A stretch of 64,000 nucleotides of DNA from NCBI RefSeq assembly GCF_038405225.1, contig NZ_CP151657.1, positions 1,488,001 to 1,552,000 of the forward strand, given 5' to 3'. A program made the position numbers and the translations under genes. Source of the DNA: Arthrobacter citreus (GTDB lineage: Bacteria; Actinomycetota; Actinomycetes; Actinomycetales; Micrococcaceae). Below are positions 1 through 64,000 of this stretch, piece by piece. Under the pieces are notes generated by a model. That model ran no database searches. It saw nothing but the letters and a program-made list of their open reading frames with translations, and was not told the DNA's origin. The first letter of the stretch is position 1; each line of letters begins with the position of its first letter.

Positions 1-479
1 GGGCCCAGGACGCGGCCTCCGAAGCACTAGCCGGCCTGCGGGCCGCCGTGCACGACATCTATCCGCCGGTCCTGGACGAACTGGGACTGGGCGGTGCGGC
101 CTCGGCGCTGACCAGCCGGTCCCCCATACCCTGCACGCTGACCGTTGACGGGCTTCAGCGAGCACCCGCGGCCGTGGAATCGGCCGCCTACTTTGTCCTG
201 GCCGAGGCGCTGACCAACGCGGCCAAGCACTCCGATGCGGCACGGATAGACGTGGTCCTGCAGACCGAATCAACCCCTCGGGAGGATGTCCTGGTGATAC
301 AGGTGAACGACGACGGCCGCGGAGGTGCGCGGGTGGGCGCTGCGGAGACAACAAACGGTTCGGGAACCGGTCTGTCCGGCATCGCCCGGCGTGCCGCTGC
401 CTTTGGCGGCAGGCTGGTGCTGACCAGTCCGGTTGGCGGACCGACGACGGTAAGGGTGGAACTGCCATGCGCCTTCTGA
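1..479 (+). CDS. Sensor histidine kinase, C-terminal part (gene enters from the left edge)
   Basis: The reading frame is open from the window edge, so the start and the sensor part are missing. The visible part begins in the dimerisation/phospho-acceptor region (LRAAVHDIYPPVLDELGL, typical of the NarX/DesK class of kinases). It continues through an N-box-like segment (ALTNAAKHS) and a G-box (NDDGRG, then NGSGTGLSGIARRAAAFGG) of the HATPase_c fold. The stop overlaps the start of the response regulator gene by 13 bases, so the two are translationally coupled. The likely role is ATP-dependent autophosphorylation and phosphotransfer to that regulator. The signal sensed cannot be inferred because the N-terminus lies outside the window. 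Confidence 0.85.
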   Translation, partial: AQDAASEALAGLRAAVHDIYPPVLDELGLGGAASALTSRSPIPCTLTVDGLQRAPAAVESAAYFVLAEALTNAAKHSDAARIDVVLQTESTPREDVLVIQVNDDGRGGARVGAAETTNGSGTGLSGIARRAAAFGGRLVLTSPVGGPTTVRVELPCAF

Positions 480-1111
480 TTGCCGAGGATGATGCGCTGC
501 TGCGGGCCGGACTGGAGTTGCTGCTGCGGGGAGAGGGTTTTGACGTGGTGGGCTCGTGGGACAACGCCGATGACCTGTTGGCGGCCTTTGAACCAGGAAT
601 CGCCGACGGCGCCGTCCTTGATGTGCGGATGCCGCCCACCTTCACGAATGAAGGGTTAAAGGCGGCCCTGGAACTGCGCGCACGGGTCCCCGATTTTCCC
701 GTCCTTGTCCTGTCCGCCTATGTCGAGGACCGTTACGCCAGCAGGCTGCTGGCCTCCGGTGCGCAGGGCGTGGGCTACCTGCTCAAGGAACGCGTGGGCA
801 ACGTCGGGGAATTTGTTGACGGGCTGCGCCGCGTGTCCTCCGGCGGAACGGTCATGGATCCCGAGGTCATCGCCCAGCTGTTCAGCCGGCGCAGCAACCG
901 GGACCCCATCAGGTCCCTGACTCCCCGGGAGTTCGAAGTTCTGGGGCTTGTTGCAGAGGGGCTCGGCAATACGGCCATCGCTTCGGCCATTTCCGTTTCG
1001 GAAACTGCTGTCAGCAAACACATCGGCAATATCTTTGCGAAGCTGGGGCTGGCCCAGTCGGACAGCGGCCACCGGCGGGTGCTCGCCACCCTGGCGTACC
1101 TGCGGTCCTAG
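467..1111 (+). CDS. NarL/LuxR-family response regulator
   Basis: A 214-residue two-domain regulator. The N-terminal receiver has the acidic pair (AEDDALLRAGL, residues 6-16), the phospho-acceptor Asp in GAVLDVRMPP (near residue 50), and the conserved Ser/Thr and Lys further on (VLSAYVED, LLKERVG). The C-terminal LuxR-type helix-turn-helix starts at LTPREFEVLGLVAEG and ends at GNIFAKLGL. It overlaps the kinase gene, so the pair forms one two-component system. The receiver lacks no key residue. The target genes are unknown. It converges on the serine-hydrolase gene with a 4-base overlap and no room for a separate terminator. Confidence 0.92.
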   Translation: MRLLIAEDDALLRAGLELLLRGEGFDVVGSWDNADDLLAAFEPGIADGAVLDVRMPPTFTNEGLKAALELRARVPDFPVLVLSAYVEDRYASRLLASGAQGVGYLLKERVGNVGEFVDGLRRVSSGGTVMDPEVIAQLFSRRSNRDPIRSLTPREFEVLGLVAEGLGNTAIASAISVSETAVSKHIGNIFAKLGLAQSDSGHRRVLATLAYLRS

Positions 1112-2718
1112 TCCCCTCGAAGCAGTGCCTGAATCTCCGCCAGCGGTCCCCAGACCCCCTCCTCGGAGTTTGCGACAAGTGCCAGGGTGATGTCCGGCTC
1201 CGGAGAGTAGCTCAGGAACGCACTGGCCCCGGCGTTAATGCCTTCTTTGTACATCAGGCCGGTCTGCCCGCGCGCGTCAAGCCTGAACTCCAGCCCGTAA
1301 CCGTAGTGAAGCTCACCGGCGTCGAGGTCTGAGTGCTTGACCTTCGGAGCCAGGAACGCCGCAGTGGATTCTGCGGACAGCAGCCTGCCGCCCCGGACAG
1401 CATCGAGGAAACGGACCAGGTCAGCGGAGGTTGAGTGGGCACCGCCGTCCGGGGAACCGATCGGCGGGTAGCTGAAGATGTTCTGCCGCCAGGAGATCAC
1501 CGCGCCTGCGTCGTTGCGGACCGGGTCCCACCCCTCGGCCACGTTCGGCACGGCTTCCCGCAGGGAAAAGAAGCCTGAATCCCGCATGTCTGCGGCAGCG
1601 AAGACTTGTTCCCGAACGTAGTCCCGGTAGCTCACTCCTGTCACCGCCTCCAGCGCCAGCCCGGCGAGGATGTAGCCGCAGTTGCAGTAGCGGCAGCCTT
1701 CGCCCGGGGCGAAGTTCGGCTCCTTGTGGACAAACTGCGGCAGGAAGTCAGCGGTCTCGGTGACCGAATAGGAGGGACGGTCCGTCCAGAGTTCCTCGTA
1801 GGATTCGCCGGCTTCCTCATCGGCGTCGTCTCCGATGCCCGAGGTGTGGCTCAGGAGCTGGCCAAGCGTGATCGCGGGGTCCACCCGGGTGCCGTCCAGT
1901 TCCACAAAACGCCCAATGGGGGTGTTCAGCTCCAGCGTCCCGGCGTCCACCTGCTGCAGGACGGCCACAGAGGTGAACAGCTTGGTGACGGAGGCGACGT
2001 CGAACCGTGTGCCCAGCGTTACCGGCACGTTCCAGCGCCGGGAGGCCACACCGTAGGCCCCTTCGAGAAGGATGCTGCCGCCCCGGGACAGCTGGATGGT
2101 TCCGGAAAACTCATCCCGGTCGGCGGCGGTCCGCAGGATTAGGTCCACGGCTGAGGCATCAAGGTCCGGGGCCGGAGCCGTGGCGCCCGCAGTGGTGCCC
2201 CTCCTTGCGTCAAGCTGCCAAATTTCCTCGCCGTCAGAGTCGACCCGGCCTGTTCGCGCCAGACCCAGATGGGCAGCCACCGCAGCGGAGGACGCATTGC
2301 CGGGGTGGATGCCGGCGCAAAACCGCCCCACGCCCTGCCGGATCAGCCACTCCACCATGGCACCAGCCGCTTCCGTGGCATAGCCTCGACCCTGATGTTC
2401 CCGACCCATAACCCAGGCCAGGTCCGCTGCCCGGCCGCCGGCAGCGACAGTAGCCTGAACAAAGCCTGCGGCGGATCCGGTGCCCTGCTCCCGAATAACC
2501 CAGTTCAGCCACGTTTCAACCCCCGACGGGTCCCCGCCGGATTGGAGGACATAACGGTGACTCAGTCCTTCCAGTGTGGGCGGCTCGCCTCCGGTGAATT
2601 CGTAAAGCCCGGGATGGGCGAGGACCGGCACCATTTCGACGGCATGGTCCGGGAGCAGCGGTTCAAGAATCAGTCTGCTGGTTTGAAGAACCGTGCCGGC
2701 GCCACTTTGGCTGATCAT
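1108..2718 (-). CDS. GNAT acetyltransferase domain fused to a class C beta-lactamase-type serine hydrolase
   Basis: A 536-residue protein with two domains. Residues about 12-175 are a GNAT fold of the RimJ-like subgroup (SRLILEPL at the start; acetyl-CoA loop REHQGRGYATEA near 107-118; HPGNASSAAVAAHLGL). Residues about 185-530 are a penicillin-binding/beta-lactamase class C type hydrolase with the nucleophile motif SVTK at 243-246 and the YxN motif as YCN at 344-346. There is no signal peptide, so the protein should be cytoplasmic, unlike most beta-lactamases; esterase or peptidase activity is more likely than antibiotic hydrolysis. GNAT and hydrolase domains are usually separate proteins, so the fusion is unusual. 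No stop or frame change separates them. Confidence 0.8.
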   Translation of the reverse strand: MISQSGAGTVLQTSRLILEPLLPDHAVEMVPVLAHPGLYEFTGGEPPTLEGLSHRYVLQSGGDPSGVETWLNWVIREQGTGSAAGFVQATVAAGGRAADLAWVMGREHQGRGYATEAAGAMVEWLIRQGVGRFCAGIHPGNASSAAVAAHLGLARTGRVDSDGEEIWQLDARRGTTAGATAPAPDLDASAVDLILRTAADRDEFSGTIQLSRGGSILLEGAYGVASRRWNVPVTLGTRFDVASVTKLFTSVAVLQQVDAGTLELNTPIGRFVELDGTRVDPAITLGQLLSHTSGIGDDADEEAGESYEELWTDRPSYSVTETADFLPQFVHKEPNFAPGEGCRYCNCGYILAGLALEAVTGVSYRDYVREQVFAAADMRDSGFFSLREAVPNVAEGWDPVRNDAGAVISWRQNIFSYPPIGSPDGGAHSTSADLVRFLDAVRGGRLLSAESTAAFLAPKVKHSDLDAGELHYGYGLEFRLDARGQTGLMYKEGINAGASAFLSYSPEPDITLALVANSEEGVWGPLAEIQALLRGD

Positions 2719-2937
2719 CGAAGCTTTCCTTACCTCTGCGTCTTTGCGGCGGTTGTTTTACCCCGTTACATCATGGCGCAATTGCCTGGTGCCGCTGTAT
2801 TAGTTTGAAGTGTGAAGTTTCCACTGTGCTCACGCTCCTTGGAGCGGCAATGCCCTGGCGGAGACGGGTAGGCTGGGAGTGCTCCCGGTTCCAGCTGATA
2901 GTAAGGTCCCGGCCAGATGACTAAGGAAGAGAACAAC

Positions 2938-3540
2938 ATGCCAACTCCTCAGCGAACCGATGCCGACAGTATTCGCCAGGATTTTGGTTTCCTCACCGTT
3001 GCTGAAGTGCTGCAACTTTGCGCAACTCAGCAGATACTGGATCCTTCGTCAACGCTGATTTCGGCAAAAGTGCAGCTGGGCGAAGGAAACGTTTTTTATC
3101 CGGGCGTCGTCCTTCAGGCCGATTCTGAGAGTTCCTGCGTTATCGGACACCGCAATGTGTTTTATCCGGGCGCCTTTGTCTCCGCCGAGCATGGCGGAAT
3201 GATCCTGATGGGCTCCGACATCACGCTCGGCCCCGGCAGCGTGCAGCTCAAGGCTGGCCGTGGAGATGCCGTGGCTGTGGGCGACAGTGCCCGCCTGGCC
3301 AACGGCCCCGTGGTGACGGGCCGCTCGGTGCTTGGCTCCGGCTCGCAGGTCCTTGGCGCTGTCGAGGCCGAATCCGTGGTCCTTGCGGACGGCGGGGATT
3401 TCCGGTCCGGGCCGCCGGAGAAGCGCGGGGCAGTGCTCAAGGGTGCTGGACTGGTGCGCGATGTGAGGCTGGCACCGGGCGACATCCTTCAGGGGTACGG
3501 CAACTTCGCTGTCGCCAACGTGGTCCGCCAAACAAACTAG
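2938..3540 (+). CDS. Left-handed beta-helix (hexapeptide-repeat) protein of unknown function
   Basis: The ATG at 2938 is chosen because an AAGGAAGAG ribosome site lies six bases upstream; an in-frame ATG exists at 2917. The roughly 200-residue product shows loose hexapeptide repeats with V/I at every sixth position (SAKVQLGEGNVFYPGVVLQ, IGHRNVFYPGAFVSAE, MGSDITLGPGSVQL). This pattern is typical of left-handed parallel beta-helix proteins such as gamma-carbonic anhydrases and acyltransferases. The three metal-binding histidines of active gamma-carbonic anhydrases are not evident. Enzymatic function is not assignable; a binding or scaffold role is equally possible. It stands alone, with divergent and spaced neighbours. 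Confidence 0.55.
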   Translation: MPTPQRTDADSIRQDFGFLTVAEVLQLCATQQILDPSSTLISAKVQLGEGNVFYPGVVLQADSESSCVIGHRNVFYPGAFVSAEHGGMILMGSDITLGPGSVQLKAGRGDAVAVGDSARLANGPVVTGRSVLGSGSQVLGAVEAESVVLADGGDFRSGPPEKRGAVLKGAGLVRDVRLAPGDILQGYGNFAVANVVRQTN

Positions 3541-3839
3541 CCGGACCGGGGCTGGCCCTTCCTGCGGCGTCCGTAAGACCTGTCGTCCATGCCACTCTCC
3601 TCCTAGCCGGCCACTGTCACGATCTCAGCAGGCCCGGCCGCTCGAACCAGGCAACGACCACCGGAGAAATGCGGAAACTGCGGCGCGATCAGCGCGGCAA
3701 GCCGTGGCCCATGGTGCCATAGCCCACGCATAGCACAAAGAGGCGACACTCACACGCATCTGCGAGGTCCGTTACTAAATAGTTATCCTCCCGTAATCCT
3801 CTTGTAGCGTAGTGGACGTGCCGTTATCTGAAGCGGCTC
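3541..3839. other. Intergenic leader/promoter region upstream of the riboswitch
   Basis: No coding potential is seen. A locally AT-richer stretch at about 3770-3810 (TTACTAAATAGTTATC and TTGTAGCGT) is the best place for the promoter that drives the riboswitch leader, but no convincing -35/-10 pair with good spacing could be fixed. Confidence 0.3.
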
Positions 3840-4011
3840 CCTTGGCTTGTTACCTAGCTCTGCCGCTGGTCAAGGTCCACAGATATACACACTTCGGCAG
3901 AGGCGGGGGAACCACAAACGGGTTCCTTTGAATCCTTGGGGTTAAGTCAGCCAGAGGTTTCTACGGCTGACCGGGTGACTCCCATCCGCATCCGACAGCT
4001 CACCTCGCAGG
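3840..4011 (+). promoter_or_regulatory. c-di-AMP riboswitch (ydaO/yuaA leader)
   Basis: The stretch contains the hallmark conserved blocks of the ydaO/yuaA class in order: a stem pairing CTGCCG (3860-3865) with CGGCAG (3895-3900), then AGGCGGGGGAACCA, AATCCTTGGGG, GGCTGACCGGGTGACTC, ATCCGCATCCGACAGCTCA and CCTCGCAGG. The last block ends 19 bases before the start codon. The family is known to bind cyclic di-AMP, and in actinobacteria it typically sits in front of cell-wall hydrolase genes, as here. Binding of c-di-AMP is expected to lower expression of the downstream LysM/NlpC-P60 gene. The exact 5' boundary is approximate. Confidence 0.92.
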
Positions 4012-4030
4012 TATCGGGAGAGGTAACTCA

Positions 4031-4954
4031 ATGTCTTTCAATAACACTCGTGGACGTCACCGTGCCGAGACCGCCGGAATGTGGTCCGCACTTGCGAACG
4101 CCACCAGCGGCAAAGCACGCACCATCGGCAGCACCGCTGCCTTCGTGGCAGCAGGTTCCGGCCTGATGCTCGGTATGGCGGCTCCGGCCTCTGCCGGTGT
4201 CATCGCCAATGACTCATCCGAGTTCTACAGCGCACCTGCCGCTGTTTCCGCCCCCGTTGCTGCTCCGGCAGCAGCTCCCGCAGCCGCTCCGGCAGCCGCT
4301 CCGGCAGCTTCCGGTTCCACTCACGTGGTCCAGTCCGGCGACACGCTGAGCAAGATTGCCGCAACCTACGGCGTGACGCTTGAGGACATCCTGGCCCAGA
4401 ACGGCCTGTCCCTTGAATCCATCATCTACCCCGGCGATGTCATCACATACGCCGGCGGCGCCGCAGTAGCTCCGGCTGCTGCAGCCGCACCGGCTGCTGC
4501 TTACGCGGCACCGGCAGCACCGGCAGCACCGGCAGCAGCGGCAGAAACCGCAGCCGCCGTCGACCTGAGCGGCATCAGCACCCAGGCCTCTTCCGTGACG
4601 CCTGCTCCCGCAGCCGGCGTAGCTGCCACGGGCACCAACCAGACCATGCTGAACTCCGCTTTCTCCCAGATGGGTGCCATGCAGGACTGCACCGTGCTGG
4701 TGGAAGTTGCCCTCCGGGCAGCAGGACACTCAGTTGGCGATCTGGCCCCGGCACAGCTTGCCGCCTACGGAACTCCGGTCTCTGACCCGATGCCCGGCGA
4801 CATCATCTACTACGCCGACGGCGGCATGGGCTTTGCCCACATCGCCATCTACATCGGTGACGGCCAGGCCATCCACAGCGGATGGAACGGCAACCAGACT
4901 GTTCAGCAGAGCGCTAACGTCGGTTCCGGTGCCTCGTACTACCGCGTAGCCTAA
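4031..4954 (+). CDS. Secreted LysM / NlpC-P60 peptidoglycan endopeptidase
   Basis: A 307-residue secreted cell-wall enzyme. Residues 1-55 form a long Sec-type signal with cleavage expected after ASA (APASA-GV). Ala/Pro-rich linkers at 67-93 and 145-175 flank a LysM domain at 97-141 (HVVQSGDTLSKIAATYGV). The C-terminal NlpC/P60 domain carries the catalytic Cys220 (MQDCTV), His270 (GFAHIAIYIGDG) and a third polar residue, probably His282 (AIHSG). The expected activity is cleavage of D-gamma-glutamyl-diaminoacid or similar bonds in peptidoglycan stems. The ribosome site GGGAGAGG lies at 4016-4023. The gene follows a c-di-AMP riboswitch, which links cell-wall turnover to that nucleotide. A strong hairpin terminator follows. 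Confidence 0.93.
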   Translation: MSFNNTRGRHRAETAGMWSALANATSGKARTIGSTAAFVAAGSGLMLGMAAPASAGVIANDSSEFYSAPAAVSAPVAAPAAAPAAAPAAAPAASGSTHVVQSGDTLSKIAATYGVTLEDILAQNGLSLESIIYPGDVITYAGGAAVAPAAAAAPAAAYAAPAAPAAPAAAAETAAAVDLSGISTQASSVTPAPAAGVAATGTNQTMLNSAFSQMGAMQDCTVLVEVALRAAGHSVGDLAPAQLAAYGTPVSDPMPGDIIYYADGGMGFAHIAIYIGDGQAIHSGWNGNQTVQQSANVGSGASYYRVA

Positions 4955-5019
4955 TCACGCACCAGTAGATTTACCGCAGGGGCGGGAAGCGAACGGCCCA
5001 ACCCTCGGTGAAACCACAC

Positions 5020-5053
5020 AAAGAACGCCCGGCCATTTGGCCGGGCGTTCTTT
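5020..5053. terminator. Bidirectional intrinsic terminator
   Basis: A perfect inverted repeat with 15-base arms (AAAGAACGCCCGGCC / GGCCGGGCGTTCTTT) and an ATTT loop. The A-run on one side and T-run on the other allow termination in both directions, serving the peptidoglycan hydrolase gene (+) and the Asp-rich protein gene (-). Confidence 0.93.
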
Positions 5054-5116
5054 GTGCGTTCGGGCCCCTTGGGCCTTCCGGTTTATTCGGACACGCTGCA
5101 GGACGAACAACCCGCA

Positions 5117-5695
5117 TTACGCGGCCGGTTCATCCTGTTCCGGGGTGCTTTCCTCCCGTACGGGAGCATCCTCGGCGGTGTCGTCGTCGGCACCGCGCCC
5201 GCCATCGTCGTCCGGGCCACCGTCGTCCGGGCCGCTGCCGTCCGGGCCGTGGCCGCCTCGGTGACTGTCATGGTGGCCGTCCCCGTGCCGGGCGTCGCCC
5301 CGTGAGCCCTGATTGCGGGCATCCCCGTCCGTGGACTCCTTACCGGCATCAGCGTCGGCGTCGGGATCGGCATCCGCATCCGCATCCGCATCCGCATTAG
5401 AGTCTGGACCGCCGTCCGAGTCTTCGCCGTCGCCGTCGAACCGGGGACCGCGTTCGGGCCGGCCGTCCTGGTCCTCCGCCTCGGCGTTGCTCTCGGCGTC
5501 CTGGTTCTGGGCGTCCTGGTTCTGGGCGTCCTGGTTCTGGGCGTCCTGCTGCTCGGTTACTGAGGCTTGCTCCTGATCCGCCGGGGAATCCGCGGTGGCC
5601 ATGCCGGCAAAAAACGAACCAACCAACAGCGCCAGACCGCCCACAACACCAAGAATCCAACCCAGCGGGCCCCTGGCTTTGTCCCGCAAAGCCAT
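5117..5695 (-). CDS. Membrane-anchored Asp/Gln-rich low-complexity protein
   Basis: The start is taken at the internal ATG (MALRDKARGP), because GGAGGTGA stands the right distance upstream; an in-frame ATG 39 bases earlier lacks this. The product has about 192 residues: a single N-terminal membrane or signal segment (GWILGVVGGLALLVGSFFAG), then an almost entirely low-complexity acidic tail. The tail has a five-residue repeat (QDAQN, three and a half copies), a (DA)n tract and a His/Gly/Asp-rich part. No fold is recognised. The polyacidic tail facing outward could bind divalent cations, and the His stretch (RHGDGHHDSHRGGHG) could bind transition metals; this is inference. It lies directly downstream of a two-component system on the same strand, which may control it. 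Confidence 0.7.
   Translation of the reverse strand: MALRDKARGPLGWILGVVGGLALLVGSFFAGMATADSPADQEQASVTEQQDAQNQDAQNQDAQNQDAESNAEAEDQDGRPERGPRFDGDGEDSDGGPDSNADADADADADPDADADAGKESTDGDARNQGSRGDARHGDGHHDSHRGGHGPDGSGPDDGGPDDDGGRGADDDTAEDAPVREESTPEQDEPAA
5371..5397. repeat. Hexanucleotide CATCCG tandem repeat inside a coding region
   Basis: About 4.5 copies of CATCCG on the plus strand, encoding the alternating Asp-Ala run of the acidic protein. Slippage here would add or remove two residues per unit and keep frame. Confidence 0.9.
5496..5548. repeat. 15-bp tandem repeat inside a coding region
   Basis: Three exact copies of GCGTCCTGGTTCTGG (5496-5510, 5511-5525, 5526-5540) and a partial fourth. They encode the pentapeptide repeat QDAQN of the acidic protein, and being a multiple of three they can change in number without frameshift. 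Confidence 0.92.
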
Positions 5696-5791
5696 AGTGA
5701 TAATCACCTCCAAATAGTGGGGTTGCTTACGCATCCATTTTCGAAGCTGATTCTTCGAGGTTTCTTAGCGTCCAGACCAGGTAAGGGTTTT

Positions 5792-7150
5792 TTAGGGTTC
5801 AGACTTGGCAAGCGGCAGTCGGACTTCCACTGCACCTCCACCGCCGGGTGCGGCATTCGGCAATGCGCGGATACTGCCGCCGCAGCGGGCAACAATCTCC
5901 GCCACGAGGGCAAGGCCCAATCCATAATGCCGGGACTCCGGTAAACCATCCGGCGTGCGGGTCTGCTCCGAGTCAGCCCGGTGCCGTGTCGAGGCAAACC
6001 GCTCGAAGGCATGCGTGCTGAATCCGGGCGGGAACCCGGGGCCGTCGTCCGATACTCGAATGACGGCCTCCCGGCCGCTGCGGCGCACCGACACTCCTAC
6101 GACAGAACGCGCATAATCCAAGGCATTAGCGCCCAGGGCGGTGAAGATTCGGTGCAGGGCAATCTCCCCGCCAAGGACAATGACATCGGTATCGGGAAGA
6201 TCAAGTTCCAGGGACAAGTCTCGTCTGTTGGCTTCGGGCTGGAGCGCCCGTACCGCCGACTGTGCAAGGTCAACCAGGTTCACGGGTTCCGTGGCTCCGG
6301 TTTGCCGGGGATCCGCAGCCATCAGCAGGTCCTCAAGGATCCCGGTCAGCACCTTGGTGTCGGCGATGACGTCGTCGGCGGCCCGGACCGCATCCGAATT
6401 CGCTCCCTCAGAACCCACCGCTTCCGAAGCCTCTCCCCCACCCCCATCAGCTTCACGTTTCGACCCCGATCCGCCTGCATCGGCGATCAGCCGCCGCCGA
6501 AGCATTTGCACCCGGGTGCTGAGCAGTGTCAGCGGGGTCCGCAGTTCATGGCTCGCATCAGCCACGAACCGGCGCTGGAGTGCCAGTGCTTCAGCCATCG
6601 GACGCATGGCCGCCCGGGCCGCCAGCGCCGAGACGGCTCCGGCCAGGAGGCCTGCAATCACCACGGAGATCACCAGGGCAAAAGCCAGACGGCGCAGCTG
6701 GTCAGCGGATTCGCGGGTATCCACTGCCGCTTGGACCACATCCCGGCCGCGGCGGGCCGTCAAAACCTCATAGGTCCGGTCCCCCGCGGCCACCGTATCG
6801 CGGCGGGCCTGCCCGGTCTCGGCCACATCCGCCAGCGCTTCCTCGTACGGGAGGCCGGCGGGCATGTTGCGGGACACAGCCAACCTTCCGTCGTCGTACA
6901 CCGCCAGGAACACATCCAGTGGTGCCTCGCGGGGAGAGTCGAACTGGGTTGCCGAGGACAGCGTGTTTTCGGCGGCATCCCGCGTCTGGGCGGCGACGAG
7001 TCCATACACCAGGCCCCCGGCAACGCCCAGCAGCACCACCACCAGGGCCGTAAACTGCATCGCCAAACGCAGCGACGCACGGGTCAGCTCAGCGTCCTCC
7101 CGGCTCTCCCGGTTCTCCCGGATCTCCCGGACCCCGCGCCAGCGCTTCAT
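5792..7150 (-). CDS. Sensor histidine kinase (HAMP/HisKA/HATPase_c type)
   Basis: A 452-residue membrane kinase. TM1 is near residues 27-52 (LRLAMQFTALVVVLLGVAGGL), followed by an extracytoplasmic loop of about 95 residues and TM2 near 153-178 (LAFALVISVVIAGLLAGAVSA). The HisKA H-box is ASHELRTPL. HATPase_c has an N-box-like ANALDYA segment and the G1/G2 boxes VSDDGPGFPPGF and HYGLGLALVAEI. The linker after the H-box contains a Gly/Ser/Glu-rich insertion (GGSGSKREADGGGGEASEA). The start overlaps the upstream response-regulator stop by 4 bases (ATGA), so the two are co-translated. The signal is unknown; the downstream acidic anchored protein may be part of the same regulon. Confidence 0.9.
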   Translation of the reverse strand: MKRWRGVREIRENRESREDAELTRASLRLAMQFTALVVVLLGVAGGLVYGLVAAQTRDAAENTLSSATQFDSPREAPLDVFLAVYDDGRLAVSRNMPAGLPYEEALADVAETGQARRDTVAAGDRTYEVLTARRGRDVVQAAVDTRESADQLRRLAFALVISVVIAGLLAGAVSALAARAAMRPMAEALALQRRFVADASHELRTPLTLLSTRVQMLRRRLIADAGGSGSKREADGGGGEASEAVGSEGANSDAVRAADDVIADTKVLTGILEDLLMAADPRQTGATEPVNLVDLAQSAVRALQPEANRRDLSLELDLPDTDVIVLGGEIALHRIFTALGANALDYARSVVGVSVRRSGREAVIRVSDDGPGFPPGFSTHAFERFASTRHRADSEQTRTPDGLPESRHYGLGLALVAEIVARCGGSIRALPNAAPGGGGAVEVRLPLAKSEP

Positions 7151-7815
7151 GCCGGCGCACCAAGCCGGTAACCGATCCCGCGCACCGTCAGCACCACCCC
7201 TCTGCCCAGCTTCCGCCGAAGATAGTGAACATAGGTGTCCACCACGCCGTCGTCGTCAGCGTCAGGGAACACGGCGTCAAGCAGTTCCGCGCGCGGGAAG
7301 ACTTGGCGGGGCCGCCGGGCCAGGTGTTCCAGCAGCGCACCCTCACGTTCGGAGAGCACCACCACCTCGCCGGCGTCGGTCGTGACCGTGCGGCCGGTGG
7401 TATCCAGGACGCCGCCGGGGACCGGAAGGGCAGGTGTGCGGGGCAGATTCCGGCGCCGCAGCACCCGAAGGCGGGCCAGCAGCTCGTCGATGTCGAAGGG
7501 TTTGGCCAGATAGTCCTCGGCTCCGCGGTCCAGGCCTTCCACGCGGTCAGCCGGGTTGCCCAGCGCGGAAAGCACCAGCGCCGGCACGTAAATGCCCCGG
7601 CTGCGCAGCCGCGTCAGGACATCTAGTCCCTCAATTGCCGGCAGGCCCCGGTCCAGGAGGAGGACGTCGAACGGATGTGTCAGCCCTTCGTGCAGGGCCC
7701 GCTGTCCGTCATAAGCAACCGTCACCTTATATCCTTCGGATTCCAGGAGCTCCGCCAGCATCCGCGCCAAGCTGCGGTCATCTTCCACGACCAGGATCCG
7801 GGGACGGTCCGTCAT
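7147..7815 (-). CDS. OmpR/PhoB-family response regulator
   Basis: A 222-residue regulator: receiver domain with VVEDDRSLARML, phospho-acceptor Asp in VLLLDRGLPAIEG (near residue 54), a conserved Ser in VLSALG and Lys in YLAKPFDIDELLARLR. The C-terminal winged helix (about 125-220) ends in the typical VDTYVHYLRRKLGRGVVLTV recognition-wing segment. It is the first gene of a two-gene operon with the kinase. All catalytic receiver residues are present. Confidence 0.93.
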   Translation of the reverse strand: MTDRPRILVVEDDRSLARMLAELLESEGYKVTVAYDGQRALHEGLTHPFDVLLLDRGLPAIEGLDVLTRLRSRGIYVPALVLSALGNPADRVEGLDRGAEDYLAKPFDIDELLARLRVLRRRNLPRTPALPVPGGVLDTTGRTVTTDAGEVVVLSEREGALLEHLARRPRQVFPRAELLDAVFPDADDDGVVDTYVHYLRRKLGRGVVLTVRGIGYRLGAPA

Positions 7816-7901
7816 GCCCGAAAGTCTATCCGCGGGCTAGCCGAAACACCCGGGAACGCAGGCCGCCGGGTGCTCCTCCACCGGAATCAGCTGGGGTGGG
7901 A

Positions 7902-9056
7902 CTACCGCTGTGTTGGCCCGGCCGGTGCGGGCCGACCCCGCAGCTGCCGGCCCACGTTCTTTGCCCAGGCCGCTCCGCCACCGGTCGTCAGCAAAATGAC
8001 GACGACGGCAACCAGGACGCCGATGGTGGTTTCAACCGCCCGGTCCACGGTCAGATCCCTTACCGGCTGCACTGAGACAAAGCCTGTCATCAGCAGCGCC
8101 ACCGGTGTCAGGAAGACCATGGCGAGCCCGTAGTGGCGGATGACGTACACCTCGCCGCCCAATTGCAGGGCTGCCAGGAGAACCGCCAGCTGCACCGGGC
8201 TCCAGTCCGCCTGCAGCAGGAGTGCGGACAACAGCACGCCGGCGTAGGTGCCCAGGATGAAGTGGCCGGCGCGGGCCGGCGCATGTGCGGCATCCGCTGC
8301 GGCAATGGGTGCACAGGCCGCGAGCATCGCCCAGTAGCTGTGGCCCGGCCCCAGCAGCAGGGCCAGGGAGCCGGCGGCAGCGACAGCTGCGACATACCGT
8401 CCGGAGTGGGCGAGGATGTGTGCCGCTCCCGGCGGAGGAGCCTGCTGGGGCAGCAACACCGGTGTATGGCGGCGGGCGTGGACCCGGCCGGCGATTCCCA
8501 GCAGAACCGCTGTCGCTGCGCTTCCGGATACGGCCAGCGCGGCTTCCGCGACGGACCCGGAGAACGGTGCGGCAGCGGTTGCGGTAAACGCAAAGATGTA
8601 GGTGAAGGGGCCGGCGGGGCGGATCCGCAGGTAGTCCGCCGCCACCGAGATCACCCCGGCCACAATGGTGGCGGCGACCACCAGTTCCCAGTCGCTGCGT
8701 CCTGCGACAGACATGGAGACTCCGGCCACCACGGTCAGGGACATCAGCACACCGGACTGGGTTTGGTGGCGCAGCCGCCGCCAGTGAGGTTCAGCGCGGC
8801 CGAAGACTCCGGTCAGCGACCCGAAGATGGCGCACATCGTCAGGTCCGTGCGGCCCAGCATAATCAGTACCAGGAGCGGAAGGAGCATCCCCGCGGCCAC
8901 CCGCACGGCGGGGAACCGGTGTCCGCGGCCCGCCGGGACTGCCAGGAAACCACGGAGGTCTTGCTTCACGGTTAACGAGCCTTTCACCGCGGCAGGAACA
9001 GGAGATTTGCCGCCTTTCCAGCCTATGAGTGAGGCCTCCGCCGGGATGGCAGCCAC
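7902..9056 (-). CDS. FUSC-family (aromatic acid exporter-like) integral membrane protein
   Basis: A protein of up to 384 residues with about ten hydrophobic segments in two blocks (residues about 50-190 and 225-360), separated by a basic cytoplasmic loop (GRVHARRHTPVLLPQ). The repeated pattern, with each half ending in a charged signature (RLRHQTQSG in the first, NVGRQLRGR in the second), fits the fusaric-acid-resistance (FUSC_2) superfamily, which are efflux or membrane-associated proteins of poorly known substrates. The first about 25 residues do not look membrane-like, so the true start may be an internal GTG at 8987 or 8969. The substrate is unknown. Confidence 0.65.
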   Translation of the reverse strand: MAAIPAEASLIGWKGGKSPVPAAVKGSLTVKQDLRGFLAVPAGRGHRFPAVRVAAGMLLPLLVLIMLGRTDLTMCAIFGSLTGVFGRAEPHWRRLRHQTQSGVLMSLTVVAGVSMSVAGRSDWELVVAATIVAGVISVAADYLRIRPAGPFTYIFAFTATAAAPFSGSVAEAALAVSGSAATAVLLGIAGRVHARRHTPVLLPQQAPPPGAAHILAHSGRYVAAVAAAGSLALLLGPGHSYWAMLAACAPIAAADAAHAPARAGHFILGTYAGVLLSALLLQADWSPVQLAVLLAALQLGGEVYVIRHYGLAMVFLTPVALLMTGFVSVQPVRDLTVDRAVETTIGVLVAVVVILLTTGGGAAWAKNVGRQLRGRPAPAGPTQR

Positions 9057-9134
9057 CCACGTGATTCATCTCCTACCGGTGCGGCACCCGTTCTGGCGCC
9101 GGGCCTTGGATCGGGGCGCCACATCCGGGCGGCG

Positions 9135-11891
9135 CTACATCCGGGCCTTAGTTTTGGCCGTTGCCTTTGCTGCCCAGGGATCTTCCGGCCAGGGGTGTTT
9201 GGGATACTTGCCCCGCATTTGGGCACGCACCTGCAGATACGGCCCGGACCAGAACGATGCCAGATCATCGGTGACGGCCAGCGGCGCCCGGGCCGGTGAG
9301 AGCAGATGGAACAACACCGGCACCCGTCCCTGAACCAGCCGCGGCGTCTCAGCCCAGCCAAAGCACTCCTGCAGCTTGACGGCCACGACCGGCCGGCCGC
9401 CGTCGTCGTCCACTGCGGGGTAGGTAATCCGGATCTGGGATCCGCTGGGAACCTGCAGCCGTTCCGGTGCCAGTTCCCCGAGGCGCGACGCCTCCGGCCA
9501 CGGAAGCAGCCGGCGCAGCGGCTCCACCAGGTCGATTCCGTTGACTGACGCTCCGGCGGCCAGCGCATGCAGCTCAGGTGCCAGCCAGGCATCTAGCCGG
9601 GCCAGGAGTGCAGGTTCGGAAACATCCGGCCAGGGCTCACCCAGCTCGCGGTGCAGCAGTGCCATCCGGCGGCGCAACGTGTCGGCAGCCGGTGAAAACC
9701 CAATGACACCGAGCCCTTCCCGTGCCAATGCGCGGGCTACGGCTGCCCGGCCTTCCCCGGGTGTGGGGCGGACCGGTGTGGAGGACAACACAATCGCCCC
9801 CAGCCGCCGTTCCCGCTTGGCCATGACACGGCCTCCGTTAAAGGATGCCTCGACGGTGTCTTCCAGCAGATGCCGGGCTGCGGCTTCCGCTGTGTCTTGG
9901 CTCAACGGCGCCGCCGAGCGGATGACGGCCCCGGTTCCGGCAGCGTCGCGTCCCTGAGCGCGGGAAACTTCGGCAACGGCAAGCCACTCGTGTCCGGTCA
10001 GCGGGCTGCCGGCCGGCAGGCCGGCCCGGGTTCCGGAGGAGAGCAAATAGCGTTCCCCAGTGCCCGCGCTGCCGGGAACCCGCCGGGCAATGCGGTCCGG
10101 AAAAGCCAGTGCGACGACGAAGCCGAGGGCCTCCGTTCCAGGCACCGAGACTGCAGGCGCATTGGCGGCGCCGTTGCGGGTACGGGCGCTTGTGCGCGAG
10201 AGGGACTGCAGCCGCCGCACATCCTCTGCCCAGCGCCGCTCTCCCGGATCCCGTCCGGCGCGCAGGCTGGTGAGCAGCCGGGAGAGATCGGCACCGGAGG
10301 CGCGGAGATCACCGGCCACGAGGGCCACAGCTTCGGCCGCAGACCGGGCACCGACGACGGCGGTCCCGTCCAGCAGCGCCCGGGCCAGCCGCGGATCGGA
10401 TGGAATTCCCGCCAGGGTCTTGCCGAGAGCGGTGACTGCACCGCTGGAATCAACCGCGCCGAGATCCCGCAAGACGGCCTGTGCATCTGCCAGGGCTGCC
10501 CGTGGCGGGGCATCGGGCAGGGCCAGTCCTTCTCCGCCCGGCGTTCCCCAGCATGCCAGCACCAGTGCCGCAGCGGTGAGGTCCGCGACGGCGATTTCCG
10601 GGGTCTGATGGGCCGGCGAAGCACCGAAGGTTCGTTCGTCGTAGCAGCGGACCACCCGGCCTGGTCCCTGCCGGGCGGCGCGTCCTGCACGCTGCACCGC
10701 CGACGCGCGGGAGCAGGACACCGTGACAAGTCCCGACATCCCGCGTGCGGCATCCCGGCGCGGTTCCCGGGCAAGGCCGGAATCGATCACCAGGCGCACT
10801 CCCGGCACGGTCAACGACGATTCTGCCAGGCTGGTGGAGACGATGATCCGCGGCGGGTCTCCGGGGCGCCGGCCGGAGACGGCACGGTCCTGTTCCCTTG
10901 GGTCGATCTGCCCGTGCAGCTCCAGCACCTCGGTTGTGGCAACAGGTCCGGACTCCGCTGCCACTTGGCTGCGGATCCGGCCGGCCACATAGGACACCTC
11001 CCACGCTCCGGGGACGAAAACCAGTGCGTCCGCCTGCGCGTTCCCGGCGAGCATCTCCCCGTGGGCTGCGGCAGCGGTAACGGCAACGTGGTTCAGGAAG
11101 GAGCGGGTCACACCATGTTCGTCCATCCGCAACGAGGTGCCAGGGGCCCAGCGGATGTCCAGCGGATACAGCGCCGAAGGACAGCCCACGACGGGTACCG
11201 GCCCGCCGTCGTCGTCGTTGCCAATGAGTGAGGCGAAGCGGGGCGCATCGACGGTGGCCGACATCGCGACCAGCGTGAGGTCTCCGCGCAGCTGGCGGAC
11301 TTCGGTGAGCATTCCCAAGAGGAGGTCAGTGTCCAGGCCGCGCTCATGGACCTCGTCAAGAACGACGGCGGCGGTGTCTTCCAGTCCGGGATCGGCCAGC
11401 AGGCGGCGAAGCAGGATTCCCGGAGTGACAAACTCGATGATGGTGTCCGGTCCCGTGTGGCTCTCACCGCGGACGGTGTAGCCGACCCGGCCGCCAACAG
11501 GGCTGCCGTCCAGCGAGGCAAGCCGCCGGGCCGCCGAACGTGCGGCCACCCGGCGGGGTTGGGTGACGACGACGCGTAAGGGTTTGGATGCGCCGTCTGC
11601 ACGGGAACCGATCAGGTTGGCGATCAGCGGCGGTGCCAGTGTGGTCTTCCCGGTGCCCGGAGGTGCCTGGACAACTGCTGCTGCCCCGTTGGGGGCCGAT
11701 CCTGCCGGCTCAAGCGCGGCAGCCAGTTCAGGAAGTGACTCCGCGAACACCAGTCCGGCACCGATGGCCTGCAGGTTGAAGGGATGGTGGTGCGCGGCAG
11801 GTTCCAGTGCGGTGTGCGGTGTAGTCACTCGTCCATTGTCCCGCGTCATGAGTGAGGAGAGATTCTTCGCCTCGGGGTTCACGTCCCGCAA
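9135..11891 (-). CDS. hrpB: ATP-dependent RNA helicase HrpB (DEAH family)
   Basis: A long DEAH-type helicase (up to 918 residues). Motifs in order: Walker A PPGTGKTTL, Ia VTQPRRVAARS, DEVH box VVLDEVHERGLDTDLLLGML, motif III MSATVDAPRF, IV/V (IIVSTSLAESSLTVPGVRLVID) and motif VI QRAGRAARQGPGRV. The C-terminal half carries the HrpB-specific extension. The length matches the HrpB family rather than the longer HrpA. The true start is probably GTG at 11828 (VTTPHTALEP), because the first about 20 residues are not conserved-looking. It acts on RNA in the cytoplasm; the exact physiological role is poorly defined even in E. coli. It is monocistronic by position. Confidence 0.9.
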   Translation of the reverse strand: MRDVNPEAKNLSSLMTRDNGRVTTPHTALEPAAHHHPFNLQAIGAGLVFAESLPELAAALEPAGSAPNGAAAVVQAPPGTGKTTLAPPLIANLIGSRADGASKPLRVVVTQPRRVAARSAARRLASLDGSPVGGRVGYTVRGESHTGPDTIIEFVTPGILLRRLLADPGLEDTAAVVLDEVHERGLDTDLLLGMLTEVRQLRGDLTLVAMSATVDAPRFASLIGNDDDGGPVPVVGCPSALYPLDIRWAPGTSLRMDEHGVTRSFLNHVAVTAAAAHGEMLAGNAQADALVFVPGAWEVSYVAGRIRSQVAAESGPVATTEVLELHGQIDPREQDRAVSGRRPGDPPRIIVSTSLAESSLTVPGVRLVIDSGLAREPRRDAARGMSGLVTVSCSRASAVQRAGRAARQGPGRVVRCYDERTFGASPAHQTPEIAVADLTAAALVLACWGTPGGEGLALPDAPPRAALADAQAVLRDLGAVDSSGAVTALGKTLAGIPSDPRLARALLDGTAVVGARSAAEAVALVAGDLRASGADLSRLLTSLRAGRDPGERRWAEDVRRLQSLSRTSARTRNGAANAPAVSVPGTEALGFVVALAFPDRIARRVPGSAGTGERYLLSSGTRAGLPAGSPLTGHEWLAVAEVSRAQGRDAAGTGAVIRSAAPLSQDTAEAAARHLLEDTVEASFNGGRVMAKRERRLGAIVLSSTPVRPTPGEGRAAVARALAREGLGVIGFSPAADTLRRRMALLHRELGEPWPDVSEPALLARLDAWLAPELHALAAGASVNGIDLVEPLRRLLPWPEASRLGELAPERLQVPSGSQIRITYPAVDDDGGRPVVAVKLQECFGWAETPRLVQGRVPVLFHLLSPARAPLAVTDDLASFWSGPYLQVRAQMRGKYPKHPWPEDPWAAKATAKTKARM

Positions 11892-11932
11892 CCTCTCCTA
11901 CTGCACGCTCCCCATGCTTCACGCCCCCTGAT

Positions 11933-13807
11933 TCACCACGCTGGGCGTGGAACGGGCGGCCGCGGCGCCGTGGATGAATAGGCATGTCCGGTGGACGTCA
12001 CGGTTGTCACGGTGTGCCGGTTCGGATGCAAGGGAGTGGACCTCCCGGTGGGCCCGTCGCTTTCAGCGGGGACTCCGGCGGCTGTCCTGACTGTCCCGGC
12101 TGTCTTGGCTGTCTTGGTGGCCCGTGATTCCCAGCCGGGTGCTTCCTTGGCCTGGTTGCAGGCTTGGCAGAGTCCCTGAATGTTCTCGGCAGTGGTGGTG
12201 CCGCCTGCGTGGACGGGTGTGATGTGGTCGTAGTGCCGGATGGGCGCCCCGCACCACGGTGTGCGGCAAACCTGATCGCGGGCCGCGATGAGCCGGGCAA
12301 GGCCGTGGGGCACCAGCCGGGCGCGCGAGTCCATGGCCGTGAGTTGCCCGCTGGTCGGGGCGATGTAGAGGCGGCGGAGCCATACTTCCGTTTGCGGATC
12401 CGGACGCGTGGGTGGTGCGCCCCGTTCGGTGGCCGGTCCGTCTGGTTCGTCTGGTTCTGGTTTTGGTTTTGGTTCCGGTTCCGTGGGATGTGGTCCCCGG
12501 ACGAGGTCTCTGGCCCACTGGGCCGGGACGATTCCGTAGCCGGTAAGCACTGCCGGCTCCGCTCCCTCGGGAACAAACGATGTGCTCTGCCCTCCGGTTG
12601 CCGGTTCCGCCGAAGCCAGGGGTCCTGGTTTTGTATCGGGTCTAACCTCGGGCGGGGTTCTATCTGCACCGCCGGGGTCGATGCCGGCTTCGGTCCAGGG
12701 GCGGCTGTGGCCCGCGCTCCGGCTGCCGCTCCCGGGACCGGCTCCGGTTGTGCAGTCCCCACCCCGGCTGGACCGTGTATGGACAGGATCGGTGCCGGCA
12801 GCCCCGTAAGCGCCCGCGGTGGCGGCAGCCCTATCAGCATCGGCTGAGTTGGCGTCGGGACCGGTGGTTGTCGTGTCATTGGGCAGAATGCCGTGCAGCA
12901 GGGTCTGATCCGTCATGATCAGCTGCACCTCGATCCGCACATCCTCAGCCCGAGCCTGCCCGGTGGCCCGTTCCACGAGGGTGTCGGCCATGATCTGGCC
13001 CTTGGTGCGTGGATCCCCGGCCCCGCGTAGCCGGTCAGCTTCCCGGGTCAGCGCCGCATACACCCCCACCCCTTGGGCCACGGGCAGCAGGGCGGTCAGA
13101 TAGGTCATGGTGTCCGGGGCCGGACGGCAGGACACAAAACGTTCCGACACGGCGTGCGCGGCACGGTTGACCACGGCGTGCGGATCCAGACCATAGGACA
13201 GGGACTTGATCCTGTTGATTAGTTTCCGGTCACCGAGCTGCTCGAGCTCTGCCAGGTTCCCGGCGACCTGCCGGTCCACTTCCTGCCGATCGGCCAGGGA
13301 CAGGCACGCGGTCTCCCGGACCAGCAGGGTGGCCCGCCACTCACTGATCACTCCTTTTGAGAGTGCGGCGAGGGTGTGGGGCATTTCCGTGGTCAGGATC
13401 CTTGCCAGGCCCAGCAGTTTCGCTCCGTGGTGCGGGGATTCCCGGCGGGCCAGGGCCACTTCAGCGGCGACGCCCTTGCCGAGCTGGCCGGAGGTGAGTC
13501 CCGCGGCGGCCTGCGCGCGGCGGGTGGAGGCATCAAAAGCCGCAGCGGCCCGGGCCTGGGCGGCGGCAATGGCACCCTTTAAGTCCTCCAGGGCCCGGAT
13601 CTCCCGGATCAGCAGGACCCGCTCCAGGGCCTCCAACTCCGCAAGCGTGCTGGCACCCGTGCTGCCCGCCGCCGCCGGCTGCGGCTCCGGTTGCTGTGTT
13701 CCAAGCGCCCGTCCGCCTTTGCCGCCGTCGCCCGGGGAAGACGACGTCCGGCGGACGCCACCCCGGGTCGCCGGTGCGCCGTCGTCGTTTCCCGCGGAGT
13801 AGTACAT
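11933..13807 (-). CDS. DUF222 / HNH endonuclease domain protein (13E12-repeat family)
   Basis: A 624-residue protein. Residues about 40-330 form an alpha-helical DUF222 region (ALERVLLIREIRALEDLKGA, ELEQLGDRKLINRI). A long low-complexity Pro/Thr/Gly linker follows, about 335-450. An HNH nuclease core lies near 500-565, with the usual pattern RDQVCRTPWCGAPIRHYDHI, then HAGGTTTAENIQGLCQACN. This family is highly multiplied in actinobacterial genomes (13E12 repeat proteins) and its biological role is unsettled; mobility or defence is often suggested. The Cys pairs and the central His residues are intact, so the nuclease may be active. Confidence 0.88.
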   Translation of the reverse strand: MYYSAGNDDGAPATRGGVRRTSSSPGDGGKGGRALGTQQPEPQPAAAGSTGASTLAELEALERVLLIREIRALEDLKGAIAAAQARAAAAFDASTRRAQAAAGLTSGQLGKGVAAEVALARRESPHHGAKLLGLARILTTEMPHTLAALSKGVISEWRATLLVRETACLSLADRQEVDRQVAGNLAELEQLGDRKLINRIKSLSYGLDPHAVVNRAAHAVSERFVSCRPAPDTMTYLTALLPVAQGVGVYAALTREADRLRGAGDPRTKGQIMADTLVERATGQARAEDVRIEVQLIMTDQTLLHGILPNDTTTTGPDANSADADRAAATAGAYGAAGTDPVHTRSSRGGDCTTGAGPGSGSRSAGHSRPWTEAGIDPGGADRTPPEVRPDTKPGPLASAEPATGGQSTSFVPEGAEPAVLTGYGIVPAQWARDLVRGPHPTEPEPKPKPEPDEPDGPATERGAPPTRPDPQTEVWLRRLYIAPTSGQLTAMDSRARLVPHGLARLIAARDQVCRTPWCGAPIRHYDHITPVHAGGTTTAENIQGLCQACNQAKEAPGWESRATKTAKTAGTVRTAAGVPAESDGPTGRSTPLHPNRHTVTTVTSTGHAYSSTAPRPPVPRPAW

Positions 13808-14001
13808 AGGTTCTATTTTAGTGATCCAGGCCCTATTCCCTGCGGGTTTTACATACGGGACAGTTACTCGAATCCGGCCTGGATCTCGCCGGCCACCCCA
13901 AGTAAAAGCCGGCCGCAGAGATGACAGTCTGATGTGCGTCAGGTGCCGATAGAGCCGTCATGCCTGCCGCAGTGCTGGAGGAGCTCCTGCATAATGACGG
14001 C

Positions 14002-14412
14002 ATGGGGAAGAAATGGATTATGGCGGTATTAGTCGGGATGTCTCTTATTCTCGGAACTGGCCTGATTTATGTCTTTCTGCACCCCCAGCTCACCCTCACT
14101 CTCGAGGACGTCATGAACTCTGAATACGACGCAAAAGACGTCACTACCGAGGTTCGGGAGATCACCGAGGATGCCTGTGGGCATCAGCTCAATTGCATCG
14201 AGGCGTACAGTACGGCGGAAGCCAATTACTACCGTTTCAGGAGCCACCCAGCAGCAGCTAACTACGCATCGACGGTGAAGGACGGGTTCAGCGTGAACTA
14301 CTTTGTGATGGATTTCGACGGCAAGGCTGCGTCGGTGCAGGACCAGCAGTCGGCCATGGAGCAGCTGGCCGGGACGTGGAACGACTACGAAGGGGACTTC
14401 CCCAGCCGCTAA
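14002..14412 (+). CDS. Small membrane-anchored extracytoplasmic protein, unknown function
   Basis: About 136 residues. The N-terminal signal-anchor (WIMAVLVGMSLILGTGLIYV) is followed by a soluble domain with two cysteines (DACGHQLNC) spaced as for a disulfide. No family is recognised. The ATG at 14002 is preferred over 13960 because a near-consensus -10 (CATAAT, 13990-13995) lies six bases before it, as expected for a leaderless transcript. The next gene starts 53 bases downstream on the same strand and may be co-transcribed. Confidence 0.6.
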   Translation: MGKKWIMAVLVGMSLILGTGLIYVFLHPQLTLTLEDVMNSEYDAKDVTTEVREITEDACGHQLNCIEAYSTAEANYYRFRSHPAAANYASTVKDGFSVNYFVMDFDGKAASVQDQQSAMEQLAGTWNDYEGDFPSR

Positions 14413-14464
14413 GCAACCAGTTCCCGAAGGACGCAGCAGTTCGCGAAAGGATCAGGGAACCAAG

Positions 14465-15031
14465 ATGAGTCAACCCAATGAACAGACGCCGGCGGATCAG
14501 CTGCGCAGCATGAGCGGCGGAGCCGTGCCAGCGGAGGCTCTGGCCTTCTTCGATTCGCTTCCCCCTGTACAGCTTGACGAGATGAGTGGTTCCTGGCGGG
14601 GCGCCGAACTGCCAACGGGGCACCGGCTGGACGGCGTGCTCGGCATCCTGGGATGGCAGGGAAAGAGGTTCGACGACGGGGACTCCGTCCACCCGCTCAT
14701 TTTCGAGACGTCGACCGGGCGCCGGTTTGAATTCAATCCCGGGCTCGTTCCCTTGAATCTGGCGCTGCGGTGCGGTCCACTGCTCCGCCAACGTGCAGTT
14801 GGCAGGATCGTTCGCCCACTCCTGCAGCTGGCCCGGACAACGAAACCGAGGGCCCGGCTTCGCATGATGGAATACCGCGGCGTAGTGTCAGCGACCATGA
14901 TTTACGACGCGCTGCCGGTTAACGACGCCTTCCGCAGGGTCGACACCAACACGCTGCTGGGCGCCATGGATATGCGGGAGCCCGGCCCTCCGTTCATCTT
15001 TTCGCTCCACCGGATGAGCCCGGACCAGTAA
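14465..15031 (+). CDS. GXWXG / DUF4334 domain protein
   Basis: A 188-residue cytoplasmic protein. The eponymous GSWRG motif lies at residues about 41-45 (EMSGSWRGAEL) in the N-terminal GXWXG domain, followed by the DUF4334 part (ARLRMMEYRGVVSATMIYD and DHFRR-like PVNDAFRRVD). This two-domain arrangement is common in actinobacteria and of unknown function; a beta-barrel ligand-binding fold is often assumed. The ribosome site is weak (AAAGGATCAGG, 14446-14456). Confidence 0.75.
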   Translation: MSQPNEQTPADQLRSMSGGAVPAEALAFFDSLPPVQLDEMSGSWRGAELPTGHRLDGVLGILGWQGKRFDDGDSVHPLIFETSTGRRFEFNPGLVPLNLALRCGPLLRQRAVGRIVRPLLQLARTTKPRARLRMMEYRGVVSATMIYDALPVNDAFRRVDTNTLLGAMDMREPGPPFIFSLHRMSPDQ

Positions 15032-15120
15032 TTTTTCAGGTGTTGGAACAGCAGGCCATTGCTCCCCCGCACCGGACCTGTGACAGTAATCCGGTGAATA
15101 CGGAAACCTCGGGAGCACTC

Positions 15121-15966
15121 GTGGCGCGTCTCAGTGCTGCCGGCTGTGTTTTTGCTGCGGAGGAAGCAGCCCTGCTCATTGAAGAAGCCGGAAGCATGGG
15201 AGATCCGGGCCACGCGGACCGCCTGGACGACATGGTCCGGCGCAGAATCGCCGGACAGCCACTGGAGCAGATTCTCGGGTGGGCTGAATTTTGTGGACTC
15301 CGGATACCTGTTGCGCCGGGGGTGTTCGTTCCGCGGCGGCGGACGGAACTGCTTGCCGAGCATGCGGTCCAGATTCTGGCGACGATGTCCGGGCCAACGA
15401 CGACGGGCGCTCCAACGACGACGTCGGGTCCGACGGTCGTCGAGCTGTGCTGCGGCTCGGGCGCCGTAACACTGGCTATCGCCGCCCAAACGTCCTCCCG
15501 GCCCACCTTGTTCCAGCCGACACTGCCCGCCCCCAAGCTGTTTGCCGTGGACCTCCAACCCGAAGCAGTGGACTGCGCCCGCACCAGCCTCGACGGGCTG
15601 GCCACAGTCCTGGCGGGTGATCTGTTCTCCGCGCTGCCCCGGGATCTCCTCGGCCGGGTGGACATTGTCGCGGCAAATGCTCCCTATATACCCAGTGCCC
15701 GGCTGGCGACTCTTCCACGGGAGGCCCGCGACCACGAACCTGCCCTCACCCTCGACGGCGGCAGCGACGGGCTCGATGTCCTCCGCCGGATCGTATCCAT
15801 TGCACCAGAGTGGCTGCGCCCCGGTGCGTATTTGCTGCTGGAATGCAGCAAGCAGCAGGCAAAAACAGTGAAAGGCATCATGGGCCTGCACGGATTTTCG
15901 CCGGAAATTGTGCGCAGGAAGGCCACTGACGCCACCATCGCCGTCGGGCGCCGGAAATCCTGGTAA
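15121..15966 (+). CDS. PrmC/HemK-related class I methyltransferase (probable protein-glutamine N5-methyltransferase, target unknown)
   Basis: About 281 residues from the GTG at 15121, chosen because GGGAG stands five bases upstream; the frame is open back to a GTG at 15040 with no ribosome site. The N-terminal helical domain (LSAAGCVFAAEEAALLIEEA) is followed by a Rossmann methyltransferase core with SAM motif VVELCCGSGAVTLAIA, acidic loop FAVDLQPEAVDCAR, and the catalytic-loop motif NAPY in place of the NPPY of PrmC. NAPY and the following YIPSARLATLPREARDHEP are typical of a PrmC-related subfamily whose substrate is not known. An Ala/Thr-rich low-complexity insert (residues about 85-100) precedes motif I. 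Confidence 0.8.
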   Translation: MARLSAAGCVFAAEEAALLIEEAGSMGDPGHADRLDDMVRRRIAGQPLEQILGWAEFCGLRIPVAPGVFVPRRRTELLAEHAVQILATMSGPTTTGAPTTTSGPTVVELCCGSGAVTLAIAAQTSSRPTLFQPTLPAPKLFAVDLQPEAVDCARTSLDGLATVLAGDLFSALPRDLLGRVDIVAANAPYIPSARLATLPREARDHEPALTLDGGSDGLDVLRRIVSIAPEWLRPGAYLLLECSKQQAKTVKGIMGLHGFSPEIVRRKATDATIAVGRRKSW

Positions 15967-16024
15967 AGCGCAGGCACCGGAATAGGGAAGACTGGAAGTT
16001 CGCAATCTCCAAAGGTGGAACCAC

Positions 16025-16291
16025 TTGATCAATCTTCAGCAGGACAACGACGGCTTCATCCGCATGGACCGTCATCTCCCCAAGTCGGCATCCGTCGGCA
16101 TCACTTTCACCGATGGAACCACCGAAGTTGTCACCGGTGAACGGATCAATAAGGCGTACGACGACGCCCTGGCTGAGTTCCGCAGCAAGAACAAGCTGGA
16201 TGCCAAGGGGTTCACCCGCATCGCCAAGAAGCGGGTCCTGGACAACAACAAGATCAACTTTGTTCCGGTACAGCCCGGAATGGCTCAGTAG
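16025..16291 (+). CDS. Small conserved-looking protein of unknown function (88 aa)
   Basis: Starts with TTG, supported by AAAGGTGG seven bases upstream (16009-16016). The product is soluble, charged, without membrane segments or cysteines, and looks like a compact alpha/beta protein (MDRHLPKSASVGITFTDGT, then two helices ending KGFTRIAKKRVL). No family recognised. Its last 38 bases overlap, on the opposite strand, the end of the monooxygenase-hydrolase gene, so the two genes converge tail to tail. Confidence 0.6.
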   Translation: MINLQQDNDGFIRMDRHLPKSASVGITFTDGTTEVVTGERINKAYDDALAEFRSKNKLDAKGFTRIAKKRVLDNNKINFVPVQPGMAQ

Positions 16292-18803
16292 AACTACCCG
16301 CGTCGTCCCGGCCCGGCACAGGACTTCGCCCCGCCGCCAGGTGGCCGGTGACAAGACGGACCAGCTCCGGCACCACGGTGGGATGGAAGTAATGCCCCAT
16401 TCCCGGAATGGTGACGTGCCGGGAAGCGGGCACCGCAGCAGCGGTTGCCGCTCCCCCGCTGGGATGCACAATCGGATCCCGGTCGCCGTGGATGACGAGT
16501 GTTGGAGCAGTGATCCGGGCCAAATCACGGGTGCGGTCCTGTGATGCATTGATGGCCCCCAGCTGCCGCGAACGCGCGCTGCCGCCGTCCGGAAAATTGC
16601 CGCGCTCCCACGCCACTGCAGCTGCCGCGGTGTCCGTTGCGGTATCCGCGGGATGGGTGCGGCCGGCCAAATGCCTCATCATCCCCACACGTGCACGAAT
16701 GAACTCATCGCGGGTGCGCGGCGGCCGGGCTGCGAAGCGCCGCTTGGTGGACAGCGCCGCCGCCCCGGTTTTCCGCGCCCCCGTGGTCGAAATCATGGAG
16801 GTCAGCGTCAGGGCGCGCTCCGGATAATGGGCGGCAACAGACTGGGCGATCATTCCGCCCAGTGACATGCCCACGATATGGGCGCGTCCCACACCCAGAT
16901 GATCCAACAGGGCAACTACGTCCGCTGCCATGTCCTCCACGCGGTACGCGCCCGGAACCGGGCGGCCCAACGCTTGGTCCAGCAGACTCGGCGTGGGCGT
17001 GGCCATCCTGCTGGACCGGCCGGTGTCGCGGTTGTCGGGCAGGATCACGCGGTATCCGGAAGCCGCCAGGCCGTCAACAAAAGCGGCGGGCCAGGACGTG
17101 AGATCCATCCCCAAGCCGGAGATCAGGACCACCGGCTCGCCGTCGTCGGGCCCTTCCACCCGGTAACACATCCGCACGCCCGTACCCAGGGTCGCGAAGC
17201 GGTCCGCTTGCGCGTTCGCCGCACGTCCAACTCCGGGAGGCATCCCCTCCGGCCCGGTGAACCGCAGATGCTCATCAATGAGCGCGCCCTTTTGCAGGTC
17301 CCTGCGGTCGGCCAGGAAGTTCATTGTCATGAGCCACGGCGCTTCGGTCCCCTGCCGCGGGAGCTTGGCCAGGCTCCGCTGGACATAGCCGGCGCCGAAG
17401 TCCAGCAGCGGCCGGGTCTGCAGCCCTTCGGGTGTCACCGGGACTGCAGCTGCGTAGCCGTGATGGTCCATATGCGTGAGCAGCCGGGAAAACCAGTGAG
17501 CCAAAAGCCCGATCTTGAGCGTCCACGAAGCATTGGTGTAACCGATGGCGAACGCCATGTTCGGAACGCCGCTGAGCATAACGCCGCGGTACGCCACATG
17601 CTGGGCCAGGTCCACCGGCTCGCCGTCGAGCCGCAGTTCCATTCCGCCCAGAAGCTGGATGGTGAATCCGGTGGCCGTGACGACGACGTCGGCGGCCACT
17701 TCCTGCCCCGAGGCCAGCCTGATTCCACCTGAGCTGAATCCGACCGCCTCTCCGGTCACCATCTCCGCATTGCCGCTTCGCAGGGCGGCGAAAAAATCGC
17801 CGTCCGGAACCGCGCACAGCCGCTGGTCCCACGGTCCATAAGGAGGGTTCAGATGCGTGTCCGCGTCGAAGCCCGGAGGAAGGGCCTTACGTTGAATTGC
17901 CCGGATTATCCTGCGTGATGCGCGCGGCCAGCGCTGGCACACTGACCAGATCAAGCGCTGCCGGCGCGCGCTGACTTCAGCCATGATTCGTCCGGTGCGT
18001 TCGGGGCCGACGACGCCGCGCAGCCGGTGTGCGACCGGATCCTCGGCGGGGATAGGCAGGATATAGGTGGGGGTGCGCTGGACCATGGTCACCTGCGCGC
18101 CCAGATCGGCCAGGGCCGGCACCAGCGTGACGGCGGTGGCACCGCTGCCGATGACCGCTATCCGCTTGCCCAACACCTCCAGGCCTTGGGGCCAGTGCTG
18201 CGGATGAACCACCGGGCCCCGGAAGCTGTCCTGACCGGGAAGGTCCGGTGCGTAGCCCTGGTCATAGCGGTAATATCCGGCGGCGTTGAAGATCCAGCCG
18301 ACTGTCAGCTCCAGAAACTCCCCGGTGCCGACCGGCTCGCCGGCGTTTCCGTCGGGACCGATGCCATCCGGGTCCGTGCCGCCCTGGCTGGCTGCGTCCT
18401 GCCCCACCCCGGGTGTTCTGGTGAGCTCAACACGCACCTTCCAGTGCGAATCCCGGCTGGACCAGTCAGCCGAGACCACGCGGTGGTGGTAACGGATGAG
18501 GCGGTCCACCCCATACTCGGCGGCCGTTTCGTGGAGATACCGCAGGATACTCGGGCCGTCCGCGATGGCCTTCTCCTCCAGCCACGGGCGGAAGTCGTAA
18601 CCGAAGGTGTACAGGTCAGAGTCCGAACGCACTCCCGGATAGTGAAAGAGGTCCCAGGTTCCACCCGAGCGGCCGCGGGACTCGAACAGCGCAATAGACC
18701 GGTCCGGATGGTCGGTAAGCAGCCGGCAGGCAGCACCTATCCCGCTCAGCCCGGCGCCGATGATCAGCACGTCCAGGTGTTCCAGGGTCTCTCCGGATGC
18801 CAT
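16254..18803 (-). CDS. Baeyer-Villiger-type flavin monooxygenase fused to an alpha/beta hydrolase
   Basis: An 849-residue two-enzyme protein. Residues 1-about 515 are a class B flavoprotein monooxygenase: FAD site GAGLSG (16-21), NADPH site GSGATA (219-224), and between them the Baeyer-Villiger fingerprint FxGxxxHxxxWP, present as FRGPVVHPQHWP (194-205). Residues about 540-830 are an alpha/beta hydrolase with oxyanion/entry loop LISGLGMD, nucleophile elbow GMSLG (Ser647), acid in HGDRDP and catalytic His in GMGHYFHP. Known Baeyer-Villiger enzymes turn ketones into esters or lactones, which separate esterases then cleave; here both steps sit in one chain. The substrate is unknown. A good ribosome site (GGGGAG) precedes the ATG. 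Confidence 0.88.
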   Translation of the reverse strand: MASGETLEHLDVLIIGAGLSGIGAACRLLTDHPDRSIALFESRGRSGGTWDLFHYPGVRSDSDLYTFGYDFRPWLEEKAIADGPSILRYLHETAAEYGVDRLIRYHHRVVSADWSSRDSHWKVRVELTRTPGVGQDAASQGGTDPDGIGPDGNAGEPVGTGEFLELTVGWIFNAAGYYRYDQGYAPDLPGQDSFRGPVVHPQHWPQGLEVLGKRIAVIGSGATAVTLVPALADLGAQVTMVQRTPTYILPIPAEDPVAHRLRGVVGPERTGRIMAEVSARRQRLIWSVCQRWPRASRRIIRAIQRKALPPGFDADTHLNPPYGPWDQRLCAVPDGDFFAALRSGNAEMVTGEAVGFSSGGIRLASGQEVAADVVVTATGFTIQLLGGMELRLDGEPVDLAQHVAYRGVMLSGVPNMAFAIGYTNASWTLKIGLLAHWFSRLLTHMDHHGYAAAVPVTPEGLQTRPLLDFGAGYVQRSLAKLPRQGTEAPWLMTMNFLADRRDLQKGALIDEHLRFTGPEGMPPGVGRAANAQADRFATLGTGVRMCYRVEGPDDGEPVVLISGLGMDLTSWPAAFVDGLAASGYRVILPDNRDTGRSSRMATPTPSLLDQALGRPVPGAYRVEDMAADVVALLDHLGVGRAHIVGMSLGGMIAQSVAAHYPERALTLTSMISTTGARKTGAAALSTKRRFAARPPRTRDEFIRARVGMMRHLAGRTHPADTATDTAAAAVAWERGNFPDGGSARSRQLGAINASQDRTRDLARITAPTLVIHGDRDPIVHPSGGAATAAAVPASRHVTIPGMGHYFHPTVVPELVRLVTGHLAAGRSPVPGRDDAGSSTEPFRAVPEQS

Positions 18804-18986
18804 TATTGCTCCCCGCTGTTGTTTGCCGGCACGCCTTCATACCGCTGAAACCGAGAGTAGCGGACCGGTCCGACATTCGATGCCCCCCATGGTCGAGCTG
18901 CCGCCGGGCAACCCTCCCGCAGCACCGGGCACGCCTCTACCGTTGGAAGATGGATAATTGCTCCGGCTCCGCTCCCGGCCGCTGAC

Positions 18987-20609
18987 ATGCTGGCCTCCGA
19001 ACTGGTCGTGATCCTGGCGGCCGCCGTACTCCTGTGCACCCTGGCCGCCCGGCGGACGAAGCTGCCGGCACCAGTGCTGCTGCTGGTCTGCGGTATTGCG
19101 CTGGGCTTCATTCCGGCACTGGCGCAGGTGGAGCTGCCGCCCGAAGCTGTGCTTTTCCTCTTCCTGCCGGCGCTGCTGTTCCGGGAAAGCATCACCACCT
19201 CGCTGCGCGAGATCCGCAGCAACCAGCGCGGCATCGTCCTGATGGGAACCGCACTGGTGGTGGTCACGGCGTGGGCGGTCGCCGTCGCCGCCCACGCGCT
19301 TGGCCTGCCCTGGGGGCCGGCGTGGGTCCTGGGGGCGGCTATTGCACCCACGGATGCCACCGCCGTCGGCGCCCTGGCCAGTGTCCTTCCCCACCGCTAC
19401 GTCACGCTGCTGCGCGCGGAAAGCCTGATCAACGACGGAACCGCACTGGTTATTTACGGGGTGGCGGTCGGGATCACCGCCGGCACGGAACAACTGAACA
19501 CGCTCGAGGTTTCCGGACTGTTCCTGCTGGCCTATGCGGGCGGCATCGCCGCCGGTTTGCTGACCGCCTGGGTCAGTTTCCGCGTCAGGCGCTGGGTGCA
19601 GGATCCCCTGCTGGGCAACGTGGTGACCATCCTGACTCCTTTTACCGCCTTTGTCCTTGCGGAGGTCATCAACGCTTCGGGGGTGCTCGCCGTCGTCGTG
19701 GTGGGTCTGGCAATGAGTCAGGCCGGCCCACGGATCATCCGTGCCGATACCCGCCAGCAGGGGCAGGCGTTCTGGTCCCTGACCACGTTCCTCCTTAACG
19801 GAGCCCTGTTTGTCCTGGTCGGGCTGGAGCTGCCGCGCGCCGTCAGCGAGCTGCCCGGCCGGCAGCTGGCACAGGGCCTGTTTTTGGTGACGGTGGTGAC
19901 CGCGGTGATTGTCGCCGTCCGGCTGCTGTACCTGTTTGTCGATGCCTACGTGTTCCGGCTGCTGGACCGGCGTGAACGCCAACTGAAACGGCCCGTCAAC
20001 AACCGGACCCGGGTGGTGAGCGGGATGGCGGGATTCCGCGGCGCCGTCTCGCTGGCCGCAGCTCTGGCGACCCCGCAGTACACCGCATCCGGTGAGCCCT
20101 TCCCCTATCGGGACCTGATCATATTTGTGGCCACCGGCGTCATCATTCTGACGCTGGTCATCCAGGCACCTCTGCTTCCCGTGATTGCACGCTGGGCCAG
20201 AATGCCGCTGGATGCGGCCCGGCGGAAGGAAGAGCAGCAATTGGCTGAAACCTCAGCTGTCCGGACTGCGCTGGAGGCACTACCGCAGGTGGCCGCTGAG
20301 CTCGGCACCGATACGGTTGTCGCCGACGAGGTCCGTTCCGAGTATGAACGGCGCCTGGCGACACTCAACGCACTGCAGGGCGACGCGCGGGGGAACGACG
20401 ACGGCGCCCGCCACCTTGCACGCGCCGCGCAGTACCGGGACCTGGGCCTGGCACTGCTGGCCCTGAAACGGAACACCGTCATCCGGCTGCGGGACGAGCG
20501 GCGAATTGACGACGCCGTCCTGCTGCGGGTGCAGGCGGTACTGGATGTGGAGGAACTCCGGCTTGCCTCCCGCCGCAACCCCGGCGATGATGACGGCGGG
20601 GCCCGGTGA
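18987..20609 (+). CDS. Na+/H+ antiporter, CPA1 (NhaP-like) family
   Basis: A 540-residue protein with 12 or so membrane segments up to residue about 410, and a cytoplasmic C-terminal tail of about 130 residues (from EEQQLAETSAVRTALEAL). Family motifs: AAIAPTDATAVGALASVLP with the ion-binding region and LINDGTALVIYGVAVG with the ND pair of electroneutral/CPA1 exchangers. It exchanges cytoplasmic Na+ (or K+/Li+) for protons across the cell membrane, giving pH and salt tolerance. It is divergent from the monooxygenase-hydrolase gene across a 183-base gap; no regulator lies alongside. Confidence 0.88.
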   Translation: MLASELVVILAAAVLLCTLAARRTKLPAPVLLLVCGIALGFIPALAQVELPPEAVLFLFLPALLFRESITTSLREIRSNQRGIVLMGTALVVVTAWAVAVAAHALGLPWGPAWVLGAAIAPTDATAVGALASVLPHRYVTLLRAESLINDGTALVIYGVAVGITAGTEQLNTLEVSGLFLLAYAGGIAAGLLTAWVSFRVRRWVQDPLLGNVVTILTPFTAFVLAEVINASGVLAVVVVGLAMSQAGPRIIRADTRQQGQAFWSLTTFLLNGALFVLVGLELPRAVSELPGRQLAQGLFLVTVVTAVIVAVRLLYLFVDAYVFRLLDRRERQLKRPVNNRTRVVSGMAGFRGAVSLAAALATPQYTASGEPFPYRDLIIFVATGVIILTLVIQAPLLPVIARWARMPLDAARRKEEQQLAETSAVRTALEALPQVAAELGTDTVVADEVRSEYERRLATLNALQGDARGNDDGARHLARAAQYRDLGLALLALKRNTVIRLRDERRIDDAVLLRVQAVLDVEELRLASRRNPGDDDGGAR

Positions 20610-20636
20610 AGATCTGCTTCACGAACCGCTCGTAAG

Positions 20637-21572
20637 CTACCGCCGCAACCGGACCCGGACGGATGCCGCCGCACAGGCGATGACCGCAGCCCCGCCCAGC
20701 AGTGTGGGCCAGGCGAGCTGCTCGCCCAGGAGCAGGGCCGCCCAGCAGATGGTCAACACCGGCTGGACCAGCTGAATCTGGCTCACCTGCGCCATGGGGC
20801 CTATGGCCAGTCCGCGGTACCAGGCGAAAAATCCGAGAAACATGCTGATGACACCGAGGTAGCCGAGCGCCGCCCACTCAGCGGGAGAGCCCGACGGCGG
20901 CTGCCGGATGACCGCCGCTGCGGTCAGCACCACCATGAGTGGTGACGCCAGGACCAGTGCCCAGGACACGGTCTGCCAGGCGCCGAGTTCGCGCGAGAGC
21001 AAACCGCCCTCGGCATAACCCACAGCGCCGGCCGCCACGGCAGCGAAGAGCAGCAGATCTGACCAGTGGAGTCCAACCAGTCCCCCGCCGTGAAGCGCAG
21101 CAAAAACCACCACCGCGGCTGCGCCGGCACCGGCCATGATCCAAAAGAACAGCGGGGGACGTTCATGTCCCCGCAGGACGGCGGCCACAGCTGTGGCCGC
21201 AGGCAGCAAACCGATGACGACGGCGCCGTGGCTGGCCGGAGCAGTCGTCAGCGCGAAGGATGTCAACAGCGGAAATCCCAGCACCACTCCGCCGGCCACC
21301 AGCGCCAGGCGCGCCCACTGCCGCCGTTGCGGAAAGTGCTGCTTGGTCAGGGCAAGGGCTGCCGCTGCCAGGAGGGCGGCAATAACCGCGCGGGCGGAAC
21401 CGATAAAGAGCGGAGAAAGACCGCCGTCCTGAACCGCAATCCGGGTCACCGGCAGGGTCAGGGAAAACGCTGCAACGCCCAGCAAACCCCACCCGAGCCC
21501 GGCCTTCAGACCGCCGCCGGGAGTGGATAGCAGTGGTGCCTGACGGAGAGTAGCGCTACTATGCTGTGTCAT
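20637..21572 (-). CDS. EamA/DMT-family transporter
   Basis: Ten hydrophobic segments in two EamA repeats (about 28-150 and 165-305), e.g. GWGLLGVAAFSLTLPVTRIA and WSDLLLFAAVAAGAVGYAEGG. It is a drug/metabolite exporter-type permease of unknown substrate. The frame opens at an ATG that overlaps the ATG of the divergent MocR-type regulator by two bases (CATG at 21570-21573), so the real start may be further in (the first 27 residues precede the first membrane segment). The neighbouring regulator may control this exporter, a common arrangement for MocR genes. Confidence 0.82.
   Translation of the reverse strand: MTQHSSATLRQAPLLSTPGGGLKAGLGWGLLGVAAFSLTLPVTRIAVQDGGLSPLFIGSARAVIAALLAAAALALTKQHFPQRRQWARLALVAGGVVLGFPLLTSFALTTAPASHGAVVIGLLPAATAVAAVLRGHERPPLFFWIMAGAGAAAVVVFAALHGGGLVGLHWSDLLLFAAVAAGAVGYAEGGLLSRELGAWQTVSWALVLASPLMVVLTAAAVIRQPPSGSPAEWAALGYLGVISMFLGFFAWYRGLAIGPMAQVSQIQLVQPVLTICWAALLLGEQLAWPTLLGGAAVIACAAASVRVRLRR
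21549..21562 (+). promoter_or_regulatory. Perfect 12-bp palindrome overlapping a -10 element between divergent EamA and MocR genes
   Basis: AGTAGCGCTACT (21549-21560) is its own reverse complement. The plus-strand hexamer TACTAT (21557-21562) at its right end is a fair -10, eight bases before the ATG at 21571, which would give a leaderless mRNA. The palindrome is therefore placed to act as operator for the adjacent MocR-family regulator. This is inferred from position and symmetry only. Confidence 0.5.
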
Positions 21573-22992
21573 GTCTCACGATAGCAGCAGCGTACGCATC
21601 GTCACAGGGTTGCGGGCCTGGATTTCGACGGCGGCGCCGGGAACCCGAATTCCATCCACCCGTGAGCTGGTGGCACAGTACGGAGCCAGCCCGGTGACCG
21701 TGCAGAAGGCACTGCGGACACTGAGCGCGCAGGGTGTGATCGAAAGCCGCCCGGGCGTGGGCACCTTTGTCCGCGCCGCCCGGATGGCCCGCGCGCACGA
21801 CTACGGCTGGCAGACTGCAGCGCTTGGATCTCCCCAGGCCCGCCTGCCCCAGCTGTCCGCCGCACTCCGGACCGCGCCCAATGACGTCATTGCCCTGCAC
21901 TCGGGCTATCCCGACCGGGAGCTGCTGCCGGAGCGGCTTGTCCGGGCAGCCTTCACGCGGGCGGCTCGGAGCAGTGCCGCAGTGAGCCGTTCCCCCGCCG
22001 CGGGTTTGCCCGAGCTGCAGGCGTGGTTCGCTGCGGAGCTTGAAGCAGCGGCCCCGGCCGGTGCCGCTCCCCCGGCGGCGGCCGACGTCGTCGTCCTCCC
22101 CGGCAGCCAGAGCGGAATCAGCACCGCTTTCCGGGCGCTGGTGGGTGCCGGTCGGCCGCTGCTGATGGAATCGCCCACTTATTGGGGCGCCATCCTCGCC
22201 GCGGAGCAGGCAGGCGTGGAAGTCATTCCGATTCCCAGCGGCGAAAGCGGTCCCGATCCCGCAGATCTGGTGCGCGCCTTCGAGCAGACCGGTGCCCGGG
22301 CCTTTTACGCCCAGCCCACCTTTGCCAACCCCACCGGCATCCAGTGGACGCCGGATCTTTCGACTGAGGTGCTCGACGTCGTGCGCCGGTTCGGTGCGTT
22401 CCTCATCGAGGATGACTGGGCCCACGACTTTGGCATCAGCGCGGATCCAAGCCCCCTGGCGGCCCGGGACGACGGCGGTCATGTGGTCTATCTGCGCTCC
22501 CTGACCAAGAGCGTGTCTCCGGCGGTGAGGGTGGCCGGCATCGTGGCCCGCGGTCCGGCCCGGGAACGCATCCTGGCCGATACCCAGGCGCAGTCCATGT
22601 ATGTCAGTCCGATACTGCAGGCGGTGGCGCTCGACGTCGTGACCCAACCTGCGTGGAAGACCCACCTGCGCGGTCTGCGCCGGCAGCTGGCCAGCCGCCG
22701 CGATCTGCTGGCGGCGTCGCTGCGCGAGCATGTTCCCGGGGCCGAGCTGCCAGTGCTGCCGCACGGCGGACTGAATCTATGGCTTCGGTTGCCGGATGGC
22801 ACCGACCTGCCCCGGCTCGTGCGGGACTGCGAGAGCGACGGCGTGGTGGTCGGCACCGGCGATGAGTGGTTTCCGGCCGAGCCCACCGGACCACACCTCC
22901 GGTTGAACTACTCCGGGCAGAATCCTGGCGCCTTTCCTGAAGGAGCACGAATTATTGGCAGCGCTATGGCGCGGCAGCGGAGTGAGTCCTAA
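21571..22992 (+). CDS. MocR/GntR-family regulator with PLP-dependent aminotransferase domain
   Basis: A 473-residue protein. The N-terminal winged helix (about 8-75) contains TRELVAQYGASPVTVQKALRTLSAQGVIESRPGVGTFV, the GntR signature. The rest is a fold-type I aminotransferase with YPDRELLPERLVRAAF, substrate/PLP loops PTFANPTGIQW, IEDDWAHDFG and the PLP lysine in RSLTKSVSPAVRVAG. Members of this class sense PLP-linked amino compounds and control nearby biosynthetic or transport genes. It is divergent from the EamA permease with overlapping start codons, and converges on the FNT gene with a 4-base overlap. Confidence 0.9.
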   Translation: MSHDSSSVRIVTGLRAWISTAAPGTRIPSTRELVAQYGASPVTVQKALRTLSAQGVIESRPGVGTFVRAARMARAHDYGWQTAALGSPQARLPQLSAALRTAPNDVIALHSGYPDRELLPERLVRAAFTRAARSSAAVSRSPAAGLPELQAWFAAELEAAAPAGAAPPAAADVVVLPGSQSGISTAFRALVGAGRPLLMESPTYWGAILAAEQAGVEVIPIPSGESGPDPADLVRAFEQTGARAFYAQPTFANPTGIQWTPDLSTEVLDVVRRFGAFLIEDDWAHDFGISADPSPLAARDDGGHVVYLRSLTKSVSPAVRVAGIVARGPARERILADTQAQSMYVSPILQAVALDVVTQPAWKTHLRGLRRQLASRRDLLAASLREHVPGAELPVLPHGGLNLWLRLPDGTDLPRLVRDCESDGVVVGTGDEWFPAEPTGPHLRLNYSGQNPGAFPEGARIIGSAMARQRSES

Positions 22993-23828
22993 CCGCTGCG
23001 GCGGGATTCGTCGGGATCGTCAGGGGCTTCCCTGCGGTGCTGCATAAAGAGCTCCCTGGTCCTGAGCAGCCGCAGAGCCGTCACCAGCACCAGGCCGCCG
23101 ACCATGTTGAAGAGCAGGGTGTAGGCGAACCACACCAGCCATTCGAGGTAGGTGATTCCGGCGCCGGACTGGATCGCCCCGAAAATCAGCAGGGAATCCA
23201 GGATTGAGTGGAACAGCTGGAGCCCGGCCAGGAGGAAGCCTCCAATGACCGTGGCCACGATCTTTGCCGGGTCCGATGAGGTGCCCTGCTGCATCCGGCT
23301 CATCAGGGTGATCGTGCTGCCGCCGAGAATGGCCAGCGCAACCGTCTGCAGCGAGAACGGTGCATCGGTGAAATGCTTGGCCGATTCCGCCACCGTGGAC
23401 TCCCACTGCGGAAAGGCCTGCATGACGATCCACATGAACACCCAGCCGCCGGCAAGGTTGGCCACCAGGGTGCCGCCCCAAAGTTTGCCCAGCTGCTTGA
23501 TGCTGCCTTCTTTGGCCACGACGGCGGCAACCGGCATCAGGAAGTTCTCCGTGAACAATTCGCTGTGCGCGAGAAACAGGGCAATCAGCCCCACGCTGAA
23601 GGCAATGCCGGCCAGCAGGTGGTCCCCGGTTTCGTGCAGGACAGCCAGATAGGCCATCACGCCCAGTCCTACTTCCAATCCGCCGAATACACCGGTGACG
23701 AGGATGGTGCGGACGGTTCGGTGCAGGCGCTCGGCGCCTTCCGTGACCGTGTTGTCAAAGGACTCCTGGAGCTCATCCTCCACCGGTGCGTCCGATTCTC
23801 CGATTTCCCTGCGGCGTTCCTCGCTCAT
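22989..23828 (-). CDS. Formate/nitrite transporter (FNT) family channel, YfdC-like
   Basis: A 279-residue protein with six membrane segments, preceded by a charged N-terminal tail (EERRREIGESDAPVEDELQESFDN). FNT features: the half-helix regions around GIAFSVGLIALFLAHSELFTENFLMPV and GFLLAGLQLFHSILDSLLIFGA. The order and the charged tail resemble the YfdC subgroup rather than FocA or NirC proper, so the anion carried is uncertain. It forms a pentameric inner-membrane channel in known members. It is divergent from the MFS-GT87 gene. Confidence 0.82.
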   Translation of the reverse strand: MSEERRREIGESDAPVEDELQESFDNTVTEGAERLHRTVRTILVTGVFGGLEVGLGVMAYLAVLHETGDHLLAGIAFSVGLIALFLAHSELFTENFLMPVAAVVAKEGSIKQLGKLWGGTLVANLAGGWVFMWIVMQAFPQWESTVAESAKHFTDAPFSLQTVALAILGGSTITLMSRMQQGTSSDPAKIVATVIGGFLLAGLQLFHSILDSLLIFGAIQSGAGITYLEWLVWFAYTLLFNMVGGLVLVTALRLLRTRELFMQHRREAPDDPDESRRSG

Positions 23829-24013
23829 TGTGTCCCGGTGTCCTTTCCGTGTGGGCCGGTGCGGACCGGTGTTGGCCGGTGCGGGCGCCTCAACCCCTAT
23901 GGCTAAACACTAAGCCTGCTGATGAAAAGTGGGATGCATGACAGGTCGCACAAAGTGATCTACTCTTCTAGATCAGTCAGTGATCCGGAACACCAGATCG
24001 GTCAGGAGCACGA

Positions 24014-26581
24014 ATGCGTCAGCCCGCAGGTTCGCTGCGAAAGGGCGTCCCCGCTGCGGAGGCGGGCATATCGCCGTCGTACTGGTGGTGGCTCTTCGGT
24101 ACCGTTTGGACTCTCCTGGGCACCCAGATCCTCTCGTTCGGACTGGGCTGGGCCGCGTCCGGGAACGGCGGCGCCGCTGCGGGCCTGGTGCTGACAGCCG
24201 TGACGCTTCCGCGCGTCGTTTTCGCCCTCCACGGCGGAGTGGCAGCGGATAGATCAGGCCCTTGGAAGATGATGATCCGGATGGACGGACTGATGTTCTG
24301 CGTTTCCGCCGCCGCCGCGGCCCTGGTGTTTTCCCTGGGGACGCCGCTGTGGTTGCTCCTGGGCACGGCCGCGGTCCTGGGCACCGCCGATGCGTTCTAC
24401 CGCCCGGCGTCCGGGTCCTTTCCGCGCTTCCTCACGCCCGGGTCGGGTCTGCTGCGCGCGACGGCCGCACGGCAGGCATTGATCCAGCTCACCGCCGCTG
24501 CCGGGCCTGCGGCCGGAGGCGTCGTCGTGGCCTGGCTGACGCTGGGCGGCAGCGCTGCAGCGGCTGCGGTTGGCTACTTGTTCATGTTCGCGGTGCTCCT
24601 GTCGCTGCGCGGTGCCGCGACCGCCGCGACCGGTGGGGCCGGTGGGGCCGGTGGGGCCGGATTAGCCGCGCCGGGGAGCGATCCGGCGCACGCGTCCGTC
24701 ACCGCGCCCGTCACTTCGCCGCGCCGGTCCATCCTTCGGGAAGCAGCGGACGGCCTGCGGCTCGCCTGGTCCCTGCCGCAGGTGCGCGCCGTCCTTGGCC
24801 TGCTGGCCGCTGTGTCCGGTTTGGTGTTGCCGCTGACCACGCTGCTCGTTCCGCTGCTGGCGCGGAACCGGGACTGGGATGCGGCGGCGGCGGGCACGGT
24901 GTCGGGCGGGTATGCCGCGGGCATGGCTGTGGTTGTCCTGCTCATTGTGGTTCGCGGCCAACGAGCTTTCGCCTGGTTTCCGCCGGTGGCAGGTCTGGTG
25001 CTGTGCGGCGCGGCCATGGTGGCCATGGCCTGGGTGCCGGGGATGTGGCTGTGCTGCGTGCTCTCCGTCGTCGCCGGACTGGGAACCGGAGTCTTCAGCG
25101 CCAAGGCCGCGCCGCTGCTGCTTCTCCTGGTTCCCGAGTCACATCTGGGGCGCATCCAGTCAGTGGCGCTGCTCGCGCAGATGCTGCCACTGCTTGTTGC
25201 CAACAACGTGCTGGGATGGATGAGCGACGCTATCGGTCCGGCAATGGTGATTGCCGGCTGCGGTGCTGCGACGGCACTCGTAGCCGGCTGCTGCCTAGGC
25301 AACCCGCGCTCCGCGGGCTGGGGCGGCACCACTAGACTTTCAGGCATGGCATTAACGACGGCGGAACCCGGCACCCGCACCCGCACCACGGTTCTCTGGT
25401 TCCTTCTCGGCCTTCCCGCGGCTCTTGTGCTGGTGGTGTTCGGCGCTCAGATTCACGGCCTGGACTTCACCGTCTACCGCGAGGGCGCACTGGCCTTCCT
25501 CGGCCGCAGTGAACACCAGTTGTATGACCCGGCCCTGGTGCAGACCGACACCCGCGGACTGCCGTTCACGTATCCGCCGTTCGCCGCACTGCTGCTGACG
25601 CCGTTCGCGTTCATGCCCGAGGCGTTGGGGCTGGTCCTGCTCACGGCGACCTCATGCGTATGCCTGGTCCTGACCGCTTTCCTCGTTGCCCGCTACCTTC
25701 AGGAGAACGAGGTGATCCCGGAACGGTTCCGTGCAGCGCGTGGCGGCAGCGCCGGCGTTGTTGTGCTGGCCACCCTGCTGATTGGCGTGCTCGGGCCGTG
25801 GCGCGAGGGCCTCGGCTTTGGGCAGATCAATCCGATGCTCATGCTGCTGATCGTGGCGGACCTGCTTCGTCCGGCGGGCCGGGTGCCGCGCGGCATGCTG
25901 ATCGGGCTCGCTGCGGGCATCAAGCTCACTCCGCTGGCCTTCGGACTGATCTTCCTGGCCCGGCGCGACTGGCGTGCCATCCTCACGATGGGACTCACCT
26001 TTGCGGCCACAGTGGCTGTGGGCTGGCTCGCGTCCCCGGAACAGTCACGGCTCTTCTGGTTTGAATCGCTCTTTGATTCCACCCGGGTGGGCGACACCAC
26101 CGACATGTACAACGTGTCACTGAACTCGCTGATCGCGCATTTGGGTACGCCCGAGTCACTGCAACGGCCGTTGTGGCTGCTGGCCTCGGCCGCCGTCGTC
26201 GTTCTGGGCTATCTCGCGATTCGACGCTCGGACGAGCGCGGTGACCTGATAGCCGCCATCAGCGCCAACTCCGTCGTCATGCTGGCCATCTCGCCGATCT
26301 CCTGGTTCCACCACTGGGTGTGGATCGCGCTGGTGCTGCCGGCGCTGTGGGTTGCGGTGCGACGGCGGCGTGCCGGGGTGCGCGCTGCGGGCACCGCCCT
26401 GCTGGTGGCCATGGTGCCGGTGTTTATGCTCTCCTCCATCACTGTCACCATGATGCTGACCGGCTCAGTGAGCGGCCAGGGGCCGGTGGCACTGGAGCTG
26501 TTCACCAGCCTGGGCGTGATCCTGCCCGTGGCTGCGTTGGCGTTCTGGGCCACGGCGCCCATTCCGGGTCGTCAGCACTAG
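24014..26581 (+). CDS. MFS permease continuous with a GT87-type mannosyltransferase (fusion or lost stop)
   Basis: An 855-residue open frame from an ATG with CAGGAG five bases upstream. Residues 1-about 440 are a 12-segment MFS-type protein (GLVLTAVTLPRVVFALHGGVAADRSG is a cytoplasmic loop signature); a Gly-Ala-rich stretch lies near 210-220. Residues about 445-855 are a polytopic glycosyltransferase of the GT87/DUF2029 kind: HGLDFTVYREGALAFLGRS, LPFTYPPFAALLLTPFAF, GFGQINPMLMLLIVADL and AAGIKLTPLAFGLIFLARR. In known relatives these transfer mannose from polyprenyl phosphate to outer glycolipids. The two halves are normally separate genes. A methionine at 25346 begins the second half and has its own leaderless promoter signature. 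Confidence 0.8.
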   Translation: MRQPAGSLRKGVPAAEAGISPSYWWWLFGTVWTLLGTQILSFGLGWAASGNGGAAAGLVLTAVTLPRVVFALHGGVAADRSGPWKMMIRMDGLMFCVSAAAAALVFSLGTPLWLLLGTAAVLGTADAFYRPASGSFPRFLTPGSGLLRATAARQALIQLTAAAGPAAGGVVVAWLTLGGSAAAAAVGYLFMFAVLLSLRGAATAATGGAGGAGGAGLAAPGSDPAHASVTAPVTSPRRSILREAADGLRLAWSLPQVRAVLGLLAAVSGLVLPLTTLLVPLLARNRDWDAAAAGTVSGGYAAGMAVVVLLIVVRGQRAFAWFPPVAGLVLCGAAMVAMAWVPGMWLCCVLSVVAGLGTGVFSAKAAPLLLLLVPESHLGRIQSVALLAQMLPLLVANNVLGWMSDAIGPAMVIAGCGAATALVAGCCLGNPRSAGWGGTTRLSGMALTTAEPGTRTRTTVLWFLLGLPAALVLVVFGAQIHGLDFTVYREGALAFLGRSEHQLYDPALVQTDTRGLPFTYPPFAALLLTPFAFMPEALGLVLLTATSCVCLVLTAFLVARYLQENEVIPERFRAARGGSAGVVVLATLLIGVLGPWREGLGFGQINPMLMLLIVADLLRPAGRVPRGMLIGLAAGIKLTPLAFGLIFLARRDWRAILTMGLTFAATVAVGWLASPEQSRLFWFESLFDSTRVGDTTDMYNVSLNSLIAHLGTPESLQRPLWLLASAAVVVLGYLAIRRSDERGDLIAAISANSVVMLAISPISWFHHWVWIALVLPALWVAVRRRRAGVRAAGTALLVAMVPVFMLSSITVTMMLTGSVSGQGPVALELFTSLGVILPVAALAFWATAPIPGRQH
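25333..25338 (+). promoter_or_regulatory. Internal -10 (TAGACT) for a leaderless GT87 transcript
   Basis: TAGACT at 25333-25338 is followed by exactly seven bases and then the ATG at 25346 that opens the glycosyltransferase half of the fused frame. The same spacing is seen at other leaderless starts in this window. This suggests that the GT87 protein is, or once was, made as a separate product. No clear -35 is present. Confidence 0.5.
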
Positions 26582-27033
26582 TCGACGGAACCTGCCAGCA
26601 GCTCCCGCGAGCGCCGGTATTTCGCGGCCAGCCGCGCCCGGGTCTCCTCATCCAGTTTTCCGACCCGCTCGGGGCTGGTGTTGTCATCCAGGTCCGCTGC
26701 TTTGACGATGCGCGCAATTTCATTGCCCCGGACACGTTCAAAGTAGCGTTCAGGTGGTTCGCCCTGGCGTTTCGTCATGGCGTCCACCCCTTCGATCACC
26801 GCTTCCGGGAAACCCTGGGCACGCAGTGTCTCCAGAGTGGTTGCGGTGTCTTCCACGGCGTCGTGGAGCCATCCCACGGCCCCGGCCTCCTGGCGCAAAT
26901 GGTTCGGTGCCGTTTCGACGGCTGTCCGGGACACCCGCTCGGGGTGGATGATGTAGGGGGCTCCGGCTTTGTCCGTCTGCCCCTCGTGGGCTGCCCTGGC
27001 CACGCTTTCCGCGCGGGCTATGAGACTTTCCAT
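26578..27033 (-). CDS. Small HD-domain protein related to RelA/SpoT hydrolase domains
   Basis: About 151 residues from the ATG at 27033, chosen for the AGGGAG ribosome site five bases upstream. The metal-binding HD pattern is seen as HEGQTDKAGAPYIIHPERV (first His and later His), LHDAVEDT (His-Asp and the ED pair of ppGpp hydrolases) and AADLDDNTS (last Asp). This matches free-standing small alarmone hydrolases (MESH1-like) or guanosine polyphosphate pyrophosphohydrolases. No synthetase or TGS domain is present, so hydrolysis is the only likely activity. It converges with the MFS-GT87 gene by 4 bases. Confidence 0.78.
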   Translation of the reverse strand: MESLIARAESVARAAHEGQTDKAGAPYIIHPERVSRTAVETAPNHLRQEAGAVGWLHDAVEDTATTLETLRAQGFPEAVIEGVDAMTKRQGEPPERYFERVRGNEIARIVKAADLDDNTSPERVGKLDEETRARLAAKYRRSRELLAGSVD

Positions 27034-27129
27034 GTGTTCTCCCTGCTGGGCCTGCATCGGCCACTGGTTCAATTCGAGTTCTGGCGCATGCCCTCACTCT
27101 AAGCGGCCCCTCCCCCAGTTCCCCTCGAC
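27033..27129. other. Short gap between the HD-domain gene and marR
   Basis: The 97-base gap holds the HD-gene ribosome site and probably its promoter; no terminator hairpin for the marR operon was recognised. Confidence 0.3.
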
Positions 27130-27585
27130 CTAGTCCAGCACCTCCGAAACATGCCGCAGCCAACGGGCGACGACGGCCAGCTCCTGGGCACTGAATCCGT
27201 CGGTGATCCTTTCGTTCAGCTCGCCCAGGGCGGACTGCACGACGCCGAGCGCGGCCTTTCCGTCAAGGGTCAGAGTCACCCGGATGGTCCGGCGGTCCGC
27301 CACGTCCGGCGCCCGGGTGATGAGGCCGGACTTCTCGAGCCGGGACAGCAGCCCGCTCAGCCCCGCCGGGGAGGCGTCCACGGCTTCGGCCACCTCACCG
27401 GTGCTCGCGCCGGGACGGGTAGCCAGGTATAGCAGCACCCCGGAGGCGGCCGCGCTGAGCCCGCGGTCCTCACCCCGGCGGCCAATCCACCGGCGCAGCC
27501 GCCGCTCGGCCGTCAGGGTCAAGAAGATCAGCCGCGGTGGACGCCGGAGGCTGCCGCTGCTTAGCCCGCCGCCGCCCTGTTTCAC
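27130..27585 (-). CDS. MarR-family transcriptional regulator
   Basis: A 151-residue winged-helix regulator: GLSAAASGVLLYLATRPGASTGEVAEAVDASPAGLSGLLSRLEKSGLITR and the wing DVADRRTIRVTLT are typical of MarR. It starts with GTG overlapping the stop of the hydrolase gene by four bases (GTGA), so it is translated from the same mRNA. A palindromic site lies at that mRNA's start (28467-28488), which makes autorepression of the hydrolase-marR pair likely. The ligand is unknown, probably a small phenolic or lipophilic compound as in other MarR proteins. Confidence 0.88.
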   Translation of the reverse strand: MKQGGGGLSSGSLRRPPRLIFLTLTAERRLRRWIGRRGEDRGLSAAASGVLLYLATRPGASTGEVAEAVDASPAGLSGLLSRLEKSGLITRAPDVADRRTIRVTLTLDGKAALGVVQSALGELNERITDGFSAQELAVVARWLRHVSEVLD

Positions 27586-28478
27586 GGCTGCTTCGCGATC
27601 CGTCCGTCGAGCCAGGCAAGGACCTCAGGCCACAGCTTCTCCTTAACCCCGCGCCGGAAAAAGCCCATGTGTCCGATTGCAGGGGCCCCGGCGTCGTCGG
27701 GCGTGTAGGTCCGCCGCTCCACAGCAGCATTGGGAAGCCGGCTGTAGATGGCGTTGATCTGTCCGGGCGTGGCCCAGAGGTCGTCGCTGAAGCCGATGGA
27801 CAGCACCTCGGTCCTGACCCGGCCGGCGCGTTCGTCGGCCTGCATGCTGGGATCATCAAAGAAGTAGTTCGGCCGGCGCGACCAGGAACTCCACTCGAGC
27901 ATGGCTCCGCCGGGCATATCCTCGCCCAGGCCCATTTTTCGGCCTGGGACAACGCCGAGCAGCCGGCCCGTGATCGGGCCGAGGATTCGCAGGACCACCC
28001 ACACACGGAGGCGTTCCTTCGGATCCGCGATGGCCTTGGTGACGCCTGCGTGCGAGGCTATGGCGACGAACCCCAGGAGCCCGTCAGTGCCGTTGTTCAG
28101 TGCCATGGCATGCCCGCCAATGCTGTGTCCGACGGCGAGGTGCGGCAGGTCCGGGAACCGTTCGGCCATCCATCCGGAGGCAGCCGGGACGTCGTGCATC
28201 ATCCAGTCCCGCATGCGGATGGTCCGGTTCGCCTTCGGACTGCCGGAGGAACCTGTGCCGCGGTAGTCGTAGGTCAGGACGGCGTAGCCGTTATCGGCCA
28301 GATATTCGGAAAAGCCGGTGTAGAGCCGCTCAGCCACGGCGGTGGCGGGATGGATAACGACGGCGGCGCGGAGAACACCATGGGTCGGCAGGCGCAAAGT
28401 GCCGGCGAGCGCGCCACCCGTAGGAACCGGCATGCTGATTCTTTCGGACGTGACTGGGGTCACGCTATTATTTCGCAT
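27582..28478 (-). CDS. Alpha/beta hydrolase (paralogue A), MarR-operon
   Basis: About 298 residues from the ATG at 28478, which lies seven bases after a TAGATT -10 hexamer; an in-frame ATG 30 bases upstream has no such support. Hydrolase features: YDYRGTGSSGS after strand 4, nucleophile elbow GHSIGG (Ser), acid in SIGFSDDLWATPGQI and catalytic His in GHMGFFRRG. The region YFFDDPSM and LGEDMPGGAM are shared nearly word for word with the second copy at 29389-30288, so the two are paralogues. Substrate unknown; the family includes esterases acting on hydrophobic acyl compounds. It is first in an operon with marR. Confidence 0.85.
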   Translation of the reverse strand: MRNNSVTPVTSERISMPVPTGGALAGTLRLPTHGVLRAAVVIHPATAVAERLYTGFSEYLADNGYAVLTYDYRGTGSSGSPKANRTIRMRDWMMHDVPAASGWMAERFPDLPHLAVGHSIGGHAMALNNGTDGLLGFVAIASHAGVTKAIADPKERLRVWVVLRILGPITGRLLGVVPGRKMGLGEDMPGGAMLEWSSWSRRPNYFFDDPSMQADERAGRVRTEVLSIGFSDDLWATPGQINAIYSRLPNAAVERRTYTPDDAGAPAIGHMGFFRRGVKEKLWPEVLAWLDGRIAKQP

Positions 28479-28491
28479 GCGAAGTAATCTA
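28467..28491 (-). promoter_or_regulatory. MarR-type operator overlapping a leaderless promoter
   Basis: A 22-bp inverted repeat (28467-28488): outer arms ATTA / TAAT and a perfect 12-bp core TTCGCATGCGAA, with one mismatched pair between them. The minus-strand -10 hexamer TAGATT (28491-28486) overlaps its right edge, and the ATG of the hydrolase gene (28478) lies in the core, seven bases from the -10. Binding here would block RNA polymerase and the start site. The adjacent MarR protein, encoded as the second gene of the same operon, is the obvious binder (inference). Confidence 0.75.
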
Positions 28492-28549
28492 CACCAGGCT
28501 CCGGGCAACCCGTCGACGATCCGGTAAGGGAGTGGAACACTGTCGAACC

Positions 28550-28816
28550 ATGAGCAACTTTATCGACATAAACCAGTGGTGGCCGCGGCTCACCGAGCAA
28601 ACCCGCACCTGGCTCATCGACAACAACGGTGATGCTGTTCCGGCAGCCATCCGGCAGGAGATAGAAAGGGTTGGCGGCGTGCCGGCGGCGGACGCCTGGT
28701 GGTTCGGGGGCTGGGAGCCGTCAGGTTCCGGCTTCCTCTTCTCCGATTCCGGCGTCGAGTGGATTGAAGCCACCGCCAACGGTGAAACCCCGGACCCGCG
28801 GGACTATTCCCGCTAG
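28550..28816 (+). CDS. Small SMI1/KNR4-unlike acidic protein, unknown function (88 aa)
   Basis: Starts at the ATG 28550 (MSNFIDINQWW); the frame also contains a GTG at 28532. It is a Trp-rich small soluble protein (WWPRLTEQTRTWL, DAWWFGGWEPSGSGFLFSD) without membrane segments. No family recognised. It is divergent from the MarR-controlled hydrolase gene, with only 71 bases between the starts, so its promoter may overlap the same control region. Confidence 0.55.
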   Translation: MSNFIDINQWWPRLTEQTRTWLIDNNGDAVPAAIRQEIERVGGVPAADAWWFGGWEPSGSGFLFSDSGVEWIEATANGETPDPRDYSR

Positions 28817-28829
28817 CCGTTCCGCAGCC

Positions 28830-29387
28830 CTAGCGTGAAACTCCATCCGGCCAGCCCAGGGTGAAGTACAGGTGCAGGCGGACACCGCTTTGCCGGTCCA
28901 GTTCCGGGTAGCGCTTCAGGCCGGCGGCCAGGGCCGTGTGCTGTGAGGGCCGGTTAAGGTCGTTGGTCCGGGCCAGGACGGGGAGTTCCGGAAAATGCAG
29001 CCGTCCCCGCCTTACCGATTCAATGGCTCCTTCGGTGGCATATCCGCGGCCCCACACGGAGGGGTCGTAGCGGTAATACAGGTTGAGGATTTCCGTGCCG
29101 TCCACTGTGCCAAAGTGCAGGCCGGTAAAGCCGATAATCGTTTGGGGTGAACTGCGTTCAGCCACGGCCCAGTACCCGAACCCCTCCCGGTCCCAGTGGT
29201 CCAGGAACATCCGGAAAGTCTTCTCTGCAGCTGCCGGGCCGAAATCGTCGTGGTTGTAGCGGTTTGTCCGGGGGTCGGAGTGGATGCGGACCGCATCTTC
29301 CCGGTCCGCCGGTTCCAGCCGCCGCAGCAGAAGCCGTTCGGTGGTGACCGGGCTCCAGGCCTGGGTCTTTTGACGCACGCGCCTCAT
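28830..29387 (-). CDS. GNAT-family N-acetyltransferase (RimJ-like)
   Basis: About 185 residues. It begins with the RimJ/RimL-type TTERLLLRRLEPADREDAVRI, has IIGFTGLHFG in the central sheet and the acetyl-CoA loop VWGRGYATEGAIES, then ARTNDLNRPSQHTALAAGLKRY near the C-terminus, where family members carry N-x-x-S. Acceptor unknown; it could be a small amine or a ribosomal-protein-like N-terminus. The ATG at 29387 (three codons into the frame) is preferred: a CATTTT hexamer stands seven bases before it. It sits between the two paralogous hydrolase genes, on the same strand. Confidence 0.82.
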   Translation of the reverse strand: MRRVRQKTQAWSPVTTERLLLRRLEPADREDAVRIHSDPRTNRYNHDDFGPAAAEKTFRMFLDHWDREGFGYWAVAERSSPQTIIGFTGLHFGTVDGTEILNLYYRYDPSVWGRGYATEGAIESVRRGRLHFPELPVLARTNDLNRPSQHTALAAGLKRYPELDRQSGVRLHLYFTLGWPDGVSR

Positions 29388-29388
29388 G

Positions 29389-30288
29389 CTATGCAAAATG
29401 CGCCCCTGATTCCCGGCGAGCGGCCCTGTCTTCGAGCCAGGCCAGAATGTCCGGCCAGAGTTTGTCCTTCATGCCGCGCCGGAAAAAGCCCATGTGCCCG
29501 ATCACCGGGACCCCTCCGTCGTCGGGCACATAAATTCGCCGCTCCACCCGCGCATGCGTCAGGTGGCCGAAGAACCAGTCCATCTGCGCCGAGGTGGCCC
29601 ACAGGTCGTCGCTGATTCCGACGGCGAAGACGTCAGCCGTGACCCCGGCGGCACGCTTCGCGGCAAACATGCTGGGATCATCGAAGAAATAGCCCGGCTT
29701 CCGGGACCAGCCGCCCCATTCCAGCACTGCGGTGCCGGGCATGTCCTCGCCCAGTCCCAGCCGCCGGGCCGGAGCGAACCCCAGCACCCGGGCGCACACC
29801 GGCCCGACGACGCGCAGGAGCAGCGCCACCCGGATCCGCTCCCTGCGGACCTCGACGGCGCGGGTCCTTCCCCCATGGGAAGCCACCGCCACAAAACCCG
29901 CGAGGTTGTCGGTTCCATTCCCCAGGACCATGGCCTGCCCGCCCAGGGAATGCCCGACGGCGAGCAGCGGCACGCCCGGGAAGCGGCCGGCCAGCCACTC
30001 AGTCGCGGCGGGCACATCCTGTTCCAGCCAGTCCCGCATCCGCAGGTGCCGGTGACGCTTCGGGCTGCCGGAGGCGCCAATCCCGCGGTAGTCGTACGTC
30101 AGGACGGCGAATCCGTTCTCGGACAGGTACTCGGCAAAGCCGGTGTACACCCGCTGCGCCACCGCCGTCGCCGAATGGATCACCACGGCGGCGGTCGGTG
30201 ATCCATTGGAAGGGGTTCGCAGGATTCCCGAAACCGCGCCTCCGGCCGGCACGGGAATTCTAAAATGCTCAGCGGTCACCGGCGCCAC
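29389..30288 (-). CDS. Alpha/beta hydrolase (paralogue B)
   Basis: About 299 residues from the GTG at 30288 (VAPVTAEHFRIPVPAGGAV); the frame is open further upstream but that part lies inside the preceding gene. It matches paralogue A along its whole length: YDYRGIGASGSPKRHRHLRMRDW, nucleophile elbow GHSLGG, LGEDMPGTAVLEW, YFFDDPSMFAA, AVGISDDLWATSAQMDWF and GHMGFFRRGMKDKLWP. The start overlaps the end of the mycothiol-isomerase-like gene by 20 bases, suggesting coupling. Unlike copy A it has no MarR partner or palindrome in front. Substrate unknown. Confidence 0.83.
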   Translation of the reverse strand: MAPVTAEHFRIPVPAGGAVSGILRTPSNGSPTAAVVIHSATAVAQRVYTGFAEYLSENGFAVLTYDYRGIGASGSPKRHRHLRMRDWLEQDVPAATEWLAGRFPGVPLLAVGHSLGGQAMVLGNGTDNLAGFVAVASHGGRTRAVEVRRERIRVALLLRVVGPVCARVLGFAPARRLGLGEDMPGTAVLEWGGWSRKPGYFFDDPSMFAAKRAAGVTADVFAVGISDDLWATSAQMDWFFGHLTHARVERRIYVPDDGGVPVIGHMGFFRRGMKDKLWPDILAWLEDRAARRESGAHFA

Positions 30289-30937
30289 GATCCCCTTGTT
30301 CCAGCCCGCGGACAAATACCGTGGCGCCTTCCCCGGAAAAATCTTCCGGACTCGCCGGGCGTCCCGAGACGGCCATGAGAAGTGCCAGCAAGGTGCCTTG
30401 CACCTGCGGTCCGGAGCCATGGCCAAAGCGTGAATCGGAGGCCTGCAGAGAGAAGCCCTCCGCGCGTTCCTTGCCGCCGCCCAGGAAGATGCCGGTCTTG
30501 AGCTGATACCGCAGGGCTGCCTCCACCGACTCGCCCGGATAGGAATGGAAAATCCCCAGGGGACGCCGGATGTCCTCACCGTGCACGATGGCTTCCACGA
30601 GCCGGGTTGCCGGAGCGGCAGGCGGCGTTTTGGTTGTGTTGCGGACCCGGCGGAATTCAGCCAGCGTCTCCTCCGGCGCCGCGGCCCGTGCCCTGGTGAT
30701 CCCGTCCTTGTTGGCCCGGTCGAAATCGAACCTTGCCGCGATCATTTGGCGGAGGAAGCGAAGACGGGTGGTCTTCGCGGTGTCCACGAGGTGGGCGAGC
30801 ACGTCGTGAATATCCCAGCCGGAGCACAGCGACGGCTGGGTCCACTGATCCGGGGTGAGCGATTCAAGGTCACTGATGAGGGCCTGGCGTTCGCTGTGAA
30901 CAACGGGCCACACGGCGGCCGAAGGGCGGGAAGGCAT
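30269..30937 (-). CDS. Mycothiol-dependent maleylpyruvate isomerase-type (MDMPI/DinB-like) protein
   Basis: About 222 residues from the ATG at 30937 (MPSRPSAAVWPVVHSERQAL). The N-terminal four-helix domain shows SERQALISDLESLTPDQW, CSGWDIHDVLAHLVDTA with the metal-binding-type His residues, and EAIVHGEDIRRPLGI. This is the pattern of the actinobacterial maleylpyruvate-isomerase/TIGR03086-type family, which binds mycothiol and a metal in known members. Most family members have no proven reaction. It is co-directional with and overlaps hydrolase paralogue B. Confidence 0.75.
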   Translation of the reverse strand: MPSRPSAAVWPVVHSERQALISDLESLTPDQWTQPSLCSGWDIHDVLAHLVDTAKTTRLRFLRQMIAARFDFDRANKDGITRARAAAPEETLAEFRRVRNTTKTPPAAPATRLVEAIVHGEDIRRPLGIFHSYPGESVEAALRYQLKTGIFLGGGKERAEGFSLQASDSRFGHGSGPQVQGTLLALLMAVSGRPASPEDFSGEGATVFVRGLEQGDRGAGDR

Positions 30938-31157
30938 GCGCCATATAACCACGCGGCAGGGCGGATATCCACTACGGTCCAGCGGCGGCTTCCCGCAGGT
31001 GGTGGAGGACATCTCAGCGTTCCTCGCCGGAGCGCCCATCCGGACGCTGTAGCCGGGCGCCGGCGTCGGACTGGCGTTCGGGCCGGCTTTGGGCCGCGCT
31101 TGGGCAGACATTCGCAGGGCCTTCTAGCTGGGGCCGGCGTCTCATATTGTGTGTGCC

Positions 31158-32366
31158 ATGCCGCATATGCGCCGTCCGTCCCTTTCCGCCGCCCGCATTT
31201 CGAACGAAACGCACCGGGTCACCACCTTTGAGCTCTTCTTTGACCTGGTGTTTGTGTTCGCCTTCACCCAAGTCACCGAATTCATGGTGCACGAGCATTC
31301 CTGGCTCGGCGTGCTGCAGGGAATGGTGATTCTGGTTCTGCTCTGGTGGTCCTGGGCTCCGTTTTCCTGGCTTGCGAACCAGGCGCATGCCGATGAGGGG
31401 CTGATGCGTTTCGGGCTGTGCGCCGTCATGGTGGCGGTCTTCATGGCCGCACTGGCTATTCCGGAAGCGTTTCACGACCTCGACGGCGGCCTCCACGGAC
31501 CGCTGGTGCTGGCCGTGACCTATACAGCTGTCCGGGTCCTCCATCTGGTCCTCTACATGTATGCGGCCGGCAATGACGGGCCGCTGCGCCGGCAGATCGG
31601 CAAGCTGACCATCGCGGCTGTTCTGGGAGCGGCGCTGGTCATCACCGGAGCGCTGCTGGGTGGAACTGCGCAGACCTGGTTCTGGCTGGCCGGCATGGTG
31701 CTGGACACCGTCATCACGTTCTTCATTTCGCGGCACGGCAACTGGCGGATCCACTCGGCGGCGCATTGGACCGAGCGGTACGGACTCGTGGTGATTCTGG
31801 CCCTGGGCGAGTCCATCGTGGCCATCGGCGTCGGTGCATCCCAGGAACCCGTCAGTGTTCCGGTGCTGGCCGGTGCCGCGGCGGGAATCTGCCTGTCGAT
31901 CGGTCTCTGGTGGTTGTACTTCGACGTCACGGCGATCGCCGCCGAACACCGCTTTGCCGCACTGCGCGGGTCCGCGAGGTCTTCCGCCGCCGTGGAGGCC
32001 TACACGTACCTGCACCTGCCGCTGGTCGCCGGAATCATCCTGGCCGCACTGGGTGTGGAAGACGCCCTGGCGCATGTGGAGGACAGCAAGGCCCTGGGGA
32101 GTCTCGGGTTTTTTGCCCTGTTTGCCGGACCAGCCCTGTACGTGCTGAGCGTCGCGGCCTTCTGGCGCCGGATGGGGGCGGGCTGGAAGAAATGGCGCCT
32201 GGGAACCGCGGCTCTGCTGCTCCTCCTGCTGGCCGTCCGTCCTCCGCTGACGTCCCTGGCGGCGCTTCTTCTGGTCACGGCCATCATCGGCGCGTTGGTG
32301 GTGGTGGAAAGTGCGCGGTACGCCGTGGCCAGAGCCGGCATCCGGGATGCCGCGTCCGGGGCCTGA
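31158..32366 (+). CDS. Low-temperature-requirement A (LtrA) family membrane protein
   Basis: About 402 residues. The family hallmark RVTTFELFFDLVFVFAFTQVTEF opens the first membrane segment; ten or eleven further segments follow, with HGNWRIHSAAHWTERYGLVVILALGESIVAIG as the second conserved block. The function is not established; the name comes from a Listeria cold-growth mutant. The ATG at 31158 is chosen because TATTGT (31145-31150) stands seven bases upstream as a leaderless -10; the frame also has a GTG at 31149. Confidence 0.88.
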   Translation: MPHMRRPSLSAARISNETHRVTTFELFFDLVFVFAFTQVTEFMVHEHSWLGVLQGMVILVLLWWSWAPFSWLANQAHADEGLMRFGLCAVMVAVFMAALAIPEAFHDLDGGLHGPLVLAVTYTAVRVLHLVLYMYAAGNDGPLRRQIGKLTIAAVLGAALVITGALLGGTAQTWFWLAGMVLDTVITFFISRHGNWRIHSAAHWTERYGLVVILALGESIVAIGVGASQEPVSVPVLAGAAAGICLSIGLWWLYFDVTAIAAEHRFAALRGSARSSAAVEAYTYLHLPLVAGIILAALGVEDALAHVEDSKALGSLGFFALFAGPALYVLSVAAFWRRMGAGWKKWRLGTAALLLLLLAVRPPLTSLAALLLVTAIIGALVVVESARYAVARAGIRDAASGA

Positions 32367-32413
32367 AGCGACGCGATGGTTACAGCGATGCCCAACCGGT
32401 GTAGAAGGGAACC

Positions 32414-33118
32414 GTGAGCAGCAGCGAGGACCGGACCGTTACGATGTCCCTTCCCTTCACTGGGACGTGGAAGGTGGAAAACAGTCCGCGGCGCCGGGTG
32501 CCCAGCCACGGCACCCATCTGCTGGCCACCACGTACGCGATCGACTTTGTGGGAGTGGACGACGCCGGCCGGACAGCTCCGGGCGTCAGCTGGCGGACGG
32601 CTTTCGGCACGGAACCGCCGGAGCTGTTCTTCGGTTTCGGGCGGCCCATCCTCGCTCCGGTGAGCGGCGAGGTGGTCACGGTTCATGACGGCGAAGTGGA
32701 CCACGAGGCACGCCGGTCGCAGCTGGCTCTGGTCCCCTACCTGCTGGGCCAGCCGGCCCGCCTGCGTCAGGGAGCCGGCGCCATCGCGGGCAACTACATC
32801 CTCATCCAGGTGCCCGGCGGCGCCGTGGTTGGCGTGATGCACCTGCAGGCCGGTTCCCTCCGGGTGCGCACCGGACAGCAGGTCCGCGAGGGCGAGCACA
32901 TCGCCGCCTGCGGCAACTCCGGCAACTCCACCCAGCCCCACGTGCACGTGCAGGCCATGGACGGCATCGATCCCTGGACCGCGCGGGGGCTGCCGCTGAG
33001 TTTCCGGTCCTTCGGCGAGAAGCCGGCCCGCGGCCGGACCTTCACCGGCCGCCGAAATACCGTGCCGGATGAAGCCTCAGTGGTCCGGGGCGGTTCACTA
33101 ACTCCGCCGCTTCGATGA
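32414..33118 (+). CDS. M23 (LytM)-type peptidase-like protein, no signal peptide
   Basis: A 234-residue protein starting with GTG after GAAGGGAA. Zinc-site pattern of M23 metallopeptidases: HLLATTYAIDF (H-x(6-8)-D type first site), MHLQAGSLRVRTGQQVREG and the final HVH in STQPHVHVQ. RTGQQVREGEHIAACGNSGNS is the typical core turn. There is no signal peptide or membrane anchor, which is odd for a peptidoglycan hydrolase, so it may act inside the cell or the true start lies elsewhere. It ends 10 bases before the convergent hpaI gene. Confidence 0.75.
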   Translation: MSSSEDRTVTMSLPFTGTWKVENSPRRRVPSHGTHLLATTYAIDFVGVDDAGRTAPGVSWRTAFGTEPPELFFGFGRPILAPVSGEVVTVHDGEVDHEARRSQLALVPYLLGQPARLRQGAGAIAGNYILIQVPGGAVVGVMHLQAGSLRVRTGQQVREGEHIAACGNSGNSTQPHVHVQAMDGIDPWTARGLPLSFRSFGEKPARGRTFTGRRNTVPDEASVVRGGSLTPPLR

Positions 33119-33128
33119 TTCCGGCACT

Positions 33129-33932
33129 TCAGTAGCTGGCCCGCGTTTCGCTGCCGTCGGGAGCGGAAATGTACTTGGCAGCCAACGCTTCGCTCCCCCG
33201 GGCCAGAAGCGCGACGTCGGCACCCACCAGGATGAAGTCCACGCCGGCCTCGATGTAGCGCCGGGCCGTGGCCTCGGCAAATGCGTTGACCCCCACCGGT
33301 TTGCCGGCTGCCTTCACCACCCGGATGCAGTGCTCGACGGCGGCCACGACGTCGGGATGCTCCTGCTGGCCAAGGTGGCCCATGGACGCGGCAAGGTCCG
33401 CCGGGCCGATGAAGAGCCCGTCCACGCCGTCGACCGCAGCAATCCCCGCCACGTTCTCGACGGCGGCGGCGGTCTCGATCTGCACCAGCAGCGTCACCGA
33501 CTCGGCGGCGTTCTCGAGGTAGCCCTCGATCCGGTTCCAGCGCGATGCCCGGGCCAGGGCGCTGCCCACCCCGCGGATGCCGTGCGGCGGATACCGCACG
33601 GCGCGGACCAGCCCGGCGGCCTGTTCCGGGGTGTCGACCATGGGAATGAGCAGGTTCTGCACGCCCAGGTCCAGGTACTGCTTCAGCAGCACGGCGTCGC
33701 CAATGGGCGGCCGGACCACGGCGCTGACCGGATAACCGTGCACGGCCTGCAGCTGGGCCAGCAGGGATTCCAAGCCGTTGGGGCTGTGTTCGGCGTCGAT
33801 CAGCAGCCAGTCCAGGCCGGAACCGGCACAGATTTCGGCGACCAGCGGGCTGCCGGAGGATACCCACATGCCGGTCTGGCGTCCGCCGTCGGCCATTCTT
33901 GCGGCGAACGTTTCCTCTACTCGAAGCGGCAT
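33129..33932 (-). CDS. hpaI: HpcH/HpaI-family aldolase (2,4-dihydroxyhept-2-enedioate aldolase)
   Basis: A 267-residue class II pyruvate aldolase. Family motifs: LLIDAEHSPNGLESL near the N-terminus, metal-site and substrate segments ETAAAVENVAGIAAV (Glu) and DGLFIGPADLAASMGH (Asp). Known reaction: cleavage of 4-hydroxy-2-oxoheptanedioate to pyruvate and succinate semialdehyde, with a divalent metal. It is the last gene of the homoprotocatechuate operon; its start overlaps the hpaH stop by 16 bases. A succinate-semialdehyde dehydrogenase is not present in the cluster. Confidence 0.9.
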   Translation of the reverse strand: MPLRVEETFAARMADGGRQTGMWVSSGSPLVAEICAGSGLDWLLIDAEHSPNGLESLLAQLQAVHGYPVSAVVRPPIGDAVLLKQYLDLGVQNLLIPMVDTPEQAAGLVRAVRYPPHGIRGVGSALARASRWNRIEGYLENAAESVTLLVQIETAAAVENVAGIAAVDGVDGLFIGPADLAASMGHLGQQEHPDVVAAVEHCIRVVKAAGKPVGVNAFAEATARRYIEAGVDFILVGADVALLARGSEALAAKYISAPDGSETRASY

Positions 33933-34702
33933 GTGATTGTTCCCATCGGTCCGTAGTCTGCGAGCACCGAATCCCCTTTATAAACCCACATGGGGCGGGT
34001 AAAGGATCCGGCCAGGATGATTTCTCCGGCTTCCAGCGAGGTGCCGTGCGCGGAAAGTTTGTTCGCGAGCCAGTAGACGCCGGCGGCGGGATGATTCAGG
34101 ACGCCGGCTGCCACACCGGTTTCCTCGATGGTCTGGTTGCGGTACAGCAGGGCCGATACCCAGCGCAGGTCCAGGTCCCTGGGCGCGGTGGGGTTTCCGC
34201 CGAGCACCATGGCGCCCATCGCCGCGTTGTCAGCGATGGTGTCCACGATGGTCCGGCCCTCCATCTCGATCCGGGAGTCCAGGATTTCCAGGGCGGGCAC
34301 CACGTAGTCCGTGGCATCGAGCACGTCGAAGATGGTGCAGCCCGGGCCGGAGAGGGGTTTGCCCAGCACAAACGCCAGTTCCACCTCGACCCGCGGATGC
34401 GTGTACCGCTCCCAGTCCAGGCTGCAGCCGTTCTCCAGCACCATGTCATCGAGGATGACGCCGTAATCGGGTTCGGTGATGCCGGTGGCAGCCTGCATCG
34501 CCTTGGAGGTCAGGCCGATCTTATGACCGGCGAGGGAACGGCCGGACGCCATCAACCGAGACCGCCACAGGTTCTGCACCGCGTAGGAATCCTCAATGGT
34601 CATGTCCGGGTAGCGGGCGGTCAGCAACGGCACCGGGGTGCGGGTCTGCTTCGCCGCCAGCAGCTCATCGGCCACCGCCGCGAGGGTTTCTTTGTCCAGC
34701 AT
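33917..34702 (-). CDS. hpaH: 2-oxo-hept-4-ene-1,7-dioate hydratase
   Basis: A 261-residue member of the hydratase/decarboxylase branch of the FAH-like fold: SLAGHKIGLTSKAMQAATG, PDYGVILDDMVLENG, RVEVELAFVLGKPL with the metal-binding Glu residues, and GGNPTAPRDLDLRWV. It adds water to 2-oxohept-4-enedioate to give 4-hydroxy-2-oxoheptanedioate, the HpaI substrate. It is placed between hpaD and hpaI, as in known hpa clusters. The 86-base gap to hpaD contains a short direct repeat. Confidence 0.9.
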   Translation of the reverse strand: MLDKETLAAVADELLAAKQTRTPVPLLTARYPDMTIEDSYAVQNLWRSRLMASGRSLAGHKIGLTSKAMQAATGITEPDYGVILDDMVLENGCSLDWERYTHPRVEVELAFVLGKPLSGPGCTIFDVLDATDYVVPALEILDSRIEMEGRTIVDTIADNAAMGAMVLGGNPTAPRDLDLRWVSALLYRNQTIEETGVAAGVLNHPAAGVYWLANKLSAHGTSLEAGEIILAGSFTRPMWVYKGDSVLADYGPMGTITCRFE

Positions 34703-34716
34703 CTGATTCCTTTTCC

Positions 34717-34752
34717 GTTCATAGGGTGCGACTTCTGTTCATAGGGTGCGAC
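34717..34752. repeat. 16-bp direct repeat in the hpaD-hpaH gap
   Basis: GTTCATAGGGTGCGAC occurs at 34717-34732 and again at 34737-34752, a 20-base period. It lies in the only non-coding gap of size between hpaD and hpaH and upstream of the hpaH ribosome site. It looks like a short tandem duplication; no function is evident. Confidence 0.85.
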
Positions 34753-34788
34753 GACGACGCGTTGGCTGGCACCGTCGTCGGGCACGGT

Positions 34789-35904
34789 TTAGAGCTGGGT
34801 GCCGATTTTGAAGCCTTTGGCGGCCTCACCCTCGTAGGTGCCGGCGTCGTCGGCCGGGCGGGTGTAGGAGAAGCCGTCCGCGCCGATGGTGACTGCCAAT
34901 TCCGAGCTTTCGGTGCGGGCCGTCAGCGGCTGCGGGTTGCCGTCGAGGTCCAGGACCAGGGAGGCCTCGGTGTACCAGGACGGGACCACGGGGTTGCCCC
35001 ACCAGTCGCGGCGCTGGTTGTCATGCACGTCCCAGGTGATGGTGGGGTTGTCCGGGTCGCCGGTGTAATAGTCCTGCGTGTAGATCTCGATGCGGTGGTC
35101 GTCCGGATCCAGGATGTAGAGGTAGAAGGCGTTGGAGACGCCGTGCCGGCCGGGGCCGCGTTCAATCCGGTCGGAGATGCGCAGGGCGCCCATCTTGTCG
35201 CAGATCTGGATGATGTTGTGCTTTTCGTGCGTGGCGAAGGCCATGTGGTGCATGCGGGGGCCGTCGCCGCCGGTCAGGGCGGTGTCGTGGACGGTGTGCT
35301 TGCGGTGCATCCAGGCGGCGTAGGTGACGCCGTCGGAATCCTTGATGTCCTCGGAGACCCGGAAGCCCAGGTCCTCCAGGTAGGCGCGGCCGCGGGGCAC
35401 GTCCGGGGTGACCTGGTTGAAGTGGTCCAGGCGCACCAGCTCGCCGGCGGAGTACAGGTCGTAGCGCTGGGTCAGGCGTTCCACGTGCTCGGTTTCGAAG
35501 AAGAACTCGCAGGGGAAGCCCAGCGGGTCCTCCACACGCACGGCATCGCCGATGCCCTTGACGAAACCATCCCGACGACGTTCGGTGCGGCAGCCCAGTT
35601 CCTGATAATACGCCTCGGCAATGTCCACGTCCTCGGGGGTGCGGACGCGGTAGGCCAGGGCGGCGACGGCGGCCACCGGTCCCTGGCGCAGCACCAGGTT
35701 GTGGTGGATGAACTCCTCCAGGGAGCGCAGGTAGATGGCGTTCTCATCCTCTTCGGTGACGTGCAGGCCCAGGACGTCCACGTAGAACTTCCGGGACCGT
35801 TCCAGGTCCGTGACCACCAGTTCGGCGTAGGCGCAGCGGACGATGTCCGGCGGGTTGATGCCCGGCGTCGGGACGGGATGGGGGTTGATGGCTGACTCGC
35901 TCAT
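34789..35904 (-). CDS. hpaD: 3,4-dihydroxyphenylacetate (homoprotocatechuate) 2,3-dioxygenase, MndD-like
   Basis: A 371-residue type I extradiol dioxygenase. Compared with the well-known Arthrobacter MndD/Brevibacterium HPCD numbering, a constant offset of +6 places all key residues: metal ligands His161 (LDHFNQV), His220 (MHHMAFATH) and Glu273 (HRIEIYTQD), second-sphere His206 (TVHDTAL) and Tyr263 (YLYILD). The ring-opening reaction converts homoprotocatechuate and O2 to 5-carboxymethyl-2-hydroxymuconate semialdehyde. Sequence alone cannot tell whether the metal is Mn(II), as in MndD, or Fe(II). It lies third from the end of the minus-strand hpa operon, 42 bases after hpaE. Confidence 0.95.
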   Translation of the reverse strand: MSESAINPHPVPTPGINPPDIVRCAYAELVVTDLERSRKFYVDVLGLHVTEEDENAIYLRSLEEFIHHNLVLRQGPVAAVAALAYRVRTPEDVDIAEAYYQELGCRTERRRDGFVKGIGDAVRVEDPLGFPCEFFFETEHVERLTQRYDLYSAGELVRLDHFNQVTPDVPRGRAYLEDLGFRVSEDIKDSDGVTYAAWMHRKHTVHDTALTGGDGPRMHHMAFATHEKHNIIQICDKMGALRISDRIERGPGRHGVSNAFYLYILDPDDHRIEIYTQDYYTGDPDNPTITWDVHDNQRRDWWGNPVVPSWYTEASLVLDLDGNPQPLTARTESSELAVTIGADGFSYTRPADDAGTYEGEAAKGFKIGTQL

Positions 35905-35946
35905 GGTTTGCTCCTTTGCAAAAGGCGGGAAAGTGTCGGTGAGGGC

Positions 35947-37464
<1,518 letters not shown>

Positions 37465-37535
37465 GGGATGTTCCTCTTTCGAGTCGTTAGATCGGGAGGC
37501 TCTTTAAATTGGGGAGGGTCTGGATCGGGGAGCTC

Positions 37536-38207
37536 TTAAATCGGTGACGGCGGCTGGTGGTTCTGGGCCAGGAAAGCGTTCAGCGTGTTGGTGCGGTGCT
37601 CGCGGGCGGCATGTTCGACGTCGGGCACCGGGGCGCCGTCGCTGATCAGATCCAGCAGGGCGTCGTGTTCCTGCACCGAAGCGTGCGCGCGGTCCGGTAC
37701 GTACCGAAAGACGGAGCTGCGCATCCGGCCCAGCCGGTTCCACCCGCGGTGGACCAGGTCCAGGATGTGCGGATTGGGGCAGCGGGCGTAGAGCAGGGCG
37801 TGGAACTCGGTGTTCAACTGCGTGAAGCGGACCGGGTCGAAGTTGTTCAGCATTTCCCGCATCTGGTTGTTCAGTTCCCGGGCCTGGGCCAGTTCCTCGG
37901 CGCTGATGTCCGGGGCGGCCAGAGCGGTGGCGGCGCCTTCGATAATGCTGAGGGTCTGCATGGTGTGCAGATACAGGTCCGGGTCGATGCCGGCAACCGT
38001 GGCACCGACGTTGCGGACAAAGTGCACCAGCCCTTCGGCTTCAAGGCGGCGGATGGCTTCCCGGACCGGGACGACGCTGAAGCCCAGCTCGGTGGCGATG
38101 CTGCTGAGGACCAGCCGGTAGCCGGGGCTCATTTCGCCGCCGAGGATGCGGTCCTTGAGCTGGGTGTAGGCCTGCTCCGATTTGGAACCGGTGGCGGTGC
38201 TGCTCAT
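37536..38207 (-). CDS. GntR-family (FCD) regulator of the homoprotocatechuate operon
   Basis: About 223 residues from the ATG at 38207, which overlaps the hpaG/RraA stop by 4 bases (ATGA); the frame is open upstream only by chance. The winged helix is SEQAYTQLKDRILGGEMSPGYRLVLSSIATELGFSVVPVREAIRRLEAEG. The FCD ligand domain keeps the metal-binding pattern NTEFHALLY, VQEHDALLDLI and AAREHRTNTL. Genes of this type usually repress catabolic operons until the substrate or an intermediate binds. It is embedded inside the operon that it presumably controls, probably through the inverted repeat at 39706-39717. Confidence 0.9.
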   Translation of the reverse strand: MSSTATGSKSEQAYTQLKDRILGGEMSPGYRLVLSSIATELGFSVVPVREAIRRLEAEGLVHFVRNVGATVAGIDPDLYLHTMQTLSIIEGAATALAAPDISAEELAQARELNNQMREMLNNFDPVRFTQLNTEFHALLYARCPNPHILDLVHRGWNRLGRMRSSVFRYVPDRAHASVQEHDALLDLISDGAPVPDVEHAAREHRTNTLNAFLAQNHQPPSPI

Positions 38208-39688
38208 GCCTGTTCCGCTGCCCAGGCCTCGTACTTTTCCTTCCAGGCGGCGTTCATCGGATACAACCCGTCGACGCCGTGCCCGGCCTTGACCATTTCG
38301 GCGATGAACTCCTCCTGGTGCTCCTGCTTGATGCACGCGTCCGCCAGTTCCTCGGCGATGGCCGGCGGGATGACCAGGATGCCGTCGTCGTCGGCCACGA
38401 TGATGTCGCCGGGCTGCACGGTGGCGCCGCCGCAGGCGATGGTGATGTCGGTGTCCCAGGGGACGTGCTTGCGGCCGAGGACGGCGGGGTGCGGGTTGGC
38501 GCAGTAGACGGGCAGGTCGATGCCGGCGACGGTGGAGTAGTCGCGCACGCCGCCGTCGGTGATGATGCCTGCGGCGCCGTTGTGCTTGGCGCGGAGGGCG
38601 AGGATGTCACCCAGGGTGCCGGTGCCCTTTTCGCCGCGGGCTTCCATGACCAGGATTTCGCCCTCGCCCACGGAGTCGATGGCGCGTTTCTGGGCGTTGT
38701 AACCACCGCCGTGAGACTTAAAGAGGTCTTCGCGGTTAGGGACAAAGCGCAGGGTTCGGGCGGTGCCGACCACCTTGCGGCCGGTGCGGGTGCCGGTGAG
38801 GCCGTCGATGGAGACGTTGTTCAGGCCGCGGGCGCGCATCTGCGAGGAGAGGGTGGCGGTGGCGACGGATTCGAGCTTGGCCTTCAGCTCGGGGGTGAGG
38901 GTCTTGGCCTGTTCCTGCGGCTCTTCCTGCTGCGGGGCGAGGCCGGCCTTTTCCGCGGAGCCCCAGGCTTCTTCGCGCTGCTTGTCGTCAATCTTGGGCT
39001 GTGCGCCGAAGGATGCCAGCGGGGTGGTCCCGTCAGTGACAGTGGTGGCAAGGCGGCCGGTGGTCTGCTCGGTGTCGGGGACGTCCACTTCGACTTCGAG
39101 GCGGTCCCCCGGAACGGCCACTGAGGCGCCCGCGGGGGTGCCGGTGAGGATTATGTCGCCCGGTTCCAGGGTGAGCAGCTGGGAGAGGTCGGCCACGAGC
39201 TGGGCGAAGGGGAAGAGCAGGTCCGCGGTGGTGTCGTCCTGCGCGAGGTTGCCATTGACCCAGGTGCGGACACGCAGTCCGGCGGGGTCGACGTCGGCCG
39301 CGTTGAGGATGGCCGGGCCCACGGGCGTGAAGCCGTCGCCGCCCTTGGAGCGGAGGTTGGAGCCTTTGTCTGCCCAGCGCAGGTCGTAGACGCCCAGGTC
39401 ATTGCTGGCGGTCACTCCCCCGACGTAGCTCCAGGCGTCTTCGATGCTGACGCGGCGGGCGGTTTTGCCGATGACGAGGGCTATTTCGCCTTCGAAGCCG
39501 AGCAGTTCGCAGCCAGCCGGGCGTTCCACGCTGCCGCCGGTGAGGGCCAGGGAGGAGCTGGGTTTGAGGAAGTAGGAGGGCTGTTCCGGGATGCGTCCGC
39601 GTTCTGCTGCCCGTGATGGGTAGTTGATGTGGACGGCGATGACCTTGCCGGCCTGCTTCAGCGTGTCCGTGGTGGCGTCGTTGCCCAT
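38204..39688 (-). CDS. hpaG: FAH-family isomerase/decarboxylase fused to an RraA-like domain (HpaG-type)
   Basis: A 494-residue fusion. Residues about 15-215 are a fumarylacetoacetate-hydrolase-like domain (LLGFEGEIALVIGKTARRVS with metal-binding Glu residues; GVTASNDLGVYDLRWADKGSN; PGDIILTGTPAGAS). Residues about 285-475 are an RraA/dimethylmenaquinone-methyltransferase-like domain with LSSQMRARGLNNVSI, GDILALRAKHNGAAGIITDGGVRDY and VQPGDIIVADDDGILVIP. In enteric hpa clusters the corresponding enzyme is a tandem of two FAH-type domains (isomerase plus decarboxylase). The RraA fold includes oxaloacetate decarboxylases and 2-oxoacid aldolases (with a GGxRD motif as here), so the RraA part may supply a decarboxylase function. 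It is the first gene of the operon, with a CAGGAGAG ribosome site. Confidence 0.88.
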   Translation of the reverse strand: MGNDATTDTLKQAGKVIAVHINYPSRAAERGRIPEQPSYFLKPSSSLALTGGSVERPAGCELLGFEGEIALVIGKTARRVSIEDAWSYVGGVTASNDLGVYDLRWADKGSNLRSKGGDGFTPVGPAILNAADVDPAGLRVRTWVNGNLAQDDTTADLLFPFAQLVADLSQLLTLEPGDIILTGTPAGASVAVPGDRLEVEVDVPDTEQTTGRLATTVTDGTTPLASFGAQPKIDDKQREEAWGSAEKAGLAPQQEEPQEQAKTLTPELKAKLESVATATLSSQMRARGLNNVSIDGLTGTRTGRKVVGTARTLRFVPNREDLFKSHGGGYNAQKRAIDSVGEGEILVMEARGEKGTGTLGDILALRAKHNGAAGIITDGGVRDYSTVAGIDLPVYCANPHPAVLGRKHVPWDTDITIACGGATVQPGDIIVADDDGILVIPPAIAEELADACIKQEHQEEFIAEMVKAGHGVDGLYPMNAAWKEKYEAWAAEQA

Positions 39689-39705
39689 GTCTCTCCTGGA
39701 TCAAG

Positions 39706-39717
39706 TACGAAATCGTA
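39706..39717 (-). promoter_or_regulatory. Inverted repeat at the hpa operon promoter, candidate GntR operator
   Basis: TACGA-AA-TCGTA is a perfect 12-base inverted repeat, 18-29 bases upstream of the ATG of the first hpa gene. On the minus strand it contains TACGAT, a possible -10 element, so a bound regulator would block the promoter. The GntR-family protein encoded in the operon is the natural candidate. The assignment rests on symmetry and position only. Confidence 0.55.
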
Positions 39718-39860
39718 TATCATCGAGGGTTGCATGTGGTGTGGGTCACGTCAAGGGGCTTACTAGCATCCTCCCGCCCACTCGCTTGAACAAAACGAAA
39801 GATGAACATGGAAGGGCTGACCCCGACGCGATGCTCGGGCCGCCAAGGTACGTCGTTCTG

Positions 39861-39872
39861 GTTCGTACGAAC
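39861..39872. other. Perfect 12-bp palindrome GTTCGTACGAAC in the hpa/accessory-cassette gap
   Basis: The 272-base gap between the hpa operon and the next gene (divergent) contains this palindrome about 90 bases from the 39961 start. From here rightward the base composition visibly drops compared with the hpa genes. It could be a regulatory site for the 39961 gene; nothing else was recognised in the gap. Confidence 0.4.
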
Positions 39873-39960
39873 AGGAAGCCTAGAACCGTTTTTATTCGAA
39901 CTTGTGACCGATACAGCGCGCCTTTGGGGGTCTCAAACCATCTAGCGTCAGTATTGGTGT

Positions 39961-40932
39961 GTGCCCTCAGGAAACCGTCAGTCACCAAAGGTCTCGATCT
40001 ACTGGTTGATCCCAGTATTCGCCCTCTCCGTTACCGGGGGCTTTTACCTAACAACCACTTTGGCGACCGCCGACCTGGCCAACTGGGGCCAATGGCTTCG
40101 GGACTTTGCACGGAGCCCAGGGGCCGCGGCCTTCGCGGCACTAGTCGCAGCCGCAATAGCATTCACTGGAATCTCAAAGCAGGTCGCGGTATCACGAGAG
40201 ACGCTTACCCACCAGAGAAATGCGACGCGTGCTGATGCGTGGTGGGCAATGTTTGAATGGACATCAGATCGCGCGATTCCCCCGAACAAGGATGCTCAAC
40301 CCTTACCTCCAAGCGTGACGATCAGGACCCTGCAACGACTCTCGGAGGACGCCAGCACTGACGTTCAAAAAGCGGCTTGTGCTGGTGTTATCGATGTCCT
40401 TACTGCCAACATCAGCGACGCAGCGATGAAGCAAGGCCAGGAAGAGACAGCTACCTCACAAGGTGAACGCGAGAGCCCTGCTTTGAGCGCACTTAACTCC
40501 TACGTGAAATCCAACCGCGGAACACCTGCCGCGTCCGCAATCGCAGAAGGACTGGTCTATGGAAACAGCGTACTAAAAGAGTTGATTTCACTCTCTTGGC
40601 AAGACCCGAAAATCAAAATAATAAGAAGCGATTCTGGTGCGGTGGATGAAGGCTTCGATGCGATCGCCGACGTTGACGGACAGCAGGTGGCCGTCTTGAT
40701 AAAAGCTTCCAAAAACGGTGAAAGCCGCCACCTCCAAGAGCTCAGGAACCGCCGTGTGCATCTCGGACAAACGATGGCTAATACTCCGGTGCTCCTGATC
40801 TCTCCGTCGCCACCGAACAACGAACTTTCCGCGTTAGGAATATTAGCGACACAGTGGCGCGGGCCGGAGGACACTGCCGCACTCGCGGTGGACATTCGTC
40901 GCGCGAGCAGACTCATCCGCCCACCTGAATGA
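39961..40932 (+). CDS. Membrane protein with a possible degenerate PD-(D/E)xK nuclease-like C-terminus
   Basis: A 323-residue protein starting with GTG. Two N-terminal membrane segments (VSIYWLIPVFALSVTGGFYL and AAAFAALVAAAIAFTGISKQ) are followed by a helical region (about 75-200). The C-terminal domain (about 205-320) has DEGFDAIADVDGQQVAVLIKAS and TPVLLISPSPP, a strand pattern like restriction-endonuclease folds, where one expects D...ExK; here the Glu is replaced by Ile (VLIK). The nuclease reading is therefore tentative and activity doubtful. Codon use (AT-richer, rare codons such as ATA and AGA) differs from the hpa genes next door. No family was recognised for the whole protein. It is followed by two genes of the same style. 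Confidence 0.5.
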   Translation: MPSGNRQSPKVSIYWLIPVFALSVTGGFYLTTTLATADLANWGQWLRDFARSPGAAAFAALVAAAIAFTGISKQVAVSRETLTHQRNATRADAWWAMFEWTSDRAIPPNKDAQPLPPSVTIRTLQRLSEDASTDVQKAACAGVIDVLTANISDAAMKQGQEETATSQGERESPALSALNSYVKSNRGTPAASAIAEGLVYGNSVLKELISLSWQDPKIKIIRSDSGAVDEGFDAIADVDGQQVAVLIKASKNGESRHLQELRNRRVHLGQTMANTPVLLISPSPPNNELSALGILATQWRGPEDTAALAVDIRRASRLIRPPE

Positions 40933-41000
40933 GGAGGGAAGTAGACCCGCGTATTTCAGCGATGACTTCTGCTGTCCCGACGGTCCGTTAGGATGAGCCC

Positions 41001-42173
41001 ATGAACCATGAGGGGGGACCGGGAAGCAAACGTCTTCGCCTTACGGGTGCCCGTTTCGAAGGCGGTCGCCTCCCAATCGATTCGCTTATCGAGCTCCAGA
41101 AATATCAGGAGGTCATTCGGATTGCGACGAGGTCGGAATGGCGACGCGATCATCCAGGGGAGGAGGTACCTCCTGACCTGAACGACTCAGTTAGCCTCAC
41201 AATTGAGCGCATAGATGAGGGTAGTGCTGATGTGTTCATGGGCTTCGAACAGGTAGCCATATATGAGCAATACCGAGCCGAGGCGCAGGACGCGGTCGAC
41301 GCCGTCGACACGATCATCGCAACTGCCTATTCCGAGGATGCGCCCTCTACGGCTCCGCTCTCGGAGTACTCGCCGCTGACTGATCCCGAACTTTATGAGG
41401 CCGTGTCGCAAATCGGTGCCACTCTCGCATCGGGCCAAAGTATCGAAGTTTACACAACCTCAGGCGACTCTACCCCAGCCACGATCACGGTAGAGAAGCG
41501 TCATCGCGCGATCGAGCGCTTAATGCCGATGGAGAACTTCTTACTCACTCAAGATCTCGCGCCCACCTCCAGCTTGCAGTCCTTCGACGAAAGTCTGGTT
41601 GGCCGTGTAACGGTGCTGGACGCAGACAGCAAAAAATTCGTACTTGTGCTCCCCGACGGTGCATCTGTTCACGGCTGGTACCGGCAGAACCCAAATCTTC
41701 TTGAGGATTTTCGTGGTTTGGTTAACTCGACTGCCGAGGGGCCTCTTACTCGCATTACGGGAACGCTCCAATACAAAGACGGTCAACCGTTCCGCTTCAA
41801 AGAAGCGAGTTCAATCGAACGAGTGGAATTTGATGACAGACCCTGGGGTGCGAGGCTGACTCAATTCGCTTCCCTTCCATCGGGCTGGGATGACGGCGAC
41901 GGCGCCCAGATAACATTTGTCGCACTAGATGCGGCGCAAATGGTCCTCCGCGCTGTTGAAGATGCAGAGATAGAGCGGCCTGGTGTTTTTCCAAGTCCCG
42001 AAGGTGGCGTCCTTATCGAGTGGGCTAACGCCGAAAGGGTACGCAGTCTCGAGATTACGGCTGACGGAGGCTTCGAGATGTTCTTCCTCGAGCGCGCCCG
42101 GCGAGAAAGCGAACATTCAGAGAGCTCTGACCTAAGGCAAGCTATCGCCTTCATCGAGGCAGAGAAAGCATGA
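41001..42173 (+). CDS. Uncharacterised two-gene-cassette protein A (390 aa)
   Basis: A 390-residue soluble protein. The ATG is preceded by TAGGAT six bases upstream (40989-40994), fitting a leaderless transcript. N-terminal part: RLRLTGARFEGGRLPIDSLIELQKYQEVI and VSLTIERIDEGSADVFMGF. Middle: a beta-barrel-like segment, VGRVTVLDADSKKFVLVLPDGASVHGWY. C-terminal part: LPSGWDDGDG, then PGVFPSPEGGVLIEWANAERVRSLEI; this GW(D/N)G ... P-x-P-x-x-(D/E)GG-(I/V)-x-(L/I)-EW pattern is seen in many uncharacterised bacterial proteins. No enzymatic motif is apparent. It overlaps the next gene by four bases. By memory such A/B pairs occur together in diverse bacteria; no role is known. Confidence 0.65.
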   Translation: MNHEGGPGSKRLRLTGARFEGGRLPIDSLIELQKYQEVIRIATRSEWRRDHPGEEVPPDLNDSVSLTIERIDEGSADVFMGFEQVAIYEQYRAEAQDAVDAVDTIIATAYSEDAPSTAPLSEYSPLTDPELYEAVSQIGATLASGQSIEVYTTSGDSTPATITVEKRHRAIERLMPMENFLLTQDLAPTSSLQSFDESLVGRVTVLDADSKKFVLVLPDGASVHGWYRQNPNLLEDFRGLVNSTAEGPLTRITGTLQYKDGQPFRFKEASSIERVEFDDRPWGARLTQFASLPSGWDDGDGAQITFVALDAAQMVLRAVEDAEIERPGVFPSPEGGVLIEWANAERVRSLEITADGGFEMFFLERARRESEHSESSDLRQAIAFIEAEKA

Positions 42174-42640
42174 CGATGGCAATCGTAGAGCTGCGGGATA
42201 ACGAACTGCTCATGAGCGAAGAAGACGAACTCATGTACAGGCAGGTTACCAAGCATCTAATGGACGGCGACATGATATCGACCAGCGCGTTCGGCCCGAG
42301 CACGGCCGACCGAGACATGCCGTCCTACTCTCGGTCGAAGCTGATCACCCCCCAGGATTCCCGTGACTGGCATACCAATAACGCTAAAACCCCCTCGCTA
42401 GGAGTATGGGGCATTACTGTCGGCGAGGTCGTTGAGTCTGGGCGCTACGCCGTCGACGATTCCCAGTGCCCTCTCGATGAAGGACAAATAAGGGCTCCTG
42501 GGCACTGCTTCGTGGACTTCCGTCGACTATCGAAACAAGAAAGGAAAGAGTTGAGGGCCCGGCTACATTTCCATGCGATGGTCCGAGGTGAGTTGCCTAC
42601 AACGGCTACGCCAGAGGATGGCCGACTTTTCGCGCTCTAG
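42170..42640 (+). CDS. Uncharacterised two-gene-cassette protein B (156 aa)
   Basis: A 156-residue soluble protein, start overlapping the stop of protein A (ATGA). Recognisable features: EEDELMYRQVTKHLMDGD near the N-terminus, then STSAFGPSTADRDMPSYSRSKLITPQDS, GVWGITVGEVVESG and AHCFVDF-like GHCFVDFRRLSKQERKELRARL. The E-x-L-x-Y/F-R-Q-V start, the 'S.AF.P' block, the T-V-G-E strand and the terminal 'H.F.DF..LS' block recur in a widespread small family of unknown function that commonly follows proteins like A. It has no catalytic residues that can be named. The tail lies directly against the broken Old Yellow Enzyme fragment, marking the end of the cassette. Confidence 0.65.
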   Translation: MTMAIVELRDNELLMSEEDELMYRQVTKHLMDGDMISTSAFGPSTADRDMPSYSRSKLITPQDSRDWHTNNAKTPSLGVWGITVGEVVESGRYAVDDSQCPLDEGQIRAPGHCFVDFRRLSKQERKELRARLHFHAMVRGELPTTATPEDGRLFAL

Positions 42641-42682
42641 GCTCTCCGCAACGAAACTGACCAATCGGTCACGCCCGGGCCA

Positions 42683-42996
42683 GCGCGCCTCCCTGGGCCT
42701 GATCGTCACCGACGGCATATACCCCTCCTTCCCCGGCCAGGGCAACGCCCTGATGCCGGGCCTGGTCACCGGGGAACACGTCGCCGGCTGTCACCGACAC
42801 CGTGCACGAAGCCGGCGGCCGGATCGTCGCCCAGCTGATGCACTCCGGGCGCGTCGCACACGAGAACATCAACGGCGGCCGCGAGGTGCAGGCCCCCAGC
42901 GCCATCGCGGTCGAGGGCATGGCGCACACCTACGACGGCAAGCAGCCCTTCCCAGAGCCGCACACCCTCACCGAAGCCGAACTCCCCGGCGTCGTG
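42683..42996 (+). pseudogene. Old Yellow Enzyme (alkene reductase) remnant 1, frameshifted N-terminal part
   Basis: Codes for RASLGLIVTDGIYPSFPGQG through VTGEHVAG in one frame, then, after a frameshift near 42792 (a few bases missing where family members have W-R-x), VTDTVHEAGG and GRIVAQLMHSGRVAHENING up to TLTEAELPGVVQ in another frame. The first 50-60 codons of a normal OYE gene are absent and the sequence breaks off after PGVVQ. The second segment (from GRIVAQ) is nearly the same as the beginning of remnant 2, so the two come from closely related gene copies. Confidence 0.85.
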
Positions 42997-43160
42997 CAGC
43001 CTAGTGAGGGCTTCCAAGGCTGGCTAACGACGCCTGATTATCGGCGCGAGCGCGGGCTGGCTTCGCTGGTCCCGCGATGACTGACGTCGGCCAGCCGGTT
43101 CTCCGGGCACATCCGCGGGAGCCTGAACGGCTGCACCCGCCATCAGCTCCAGCAGCTTGG

Positions 43161-43985
43161 CGGGCCGGCGGCCGGATCGTCGCCCAGCTGATGCACTCCG
43201 GACGCGTGGCCCACGAGAACATCAACGGCGGACGCCAGCCGGTGGCCCCCAGCGCCATCGCCCTCGAAGGCATGGCCCACACCTACGAGGGCAAGCAGCC
43301 CTACCCGGTGCCGCACGCCCTCACCGAAGCCGAACTCCCCGGAATCGTGCAGGACTTCGTTTCCACCGCGCAGAACGCGATGAAGGCAGGGTTCGACGGC
43401 GTCGAACTGCACGGTGCCAACGGGTACCTGCTGCAGGAATTCCTCTCCCCCGTCTCCAACACCCGCACCGACAACTACGGCGGCTCCCCCGAGAACCGGG
43501 CACGCCTGGTCATCGAGGCCTTCCGCGCCGTGGCCGAAGCGATCGGCGCCGAGCACACCGGCATCCGCATCTCCCCTGAGCACAACATCCAGGGCGTGCT
43601 GGAAACCGACCGCGAAGACGTCACCGCCACCTACACCGCCCTGGTGGACGGCATCGCCGACCTGAAGCCGGCCTACCTGTCCATCCTGCACAAGGACCCG
43701 GCCGACGAGATGGTCCAGGCCCTGCGCCACCGCTTCGGCGGCCCGGTGCTGCTGAACACCGGCTTCGGCACCGTCACCACCCGCGGGGACGCGATCATGC
43801 TGCTCAAGGAGAACCTGGCCGACGCCGCCGTCGTCGGCCGCCCCGTCATCGCCAACCCGGACCTGGCCCGCCGCTGGCAGGAAGACCACCCGCTGAACGA
43901 GATCGACCAGGCCACCGTCTACACCGACGGCGCCGCCGGCTACACGGACTACCCGGTTCTGGAACCGGTTTCCCAACCACAACGA
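43161..43985 (+). pseudogene. Old Yellow Enzyme remnant 2, lacking its N-terminal third
   Basis: An uninterrupted frame from GGRIVAQLMHSGRVAHENING to DYPVLEPVS. It keeps the FMN and active-site parts: DFVSTAQNAMKAGFDGVELHGANGYLLQEFLSPVSNTRTD, GGSPENRARLVIE, and VGRPVIANPDLARRWQEDHPLNEI. About 80-90 N-terminal residues including the first strand are missing and replaced by unrelated sequence (43003-43160), and there is no start codon with a ribosome site that would restore them. Known family role: NAD(P)H-dependent reduction of activated alkenes such as N-ethylmaleimide or nitro compounds. Reading continues in frame to 44135 without family similarity after 43985. Confidence 0.85.
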
Positions 43986-44391
43986 CGTCGGACGGTCATC
44001 AAACCGAGACGGTGCTGGTCAAGGTCCTCCGGTGTCCAACTCGATCGGTCTGATGTTCTGCAACGGAGAAGCCCTCCGTGTTCACGGACCGAAGAGCTAC
44101 AGCCACCACGCACTAGTAGATTCCCGCAGTGCTGAAGGATCCCGGAACGGACGCCGAGCGTCCGAGGATCCACCGGCTGGCGGCGCGGCCTGGCAGGACA
44201 GACGAATCGGCCGCGGTCTCTGATCCGGTTCATCGTGTCGGTAGCGATGTGCATCGTCGTCGTCCTCGCCTTCGCCCTGCTTCGCGGCCCGGCGTTCATC
44301 GGCCGTAGGGTGGGGAGCGCGATAAGACGGTTCAAGGACGGACCGCCCAATCAGAGTTGCGGGACACCGTCCCGCAGAGAAGGAGACAGAT
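43986..44391. other. Mosaic non-coding stretch before the SDR gene
   Basis: About 400 bases without a convincing gene. A short frame at 44032-44223 and a hydrophobic frame starting near 44222 (IRFIVSVAMCIVVVLAFALL) are possible relics, but neither has a ribosome site. The ribosome site of the SDR gene (AGAAGGAGACAG) ends this stretch. Confidence 0.4.
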
Positions 44392-45147
44392 ATGACAAGT
44401 TTTGACGGCAAGACAGCACTGGTCACAGGCGGCGGTTCGGGCATCGGAGAAGCGATCAGCAAAGAGCTCGCCAGCAACGGTGCCAAGGTGGTCGTCGCCG
44501 ACATCAACCTTGACAGTGCTACCCGCGTAGCTGACGAGATCACCGCCGCCGGCGGAACCGCTATTCCGCTCCAGTCCAATACGATGGTGGCCGAAGACAG
44601 CAAGAAGGCCGTTGACTTCGCCGTGGAGACGTTCGGTGCCCTCAACTACGCCGTGAACAACGCTGGCATCGGTGGGGCTCCCGCCCTGACTGGTGAAACC
44701 GACCTCGAGAATTGGGAACGAGTCATCGGCATAAACCTCAACGGTGTGCTCTTCGGTATGCGCTACCAGATCCCCGCCATCCTTGAGTCCGGTGCTGCCG
44801 AAGGCGGGATCGTCAACATGGCATCGATACATGGCACCGTTGCTGCTCTCGGCTCATCGGCATACACCGCCTCGAAGCACGCGGTCGTTGGCCTGACGAA
44901 GAACGCCGCTGCGGAATACGGAGCACAGGGCCTGCGCATCAACGCGGTCGGCCCCGGCTACATTGATACCCCGTTGCTTGAAGCAGCTCCGGCAGAGGTC
45001 CTCGACGCTCTCAAGGACAAGCACCCTCTGGGCCGCCTCGGCCGGCCGGAGGAAATCGCGAATGTCACAGCCTTCCTCCTCTCGGACAAGGCAAGCTTCA
45101 TGACCGGCTCCTACGTGCTTGTCGATGGCGGCTACACCATCGTCTAA
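44392..45147 (+). CDS. Short-chain dehydrogenase/reductase (SDR), classical type
   Basis: A 251-residue SDR: cofactor loop TGGGSGIGEAIS, NNAGIGG after strand 4, catalytic Ser in MASIHGTVAALGSS and Tyr-Lys in YTASKHAVVG, closing with MTGSYVLVDGGYT. All catalytic residues are present. VVVADIN with Asp after strand 2 points to NAD(H) rather than NADP(H). Substrate unknown. Strong ribosome site AAGGAG. It lies just after the OYE remnants; both families reduce or oxidise carbonyl/enone compounds, so they may once have served one pathway. A long hairpin follows 85 bases downstream. Confidence 0.92.
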   Translation: MTSFDGKTALVTGGGSGIGEAISKELASNGAKVVVADINLDSATRVADEITAAGGTAIPLQSNTMVAEDSKKAVDFAVETFGALNYAVNNAGIGGAPALTGETDLENWERVIGINLNGVLFGMRYQIPAILESGAAEGGIVNMASIHGTVAALGSSAYTASKHAVVGLTKNAAAEYGAQGLRINAVGPGYIDTPLLEAAPAEVLDALKDKHPLGRLGRPEEIANVTAFLLSDKASFMTGSYVLVDGGYTIV

Positions 45148-45232
45148 GTCTTACGGGTGACGGACCACTGGTCGACGCAAGACAACAAAAGACCGCACAG
45201 TCCGGCACCTACCCCCCCAACCCCCGCCCGAA

Positions 45233-45277
45233 GGGCACTGGTTTCAGCCTTTGCCAAAGTCGCTGAAACCGGTGCCC
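45233..45277. terminator. Long hairpin downstream of the SDR gene
   Basis: GGGCACTGGTTTCAGC (45233-45248) pairs with GCTGAAACCGGTGCCC (45262-45277) over 16 positions with one mismatch; the loop itself contains a short inverted repeat (CTTTG / CAAAG). There is no T-run, so it is a weak intrinsic terminator at best, or an mRNA-stabilising structure, or an old element end. Confidence 0.6.
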
Positions 45278-45596
45278 TCCCTGTGCCTGACCCGCAGACA
45301 TGCTGGCTTTCCACCAGGGGAATGACTTATGAGACTAGACCGTCGGCCCTAAAGGGCTGCACATACCATGCCATTTACCGCTGCGACTCACAGCGGAAGT
45401 AATTGTGCCCAGACTTCGTGGTCAACGTGAGTTGGTGCCCGCCGGGATACCGGCATACGGGCAGGTTGAATTGAGCAGCTATCCTGAGACGCCAGTCTTT
45501 ATGCTCAGACCGATGAGGCCATCATTTAGGCCGTGGTGCCCACTGAGCGATCGTCCAATGGACAGGTTGCTCGATTAGTAGTGGCACACTACAAAG
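45278..45596. other. Non-coding stretch between SDR terminator and acetyltransferase remnant
   Basis: No gene, no clear promoter and no recognisable mobile-element sequence was seen in these 319 bases; codon structure is absent in all frames. Confidence 0.4.
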
Positions 45597-46110
45597 GTGA
45601 TCAGCACCTTGAACTTGCCAGTTGCCCTGACTGCTAAGGGTCGGGATCTCGTCCTGCGAAGAGCCTCAACCAACGACCTCGAAACACTCATGCTTCTACT
45701 CGCGGATGACCCAATTAGCGCGAATAGAGGCGACAAGGCAATGGACGCCGATGTCCCCGCCTACCGTTCTGCTCTAGCTGCGATTATCGAAGATCCATCC
45801 AACTAGATCATCGTTTGTCGTCGATGATGGCGGTGAGCTCCTGGCCACCATGCAGCTGACCCGCATTCCTGGAATGGCGAGACCCGGTGCAACCCGGCTT
45901 CTTGTGGAGGCCGTTCGAGTGCGGAGTGACAGCAGATCACTCGGGGTGGGATCCGCGATGATGCGTTGGGTTACCGGGGCAGCCGCAGCCATGGTCGGGG
46001 CTGACCTCGTACAGCTCACTTCGGATGAGGCACGGACCGACGCTCACCGATTTTACGAACGCCTGGGGTTTGTTGGATCGCATCGCGGGTTCAAGTACAA
46101 AGTGCGTTGA
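45597..46110 (+). pseudogene. GNAT acetyltransferase pseudogene (nonsense and frameshift)
   Basis: The first part (GRDLVLRRASTNDLETLMLLL to AAIIEDPSN) stops at TAG, 45804-45806, where a CAG (Gln) would continue the domain. The second part, GELLATMQLTRIPGMARPGA through RSLGVGSAMMRWVTGAA (acetyl-CoA loop) to HRFYERLGFVGSHRGFKYKV, continues in the +1 frame, which is reached by one extra T in a GTTTG run near 45813-45816. Restoring both lesions gives a full-length GNAT protein of about 170 residues. It is a recent-looking decay in an area with other broken genes. Confidence 0.85.
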
Positions 46111-46115
46111 AGTTG

Positions 46116-46129
46116 CGTCCGAACGGACG
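46116..46129. other. Small inverted repeat after the acetyltransferase remnant
   Basis: CGTCCG-AA-CGGACG, a perfect 6+2+6 repeat, just after the pseudogene. Too short and without a T-run, so not a confident terminator. Confidence 0.35.
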
Positions 46130-46272
46130 TGAAATTGCAGTGCAGACGGCTTCGGACCTTGCAGTCGATATCGGGAAAACAACAAGATTTTGAATCAGGA
46201 AGGTTTCCGACGGCACCTGCACCACGGGAGCCGGCTTGCGGGACGCTTCCAGAAGGAATCCTGACCCGGTTG

Positions 46273-46304
46273 TTGACTCTGCCCCTAAGGGCAAGGTTTA
46301 TCGT
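46273..46304 (+). promoter_or_regulatory. MerR-type promoter with 20-bp spacer and central inverted repeat
   Basis: TTGACT (46273-46278) and TATCGT (46299-46304) are separated by 20 bases, longer than the usual 17. Between them lies the inverted repeat TGCCC-CTAA-GGGCA (46280-46293). Long-spacer promoters with a dyad between -35 and -10 are the hallmark of MerR-family control, where the regulator untwists the DNA to allow transcription. The expected mRNA start falls just before the AGGAGG ribosome site of the adjacent merR-type gene, so autoregulation is expected. Confidence 0.72.
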
Positions 46305-46321
46305 GAAGTTAGGAGGCAAGA

Positions 46322-47260
46322 ATGCGTATAGGGGAGTTAGCCACCCGGGCACAGGTGTCGATCAAGGCCGTGCGCTATTACGAGCAATTGGGATTAGTAC
46401 AGCCGGAGCGTTCGTCCAATGGTTATCGCGACTATTCAGATCGTGATTTACGGGTGGTCAGTGAAATACGTGCATTGTCCGGGTTCGGGATCAGTCCCGG
46501 TCGTGCGGCGCCCTTTGTCGCATGTCTGGAGACAGGGCACCAGCACAGTGACGAATGCCCGGCTTCTCTGGCTGCCTACCGGGACGGCATTGCAGAGTTG
46601 GATCGGACCATTGCATCCCTTTCCTCCCGACGCGAGCACCTTGTCGCACGACTGCAGCAGGGCGCGTCCCGAACTTTTAGAACGGAGATCACCACCGTGA
46701 TCGATTACTCCAAGGTCCTGCCCGATAATCTTCCCGTCCCTGTGGATGACGGAGGCGCTGACCATCTCGTGGGGCTCGCCATGCCGACAGAGACGTTTTC
46801 GGCCACGGATGGACGGAAAGTGAATCTCGCCGGGCTCGGAGGTGGCCGAACGGTTATTTACCTGTATCCCTTGACAGGAGTTCCAGGAACAGACCTCCCG
46901 GAGGGCTGGGACGCTATTCCCGGTGCCCGCGGCTGCTCCACGGAGGCCTGCGATTTCCGGGACCACTTCACGCTGTTGAGGGACGCGGGTGTGGAGAATG
47001 TTTTCGGCATGTCCAGCCAGGGTTCGGGCTACCAACGAGAGGTCGTCGACCGGCTGCGGCTGCCGTTCCCGATGCTGTCCGATCCGACCTTTGCGCTGGC
47101 AGAAGCGCTGGCTCTGCCGACTTTCGCCGCAACGGGTCATGAGCGGCTCTACACGCGCCTGACACTAATCGTTAAGGACGGCGCAATCGAGCACGTGTTC
47201 TATCCGATCTTTCCTCCAAACACCCATGCCCAACAAGTTCTGGACTGGCTGCAACAATAA
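46322..47260 (+). CDS. MerR-family regulator fused to a Bcp-type peroxiredoxin
   Basis: A 312-residue fusion. Residues 1-70 are a MerR winged helix (RIGELATRAQVSIKAVRYYEQLG, NGYRDYSDRDL). Residues 70-112 are the dimerisation helix, with a Cys/His cluster C68, H73, H75, C79 (CLETGHQHSDEC). Residues about 145-312 form a thioredoxin-fold peroxiredoxin with GCSTEACDFRDHF (Cys205 and Cys210), in the arrangement of mycobacterial BcpB-like enzymes, then SSQGSGYQREVVDRLRLPFPMLSD and LTLIVKDGAIEHVFYPIFP. AGGAGG lies five bases before the ATG. It combines peroxide chemistry and DNA binding in one chain, so it may be a direct redox sensor; this role is inferred. Confidence 0.88.
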   Translation: MRIGELATRAQVSIKAVRYYEQLGLVQPERSSNGYRDYSDRDLRVVSEIRALSGFGISPGRAAPFVACLETGHQHSDECPASLAAYRDGIAELDRTIASLSSRREHLVARLQQGASRTFRTEITTVIDYSKVLPDNLPVPVDDGGADHLVGLAMPTETFSATDGRKVNLAGLGGGRTVIYLYPLTGVPGTDLPEGWDAIPGARGCSTEACDFRDHFTLLRDAGVENVFGMSSQGSGYQREVVDRLRLPFPMLSDPTFALAEALALPTFAATGHERLYTRLTLIVKDGAIEHVFYPIFPPNTHAQQVLDWLQQ

Positions 47261-47378
47261 GCACTCACGCGAGGACTTCGGTCCACGGGAATGGATCAGC
47301 GGGCTTATGTCATTAGATGGCACGGTCACGTAGTGCTTTCCCCGGGACCGGCACCCGCCCGGCGTCCGGCACCGGTGG

Positions 47379-47765
47379 TCAGGAGCCCGTGGCTGAAACC
47401 GGCTTACCGTCGTCGTCGCTCTCCCACCGTCCGGCGTAACGCGCCAAGGGCTGCAGGGAGCGCAGCAGGTCGAGGCCACGCTCCGAGAGGCGGTACCGGA
47501 TACTGACCGGAATGGTGGGCTCGACAAGGCGCTCCACCAGGCCGGCGTCCTCAAGGTCGCGGAGCCGGACAGTCAGCATCCGCCCGGACAGCCCCAGGAC
47601 ACGGTGCTCAATCTCGGTGAACCGCTCAGCACCCGTTCCTAGAGCAAGCAGGATGCCGCTGGCCCAGCGCCTCCCCACCACCTCCATCACGCCGGCGAGG
47701 CGCCGGCACTCTTCATCGTCAATGCGGAACGGAGGCCCCGCGGGTCTGGTCTCAGACGTAGTCAC
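47379..47765 (-). CDS. HxlR-family transcriptional regulator
   Basis: About 128 residues from the GTG at 47765, six bases after a TACTTT hexamer (leaderless); a GTG at 47771 is possible. HxlR pattern: CRRLAGVMEVVGRRWASGILLAL, RFTEIEHRVLGLSGRMLTVRLRDLEDAGLVERL and the wing SIRYRLSERGLDLLRSLQPL. Members often respond to aldehydes, quinones or disulfide stress. It is divergent from the flavin-enzyme fusion gene at 47830, with a palindrome in between that overlaps its own -10, so it probably controls both genes. Confidence 0.85.
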   Translation of the reverse strand: MTTSETRPAGPPFRIDDEECRRLAGVMEVVGRRWASGILLALGTGAERFTEIEHRVLGLSGRMLTVRLRDLEDAGLVERLVEPTIPVSIRYRLSERGLDLLRSLQPLARYAGRWESDDDGKPVSATGS

Positions 47766-47774
47766 GCACAAAAA

Positions 47775-47787
47775 GTAAGCGGCTTAC
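47775..47787. promoter_or_regulatory. HxlR-type operator between divergent genes
   Basis: GTAAGC-G-GCTTAC is a perfect inverted repeat with six-base arms. It overlaps the -10 (TACTTT on the minus strand, 47777-47772) of the HxlR gene and lies 43-55 bases upstream of the fusion gene's ATG. HxlR-family regulators commonly bind such short dyads in divergent promoters. No search for further copies was possible. Confidence 0.7.
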
Positions 47788-47829
47788 CTAGTGGTTGTCA
47801 AGGATGATGCGTGCGCAGATGCTGAAGGC

Positions 47830-50142
47830 ATGCCTGACTACCTGCACCCGCTGCGTTTCGGCAGCTTCATCACTCCCTCGGCGGCAACGCCCCAGCTGCC
47901 CGTGGACCGGGCCCTGCTCAGCGAGGAGCTGGGCCTGGACCTGGTGACCTTCCAGGACCACCCCTATCAGGCCCAGTTCCTAGACACCTGGACCCTGATT
48001 TCGGTGGTCGCCGCCCGGACCGAACGCATCCACGTCTCCGGAAATGTGCTGAACCTGCCGCTGCGCCAGCCCGCCGTGCTGGCCCGCTCCCTGGCGAGCT
48101 TGGATCTGCTCAGCGGCGGCCGGGTGGAACTCGGAATCGGCACGGGGGGATATTTTGACGCGATCGCCTCGATGGGCGGTCCGGTCCTGACGATCGGGGA
48201 AGCGGTCGGCGGGCTGGAGGATGCGCTGTCCATCATCCGAGGAATCTGGGACACCACGGATCCGGCGCCTCTGCATGTCAACGGGAAGTTCCATCATGTG
48301 GCCGGCGCGGCCAGGGGCCCGGCCCCGGCGCACAGCATCCCCATCTGGGTGGGAGCGTACAAGCCCCGGATGCAGGGCCTCATTGGCCGCAAGGGCGACG
48401 GCTGGTTGCCGAGCCTGCCCTGGATGAAACCGGGCGACGTCGAACGCGGCAACGAGGTGATCGACGCCGCCGCCCGCGAGGCGGGCCGCGATCCGCGGGA
48501 GATCACGCGCCTGATGAATGTGACCCCGCAGTACGACGCCGCCTCCCTGGCCGAACTGGCGACCGAGCACTGGGTGAGCGTGTTCATCGTGGCCACCGAC
48601 GATCCGCAGGAGCTCCGCCGGTTCGCAGAGGTCACGGCGCCGGGGATCCGAGCCCGGGTCGAGCGGGCCCGCGTTGAGCGTGCCCGCCGGCAGAATAGCT
48701 ACTCTCCGGCGGCTGGACCAGCTGCGTCCGGACCCGTGGCTGTGCCGGAGGCCCGGTCCTTTCGGGAGGACCCGATCCCCGCGGCACTCTCCCCGCGGGC
48801 CCTGCTCCCCGGCGACCCGGACTACACCCGCTATACCTCCAGTTACTTCCGCGGGGCACGACCCGGCGTCGTCCTGCGTCCCGTGACCACCGCCGAGGTG
48901 CAGGCGGCGGTGCGCTTCGCTGCCCGCCACCGCGACGTGCCGCTGGGACTTTTCAGCGGCGGACACGGCCTGTCCGGCCGGTCCCTCAACAACGGCGGCA
49001 TAGTCATCGCACTCGACGAACTGAACGGAATTACGGTGACCGGCGGAAACCGCGTCCAGGTGGGGCCGGGCGCCCGGTGGGGCGAGATCGCGCGGGCGCT
49101 GGCCCCGCACGGGCTGGCGGTCACCGCCGGCGACAGCGGCGGCGTCGGCGTCGGAGGCCTGGCGACGACGGCGGGAATCGGCTGGTTTGTCCGGGAACAC
49201 GGGCTTGCGATCGACCACCTCCGCTCCGTGGACATCGTCACCGCAGACGGCGAGCTGGTGCATGCGAGCGCGGACCGGAACAGCGACCTGTTCTGGGCCG
49301 TGCGCGGCGCCGGAGCCAACTTTGGCGCCGTCGTCTCGTTTGAATTCGAGGCACACCCGGTCTCCCCACAGGTCGGTTTCGCGATGTTTCTGTTCACCCC
49401 GGACGACGCCGCCTCTTTCCTGGAGGGGTGGGGCACCACCATCGAGGGATCGCACCCGTCCGTGACGGGATCCCTGATGATCGGCCCGGGCGGCCCCGGA
49501 TCGCCGGCCGTCATCCAGGCGATGATCGTGGTGGACTCCTCCGATCCGGACACCGTGGTGCAGCGGCTCGAGCCGTTGGCGGCTCTGGCGCCGCTGGCCA
49601 ATCAGTCGGTCACCATGGTCCCGTACGCAGCCCTGCTGGAGGTTCCGCCCGACGGCGAACAGCACGGCCAGGGTGAACCGCGCAGCCACTCCGGTTTTGT
49701 CCGGCACTTGAGCACCGACGTCGCCCGGGGCCTGGCGGACCTGCTCGCCTCGGGGTCACCGTTCCTGCTGAGCATCCGCTCGTCCGGGGGCGCAGCCGCC
49801 AACCACCCTGCCGATTCCACCGCATACGGGTGGCAGTCGGCGGAGTTCCTGATCTCCATTCTGGGCGGCCGCTCAGAGGAGGTCGGGCGGCGCTGGTCGA
49901 ACCTGGTCCCGCTGTTCGAAGGCCTGTATATCAGCTTTGAAACCGACACCGGCCCCGATGTCCTCGCCCGCGCCTTTCCTCCCGGGCATCTGCGGCGGCT
50001 GCGGGCGCTCAAGGCGGTCTGGGACCCGACCGGTCTGTTCCGCGACAACTTCTACATAGCCCCGGAACCGGACGTCGGAGACGCTTCCCCGGCTCAAGCC
50101 CGGTTGGCGCCTATCGGAACGGCGGATCAGTTGGGGGCATGA
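47830..50142 (+). CDS. Luciferase-like flavin monooxygenase fused to an FAD-linked (PCMH/BBE) oxidoreductase
   Basis: About 770 residues from the ATG at 47830 (an in-frame GTG at 47791 is possible). Residues about 5-280 are an LLM-type F420/FMN-dependent monooxygenase: LRFGSFITPSA, LDLVTFQDHPYQAQFLDTWTLI, VSGNVLNLPLRQPAVLARS, GRVELGIGTGGYFDAIASMG. A repeated linker (RARVERARVERARR) follows. Residues about 300-760 are an FAD-binding PCMH-type oxidase: FSGGHGLSGRSLNNGG with the His usually linked to FAD, GDSGGVGVGGLATTAGIGWFVRE, FWAVRGAGANFG, and the berberine-bridge C-terminus FRDNFYIAPEPD. The Cys used by doubly linked enzymes is absent. Natural substrate unknown. Both halves have intact cofactor motifs. 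Confidence 0.85.
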   Translation: MPDYLHPLRFGSFITPSAATPQLPVDRALLSEELGLDLVTFQDHPYQAQFLDTWTLISVVAARTERIHVSGNVLNLPLRQPAVLARSLASLDLLSGGRVELGIGTGGYFDAIASMGGPVLTIGEAVGGLEDALSIIRGIWDTTDPAPLHVNGKFHHVAGAARGPAPAHSIPIWVGAYKPRMQGLIGRKGDGWLPSLPWMKPGDVERGNEVIDAAAREAGRDPREITRLMNVTPQYDAASLAELATEHWVSVFIVATDDPQELRRFAEVTAPGIRARVERARVERARRQNSYSPAAGPAASGPVAVPEARSFREDPIPAALSPRALLPGDPDYTRYTSSYFRGARPGVVLRPVTTAEVQAAVRFAARHRDVPLGLFSGGHGLSGRSLNNGGIVIALDELNGITVTGGNRVQVGPGARWGEIARALAPHGLAVTAGDSGGVGVGGLATTAGIGWFVREHGLAIDHLRSVDIVTADGELVHASADRNSDLFWAVRGAGANFGAVVSFEFEAHPVSPQVGFAMFLFTPDDAASFLEGWGTTIEGSHPSVTGSLMIGPGGPGSPAVIQAMIVVDSSDPDTVVQRLEPLAALAPLANQSVTMVPYAALLEVPPDGEQHGQGEPRSHSGFVRHLSTDVARGLADLLASGSPFLLSIRSSGGAAANHPADSTAYGWQSAEFLISILGGRSEEVGRRWSNLVPLFEGLYISFETDTGPDVLARAFPPGHLRRLRALKAVWDPTGLFRDNFYIAPEPDVGDASPAQARLAPIGTADQLGA

Positions 50143-50157
50143 CGGCCGCGGCCGGCG

Positions 50158-50250
50158 GACCTGGCCGACGCCGTCGCCGTCGGCCGCCCCGTCATTGCCA
50201 ACCCGGATCTGGCCTACCGCTGGCAGGAGGACCACCCGCTGAACGAGATC
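50158..50250 (+). pseudogene. Old Yellow Enzyme remnant 3 (31 codons of the C-terminal region)
   Basis: Codes for DLADAVAVGRPVIANPDLAYR followed by WQEDHPLNEI in one frame, almost identical to the end of remnant 2, and nothing of the gene before or after it. It sits 15 bases after the stop of the flavoprotein fusion gene. Together with remnants 1 and 2 it brackets the 43.0-50.2 kb segment. Confidence 0.85.
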
Positions 50251-50301
50251 GGGATCGTGCCACCTACGCCGTCATTTCGTACCCTGCTTTGACGGCTGCA
50301 A

Positions 50302-51276
50302 TCAGCGCTCCCCACCGGAATACTGCGCTTCAATATCCTTACTCCAGGCACGCGCGTACAGGCCAAGGGCTGCCTGCTCCCTGAAGGTGAAGCCCAGCCG
50401 GTTGAGCGACAGCTGGCTGGCCCCCGTAGCCAGCTGCTGCGCACTGCGACTGATGCGTTGCTTGTCCGCCCGGTACAAATAGTCATCAATGGCCCGTGCC
50501 CACCGCCGTCGCCAGACATCCACTGCCGGCTCTGAGGCTAGGGCGGCCATCACCCGATGTGCGGGTATCACCCGGGGTGCCATCCGGGCCATCATCGCCC
50601 TGCGTGCCTGCTCGGACCGCGGACCGGAAGATCCTGTGCAGGCCTGCAGATGAGCGTTCCAGTAGTAGTCCCAGCTTGTAGTTCTGCGGTCTGGCCAAAC
50701 AACGGACCGGGGTCCCCGCATCATTGCGTGGCCGCTGTCGAAGAGAAGCAGTGCAGCCAACATCGAGCGCGTGTTGAGGCTGGGAAAGCGGTTGACCGAC
50801 CACAGGGCCAGATCCGAGGATACTTTGGAAATCTCTGCTGCCAGTTCCAGGCCCTTTGGTCCACCGAACCGTGCGAGTGCGGCTTCCACCAACTCAGGTA
50901 CGGGTTCGCCCGGTGGTTGCGGATAAACGATGCCCGGGGCGCGGGAAATCTTCACGGCACCCAGCTTGGCAACGTTTTCGTCCGCCAGTGCGTGCGCCAA
51001 CGTCCATAGGTGATTAATGACGTCGTCGGTGGCACACAAGTGCAGGAGCACTGACGGATGGCCTGATTCCAGGTTCCGTGAGAACCGGAACCTTCCTCCC
51101 TCCGCGACCCCTAGTTGGGAAGTCAGAGGGGCAACAATATGACGGAGAATATCGTCGCCCACATCCTTGAGCTGAGGATCTATGATCCGAATGGACCATG
51201 TGCAGGAGTGCTGCTGCACAGGACGGATAGCTGCTCCTCGACGAACAGTGTTCGATTGCATCACCACTCTTTTCAT
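50302..51276 (-). CDS. Free-standing lantibiotic-dehydratase C-terminal-like (SpaB_C / thiopeptide-type) protein
   Basis: A protein of up to 324 residues (alternative ATG at 51261). Sequence pattern of the SpaB_C/'thiopeptide-type bacteriocin biosynthesis' domain: an N-terminal WSIRIIDPQ with a following RFSRNLESGHPSVLLHLC, then GIVYPQPPGEPVPELVEAALARFGG (the Y-P-E ... R-Y/F-G-G block), KVSSDLALWSV, and SQLSLNRLGFTFREQAALGLY (the H/S-x-x-x-NRLG-x-x-x-x-E block). In LanB dehydratases this domain eliminates glutamate from a precursor peptide; stand-alone copies exist in thiopeptide, PEARL and other RiPP pathways. No precursor peptide, dehydratase N-domain or transporter is seen nearby. Base composition is lower in GC than the neighbouring operon. 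Confidence 0.65.
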   Translation of the reverse strand: MKRVVMQSNTVRRGAAIRPVQQHSCTWSIRIIDPQLKDVGDDILRHIVAPLTSQLGVAEGGRFRFSRNLESGHPSVLLHLCATDDVINHLWTLAHALADENVAKLGAVKISRAPGIVYPQPPGEPVPELVEAALARFGGPKGLELAAEISKVSSDLALWSVNRFPSLNTRSMLAALLLFDSGHAMMRGPRSVVWPDRRTTSWDYYWNAHLQACTGSSGPRSEQARRAMMARMAPRVIPAHRVMAALASEPAVDVWRRRWARAIDDYLYRADKQRISRSAQQLATGASQLSLNRLGFTFREQAALGLYARAWSKDIEAQYSGGER

Positions 51277-51306
51277 CCCCAGAGATTGATTCTTTGACTT
51301 CGGCAG

Positions 51307-51321
51307 GTGTAGTGCCTACAC
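51307..51321. promoter_or_regulatory. 15-bp inverted repeat upstream of the SpaB_C-like gene
   Basis: GTGTAG-TGC-CTACAC, with six-base perfect arms, lies 31 bases upstream of the first ATG, in the 155-base gap between this gene and the CitE-like gene of the next operon. It could be an operator for the SpaB_C-like gene; no regulator is adjacent to it. Confidence 0.5.
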
Positions 51322-51431
51322 AGTGTGGTGACGAAATGCGGATGTCCATACCGGCTCTCAGGAGTTCACCATTTGTTCAGGTGCTGTTTTCCTGCGTACA
51401 CAGAGCGACGTTTTTAACGCCGGCGTCCCCG

Positions 51432-52295
51432 TCAAGCTCCGGGACGCGGCTCCATGCCAGCGAGGGCGAGAACCCGCTCGGCGGCCCGCACCATGGCTAC
51501 ATCGATGAAGGTGCCGTCTTCCAGCACGAAGGCCCCGGTCCCGTCGAGGGCTGCGGCACTCACCCGGTCGACAATGCTCTGTGCCCGGGCCACCTCCGAG
51601 GCATCAGGGGTAAAGACCCGGCGGATGATATCGAGCTGACGGGGATGCACGGCGGTGCGGCCGGAGAAGCCGAGGGCGCGGCCGGCGCGGCAGCTCGCCT
51701 CCAATCCCGCGACATCGACGACGTCGGCATAGACCGCCATCAGTGGAGCAGGCAGGCTGGCAGCCGCAGCCGCATTAACGATGCGGCTGCGTGACCAAGC
51801 CAAACCCGCTTCCCCGCCGGACCCGGCAGGAACTCCCAGTTCAGCCCGAAGATCCGCCTCGCCGCTGGCGATCGTGGAAACTCCCGAGGAGGCGATCTCG
51901 AAGGCACGCTCAATCGACAGTGCCGATTCCAGCAGCGCATGCACCTGCCGTCCCGGCAGCGCGGCACGAAGAGCTGCGACATCGGCAGCTGACTGGGTCT
52001 TGGGCAACCGCACCCCGAACGCAGCGGGAAGCGCCGCAACCGCGGCGACGTCCGCCTCATGAACAGAGGATCCGGCCGCATTAACCCGCACCTGCACGGC
52101 GGGAGCGGCCTCGCCGCACGCCTCCCACAACGCCGCGAAGTCTGTCAGGGCGGCACGGGCATCCGCCTTGCGCGAAGCTGTGACGGCATCTTCCAGATCC
52201 ACGATGACCGCATCCGCCCCGGCCCGCAGCGCCTTCTCGAAGCGCTCGGGCCGGTCAGCGGGAGCGTACAGCGCCACCACGATGGGCCGGCTCAT
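51432..52295 (-). CDS. HpcH/HpaI aldolase/citrate lyase beta-subunit (CitE)-like lyase
   Basis: A 287-residue TIM-barrel lyase: ADAVIVDLEDAV with metal-binding acid residues, VQVRVNAAGSSVHEADVAAV, FGVRLPKTQS, ALLESALSIERAFEIAS, GEADLRAELG and FSGRTAVHPRQLDIIRRVF. This is the CitE/L-malyl-CoA/citramalyl-CoA lyase group, which cleaves 3-hydroxyacyl-CoA thioesters. It is the last gene of the LacI-controlled operon and overlaps the CoA-transferase gene by four bases, so the CoA ester that enzyme makes is the likely substrate. No citrate lyase alpha or acyl-carrier subunit is present. Confidence 0.85.
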   Translation of the reverse strand: MSRPIVVALYAPADRPERFEKALRAGADAVIVDLEDAVTASRKADARAALTDFAALWEACGEAAPAVQVRVNAAGSSVHEADVAAVAALPAAFGVRLPKTQSAADVAALRAALPGRQVHALLESALSIERAFEIASSGVSTIASGEADLRAELGVPAGSGGEAGLAWSRSRIVNAAAAASLPAPLMAVYADVVDVAGLEASCRAGRALGFSGRTAVHPRQLDIIRRVFTPDASEVARAQSIVDRVSAAALDGTGAFVLEDGTFIDVAMVRAAERVLALAGMEPRPGA

Positions 52296-53479
52296 CCGAT
52301 GCTTCCATCGTCATGCAGCGCCGCTAACTCGTCGGGCGAGTAACCCAGCTCGGTCAGCACGGCATCCGTGTCCGCGCCATGCGCCCGCCCGGTGAACGCG
52401 ATCGTCGCTTCATCCCTGGACATCCGGAACAGCGGTCCCTGCATGGCCATGTCACCAAGGTCTGCGTCCTTTATCCGGTGGATGGTCCCCAAAGCATTGA
52501 ACTGAGGATCGGCAACAATGTCCGACGGGTCATAGATCGGTGCCACCGCGGCTTCCGCAGCCTCGAAGGCGGCGACGACCTCCTCCCGGGAGTGCCGGGC
52601 GATCCATGTGCCCACGGCGTCGTCGAGGAGGTCGGCGTGCTCGGCGCGGGCTGCTCCGCTGGCGAACCATTCCTCCTCGGCAAGTTCGGGACGCCCGACC
52701 AGGGCAACCACGCGCTCAGCAATGGACTGCGCACTCGTGGACACTGCCACCCAGGAACCGTCAGCGGTGCGGTACGCGTTGCGGGGGGCATTATTGACCG
52801 AGCGGTTGCCGGTGCGCGGCTGCACGGTGCCCAGTTGATCCCAGCGCGTGATCTGCGGGCCCAGCATGGCCAGGATCGGCTCGATGATGGCCACGTCAAC
52901 TTCCTGGCCTTTGCCGTCCTTGTCGCGGGCGTGCAGGGCAACCATGATCGCGTAGGCGGTTGCCAGCGACGCGACGCCGTCCGCCAAGCCAAACGGCGGA
53001 AGCGTCGGCGGCCCGTCCGGCTCGCCGGTGGACGATGCAAAGCCGCTCATCGCTTCGGCGAGCGTGCCGAACCCCGGCCGGTTCTTATACGGTCCGATTT
53101 GCCCGAACCCGGTAACGCGGGCGAGGACAAGCCCGGGGTTCTGCGCGGACAGCGCGTTGTAGTCCAGCCCCCAGCGTTCCAGCGTGCCCGGACGGAAGTT
53201 CTCGATCACGACATCCGCGCTCCGGGCAAGGCGGATAAACGCATCGCGCCCGCCGGCCGTATGCAGGTCGATGGCCACCGTGCGCTTATTGCGGCCGAGC
53301 GTCTTCCACCAAAGGTTCTGTCCGTCCTTGCTCGGCCCGTGGCCCCGCGCAGGATCCGGCCGGTTGGGATGTTCAACCTTGACGACGTCGGCGCCCATGT
53401 CCCCCAGATGCATTGCTGCCATCGGGCCCGCGAAGAGCGTCGAGGCGTCCACGACGCGCAGGCCGTTGAGCGGGCTCAT
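52292..53479 (-). CDS. CaiB/BaiF-family (class III) CoA transferase
   Basis: A 395-residue class III CoA transferase: LRVVDASTLFAGPMAAMHLGDMGADVVKVEHPN, NKRTVAIDLHTAGGRDAFIRL, DVVIENFRPGTLERWGLDY, and the segment carrying the catalytic Asp, SSTGEPDGPPTLPPFGLADG. It moves CoA between organic acids through an aspartyl-CoA anhydride. It overlaps its neighbours by four bases on both sides. Together with the CitE-like lyase it suggests activation of a hydroxy acid to its CoA ester and cleavage. The acid is unknown. Confidence 0.9.
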   Translation of the reverse strand: MSPLNGLRVVDASTLFAGPMAAMHLGDMGADVVKVEHPNRPDPARGHGPSKDGQNLWWKTLGRNKRTVAIDLHTAGGRDAFIRLARSADVVIENFRPGTLERWGLDYNALSAQNPGLVLARVTGFGQIGPYKNRPGFGTLAEAMSGFASSTGEPDGPPTLPPFGLADGVASLATAYAIMVALHARDKDGKGQEVDVAIIEPILAMLGPQITRWDQLGTVQPRTGNRSVNNAPRNAYRTADGSWVAVSTSAQSIAERVVALVGRPELAEEEWFASGAARAEHADLLDDAVGTWIARHSREEVVAAFEAAEAAVAPIYDPSDIVADPQFNALGTIHRIKDADLGDMAMQGPLFRMSRDEATIAFTGRAHGADTDAVLTELGYSPDELAALHDDGSIG

Positions 53480-55473
53480 GCGGGTCCCTCCCCTTCAGGG
53501 GCCGGGTCATCGAGGGCATCGTCGTTGTGCTGCTCGGTATTGTGCTGCTCGACGCAGATACGGAACCCGACTGAGCTGGACGCGTCCTGGCCGAGTCCGG
53601 GCAAGAGCAGCTTGGCGCTGAAGTCCGGAGACTTCACACCGCCGTCGAAGTACCAGTCCGAGCCCTCGCTGCGGTGTGCACTGCCGCCCTTGAGCATGAC
53701 AAAGCGGGTACGGCCGTCCGAATGCTCGGACTCCGTCCAGTTCCACACCTCCGGTGTTCGGCGCAGAAACCCGGGACGGGCTGCGGCCAGCTGCCATTCA
53801 TCCTCGGTGGGGAGACGTCCGCCGGCCCAGGCTGCGTATTCGCGGGCCCGGGCGAATGTCACGTTGGTAGCGGGACGCTCCGGGTCGCGGGCATCCGTAT
53901 GCTTTCCGATCGCATCGAGGAAGCGGGCGTACTCGGCCTCGCTCACCTCTGCGGCGGCAACAGAAACCGGCTGCGGGAGAACAACGTTCCGGTCCAGCGT
54001 GCGCTGGTCGTGAAGCCGGGGAGGAAGCGGCTTCCACTCGTCCACGTAGGGCGCTCCGTCATACATGCCTGTCTCGCGCATCCGGTAGCGCACGGTCAGG
54101 GTGTATTCGCCGGCCGCAACAGCGACGGTGGGGATAGCCCGGCTGGATGCCGGAGCAACGGGGCCGTTCCAATGCGGCGCGCTCAGGCGTCGTGCCGGGC
54201 GGTGCCGGAAGGCCGTGTCATGCCGGGTTGGTTGCCCGGCGAGAGCAGCGTGTACGACGTCGAGCTGATCGGGCACCGGGGCACCGGCACCGATGTGCGC
54301 CGCGGCGGCTATTCCGCCGGCGGGCACGGTGATCGAGTTCGCGGTGTCACCGGCGTGCAGCGGCCGCCAGCCGCTGCCGGGCAGGCGGTAGTGGGCGTCC
54401 TCATCCGAGGTGTTTGCCAGGAGCAGCAGGGTGACACCGTCGAGTTCGAAAGCCGACCCCACCACGGGGCCGTCGGTTACCGAGAGCGGTGTCCACTCCC
54501 CCTCCACGAGCCAGCGGTGGAAGCCGCGCTGAACGGGAAGCATGCGGCGGAGCGTCGCGGCATCCCGGTCATTCCAGCCGACCCAGGCTCCGAAAACCAC
54601 CTCCCACACCATGACTCCAACACCGTTGAGCCAGGCCGAGCGCAGCTCTTCGGCATGGTCCCGGTGCCAGCGGCGGATGTGGTGCTGCATGTGCCGGCGC
54701 TCAAACCACCGTGCGCGGAGGACGCCGGGCAGTTCCGAGTCGGCGAACCACTGTGCCCAAGACAACGTGTGGTCTGCGATCCGCTCGGTGGCGAGCTTCG
54801 ATTCGCCTTCGAGGCCGATGCCGGGGCGCGCCGCATCCAGCGCTGTGACCAGTTCGGGATCCGCCTTTTTCAGCGTGTCGAGGAAGACTCCGTCCGCACC
54901 CAGGCGGCGCACTGCCGCCGCGAGCTCATGGGTGTCGTCCCCGCTGCGGCGCGTTCCCGTATCCCAGGGGTTGTAGTCCAGGAACACGGCGACGCCGGCA
55001 GCGCGCAGCGCCGCTGCAACTTCGGCCAAACCCGGGACGTCGTAAAAGTCCCACTGGTTGCGGTCGTCAATACCAATGACCGGATAGGCGTGCCACAGGA
55101 CGACGCCGTCAAGCCCGCCGAAACGCTCGTGCGCGTCAGCGAGAAACCGCTCGGGGGTGAAACGCTGCGCCTCAAAATCGAAGAACAGCTCGTCCCACAA
55201 CCAGACCTGCGCCACGGTAAAGCAACGGCTTGCCCAGGCGGAGGCGTCGTCGTCGTACCGGGTGGGCTCGCCATGGCGCTTTCGCGCACCTTCCCGCCAC
55301 ACACTGAGCTGGGCGCGCCAGCGGCCAAGATCCCCGGGATCGGCAGGCGCCGCGAAAATCTTGGCGTCATCAAGCGCGGCCGCCGCTTCCCCGCTCATCA
55401 GATCCAGCTCGAGCGGCACCCGGGTGGGGAGATCGAGTTCACGGGGCTGCAGGGGGTTGAAACCGCCGCTCAT
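53476..55473 (-). CDS. TIM-barrel glycoside-hydrolase-like protein with C-terminal FGE/SUMF1-type domain
   Basis: A 665-residue protein without signal peptide. Residues about 80-350 look like a TIM-barrel hydrolase: DGVVLWHAYPVIGIDDRNQWDFYDVPG, VAVFLDYNPWDTGTRR, LGADGVFLDTLKKAD and IGLEGESKLATERI (acidic residues after strands). Residues about 355-480 are beta-rich. Residues about 500-645 match the formylglycine-generating-enzyme (SUMF1/FGE) fold: VSEAEYARFLDAIG, PATNVTFARAREYAAWAGGRLPTEDEWQLAA, VWNWTESE, MLKGGSAHR and SSSVGFRI. The two cysteines used by true FGEs are not evident, so a ligand-binding or other use of the fold is likely. In the operon it lies between an ADP-ribosylglycohydrolase-type gene and the CoA transferase, overlapping both. 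Confidence 0.7.
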   Translation of the reverse strand: MSGGFNPLQPRELDLPTRVPLELDLMSGEAAAALDDAKIFAAPADPGDLGRWRAQLSVWREGARKRHGEPTRYDDDASAWASRCFTVAQVWLWDELFFDFEAQRFTPERFLADAHERFGGLDGVVLWHAYPVIGIDDRNQWDFYDVPGLAEVAAALRAAGVAVFLDYNPWDTGTRRSGDDTHELAAAVRRLGADGVFLDTLKKADPELVTALDAARPGIGLEGESKLATERIADHTLSWAQWFADSELPGVLRARWFERRHMQHHIRRWHRDHAEELRSAWLNGVGVMVWEVVFGAWVGWNDRDAATLRRMLPVQRGFHRWLVEGEWTPLSVTDGPVVGSAFELDGVTLLLLANTSDEDAHYRLPGSGWRPLHAGDTANSITVPAGGIAAAAHIGAGAPVPDQLDVVHAALAGQPTRHDTAFRHRPARRLSAPHWNGPVAPASSRAIPTVAVAAGEYTLTVRYRMRETGMYDGAPYVDEWKPLPPRLHDQRTLDRNVVLPQPVSVAAAEVSEAEYARFLDAIGKHTDARDPERPATNVTFARAREYAAWAGGRLPTEDEWQLAAARPGFLRRTPEVWNWTESEHSDGRTRFVMLKGGSAHRSEGSDWYFDGGVKSPDFSAKLLLPGLGQDASSSVGFRICVEQHNTEQHNDDALDDPAPEGEGPA

Positions 55474-56858
55474 GATGTTCCCTCCGACAATCTGAAGGTA
55501 CGTTCTGCGAGGTCACGGATGGACCGCTCGGCCCCGCCCGGGAGCGAGGTCTTGATGGAGTCTTTGAGCGGATCAGTCCAGTCCGCACCGATCCCCTCAG
55601 CACCCAGAAGCCCGCCGATGACGGATCCGATGGTCGCGCCGACGGAGTCGGTGTCCCATCCGCCTGCGACGCCGAGCGCGATGGCGGCACCGAAGTCCCC
55701 GCCGTAGGCCTGGATGGCGCACGCCGTCAGTGCCGCGTTGTTGAGGGTGTGAACCCAATGCATCCCCTTGAACTCCGCATGCAGCACGTCGAGTGCCTCG
55801 GGAGTGGTCAGCGAGCCTTCGGCGAGGGCCTTGCCGGTCTGCCGGCCGAGACGTACGGCGGCAGCCAGGCGTGAATCCGGCGGCACGACCGTGTCCGCTG
55901 CGTCCAGCACGGCATCGGCGGAGGTGGCGGTGAGGGATGCTGAGCACAGGGCAGCGGCCCACATTTCCCCGTAGATCCCGTTGCGGGTGTGGCTTAACCG
56001 CGCGTCGGTCCATGCCGACGCGGCAGCCGCGCGCACGTCCCCCGGATGAGCCCAGCCATGCACGTCGGCCCGGATGAGAGCGCCGATCCATTCCCGGAAC
56101 GGATTGTGGTGCCGCGCGGTATCCGGGACGGTCCGGGCATCAAGAATGTTCCGGTACGCCGCTCGTTCAGCGGTGAAGACCCGGCCCGCCGGCAGCGCCG
56201 CCAGCCAGGCTTCGGCAAAGTGCTCTGTGGAGAGACTGCGGCCGTGGGTCTCCATCAGCTCGAGGGTGAGGATGGGGAAGTTCAGGTCGTCATCCTCGGG
56301 CATTCCGTCGATGTTCTCCACCAGCGAGGTGGGCGCGGAGCGGCGGTTCCAGGGCCAGCGCTCCGCTATGTCCTGCGGAAGCCCCACCGCGGTGAAGTAG
56401 GTGCGGATCGGCCAGTTGCCGGTTGCCCGGGCAATCTCTTCGATGCCCGCACGGGGAATCTTCTCCACGGGCTTGCCGAGCAGGCATCCCGCCGCCCGGC
56501 CAAGCCATGCCCCGTGCATCCGTTCGAAGTCCACGGACGTCCCTATTCCCGGAGCGGCCGGCGCGGTACCCGGCCTACCCGGCGGGAGCAGGGCGACGAT
56601 GTCCTCCCACTCGTCCGGTTCCTCGGCGCTTGGGATCTGCAGGGTCTGCAGCTCATCGAGCACCGTGCGTGCGAGGGAACGGATCTCCCGGCTTGCGGGT
56701 TCAGCGCTCGCCCCCGATGGAGCGAGTTGCGTCGAGCCGCCGGCTTCCGCCCACCTGCACTCAATCGGGGCAAGTTCGTTTTCAGCCACACCCTGTTCAC
56801 GGAGAGCTGCCAGCTCAGCGGCGACCAAGTCCTCCGGCTGGGACCATGTCAGCCTCAC
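55470..56858 (-). CDS. ADP-ribosylglycohydrolase-family protein 2 (462 aa)
   Basis: The core (residues about 115-440) is a DraG/ARH-type all-helical hydrolase: MHGAWLGRAAGCLLGKPVEKI, EDDDLNFPILTLELMETHG (first acidic cluster), then GGWDTDSVGATIGSVIGGLLGAEGI with the D-x-D-S metal-binding motif. About 110 N-terminal residues ahead of the core are helical and not part of the family. The family removes ADP-ribose from proteins or hydrolyses related N-/O-glycosidic bonds with two Mg2+ ions; many members act on unknown small substrates. It is next to a second family member, with 4-base overlaps on both sides. Confidence 0.85.
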   Translation of the reverse strand: MRLTWSQPEDLVAAELAALREQGVAENELAPIECRWAEAGGSTQLAPSGASAEPASREIRSLARTVLDELQTLQIPSAEEPDEWEDIVALLPPGRPGTAPAAPGIGTSVDFERMHGAWLGRAAGCLLGKPVEKIPRAGIEEIARATGNWPIRTYFTAVGLPQDIAERWPWNRRSAPTSLVENIDGMPEDDDLNFPILTLELMETHGRSLSTEHFAEAWLAALPAGRVFTAERAAYRNILDARTVPDTARHHNPFREWIGALIRADVHGWAHPGDVRAAAASAWTDARLSHTRNGIYGEMWAAALCSASLTATSADAVLDAADTVVPPDSRLAAAVRLGRQTGKALAEGSLTTPEALDVLHAEFKGMHWVHTLNNAALTACAIQAYGGDFGAAIALGVAGGWDTDSVGATIGSVIGGLLGAEGIGADWTDPLKDSIKTSLPGGAERSIRDLAERTFRLSEGTS

Positions 56859-58024
56859 TTCGCGTATACCGGGCTCAGCAGCGATTCCAGGGCTGCGGCT
56901 CGTTGTGTGGCGCGATCGGCATCCGCCCGGGCGATATCACGCACCACCTCCGTCATCGCATCCACCACGGAATCGAGATCGAGGCGGCTTGCGGCCGTGA
57001 CATCAGTGACCCAGTCCGTGGGCACTGCCTCAATACCGTGGAGACCACCGCAGATGGCGCCGGCCATCGTGGCGATCGAGTCGGCGTCGCGCCCGTAATT
57101 GACGGCGTCGAGCACCGAGGAGCGAAGGTCGCCGTTGCGGGCGACGACGAACCCGAGCGCCGCAGGCAGCTCTTCGATCGATTTGGTGCGTGACGGCAGG
57201 CGGGCATCCATCGCCGGGGCGCGGTACTGCTCCCCCACCGTGTCGAACGGTGCAACAGCGGCGCGCACCACCCGGGCAATATCCCGCGGGTCATCCGATC
57301 CGCCGTCGGCAAGGAACGCATCGACGGCGTCAAAAACGGCACGGATGGCTGCGGCGGTCCCGTCGTGGGCGACATCCAGCACGGCCTGCCGCATGTCGTC
57401 GACGGTTGCGCCGGGAGCGGCGGATGCTGCCACTGCAGCCGCGAATACGCCTGCGGCCTCACGTCCGTAGGACGATTGGTGAGCTCCGGCGATGTCGATG
57501 GCTTCTGCATAGGCACCCTGCGGGTCACCGATGTGCACGAGTCCGACCGGCGCCATATACATGGAGGCTCCGCAGTTGACGATGTTTCCCACACCGGCTT
57601 CCCGCGGGTCAGCGTGACCATAGTGCAGTTTCGCGACGATCCACTTTTCGGCGAGGAAGACGCGCTGCAGGATCAGGGCATGGTCCTCGAGTTCGGGGAC
57701 CCAGCGCCGTTCACCGATCATCAGCGGCACCAGATCGCTGGCGACGTCGTAGGCATCGAGATGCCGGCGCTGCTTGGTGTAGACCTCCACGAGAGCGTGG
57801 GTCATGAGCGTATCGTCGGTCACGTGCCCGTCACCCTTGTGGTAGGGCGCAATCGGCCGCGCGGTTTTCCAATCGGCGAGGAAGGGTCCCACGATGCCCT
57901 CGACCCGGCCGCCGTGGCGCTCTTCGATCTGCTCGGGGGTCCAGCCCTCCGTGGCACCGCCCAAGGCGTCTCCCACTGCGGCGCCTGTCAGTACTCCGGC
58001 TACTTTGTTCTGCAACACGTTCAT
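56855..58024 (-). CDS. ADP-ribosylglycohydrolase-family protein 1 (389 aa)
   Basis: The start is the ATG at 58024 (MNVLQNKVAGVLTGAAVGDALGGATEGW), where the family fold begins; upstream codons are open by chance. Motifs: GAAVGDALGGATEGWTPEQI, HVTDDTLMTHALVEVY (first metal cluster DDT) and NYGRDADSIATMAGAICGGLHGIE (D-x-D-S). Both clusters are complete, so activity is expected. It differs in length and N-terminus from its neighbour, so the two are not a recent duplication and may act on different parts of one substrate. It follows the sugar-binding protein gene by 69 bases in the same operon. Confidence 0.88.
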   Translation of the reverse strand: MNVLQNKVAGVLTGAAVGDALGGATEGWTPEQIEERHGGRVEGIVGPFLADWKTARPIAPYHKGDGHVTDDTLMTHALVEVYTKQRRHLDAYDVASDLVPLMIGERRWVPELEDHALILQRVFLAEKWIVAKLHYGHADPREAGVGNIVNCGASMYMAPVGLVHIGDPQGAYAEAIDIAGAHQSSYGREAAGVFAAAVAASAAPGATVDDMRQAVLDVAHDGTAAAIRAVFDAVDAFLADGGSDDPRDIARVVRAAVAPFDTVGEQYRAPAMDARLPSRTKSIEELPAALGFVVARNGDLRSSVLDAVNYGRDADSIATMAGAICGGLHGIEAVPTDWVTDVTAASRLDLDSVVDAMTEVVRDIARADADRATQRAAALESLLSPVYAK

Positions 58025-58093
58025 TCTCACTCCTTGTTTACCTCCGAAAATGACGACGGCGGGGGCGAACCGGCGGCTCACCCCCGCGCGTCA

Positions 58094-59389
58094 TCAACCG
58101 GCGATGTCAGTCCAGCCGGTGGAAAGTTGGTTAGCCAGCTCGTCGCTGGTGATCTGATCAGCCAGGTACTGCTGGAAGGCCGGCGTGGCGATGGTGTCTT
58201 TCCACTCCGTGTACTTTTCGACCTTGAGGAACGGCGGTCCCTGCAGCCCTTCGCCTGATGCCAGCACCTGTTCCCAGGCGGGGTTGTCCGCGGCCAGTGT
58301 TTCCACCTCGGTCCTGGCTGAGGAGGACGCCGGGATCAGTGCGTCGGCGTAGGCGATGGAGGCCAGGTTCTCAGCGCTCATGAAGAAGTTGAGGAAATCA
58401 GCCGACTCGTCCACGTACTCGGAATCAACGTTCACCGAGTAGGTCTGCGGGTTTGCGGCCTGGATCGCGCCGGCTGAACCCTCAAGCGGAGGCAGGGCCA
58501 CCCAGTTGAGCCCTTCGGGGGCGTCGTTGGCAATGTTCGTCGCCTGGAAGGATCCCTGCACGGTCATTGCGACCTTGCCTCCGTAGAACGAGGCGAGTAC
58601 GTCCGACCCGGACTGTGTCAGTGACGTGGGTTCGATCGACTTGTCGGTGTAGGCCATTTCATGGATCAGTTCGGGCACCGCCAGCTCGGAGTCGCCAACA
58701 TCGATCGACGCGTCAGTGCCTTCTCCGTCAAAGAAGCCACCGTCAAAACCGAGCGAGAGGCTCATCATCGTCGCCGTCGGCGATCCAAGACCCCATCCGA
58801 TGCCGAAATTGCCTTCGGTGGTTGTTGCCTTCGCGATGGTCTGCAACTCTTCCCACGTCATCGTGTCGCCGGTGGGAACTTCAACCCCGGCGGCTTCGAG
58901 GAGGTCAGCATTGGCGAACACCATGTAGGACTGCAGAGTGGACGGATAGGCGATGATCTCTCCGTCCTGTGTGACAGAGTCCCAAATCCCTTCGGAGATG
59001 TCCTGCTTCAGGTCCTCGTCGATGAGGTCGGTCAGGTCAGCGAGGTAGCCGTCCGCCGCGAAGGAGGCAATGGAACTCGCCTCATAGTGGATGATGTCCG
59101 GTGCCGTTCCACCGGTGAACTGGGTGATGAGTTTGTCGAAGGTCCCGTCCCATCCGGCTTGGACAATCTTTACCTGAACGTCTTCGTTCTCCGTGTTCCA
59201 CTGATCGACTATGGATTTCACGGCAGCCTGGGTGGTTGGCTGGTCGGACAGCGACTGGAACTGGAGGGTTACGGGGCCGCCGTCGGCGTTCTCCGATTCA
59301 TTGCTGGCACTGCCCTGCTGGCAACCGCTCAGGGCGAGGATGGTCACGCCCGCGAACGCGACGGCGCCAATGCCTCGTATTCTCTTCAT
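58094..59389 (-). CDS. ABC transporter substrate-binding lipoprotein (sugar type, family 1)
   Basis: A 431-residue lipoprotein: signal peptide with lipobox LSGC (Cys near residue 23), then the extracytoplasmic sugar-binding fold of the MalE/UgpB class: VTLQFQSLSDQPTTQAAVKSI, WDGTFDKLITQFTGGTAPDIIHYEASS, GIWDSVTQDGEIIAYPSTLQSYMVFAN (typical pattern), SFYGGKVAMTVQGSF. It captures a solute outside the cell and hands it to the two permeases encoded upstream. Ligand not predictable; neighbours imply a glycoside or sugar derivative. No ATPase gene is in the operon, so a shared MsiK-like ATPase, as in other actinobacteria, is expected. Confidence 0.92.
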   Translation of the reverse strand: MKRIRGIGAVAFAGVTILALSGCQQGSASNESENADGGPVTLQFQSLSDQPTTQAAVKSIVDQWNTENEDVQVKIVQAGWDGTFDKLITQFTGGTAPDIIHYEASSIASFAADGYLADLTDLIDEDLKQDISEGIWDSVTQDGEIIAYPSTLQSYMVFANADLLEAAGVEVPTGDTMTWEELQTIAKATTTEGNFGIGWGLGSPTATMMSLSLGFDGGFFDGEGTDASIDVGDSELAVPELIHEMAYTDKSIEPTSLTQSGSDVLASFYGGKVAMTVQGSFQATNIANDAPEGLNWVALPPLEGSAGAIQAANPQTYSVNVDSEYVDESADFLNFFMSAENLASIAYADALIPASSSARTEVETLAADNPAWEQVLASGEGLQGPPFLKVEKYTEWKDTIATPAFQQYLADQITSDELANQLSTGWTDIAG

Positions 59390-59439
59390 GATGCTCGCTT
59401 TCTTGTTCTGTTGTGGTCGATCTTTCTTAGGGGGCAGGG

Positions 59440-60279
59440 TCAGCCTTTGACTGCTCCGGCGAGCATTCCGCCGGTCAGCTTCTTCTGCAGGATGGTGAAG
59501 ATGATGAGCGACGGAATGGTCGCGAGAATGGCACCTGCTGCCAGCGGGCCCAGCTGGGTTTGCCCTTCCGCGCCCAGGAACGAACGCAGGGCGATGGGAA
59601 GTGTGTACAGCTCCGGGCTCTGCAGCAGGACAAGGGCGAGGAAGAACTCATTCCAGGCCGAGACAAAGGTAAACATGGCCGTTGCCACCAGCCCCGGTGC
59701 GAGCAGCGGAAGGATGATCCTCCGCAGAATCGTGATGCGCGAAGCCCCATCCATTTCACCGGCCTCCTCCAGTTCCGCCGGAATAGCGGACACGTAACCC
59801 TGCAGCATCCAGAGCGTGAACGGCAGGGTGAAGGTGACGTACACGAGGGTCAGTCCGAGTAGGGTGTCGTTGAGATTGATCGTGCGCAGCACCAGGAACA
59901 ACGGGATGATGATGAGGATCGACGGGAAGACCTGGCTGGTCAGTATCCACACCGTGCCGGCAGCGCGGAGCCGCCCCTTGAGACGGGCGAGGGCGTAGGC
60001 CATCGGCATCGACAGCAGCACGGTGATCACCATCGTTGCCAGGGATACCAGCACCGAATTGCCGGCGGCGGTCAAAAGGTTCTGGCGCTCGAGGGCGGAA
60101 CCGTAGTTGCTGAAGTCCCAGGTGGCCGGCAGCAGGTTGACGGCGAGCGAGTTCAGCTCACCCGATGATTTGAACGACGCCGACAGCAGCCACAGCAGCG
60201 GGAACCCAAGGAACAGGAGGAATGCGGTAAGGGCGACGTACATGAGCGCCGTCGCGTACCAGGGACGCCTGGTGATCAT
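59440..60279 (-). CDS. ABC sugar transporter permease (MalG type)
   Basis: A 279-residue permease with six membrane segments. The cytoplasmic EAA loop is EEAGEMDGASRITILRRIILPLLAPGL, and ASFKSSGEL before it is usual for MalG-like members. The start overlaps the stop of the other permease gene by four bases. It moves the substrate delivered by the lipoprotein across the membrane. Confidence 0.93.
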   Translation of the reverse strand: MITRRPWYATALMYVALTAFLLFLGFPLLWLLSASFKSSGELNSLAVNLLPATWDFSNYGSALERQNLLTAAGNSVLVSLATMVITVLLSMPMAYALARLKGRLRAAGTVWILTSQVFPSILIIIPLFLVLRTINLNDTLLGLTLVYVTFTLPFTLWMLQGYVSAIPAELEEAGEMDGASRITILRRIILPLLAPGLVATAMFTFVSAWNEFFLALVLLQSPELYTLPIALRSFLGAEGQTQLGPLAAGAILATIPSLIIFTILQKKLTGGMLAGAVKG

Positions 60280-61229
60280 GAGCGTGCTCCCTTTGTCTGA
60301 CGGAACTGGTTGACAAGGTACAGAGACAGAACCAGCAGGATCGCGATGACGAGCACGTCACCCATTGCCGAGGCGTATCCGATTTCGCGGTTGCGGAAGG
60401 CCTCCAAGTAGGTGAACAGCGGCGGTATCATCGTCCGGCCGCCGGGGCCGCCTTCAGTGAGGACATAGATGAGGCCAAAGGAGTTGAACTGCCAGATGAA
60501 GTCCAGCGCGGTGACAGCGAAAACAACCGGGCGGAGGGCCGGGAGGGTGATGTGCCAGAACCGGCGGAACGCTCCGGCGCCGTCGACTGCAGCTGCCTCA
60601 TGCTGCTCCGCGGAAATGGACTGCATACCGGCCAGCAGCAGGACAGTGGTCTGCGGAATCCCCGCCCAGACTCCCACCACAATGACGGCGGGCAGGGCGG
60701 TGGAAAAGTCGCCAAGCCAGTTGACGCCCGGAATGCCCACCGCTTCGAGCATGCCGTTCAGCGGACCTGAATTGGGGTTGTAAATCATCCGCCACACGAT
60801 CGCGATGACCACGGGCGGCATCGCCCAGGGGATCAATGCCAGCACCCGGGTCAGGCCCTTTAGCCGCAAATCGCTGTTGAGCAGCAGTGCCAGTCCCATG
60901 GCGCACACAAGGGTGAGAAGTGCGACGGAACCGGCCCAGACGATGCCGATGCCGAAAGAGCCCCAGAAACGGTGGTCGCCGAAGAGTTCAATGAAGTTTC
61001 CGAAACCGATGAAGTTGATCTCCGCGTTCCGCTTCAGCGTGGCATCGGTGAAGCCGAGGGCGACTCCGCTGACCAGCGGGATAACGGAAAAGATAATGAT
61101 CGGCAGGAGCGCGGGGATCACCAGCGTGATGGCTTCCCGCCGTTGCGCGCGAACGCGGTGGCCTACGCGTCTCACTGGACGCGGCGCCTCCTTCACATCG
61201 CGTGGAGTGCTTGTGGCTGCGGTGCTCAT
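60276..61229 (-). CDS. ABC sugar transporter permease (MalF type)
   Basis: A 317-residue permease with six membrane segments after a basic cytoplasmic N-terminus (RRVGHRVRAQRREAITLVI). The EAA loop is QHEAAAVDGAGAFRRFWHITLPALRPV, ending with the family's NRLP-like TLPALRP. QFNSFGLIYVLTEGGPGGRT is typical of UgpA/MalF. It overlaps the LacI gene upstream and the partner permease downstream by four bases each. Confidence 0.93.
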   Translation of the reverse strand: MSTAATSTPRDVKEAPRPVRRVGHRVRAQRREAITLVIPALLPIIIFSVIPLVSGVALGFTDATLKRNAEINFIGFGNFIELFGDHRFWGSFGIGIVWAGSVALLTLVCAMGLALLLNSDLRLKGLTRVLALIPWAMPPVVIAIVWRMIYNPNSGPLNGMLEAVGIPGVNWLGDFSTALPAVIVVGVWAGIPQTTVLLLAGMQSISAEQHEAAAVDGAGAFRRFWHITLPALRPVVFAVTALDFIWQFNSFGLIYVLTEGGPGGRTMIPPLFTYLEAFRNREIGYASAMGDVLVIAILLVLSLYLVNQFRQTKGARS

Positions 61230-62296
61230 CCGGCTTCCCTCTCCTCATTGAGATCGGTGTGTTCAGTGTGGTCACGCGTAGGAGACGAGGCAGGGTCCGG
61301 CCTGCGTGCGAGGGAAGAGCCGCGAACAACCAGCGAGGGCGCAACCGCAATGGTGTGCGCGGGACGCGCAGGGTCCGTGATGCGTTGGAGCAGCAGCTCC
61401 GCTGCGGCGCGGCCGCGCTCGTCGGCGCCGAGGTCCACGCTCGTGAGGCCCGGCCGGACGACTCCGGCCAGCTCCGTGTTATCGATACCGGTGACGGCGA
61501 TGTCGCCCGGAACGGACAGCCCAAAATCTTCGGCGGCCCGGATCACGCCGATTCCGATCAGATCATTGGCGGCGACGATGGCATCGGGGCGGAATTCACC
61601 GGACAGCACCCGGCGGGCCGCAGCGTAGCCGGCCCCGATCGTGAAGTCCTCAGCCTCGACGCTCCTCGCCAGGATTTCCGGGTGGGCAGCGACTGCTGCG
61701 GCGAATCCGTCCCGCCGGAAAGCACCAGGGGTGGTGTCGCTGGGTCCGTTCACAAAAGTGACGTCACGCCGGCCCTCGGCAGCAAGATGGTCAACAACAA
61801 GACGCATGGCAGTGCGCGAATCCGCACGCACGTTGTCAATACTCTGGCTGTCCGGCAAATGTCCCAGGACGACGACCGGCACCGGCGTCTTCGCAAGCAC
61901 CGCAAGGAGCTCATCCGTGACGCGAAGCGGCGACAGAATCATGCCGTCCACATACCCCCGGCTCAGGTCACGCACCACGTCGACTGAGGAGGACAGGGTA
62001 CCCATCGAGGACAGCACCAGCCGGTAGCCGGATGCCGAGACGACCCGCTCCACCGCGGTCATCATCTCGACGTAGACCGGGTTGCCAATGTCGGCGACGG
62101 CGTAGACGAGTTGGTTTGTTCGGCCCCGCTTCAGGGACTGTGCCGTCGCATCGGCGACGTAGCCGAGTTCCTCGGCGGCGTGCTGCACTTTGGCAACCGT
62201 TTGGGGGCTCGCTATGAGCCCGTTGAGGGCCCGTGAAGCAGACGCCACAGAAACGCCGGCGTGTGCCGCAACCTGAGTGATAGTGACCCGAGCCAA
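61226..62296 (-). CDS. LacI-family transcriptional regulator of the ABC/ARH operon
   Basis: The start is the TTG at 62296, with AAGGAG five bases upstream; it gives LARVTITQVAAHAGVSVASAS at the N-terminus, the right length for LacI (about 356 residues). The helix-turn-helix is followed by the hinge LNGLIASPQTVAKVQHAAEELGYVADATAQSLKRG and a periplasmic-binding-type core (VYVEMMTAVERVVSASGYRLVLSSM, GVIRAAEDFGLSVPGDIAVTGIDN). It overlaps the first permease gene by four bases, so repressor and target genes are in one operon. The perfect palindrome just upstream is its likely operator, and the ligand is probably the imported substrate. Confidence 0.92.
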   Translation of the reverse strand: MARVTITQVAAHAGVSVASASRALNGLIASPQTVAKVQHAAEELGYVADATAQSLKRGRTNQLVYAVADIGNPVYVEMMTAVERVVSASGYRLVLSSMGTLSSSVDVVRDLSRGYVDGMILSPLRVTDELLAVLAKTPVPVVVLGHLPDSQSIDNVRADSRTAMRLVVDHLAAEGRRDVTFVNGPSDTTPGAFRRDGFAAAVAAHPEILARSVEAEDFTIGAGYAAARRVLSGEFRPDAIVAANDLIGIGVIRAAEDFGLSVPGDIAVTGIDNTELAGVVRPGLTSVDLGADERGRAAAELLLQRITDPARPAHTIAVAPSLVVRGSSLARRPDPASSPTRDHTEHTDLNEEREAG

Positions 62297-62312
62297 CGCT
62301 CTCCTTCGAGTG

Positions 62313-62328
62313 CTGTAAACGTTTACAG
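62313..62328 (-). promoter_or_regulatory. Perfect 16-bp LacI-type operator
   Basis: CTGTAAACGTTTACAG is fully self-complementary and has the central CG and TAAACGTTTA core typical of LacI-family operators. It lies 17-32 bases upstream of the repressor start and just downstream of the expected transcription start (about 62334), placing it to block elongation or promoter clearance. Confidence 0.93.
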
Positions 62329-62340
62329 TGGATGCACGAG

Positions 62341-62369
62341 ACGATTCCATTGATGAGCTGCTGTGTCAA
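62341..62369 (-). promoter_or_regulatory. Promoter of the LacI/ABC/ARH operon
   Basis: On the minus strand: consensus -35 TTGACA (62369-62364), exactly 17 bases, then AATCGT (62346-62341) as -10. Transcription would start near 62334, immediately before the palindromic operator. Confidence 0.75.
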
Positions 62370-62652
62370 GCAATTGTTTTCTGCACCCGGTGTCAGGGTC
62401 AGCGATCAACACGGATGTGAGCAGAATCCCAGACGCCTCTTAGCTCCAAAGGACCCGTGACTCCGGATGTTGGGAAGGCCATGCGCCGATCAGGAGCAAG
62501 GAAAGATTCCCGCCTCTTGGACGCCGCTTTACCAGGCTGCCCTCTAGACGGAGATTGGCCTGTGCGCCAACCTGTGGTGGTGGGGGCCGCAGGGAAGAAG
62601 CAGCGGAACCCGGACTTTAGCGTCGTCGTTCCCCTGATAACTGTGAGGCCCC
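62370..62652. other. Non-coding stretch between the operon promoter and the AI-2E gene
   Basis: No gene was recognised; frames here lack codon structure. The short T-rich stretch at 62371-62384 (CAATTGTTTTCTGC) may aid the operon promoter. The right part should contain the promoter of the AI-2E gene, not located. Confidence 0.35.
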
Positions 62653-63747
62653 ATGAGTGATCGTGAGCCGCCCGGGCCACCCGGACTTGCAAGGCCAACA
62701 CGGATTCTGCTGACTCTGGCGGCTGCCGGCTGTGCCTGCTGGACGGTATGGGCAGGCCGATCGATCCTGGCGCCGCTGGTGCTGGCCGCGGCGCTCATCA
62801 TTATCGCTTTGCCGGCGCGAAGACCATTGGATCGGCGCGGCGCCCCAAGCTGGGTGGGCACCCTCGTCGTCGTGGTTATTGCGTGGGGAATCCTGGCGGT
62901 CCTGGCAGTGCTGGTCCTTCTGGCTCTGGGGCAATTCGGGAGCATTCTGGCCACCAACGCAGGCCAGCTGGAAGAGAGCGCCGCAACACTTGAGTCGTTT
63001 TTCCAAAGCCTCGGATTCAGCACCGTGTCGATGGAGGAGGTTGCCGGGGCCATCCAGCCATCCACACTCCTGACGACCGTTTTCAACGCCGGCACGCAAC
63101 TGGTGGGCCTGGGCACGGCCATCTTTTTTGTCGTCGCCTACGCGATGTTTCTCGGGATGGATGCTGCACGGTGGCAGAACCCTCCGAAGGACCTCGCGGA
63201 GGCGAGCAGCCGGAGACTGCACGCTTTCAACCAGTTCACCGCCGGAACCAACCGGTACTTCCTCGTCAACTCGATCTTCGGGCTGACCGTCGCGGTGATT
63301 GACGGACTCGCCCTCTGGCTGCTCGGTGTACCCGGTCCCTTCGTCTGGGCGGTGCTGGCGTTTGTTACCAACTACATCCCCAATATTGGTTTCGTCCTCG
63401 GCGTGGTGCCTCCCGTCGTGCTCGCTGTCGCGGTTGGCGGCTGGGGGCTGGGGCTGCTGGTGCTGGCCATTTACTGCATCGTCAACGTCACTCTCCAAGT
63501 GCTGGTCCAGCCCCGGTTCGTGGGGGAAACAGTTCGACTGAGCGTCACGCTGACCTTCGCCTCGGTGGTTCTTTGGACAACCCTGCTGGGAGCGGTCGGC
63601 TCGCTCTTGGCTGTGCCGCTCACTCTCTTTGCCCGCTTCCTGATCATCGGCGGGGACCCCGGTGCGCGCTTCGCACAGTGGATCAGCGGCGATGACGGCC
63701 CGGAGGACGCCCCGGCACCCCCGGATGAACCGCGTAACCCGGAATGA
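62653..63747 (+). CDS. AI-2E family transporter (PerM/TqsA-like membrane protein)
   Basis: A 364-residue polytopic protein: two early membrane segments (PTRILLTLAAAGCACWTVWAG, LAPLVLAAALIIIALP), then RPLDRRGAPSWVGTLVVVVIAWG, a soluble loop region (about 105-160), and the conserved later segments FLVNSIFGLTVAVIDGLALWLLGVPGPF and TNYIPNIGFVLGVVPPVVLA. The family is named for autoinducer-2 export but includes Na+/H+ exchangers and many members of unknown role. A Pro/Asp-rich tail ends the protein. It is divergent from the LacI operon. Confidence 0.85.
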   Translation: MSDREPPGPPGLARPTRILLTLAAAGCACWTVWAGRSILAPLVLAAALIIIALPARRPLDRRGAPSWVGTLVVVVIAWGILAVLAVLVLLALGQFGSILATNAGQLEESAATLESFFQSLGFSTVSMEEVAGAIQPSTLLTTVFNAGTQLVGLGTAIFFVVAYAMFLGMDAARWQNPPKDLAEASSRRLHAFNQFTAGTNRYFLVNSIFGLTVAVIDGLALWLLGVPGPFVWAVLAFVTNYIPNIGFVLGVVPPVVLAVAVGGWGLGLLVLAIYCIVNVTLQVLVQPRFVGETVRLSVTLTFASVVLWTTLLGAVGSLLAVPLTLFARFLIIGGDPGARFAQWISGDDGPEDAPAPPDEPRNPE

Positions 63748-63780
63748 CCGCGTGATCCACTCCCCAGGCTGCGGAGGGCT

Positions 63781-64000
63781 TCAGTAAGAGTCGAAGGTTG
63801 GGGGCTGGTCCCCGCCGTCGCCCCTTCGCTGCTCGACGCCGTCGCCCCTTCGCTGCTCGACACCGGAGACGCCGGAGACGCCGGGTGCGGACGGTGCGCG
63901 GTGCCAGGGGCGACGGTCGTAGATTGCCAACAGCTGCGCACCGAGGCCAAGGAACACCATGGCCAGCCAGACGACGACGTTCAGCCACGGAATATGCAGC
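63781..64000 (-). CDS. C-terminal part of a small membrane protein (continues past the right edge)
   Basis: An open frame entering from the right edge and ending with TGA at 63783-63781, 33 bases from the AI-2E stop. The visible 72 codons are LHIPWLNVVVWLAMVFLGLG (one membrane segment), then AQLLAIYDRRPWHRAPS and a hydrophilic tail with an exact eight-residue repeat (VEQRRGDG twice) ending PPTFDSY. Unknown family. It is cut by the window edge, so nothing can be said of its N-terminus. Confidence 0.65.
   Translation of the reverse strand, partial: LHIPWLNVVVWLAMVFLGLGAQLLAIYDRRPWHRAPSAPGVSGVSGVEQRRGDGVEQRRGDGGDQPPTFDSY
63814..63861. repeat. 24-bp exact tandem repeat in the partial gene
   Basis: Two exact copies of a 24-base unit (63814-63837, 63838-63861) beginning GCCGTCGCCCCTTC and ending GCTCGAC. 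They encode the peptide repeat VEQRRGDG on the minus strand. In-frame, so likely a slippage duplication. Confidence 0.92.

Follow-up and report, generated by a model that had tools for sequence, protein, structure and literature searches.

A putatively LacI-controlled operon of Actinomycetota joins ADP-ribosylglycohydrolase-family proteins to a sugar-type importer, a CoA-transferase and a CitE-like lyase

Gene content and layout of the operon

The window considered here, a stretch of 64,000 nucleotides, sits in the 3.88-Mb one-contig genome of Arthrobacter citreus. Nine genes follow one another on its minus strand, from a LacI gene read from a TTG codon at 62296 down to a CitE-like gene that ends at 51432, and six of the eight gene junctions are overlaps of four bases. 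This is the arrangement that the initial annotation had described, nine minus-strand genes mostly overlapping by four bases, and all of them are indeed present. The two other junctions are gaps, of 50 bases between the second permease gene and that of the solute-binding protein, and of 12 bases between the latter and the gene that follows it. The first gene (61226..62296, on the minus strand as are all the others) codes for a LacI-family repressor (PF00356, 30.8 bits; PF13377, 119 bits), with RbsR as its top NCBIfam model at 184 bits, below the cut-off of 382. Then come ABC permease 1, of the MalF/UgpA type (60276..61229; PF00528, 83.3 bits; UgpA, 117.4 bits, below a cut-off of 335), ABC permease 2, of the MalG type (59440..60279; PF00528, 80.6 bits; GlcU at 134.8 and MalG at 107.5 bits, both below their cut-offs), and a sugar-type solute-binding protein of the SBP_bac_1 family (58094..59389; PF01547, 114.4 bits). 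With these three importer genes, no gene for an ABC ATPase is found within the operon.

The enzymes follow. ARH1 (56855..58081; PF03747, 158.1 bits) belongs to the ADP-ribosylglycohydrolase (ARH) family, as does the divergent ARH2 (55470..56858; PF03747, 137.2 bits), which has an N-terminal extension of about 110 residues and matches the profile from residue 116 onwards; the cut-off is 26.2 bits for both. The start of ARH1 may be placed at 58081 or, alternatively, at an internal ATG at 58024. The next protein, termed here TIM/FGE (53476..55473), is predicted to combine a GH13-like barrel (residues 43 to 396 or so) with a domain of the FGE fold (about 432 to 643). A CaiB/BaiF class III CoA-transferase (52292..53479; PF02515, CoA_transf_3, 395.4 bits) and a CitE-like lyase of the HpcH_HpaI family (51432..52295; PF03328, 103.8 bits) complete the set. 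TIM/FGE fits no known family fully, while the other parts of the operon belong to known ones.

One operator for importer and enzymes

A perfect 16-bp palindrome of the LacI type, CTGTAAACGTTTACAG, precedes the LacI gene at 62313..62328 (minus strand), as had been reported, and is its probable operator. The inner 14 bases are found exactly once in the 3.88 Mb of the organism's own genome, with one more site at one mismatch and none for the backward control, which places the palindrome beyond chance. The site with one mismatch (C1:3464087, locus L135) was rejected as a second member of the regulon: both neighbouring frames, a transglycosylase/LysM (Rpf-like) one and one on the minus strand, have their ends, not their starts, towards it, so that it stands in front of neither. 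An alternative start of the LacI gene, the ATG at 62350, is disfavoured because it would enclose the operator; since AAGGAG also precedes the TTG at 62296, the latter is the likelier start. Further upstream, TTGACA at 62364..62369 (minus strand) is a possible -35 element. The hexamer of the promoter proposed earlier is thus in place, but by itself it carries no evidential weight and was dropped as promoter evidence, being rarer than expected in the window (9 copies observed vs 17.4 expected).

The palindrome is shared with relatives. Within one mismatch of one of four variants, it occurs in 67 of 70 regions upstream of LacI (those of 69 loci and of the window), and two or more such sites are present in 46 of the 70, when 100 rounds of base-shuffled sequence gave 0.0 per 70. 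The regions without a variant are those of loci L102, L121 and L125, the first of which holds a diverged yet perfect palindrome. In ten whole genomes of 4.4 to 11.2 Mb, chosen from loci already showing exact TGGAAACGTTTCCA, this exact form occurs in one or two copies per genome, and in all ten solely before this operon. Because the palindrome precedes LacI in nearly all regions and its exact form is seen nowhere else in these ten genomes, importer and enzymes are, as far as sequence can tell, under one shared operator. The regulon predicted from the palindrome is accordingly a single one, and separate regulons for importer and enzymes were not seen.

Conservation of the gene set

When the TIM/FGE protein was used as a query against 394 genomes of the class (E <= 0.001), 138 of them gave a match, which was long in 20, the organism's own genome included (weakest E 9.6e-102). 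The remaining matches are weak, with E values of 3.8e-8 or more, and those listed fall in the FGE domain. CaiB adjoins TIM/FGE in 18 of the 19 other class genomes with a long match, the exception being L022. The TIM/FGE protein encoded there (L050/L022), about 40% identical, has a GH3 gene next to it and no ARH genes. The operon is patchily distributed: the sample contains five more genomes of the organism's own family, and at the search thresholds applied TIM/FGE, ARH2 and CaiB are missing from all five. Of the matches listed, the one from Arthrobacter gandavensis stands closest to the window's TIM/FGE protein, with 96% over its best segment.

In named genomes, a TIM/FGE relative is encoded at 290 places; all counts given here for named loci cover the listed 80 of these 290, all of them Actinomycetota by title and largely from genera of soil and plant matter. 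The full set in order is present in 71 of the 80, 60 with an additional kinase gene and 11 without, so that the co-occurrence put forward at the outset does extend beyond close relatives. Taken gene by gene, CaiB and CitE are each found in 79 loci, ARH2 in 77, the solute-binding protein in 75, ARH1 and each of the two permeases in 74, LacI in 73 and the kinase in 63. Six of the nine incomplete loci are on short contigs or border a contig end (L061, L079, L086, L110, L122, L132); as for the other three, L083 is without LacI, ARH1, CaiB and CitE, LacI is displaced in L121 and L126 has two ARH2 matches. L124 has a TIM/FGE frame that is interrupted after 279 residues, yet all parts are matched. 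A fixed accessory gene was looked for and rejected, the commonest extra cluster being present in just 11 of the 80 loci. It lies at most 306 bases from the operon end, in 10 of 11 cases on the same strand, and the copy that was scanned (L067) codes for an esterase-type protein; too patchy, it gives no clue to the substrate.

ARH-family proteins within and outside the operon

Both proteins of the window are placed in the ARH/DraG family by a profile score over the cut-off and by their acidic half-sites, and ARH2 also by its modelled fold. In ARH1, the TDDT column is kept in 74 of 74 copies and DxDS in 73 to 74 of 74; in ARH2, EDDD and DTDS are each kept in 74 of 74. These acidic residues are presumably metal ligands. 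The predicted model of ARH2 has a pLDDT of 91.5, with MJ1187, ARH3 and DraG as top Foldseek matches, and a search of PDB sequences at E 0.01 gave no match for it. Neither protein reaches the NCBIfam equivalogs Tri1 (ARH1 48.9 and ARH2 15.1 bits; cut-off 337.05) or dinitrogenase DraG (47.5 and 19.6 bits; cut-off 490).

With ARH2 as query, matches appeared in 73 of the 394 class genomes, and 20 of these places were examined, 7 of them paralogous (34-44%) and 13 of high identity (49-56%) with no TIM/FGE gene in the vicinity. All 13 of the latter carry four ARH genes (ARHa, ARHb, ARH1 and ARH2), 12 carry CaiB and CitE, and 10 a kinase. LacI and the importer are there in seven; the opened stretch of the other six, all from genus g37, holds neither, and the enzymes are therefore not always tied to this importer. 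Locus L203 (genome G315) is without CaiB and CitE, and a CaiB-CitE pair is encoded elsewhere in G315 (L225). In genus g37, which we take to be Streptomyces, the six loci opened share the order ARHa-ARHb-ARH1-ARH2; a VIT1 gene adjoins ARHa in the three that were scanned for it, and a glutamate-synthase gene follows in the one so scanned. With gltB as SCO2026 in S. coelicolor, counting from it leads exactly to SCO2028-SCO2031, to which the array would correspond.

These four genes have a place in the literature. PMC9411070, a paper on ADP-ribosylation, counts SCO2028-SCO2031, as DraG/ARH homologues, among putative ADP-ribosyl hydrolases, and it terms eight ARH homologues encoded by S. coelicolor uncharacterised; PMC5087735 likewise presents SCO2028-SCO2030 as DraG/ARH homologues. 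Such listings, with the family name and fold, and with the six loci where the ARH genes have no importer beside them, speak for enzymes that strip ADP-ribose from proteins or nucleic acids, in an operon that would couple this activity to metabolism, as published work assumes for the Streptomyces paralogues. Yet 71 of the 80 named loci combine the ARH genes, in one operon, with CaiB, CitE and a sugar importer, and a kinase is there in 63 of the 80; CaiB and CitE again accompany ARH genes in 12 of the 13 further loci. Moreover, SCO2028 and SCO2030 had no detectable activity on synthetic U-ADPr, a uracil-ADP-ribose probe that represents one substrate only (PMC13036486). On balance we consider de-ADP-ribosylation quite unlikely as the role of these proteins.

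A ribokinase-like partner

The extra gene that 63 of the 80 loci hold between ARH2 and TIM/FGE codes for a PfkB kinase. All 63 kinases match TIGR02152 (ribokinase) at E <= 1e-20, and the two models most widely matched are ribokinase models. Locus L040 provides a yardstick: its kinase reaches 307.7 bits (E 8.1e-92), above the TIGR02152 cut-off of 299.65. Among the 63 kinases of named loci, L040 set apart, the first listed has 242.9 bits and the best E value is 9.3e-83; as this is weaker than that of L040, none of the 63 seems to be over the cut-off. The kinase gene is absent from the window's own operon, and the best homologue in the same genome, encoded outside the operon, scores 246.7 bits, below the ribokinase cut-off as well. 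Residues N10, D12, E138 and D246, the presumed ribose-binding ones, are invariant. Kinase similarity is what the label 'riboside' rests on, and the sugar of the ligand is perhaps ribose.

Because a ribokinase-like gene joins the ARH genes, in 63 of 80 named loci and in 10 of the 13 loci free of TIM/FGE, a sugar-catabolic role of the ARH enzymes, as proposed in the initial annotation, gains support. The bond is wider than this operon, since paralogous loci pair ARH with a kinase too (three of seven, L197, L200 and L201). L200 has, in addition, a sugar-type importer and a gene that matches a GH13 Pfam model.

Which sugar is processed may still be read in different ways. PfkB kinases vary in the sugars they use, the 63 copies all seem to stay below the ribokinase cut-off, and the hosts largely belong to genera of soil and plant matter; all this would suit a furanoside built on a different sugar, such as apiose or arabinofuranose, and a kinase that is no ribokinase in vivo. 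This is unlikely, given that 63 of 63 kinases match ribokinase models, the two most widely matched, and that the four presumed ribose-binding residues do not vary. Another possibility is the scavenging of ordinary nucleosides or of NAD breakdown products, the ARH proteins acting as nucleosidases that feed the ribokinase, which would agree with the pairing of ARH and kinase and with a LacI protein nearest RbsR among NCBIfam models. In E. coli, yegTUV likewise puts together a predicted nucleoside symporter, an ARH protein and a sugar kinase (PMC10819704). Nucleoside scavenging nevertheless leaves CaiB, CitE and the GH13-like enzyme unexplained, and it appears quite improbable. Importers of the present type, besides, are usually sugar carriers.

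The GH13-like protein and the presumed acid half of the substrate

In the predicted structure, the TIM/FGE barrel is of the amylase type, with the Asp (strand 4) and the Glu (strand 5) of GH13. A Pfam scan at E <= 0.1 returned FGE-sulfatase as the sole match, and no match to alpha-amylase. In GH13 an Arg stands two residues before the nucleophile; that position is not kept here, residue 197 being Phe in 80 of 80 copies. Formylglycine-generating enzymes have an active-site pair of cysteines, and no conserved pair is found among the aligned copies of TIM/FGE, on which ground an active enzyme of that kind was rejected. Absent from the 13 opened ARH loci described above, TIM/FGE seems to carry out an accessory step.

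CaiB has Asp167, presumably its catalytic residue, in 80 of 80 copies, and the lyase has R70, E123 and D148, the Arg, Glu and Asp expected of its family, in 78 of 78. The top NCBIfam model of the lyase is RipC_Ccl (136.8 bits vs a cut-off of 375), and the citrate lyase beta model citE gives 120.6 bits (cut-off 443.4); both scores are below. In a tree of CaiB proteins, 35 sequences from ARH contexts, the window included, fall on one side of a branch (support 100/98) together with those of L217 and of L225, the separate CaiB-CitE pair of G315. The CaiB of L231, an ARH locus with importer, ARH1, ARHa, ARHb, CaiB and CitE, lies outside that group on a long branch. Twenty loci with related CaiB genes (54-67% identity) were looked at, L231 among them. 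One gene cluster recurs in 10 of these, and its four scanned members all belong to the MmgE/PrpD family, which includes 2-methylcitrate dehydratase and cis-aconitate decarboxylase; these loci sit in neighbouring groups of the CaiB tree, not in the ARH group. Other neighbours are importer genes nearest LivM/UrtC and an allantoinase-like gene, both below cut-off. With MmgE/PrpD neighbours and RipC/Ccl as best lyase match, the likeliest substrate of CaiB and CitE would be an acid of the citrate or alkylmalate type. CaiB and CitE could, instead, serve a side product.

A proposed pathway

The reading that we favour, and hold to be slightly on the probable side, is that LacI represses a catabolic operon through which the cell uses an imported glycoconjugate: ARH enzymes cut pentofuranosyl bonds and CaiB and CitE split the hydroxy acid that is freed. 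Gene set, order, shared operator and active-site residues are read from the sequence, and it is from them that every reaction, and the substrate class, would be deduced. The solute-binding protein and the two permeases would import the glycoconjugate, the ABC ATPase probably being supplied by a gene outside the operon. An outer glycosyl group would probably be stripped off by the GH13-like TIM/FGE enzyme, after which ARH1 and ARH2 would hydrolyse at least one pentofuranosyl bond, most likely ribosyl, in this small molecule. The ribokinase-like enzyme, encoded in the operon of most relatives and elsewhere in the window genome, would phosphorylate the sugar. CaiB would then attach CoA to the hydroxy acid set free, which is probably similar to malate or citrate, and the CitE-like lyase would split the CoA ester into acetyl-CoA and an oxo acid. 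Import, outer glycosidase, ARH furanosidases, kinase, CoA transfer and C-C cleavage make the simplest order of steps; it presupposes that sugar and acid come from one molecule, that the sugar is ribose and that several ARH enzymes work on one compound. Conceivable ligands include malate glycosides, HMG esters, apiosides and methanopterin-type ribosides.

The interpretation first given for the locus is thus supported in part, for its conservation, its single operator and the sugar role of the ARH proteins. The 'complete catabolic route' goes further than the sequence shows, since the operon is without an ABC ATPase and this genome's copy without a kinase gene. A bolder proposal, which we put forward as tentative and rather doubtful when taken whole, is that Actinobacteria possess an undescribed pathway for pentofuranosides or ribosides of a malate- or citrate-type acid, that the multi-copy ARH proteins of Streptomyces and relatives (SCO2028-SCO2031), which have been discussed as de-ADP-ribosylases, are its glycosidases, and that TIM/FGE founds a new GH13-related glycosidase family.

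Were the favoured reading true, ARH enzymes, whose usual presumed task is the removal of ADP-ribose tags, would gain a metabolic job, and if the four S. coelicolor proteins belong to a sugar-conjugate pathway, counts of actinobacterial 'ADP-ribosyl hydrolases' overstate that signalling system. The operon also lends itself unusually well to finding the answer, having a single regulator and operator, a single binding protein whose ligand can be screened for, and a gene set present in 71 of the 80 loci.

Relation to known systems

A literature search covering few subscription papers and no preprints found no paper on this gene set; within that reach the combination is new, in an operon that is widely conserved and has one operator. 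The Streptomyces SCO2028-SCO2031 genes would be the same four-ARH array as that of the g37 loci, and the accessible text of the papers on them deals with ADP-ribosyl hydrolase homologues, leaving the adjacent kinase, CaiB and CitE unmentioned (PMC9411070, PMC5087735). Papers on staphylococcal cassettes contain the terms ADP-ribosylglycohydrolase and ribokinase. The yegTUV operon of E. coli is alike in that one repressed operon gathers a predicted transporter, an ARH protein and a sugar kinase; it differs in its MFS symporter, where an ABC importer is found here, in its GntR-type regulator, and in having no CaiB, CitE or GH13-like enzyme, and its function, which the authors link to glycogen, is described as not clear (PMC10819704). 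Degradation of itaconate and citramalate also combines a CoA-transferase with a CitE-like (Ccl/RipC) lyase, and RipC_Ccl is the best NCBIfam model here; however, its score stays far from the cut-off, and the present operon has no hydratase and has a sugar-type importer. LacI-controlled sugar importer operons of Actinobacteria resemble it in their LacI regulator, solute-binding protein, two permeases and hydrolases, and in having no ATPase of their own, whereas ARH proteins and CoA-dependent acid cleavage, neither of them usual there, set the present operon apart.

Genes at the end of the operon

On the minus strand, the gene for the CitE-like lyase is followed on its 3' side by a 324-aa frame (window 50302-51276), in which a match to the lantibiotic dehydratase C-terminal domain is weak, its 21.6 bits falling below the cut-off of 24.4. 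Further on, the plus strand carries a single open frame (window 47791-50142) in which a luciferase-like monooxygenase (PF00296, 152 bits) is fused with an FAD-binding domain (PF01565, 98 bits), both as profile matches; the combination is unfamiliar to us. A cluster of related genes, with one copy in locus L067 (14077-16632, with a PF00756 esterase domain) and members in 10 further loci, lies at most 306 bases from the operon end in 11 of the 80 loci listed among 290, and is on the operon's strand in 10 of these 11. The C-terminus of the L067 protein resembles a cell-wall sorting signal, and the protein may release the substrate extracellularly.

Related ADP-ribosylglycohydrolase gene sets

The window's own genome has a third ARH gene (G000:C1:674655-675590, present in L001 and L053; 205.5 bits), separate from the operon and adjoining an aquaporin-family gene. 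Elsewhere, a compact version of the operon (L231, 1086-10311), hosted by a 1.3-Mb genome (G333), comprises LacI, the importer, ARH1, two further ARH genes (ARHa and ARHb), CaiB and CitE; within the 15-kb stretch that contains it ARH2, the ribokinase-like kinase and the TIM/FGE protein had no match. Another cluster (L201, 487-7722) brings together an ARH2 paralogue, a gene resembling ribokinases, an ABC importer of the dipeptide type and a member of the DHDPS family, and perhaps encodes a related pathway with a different acid step.
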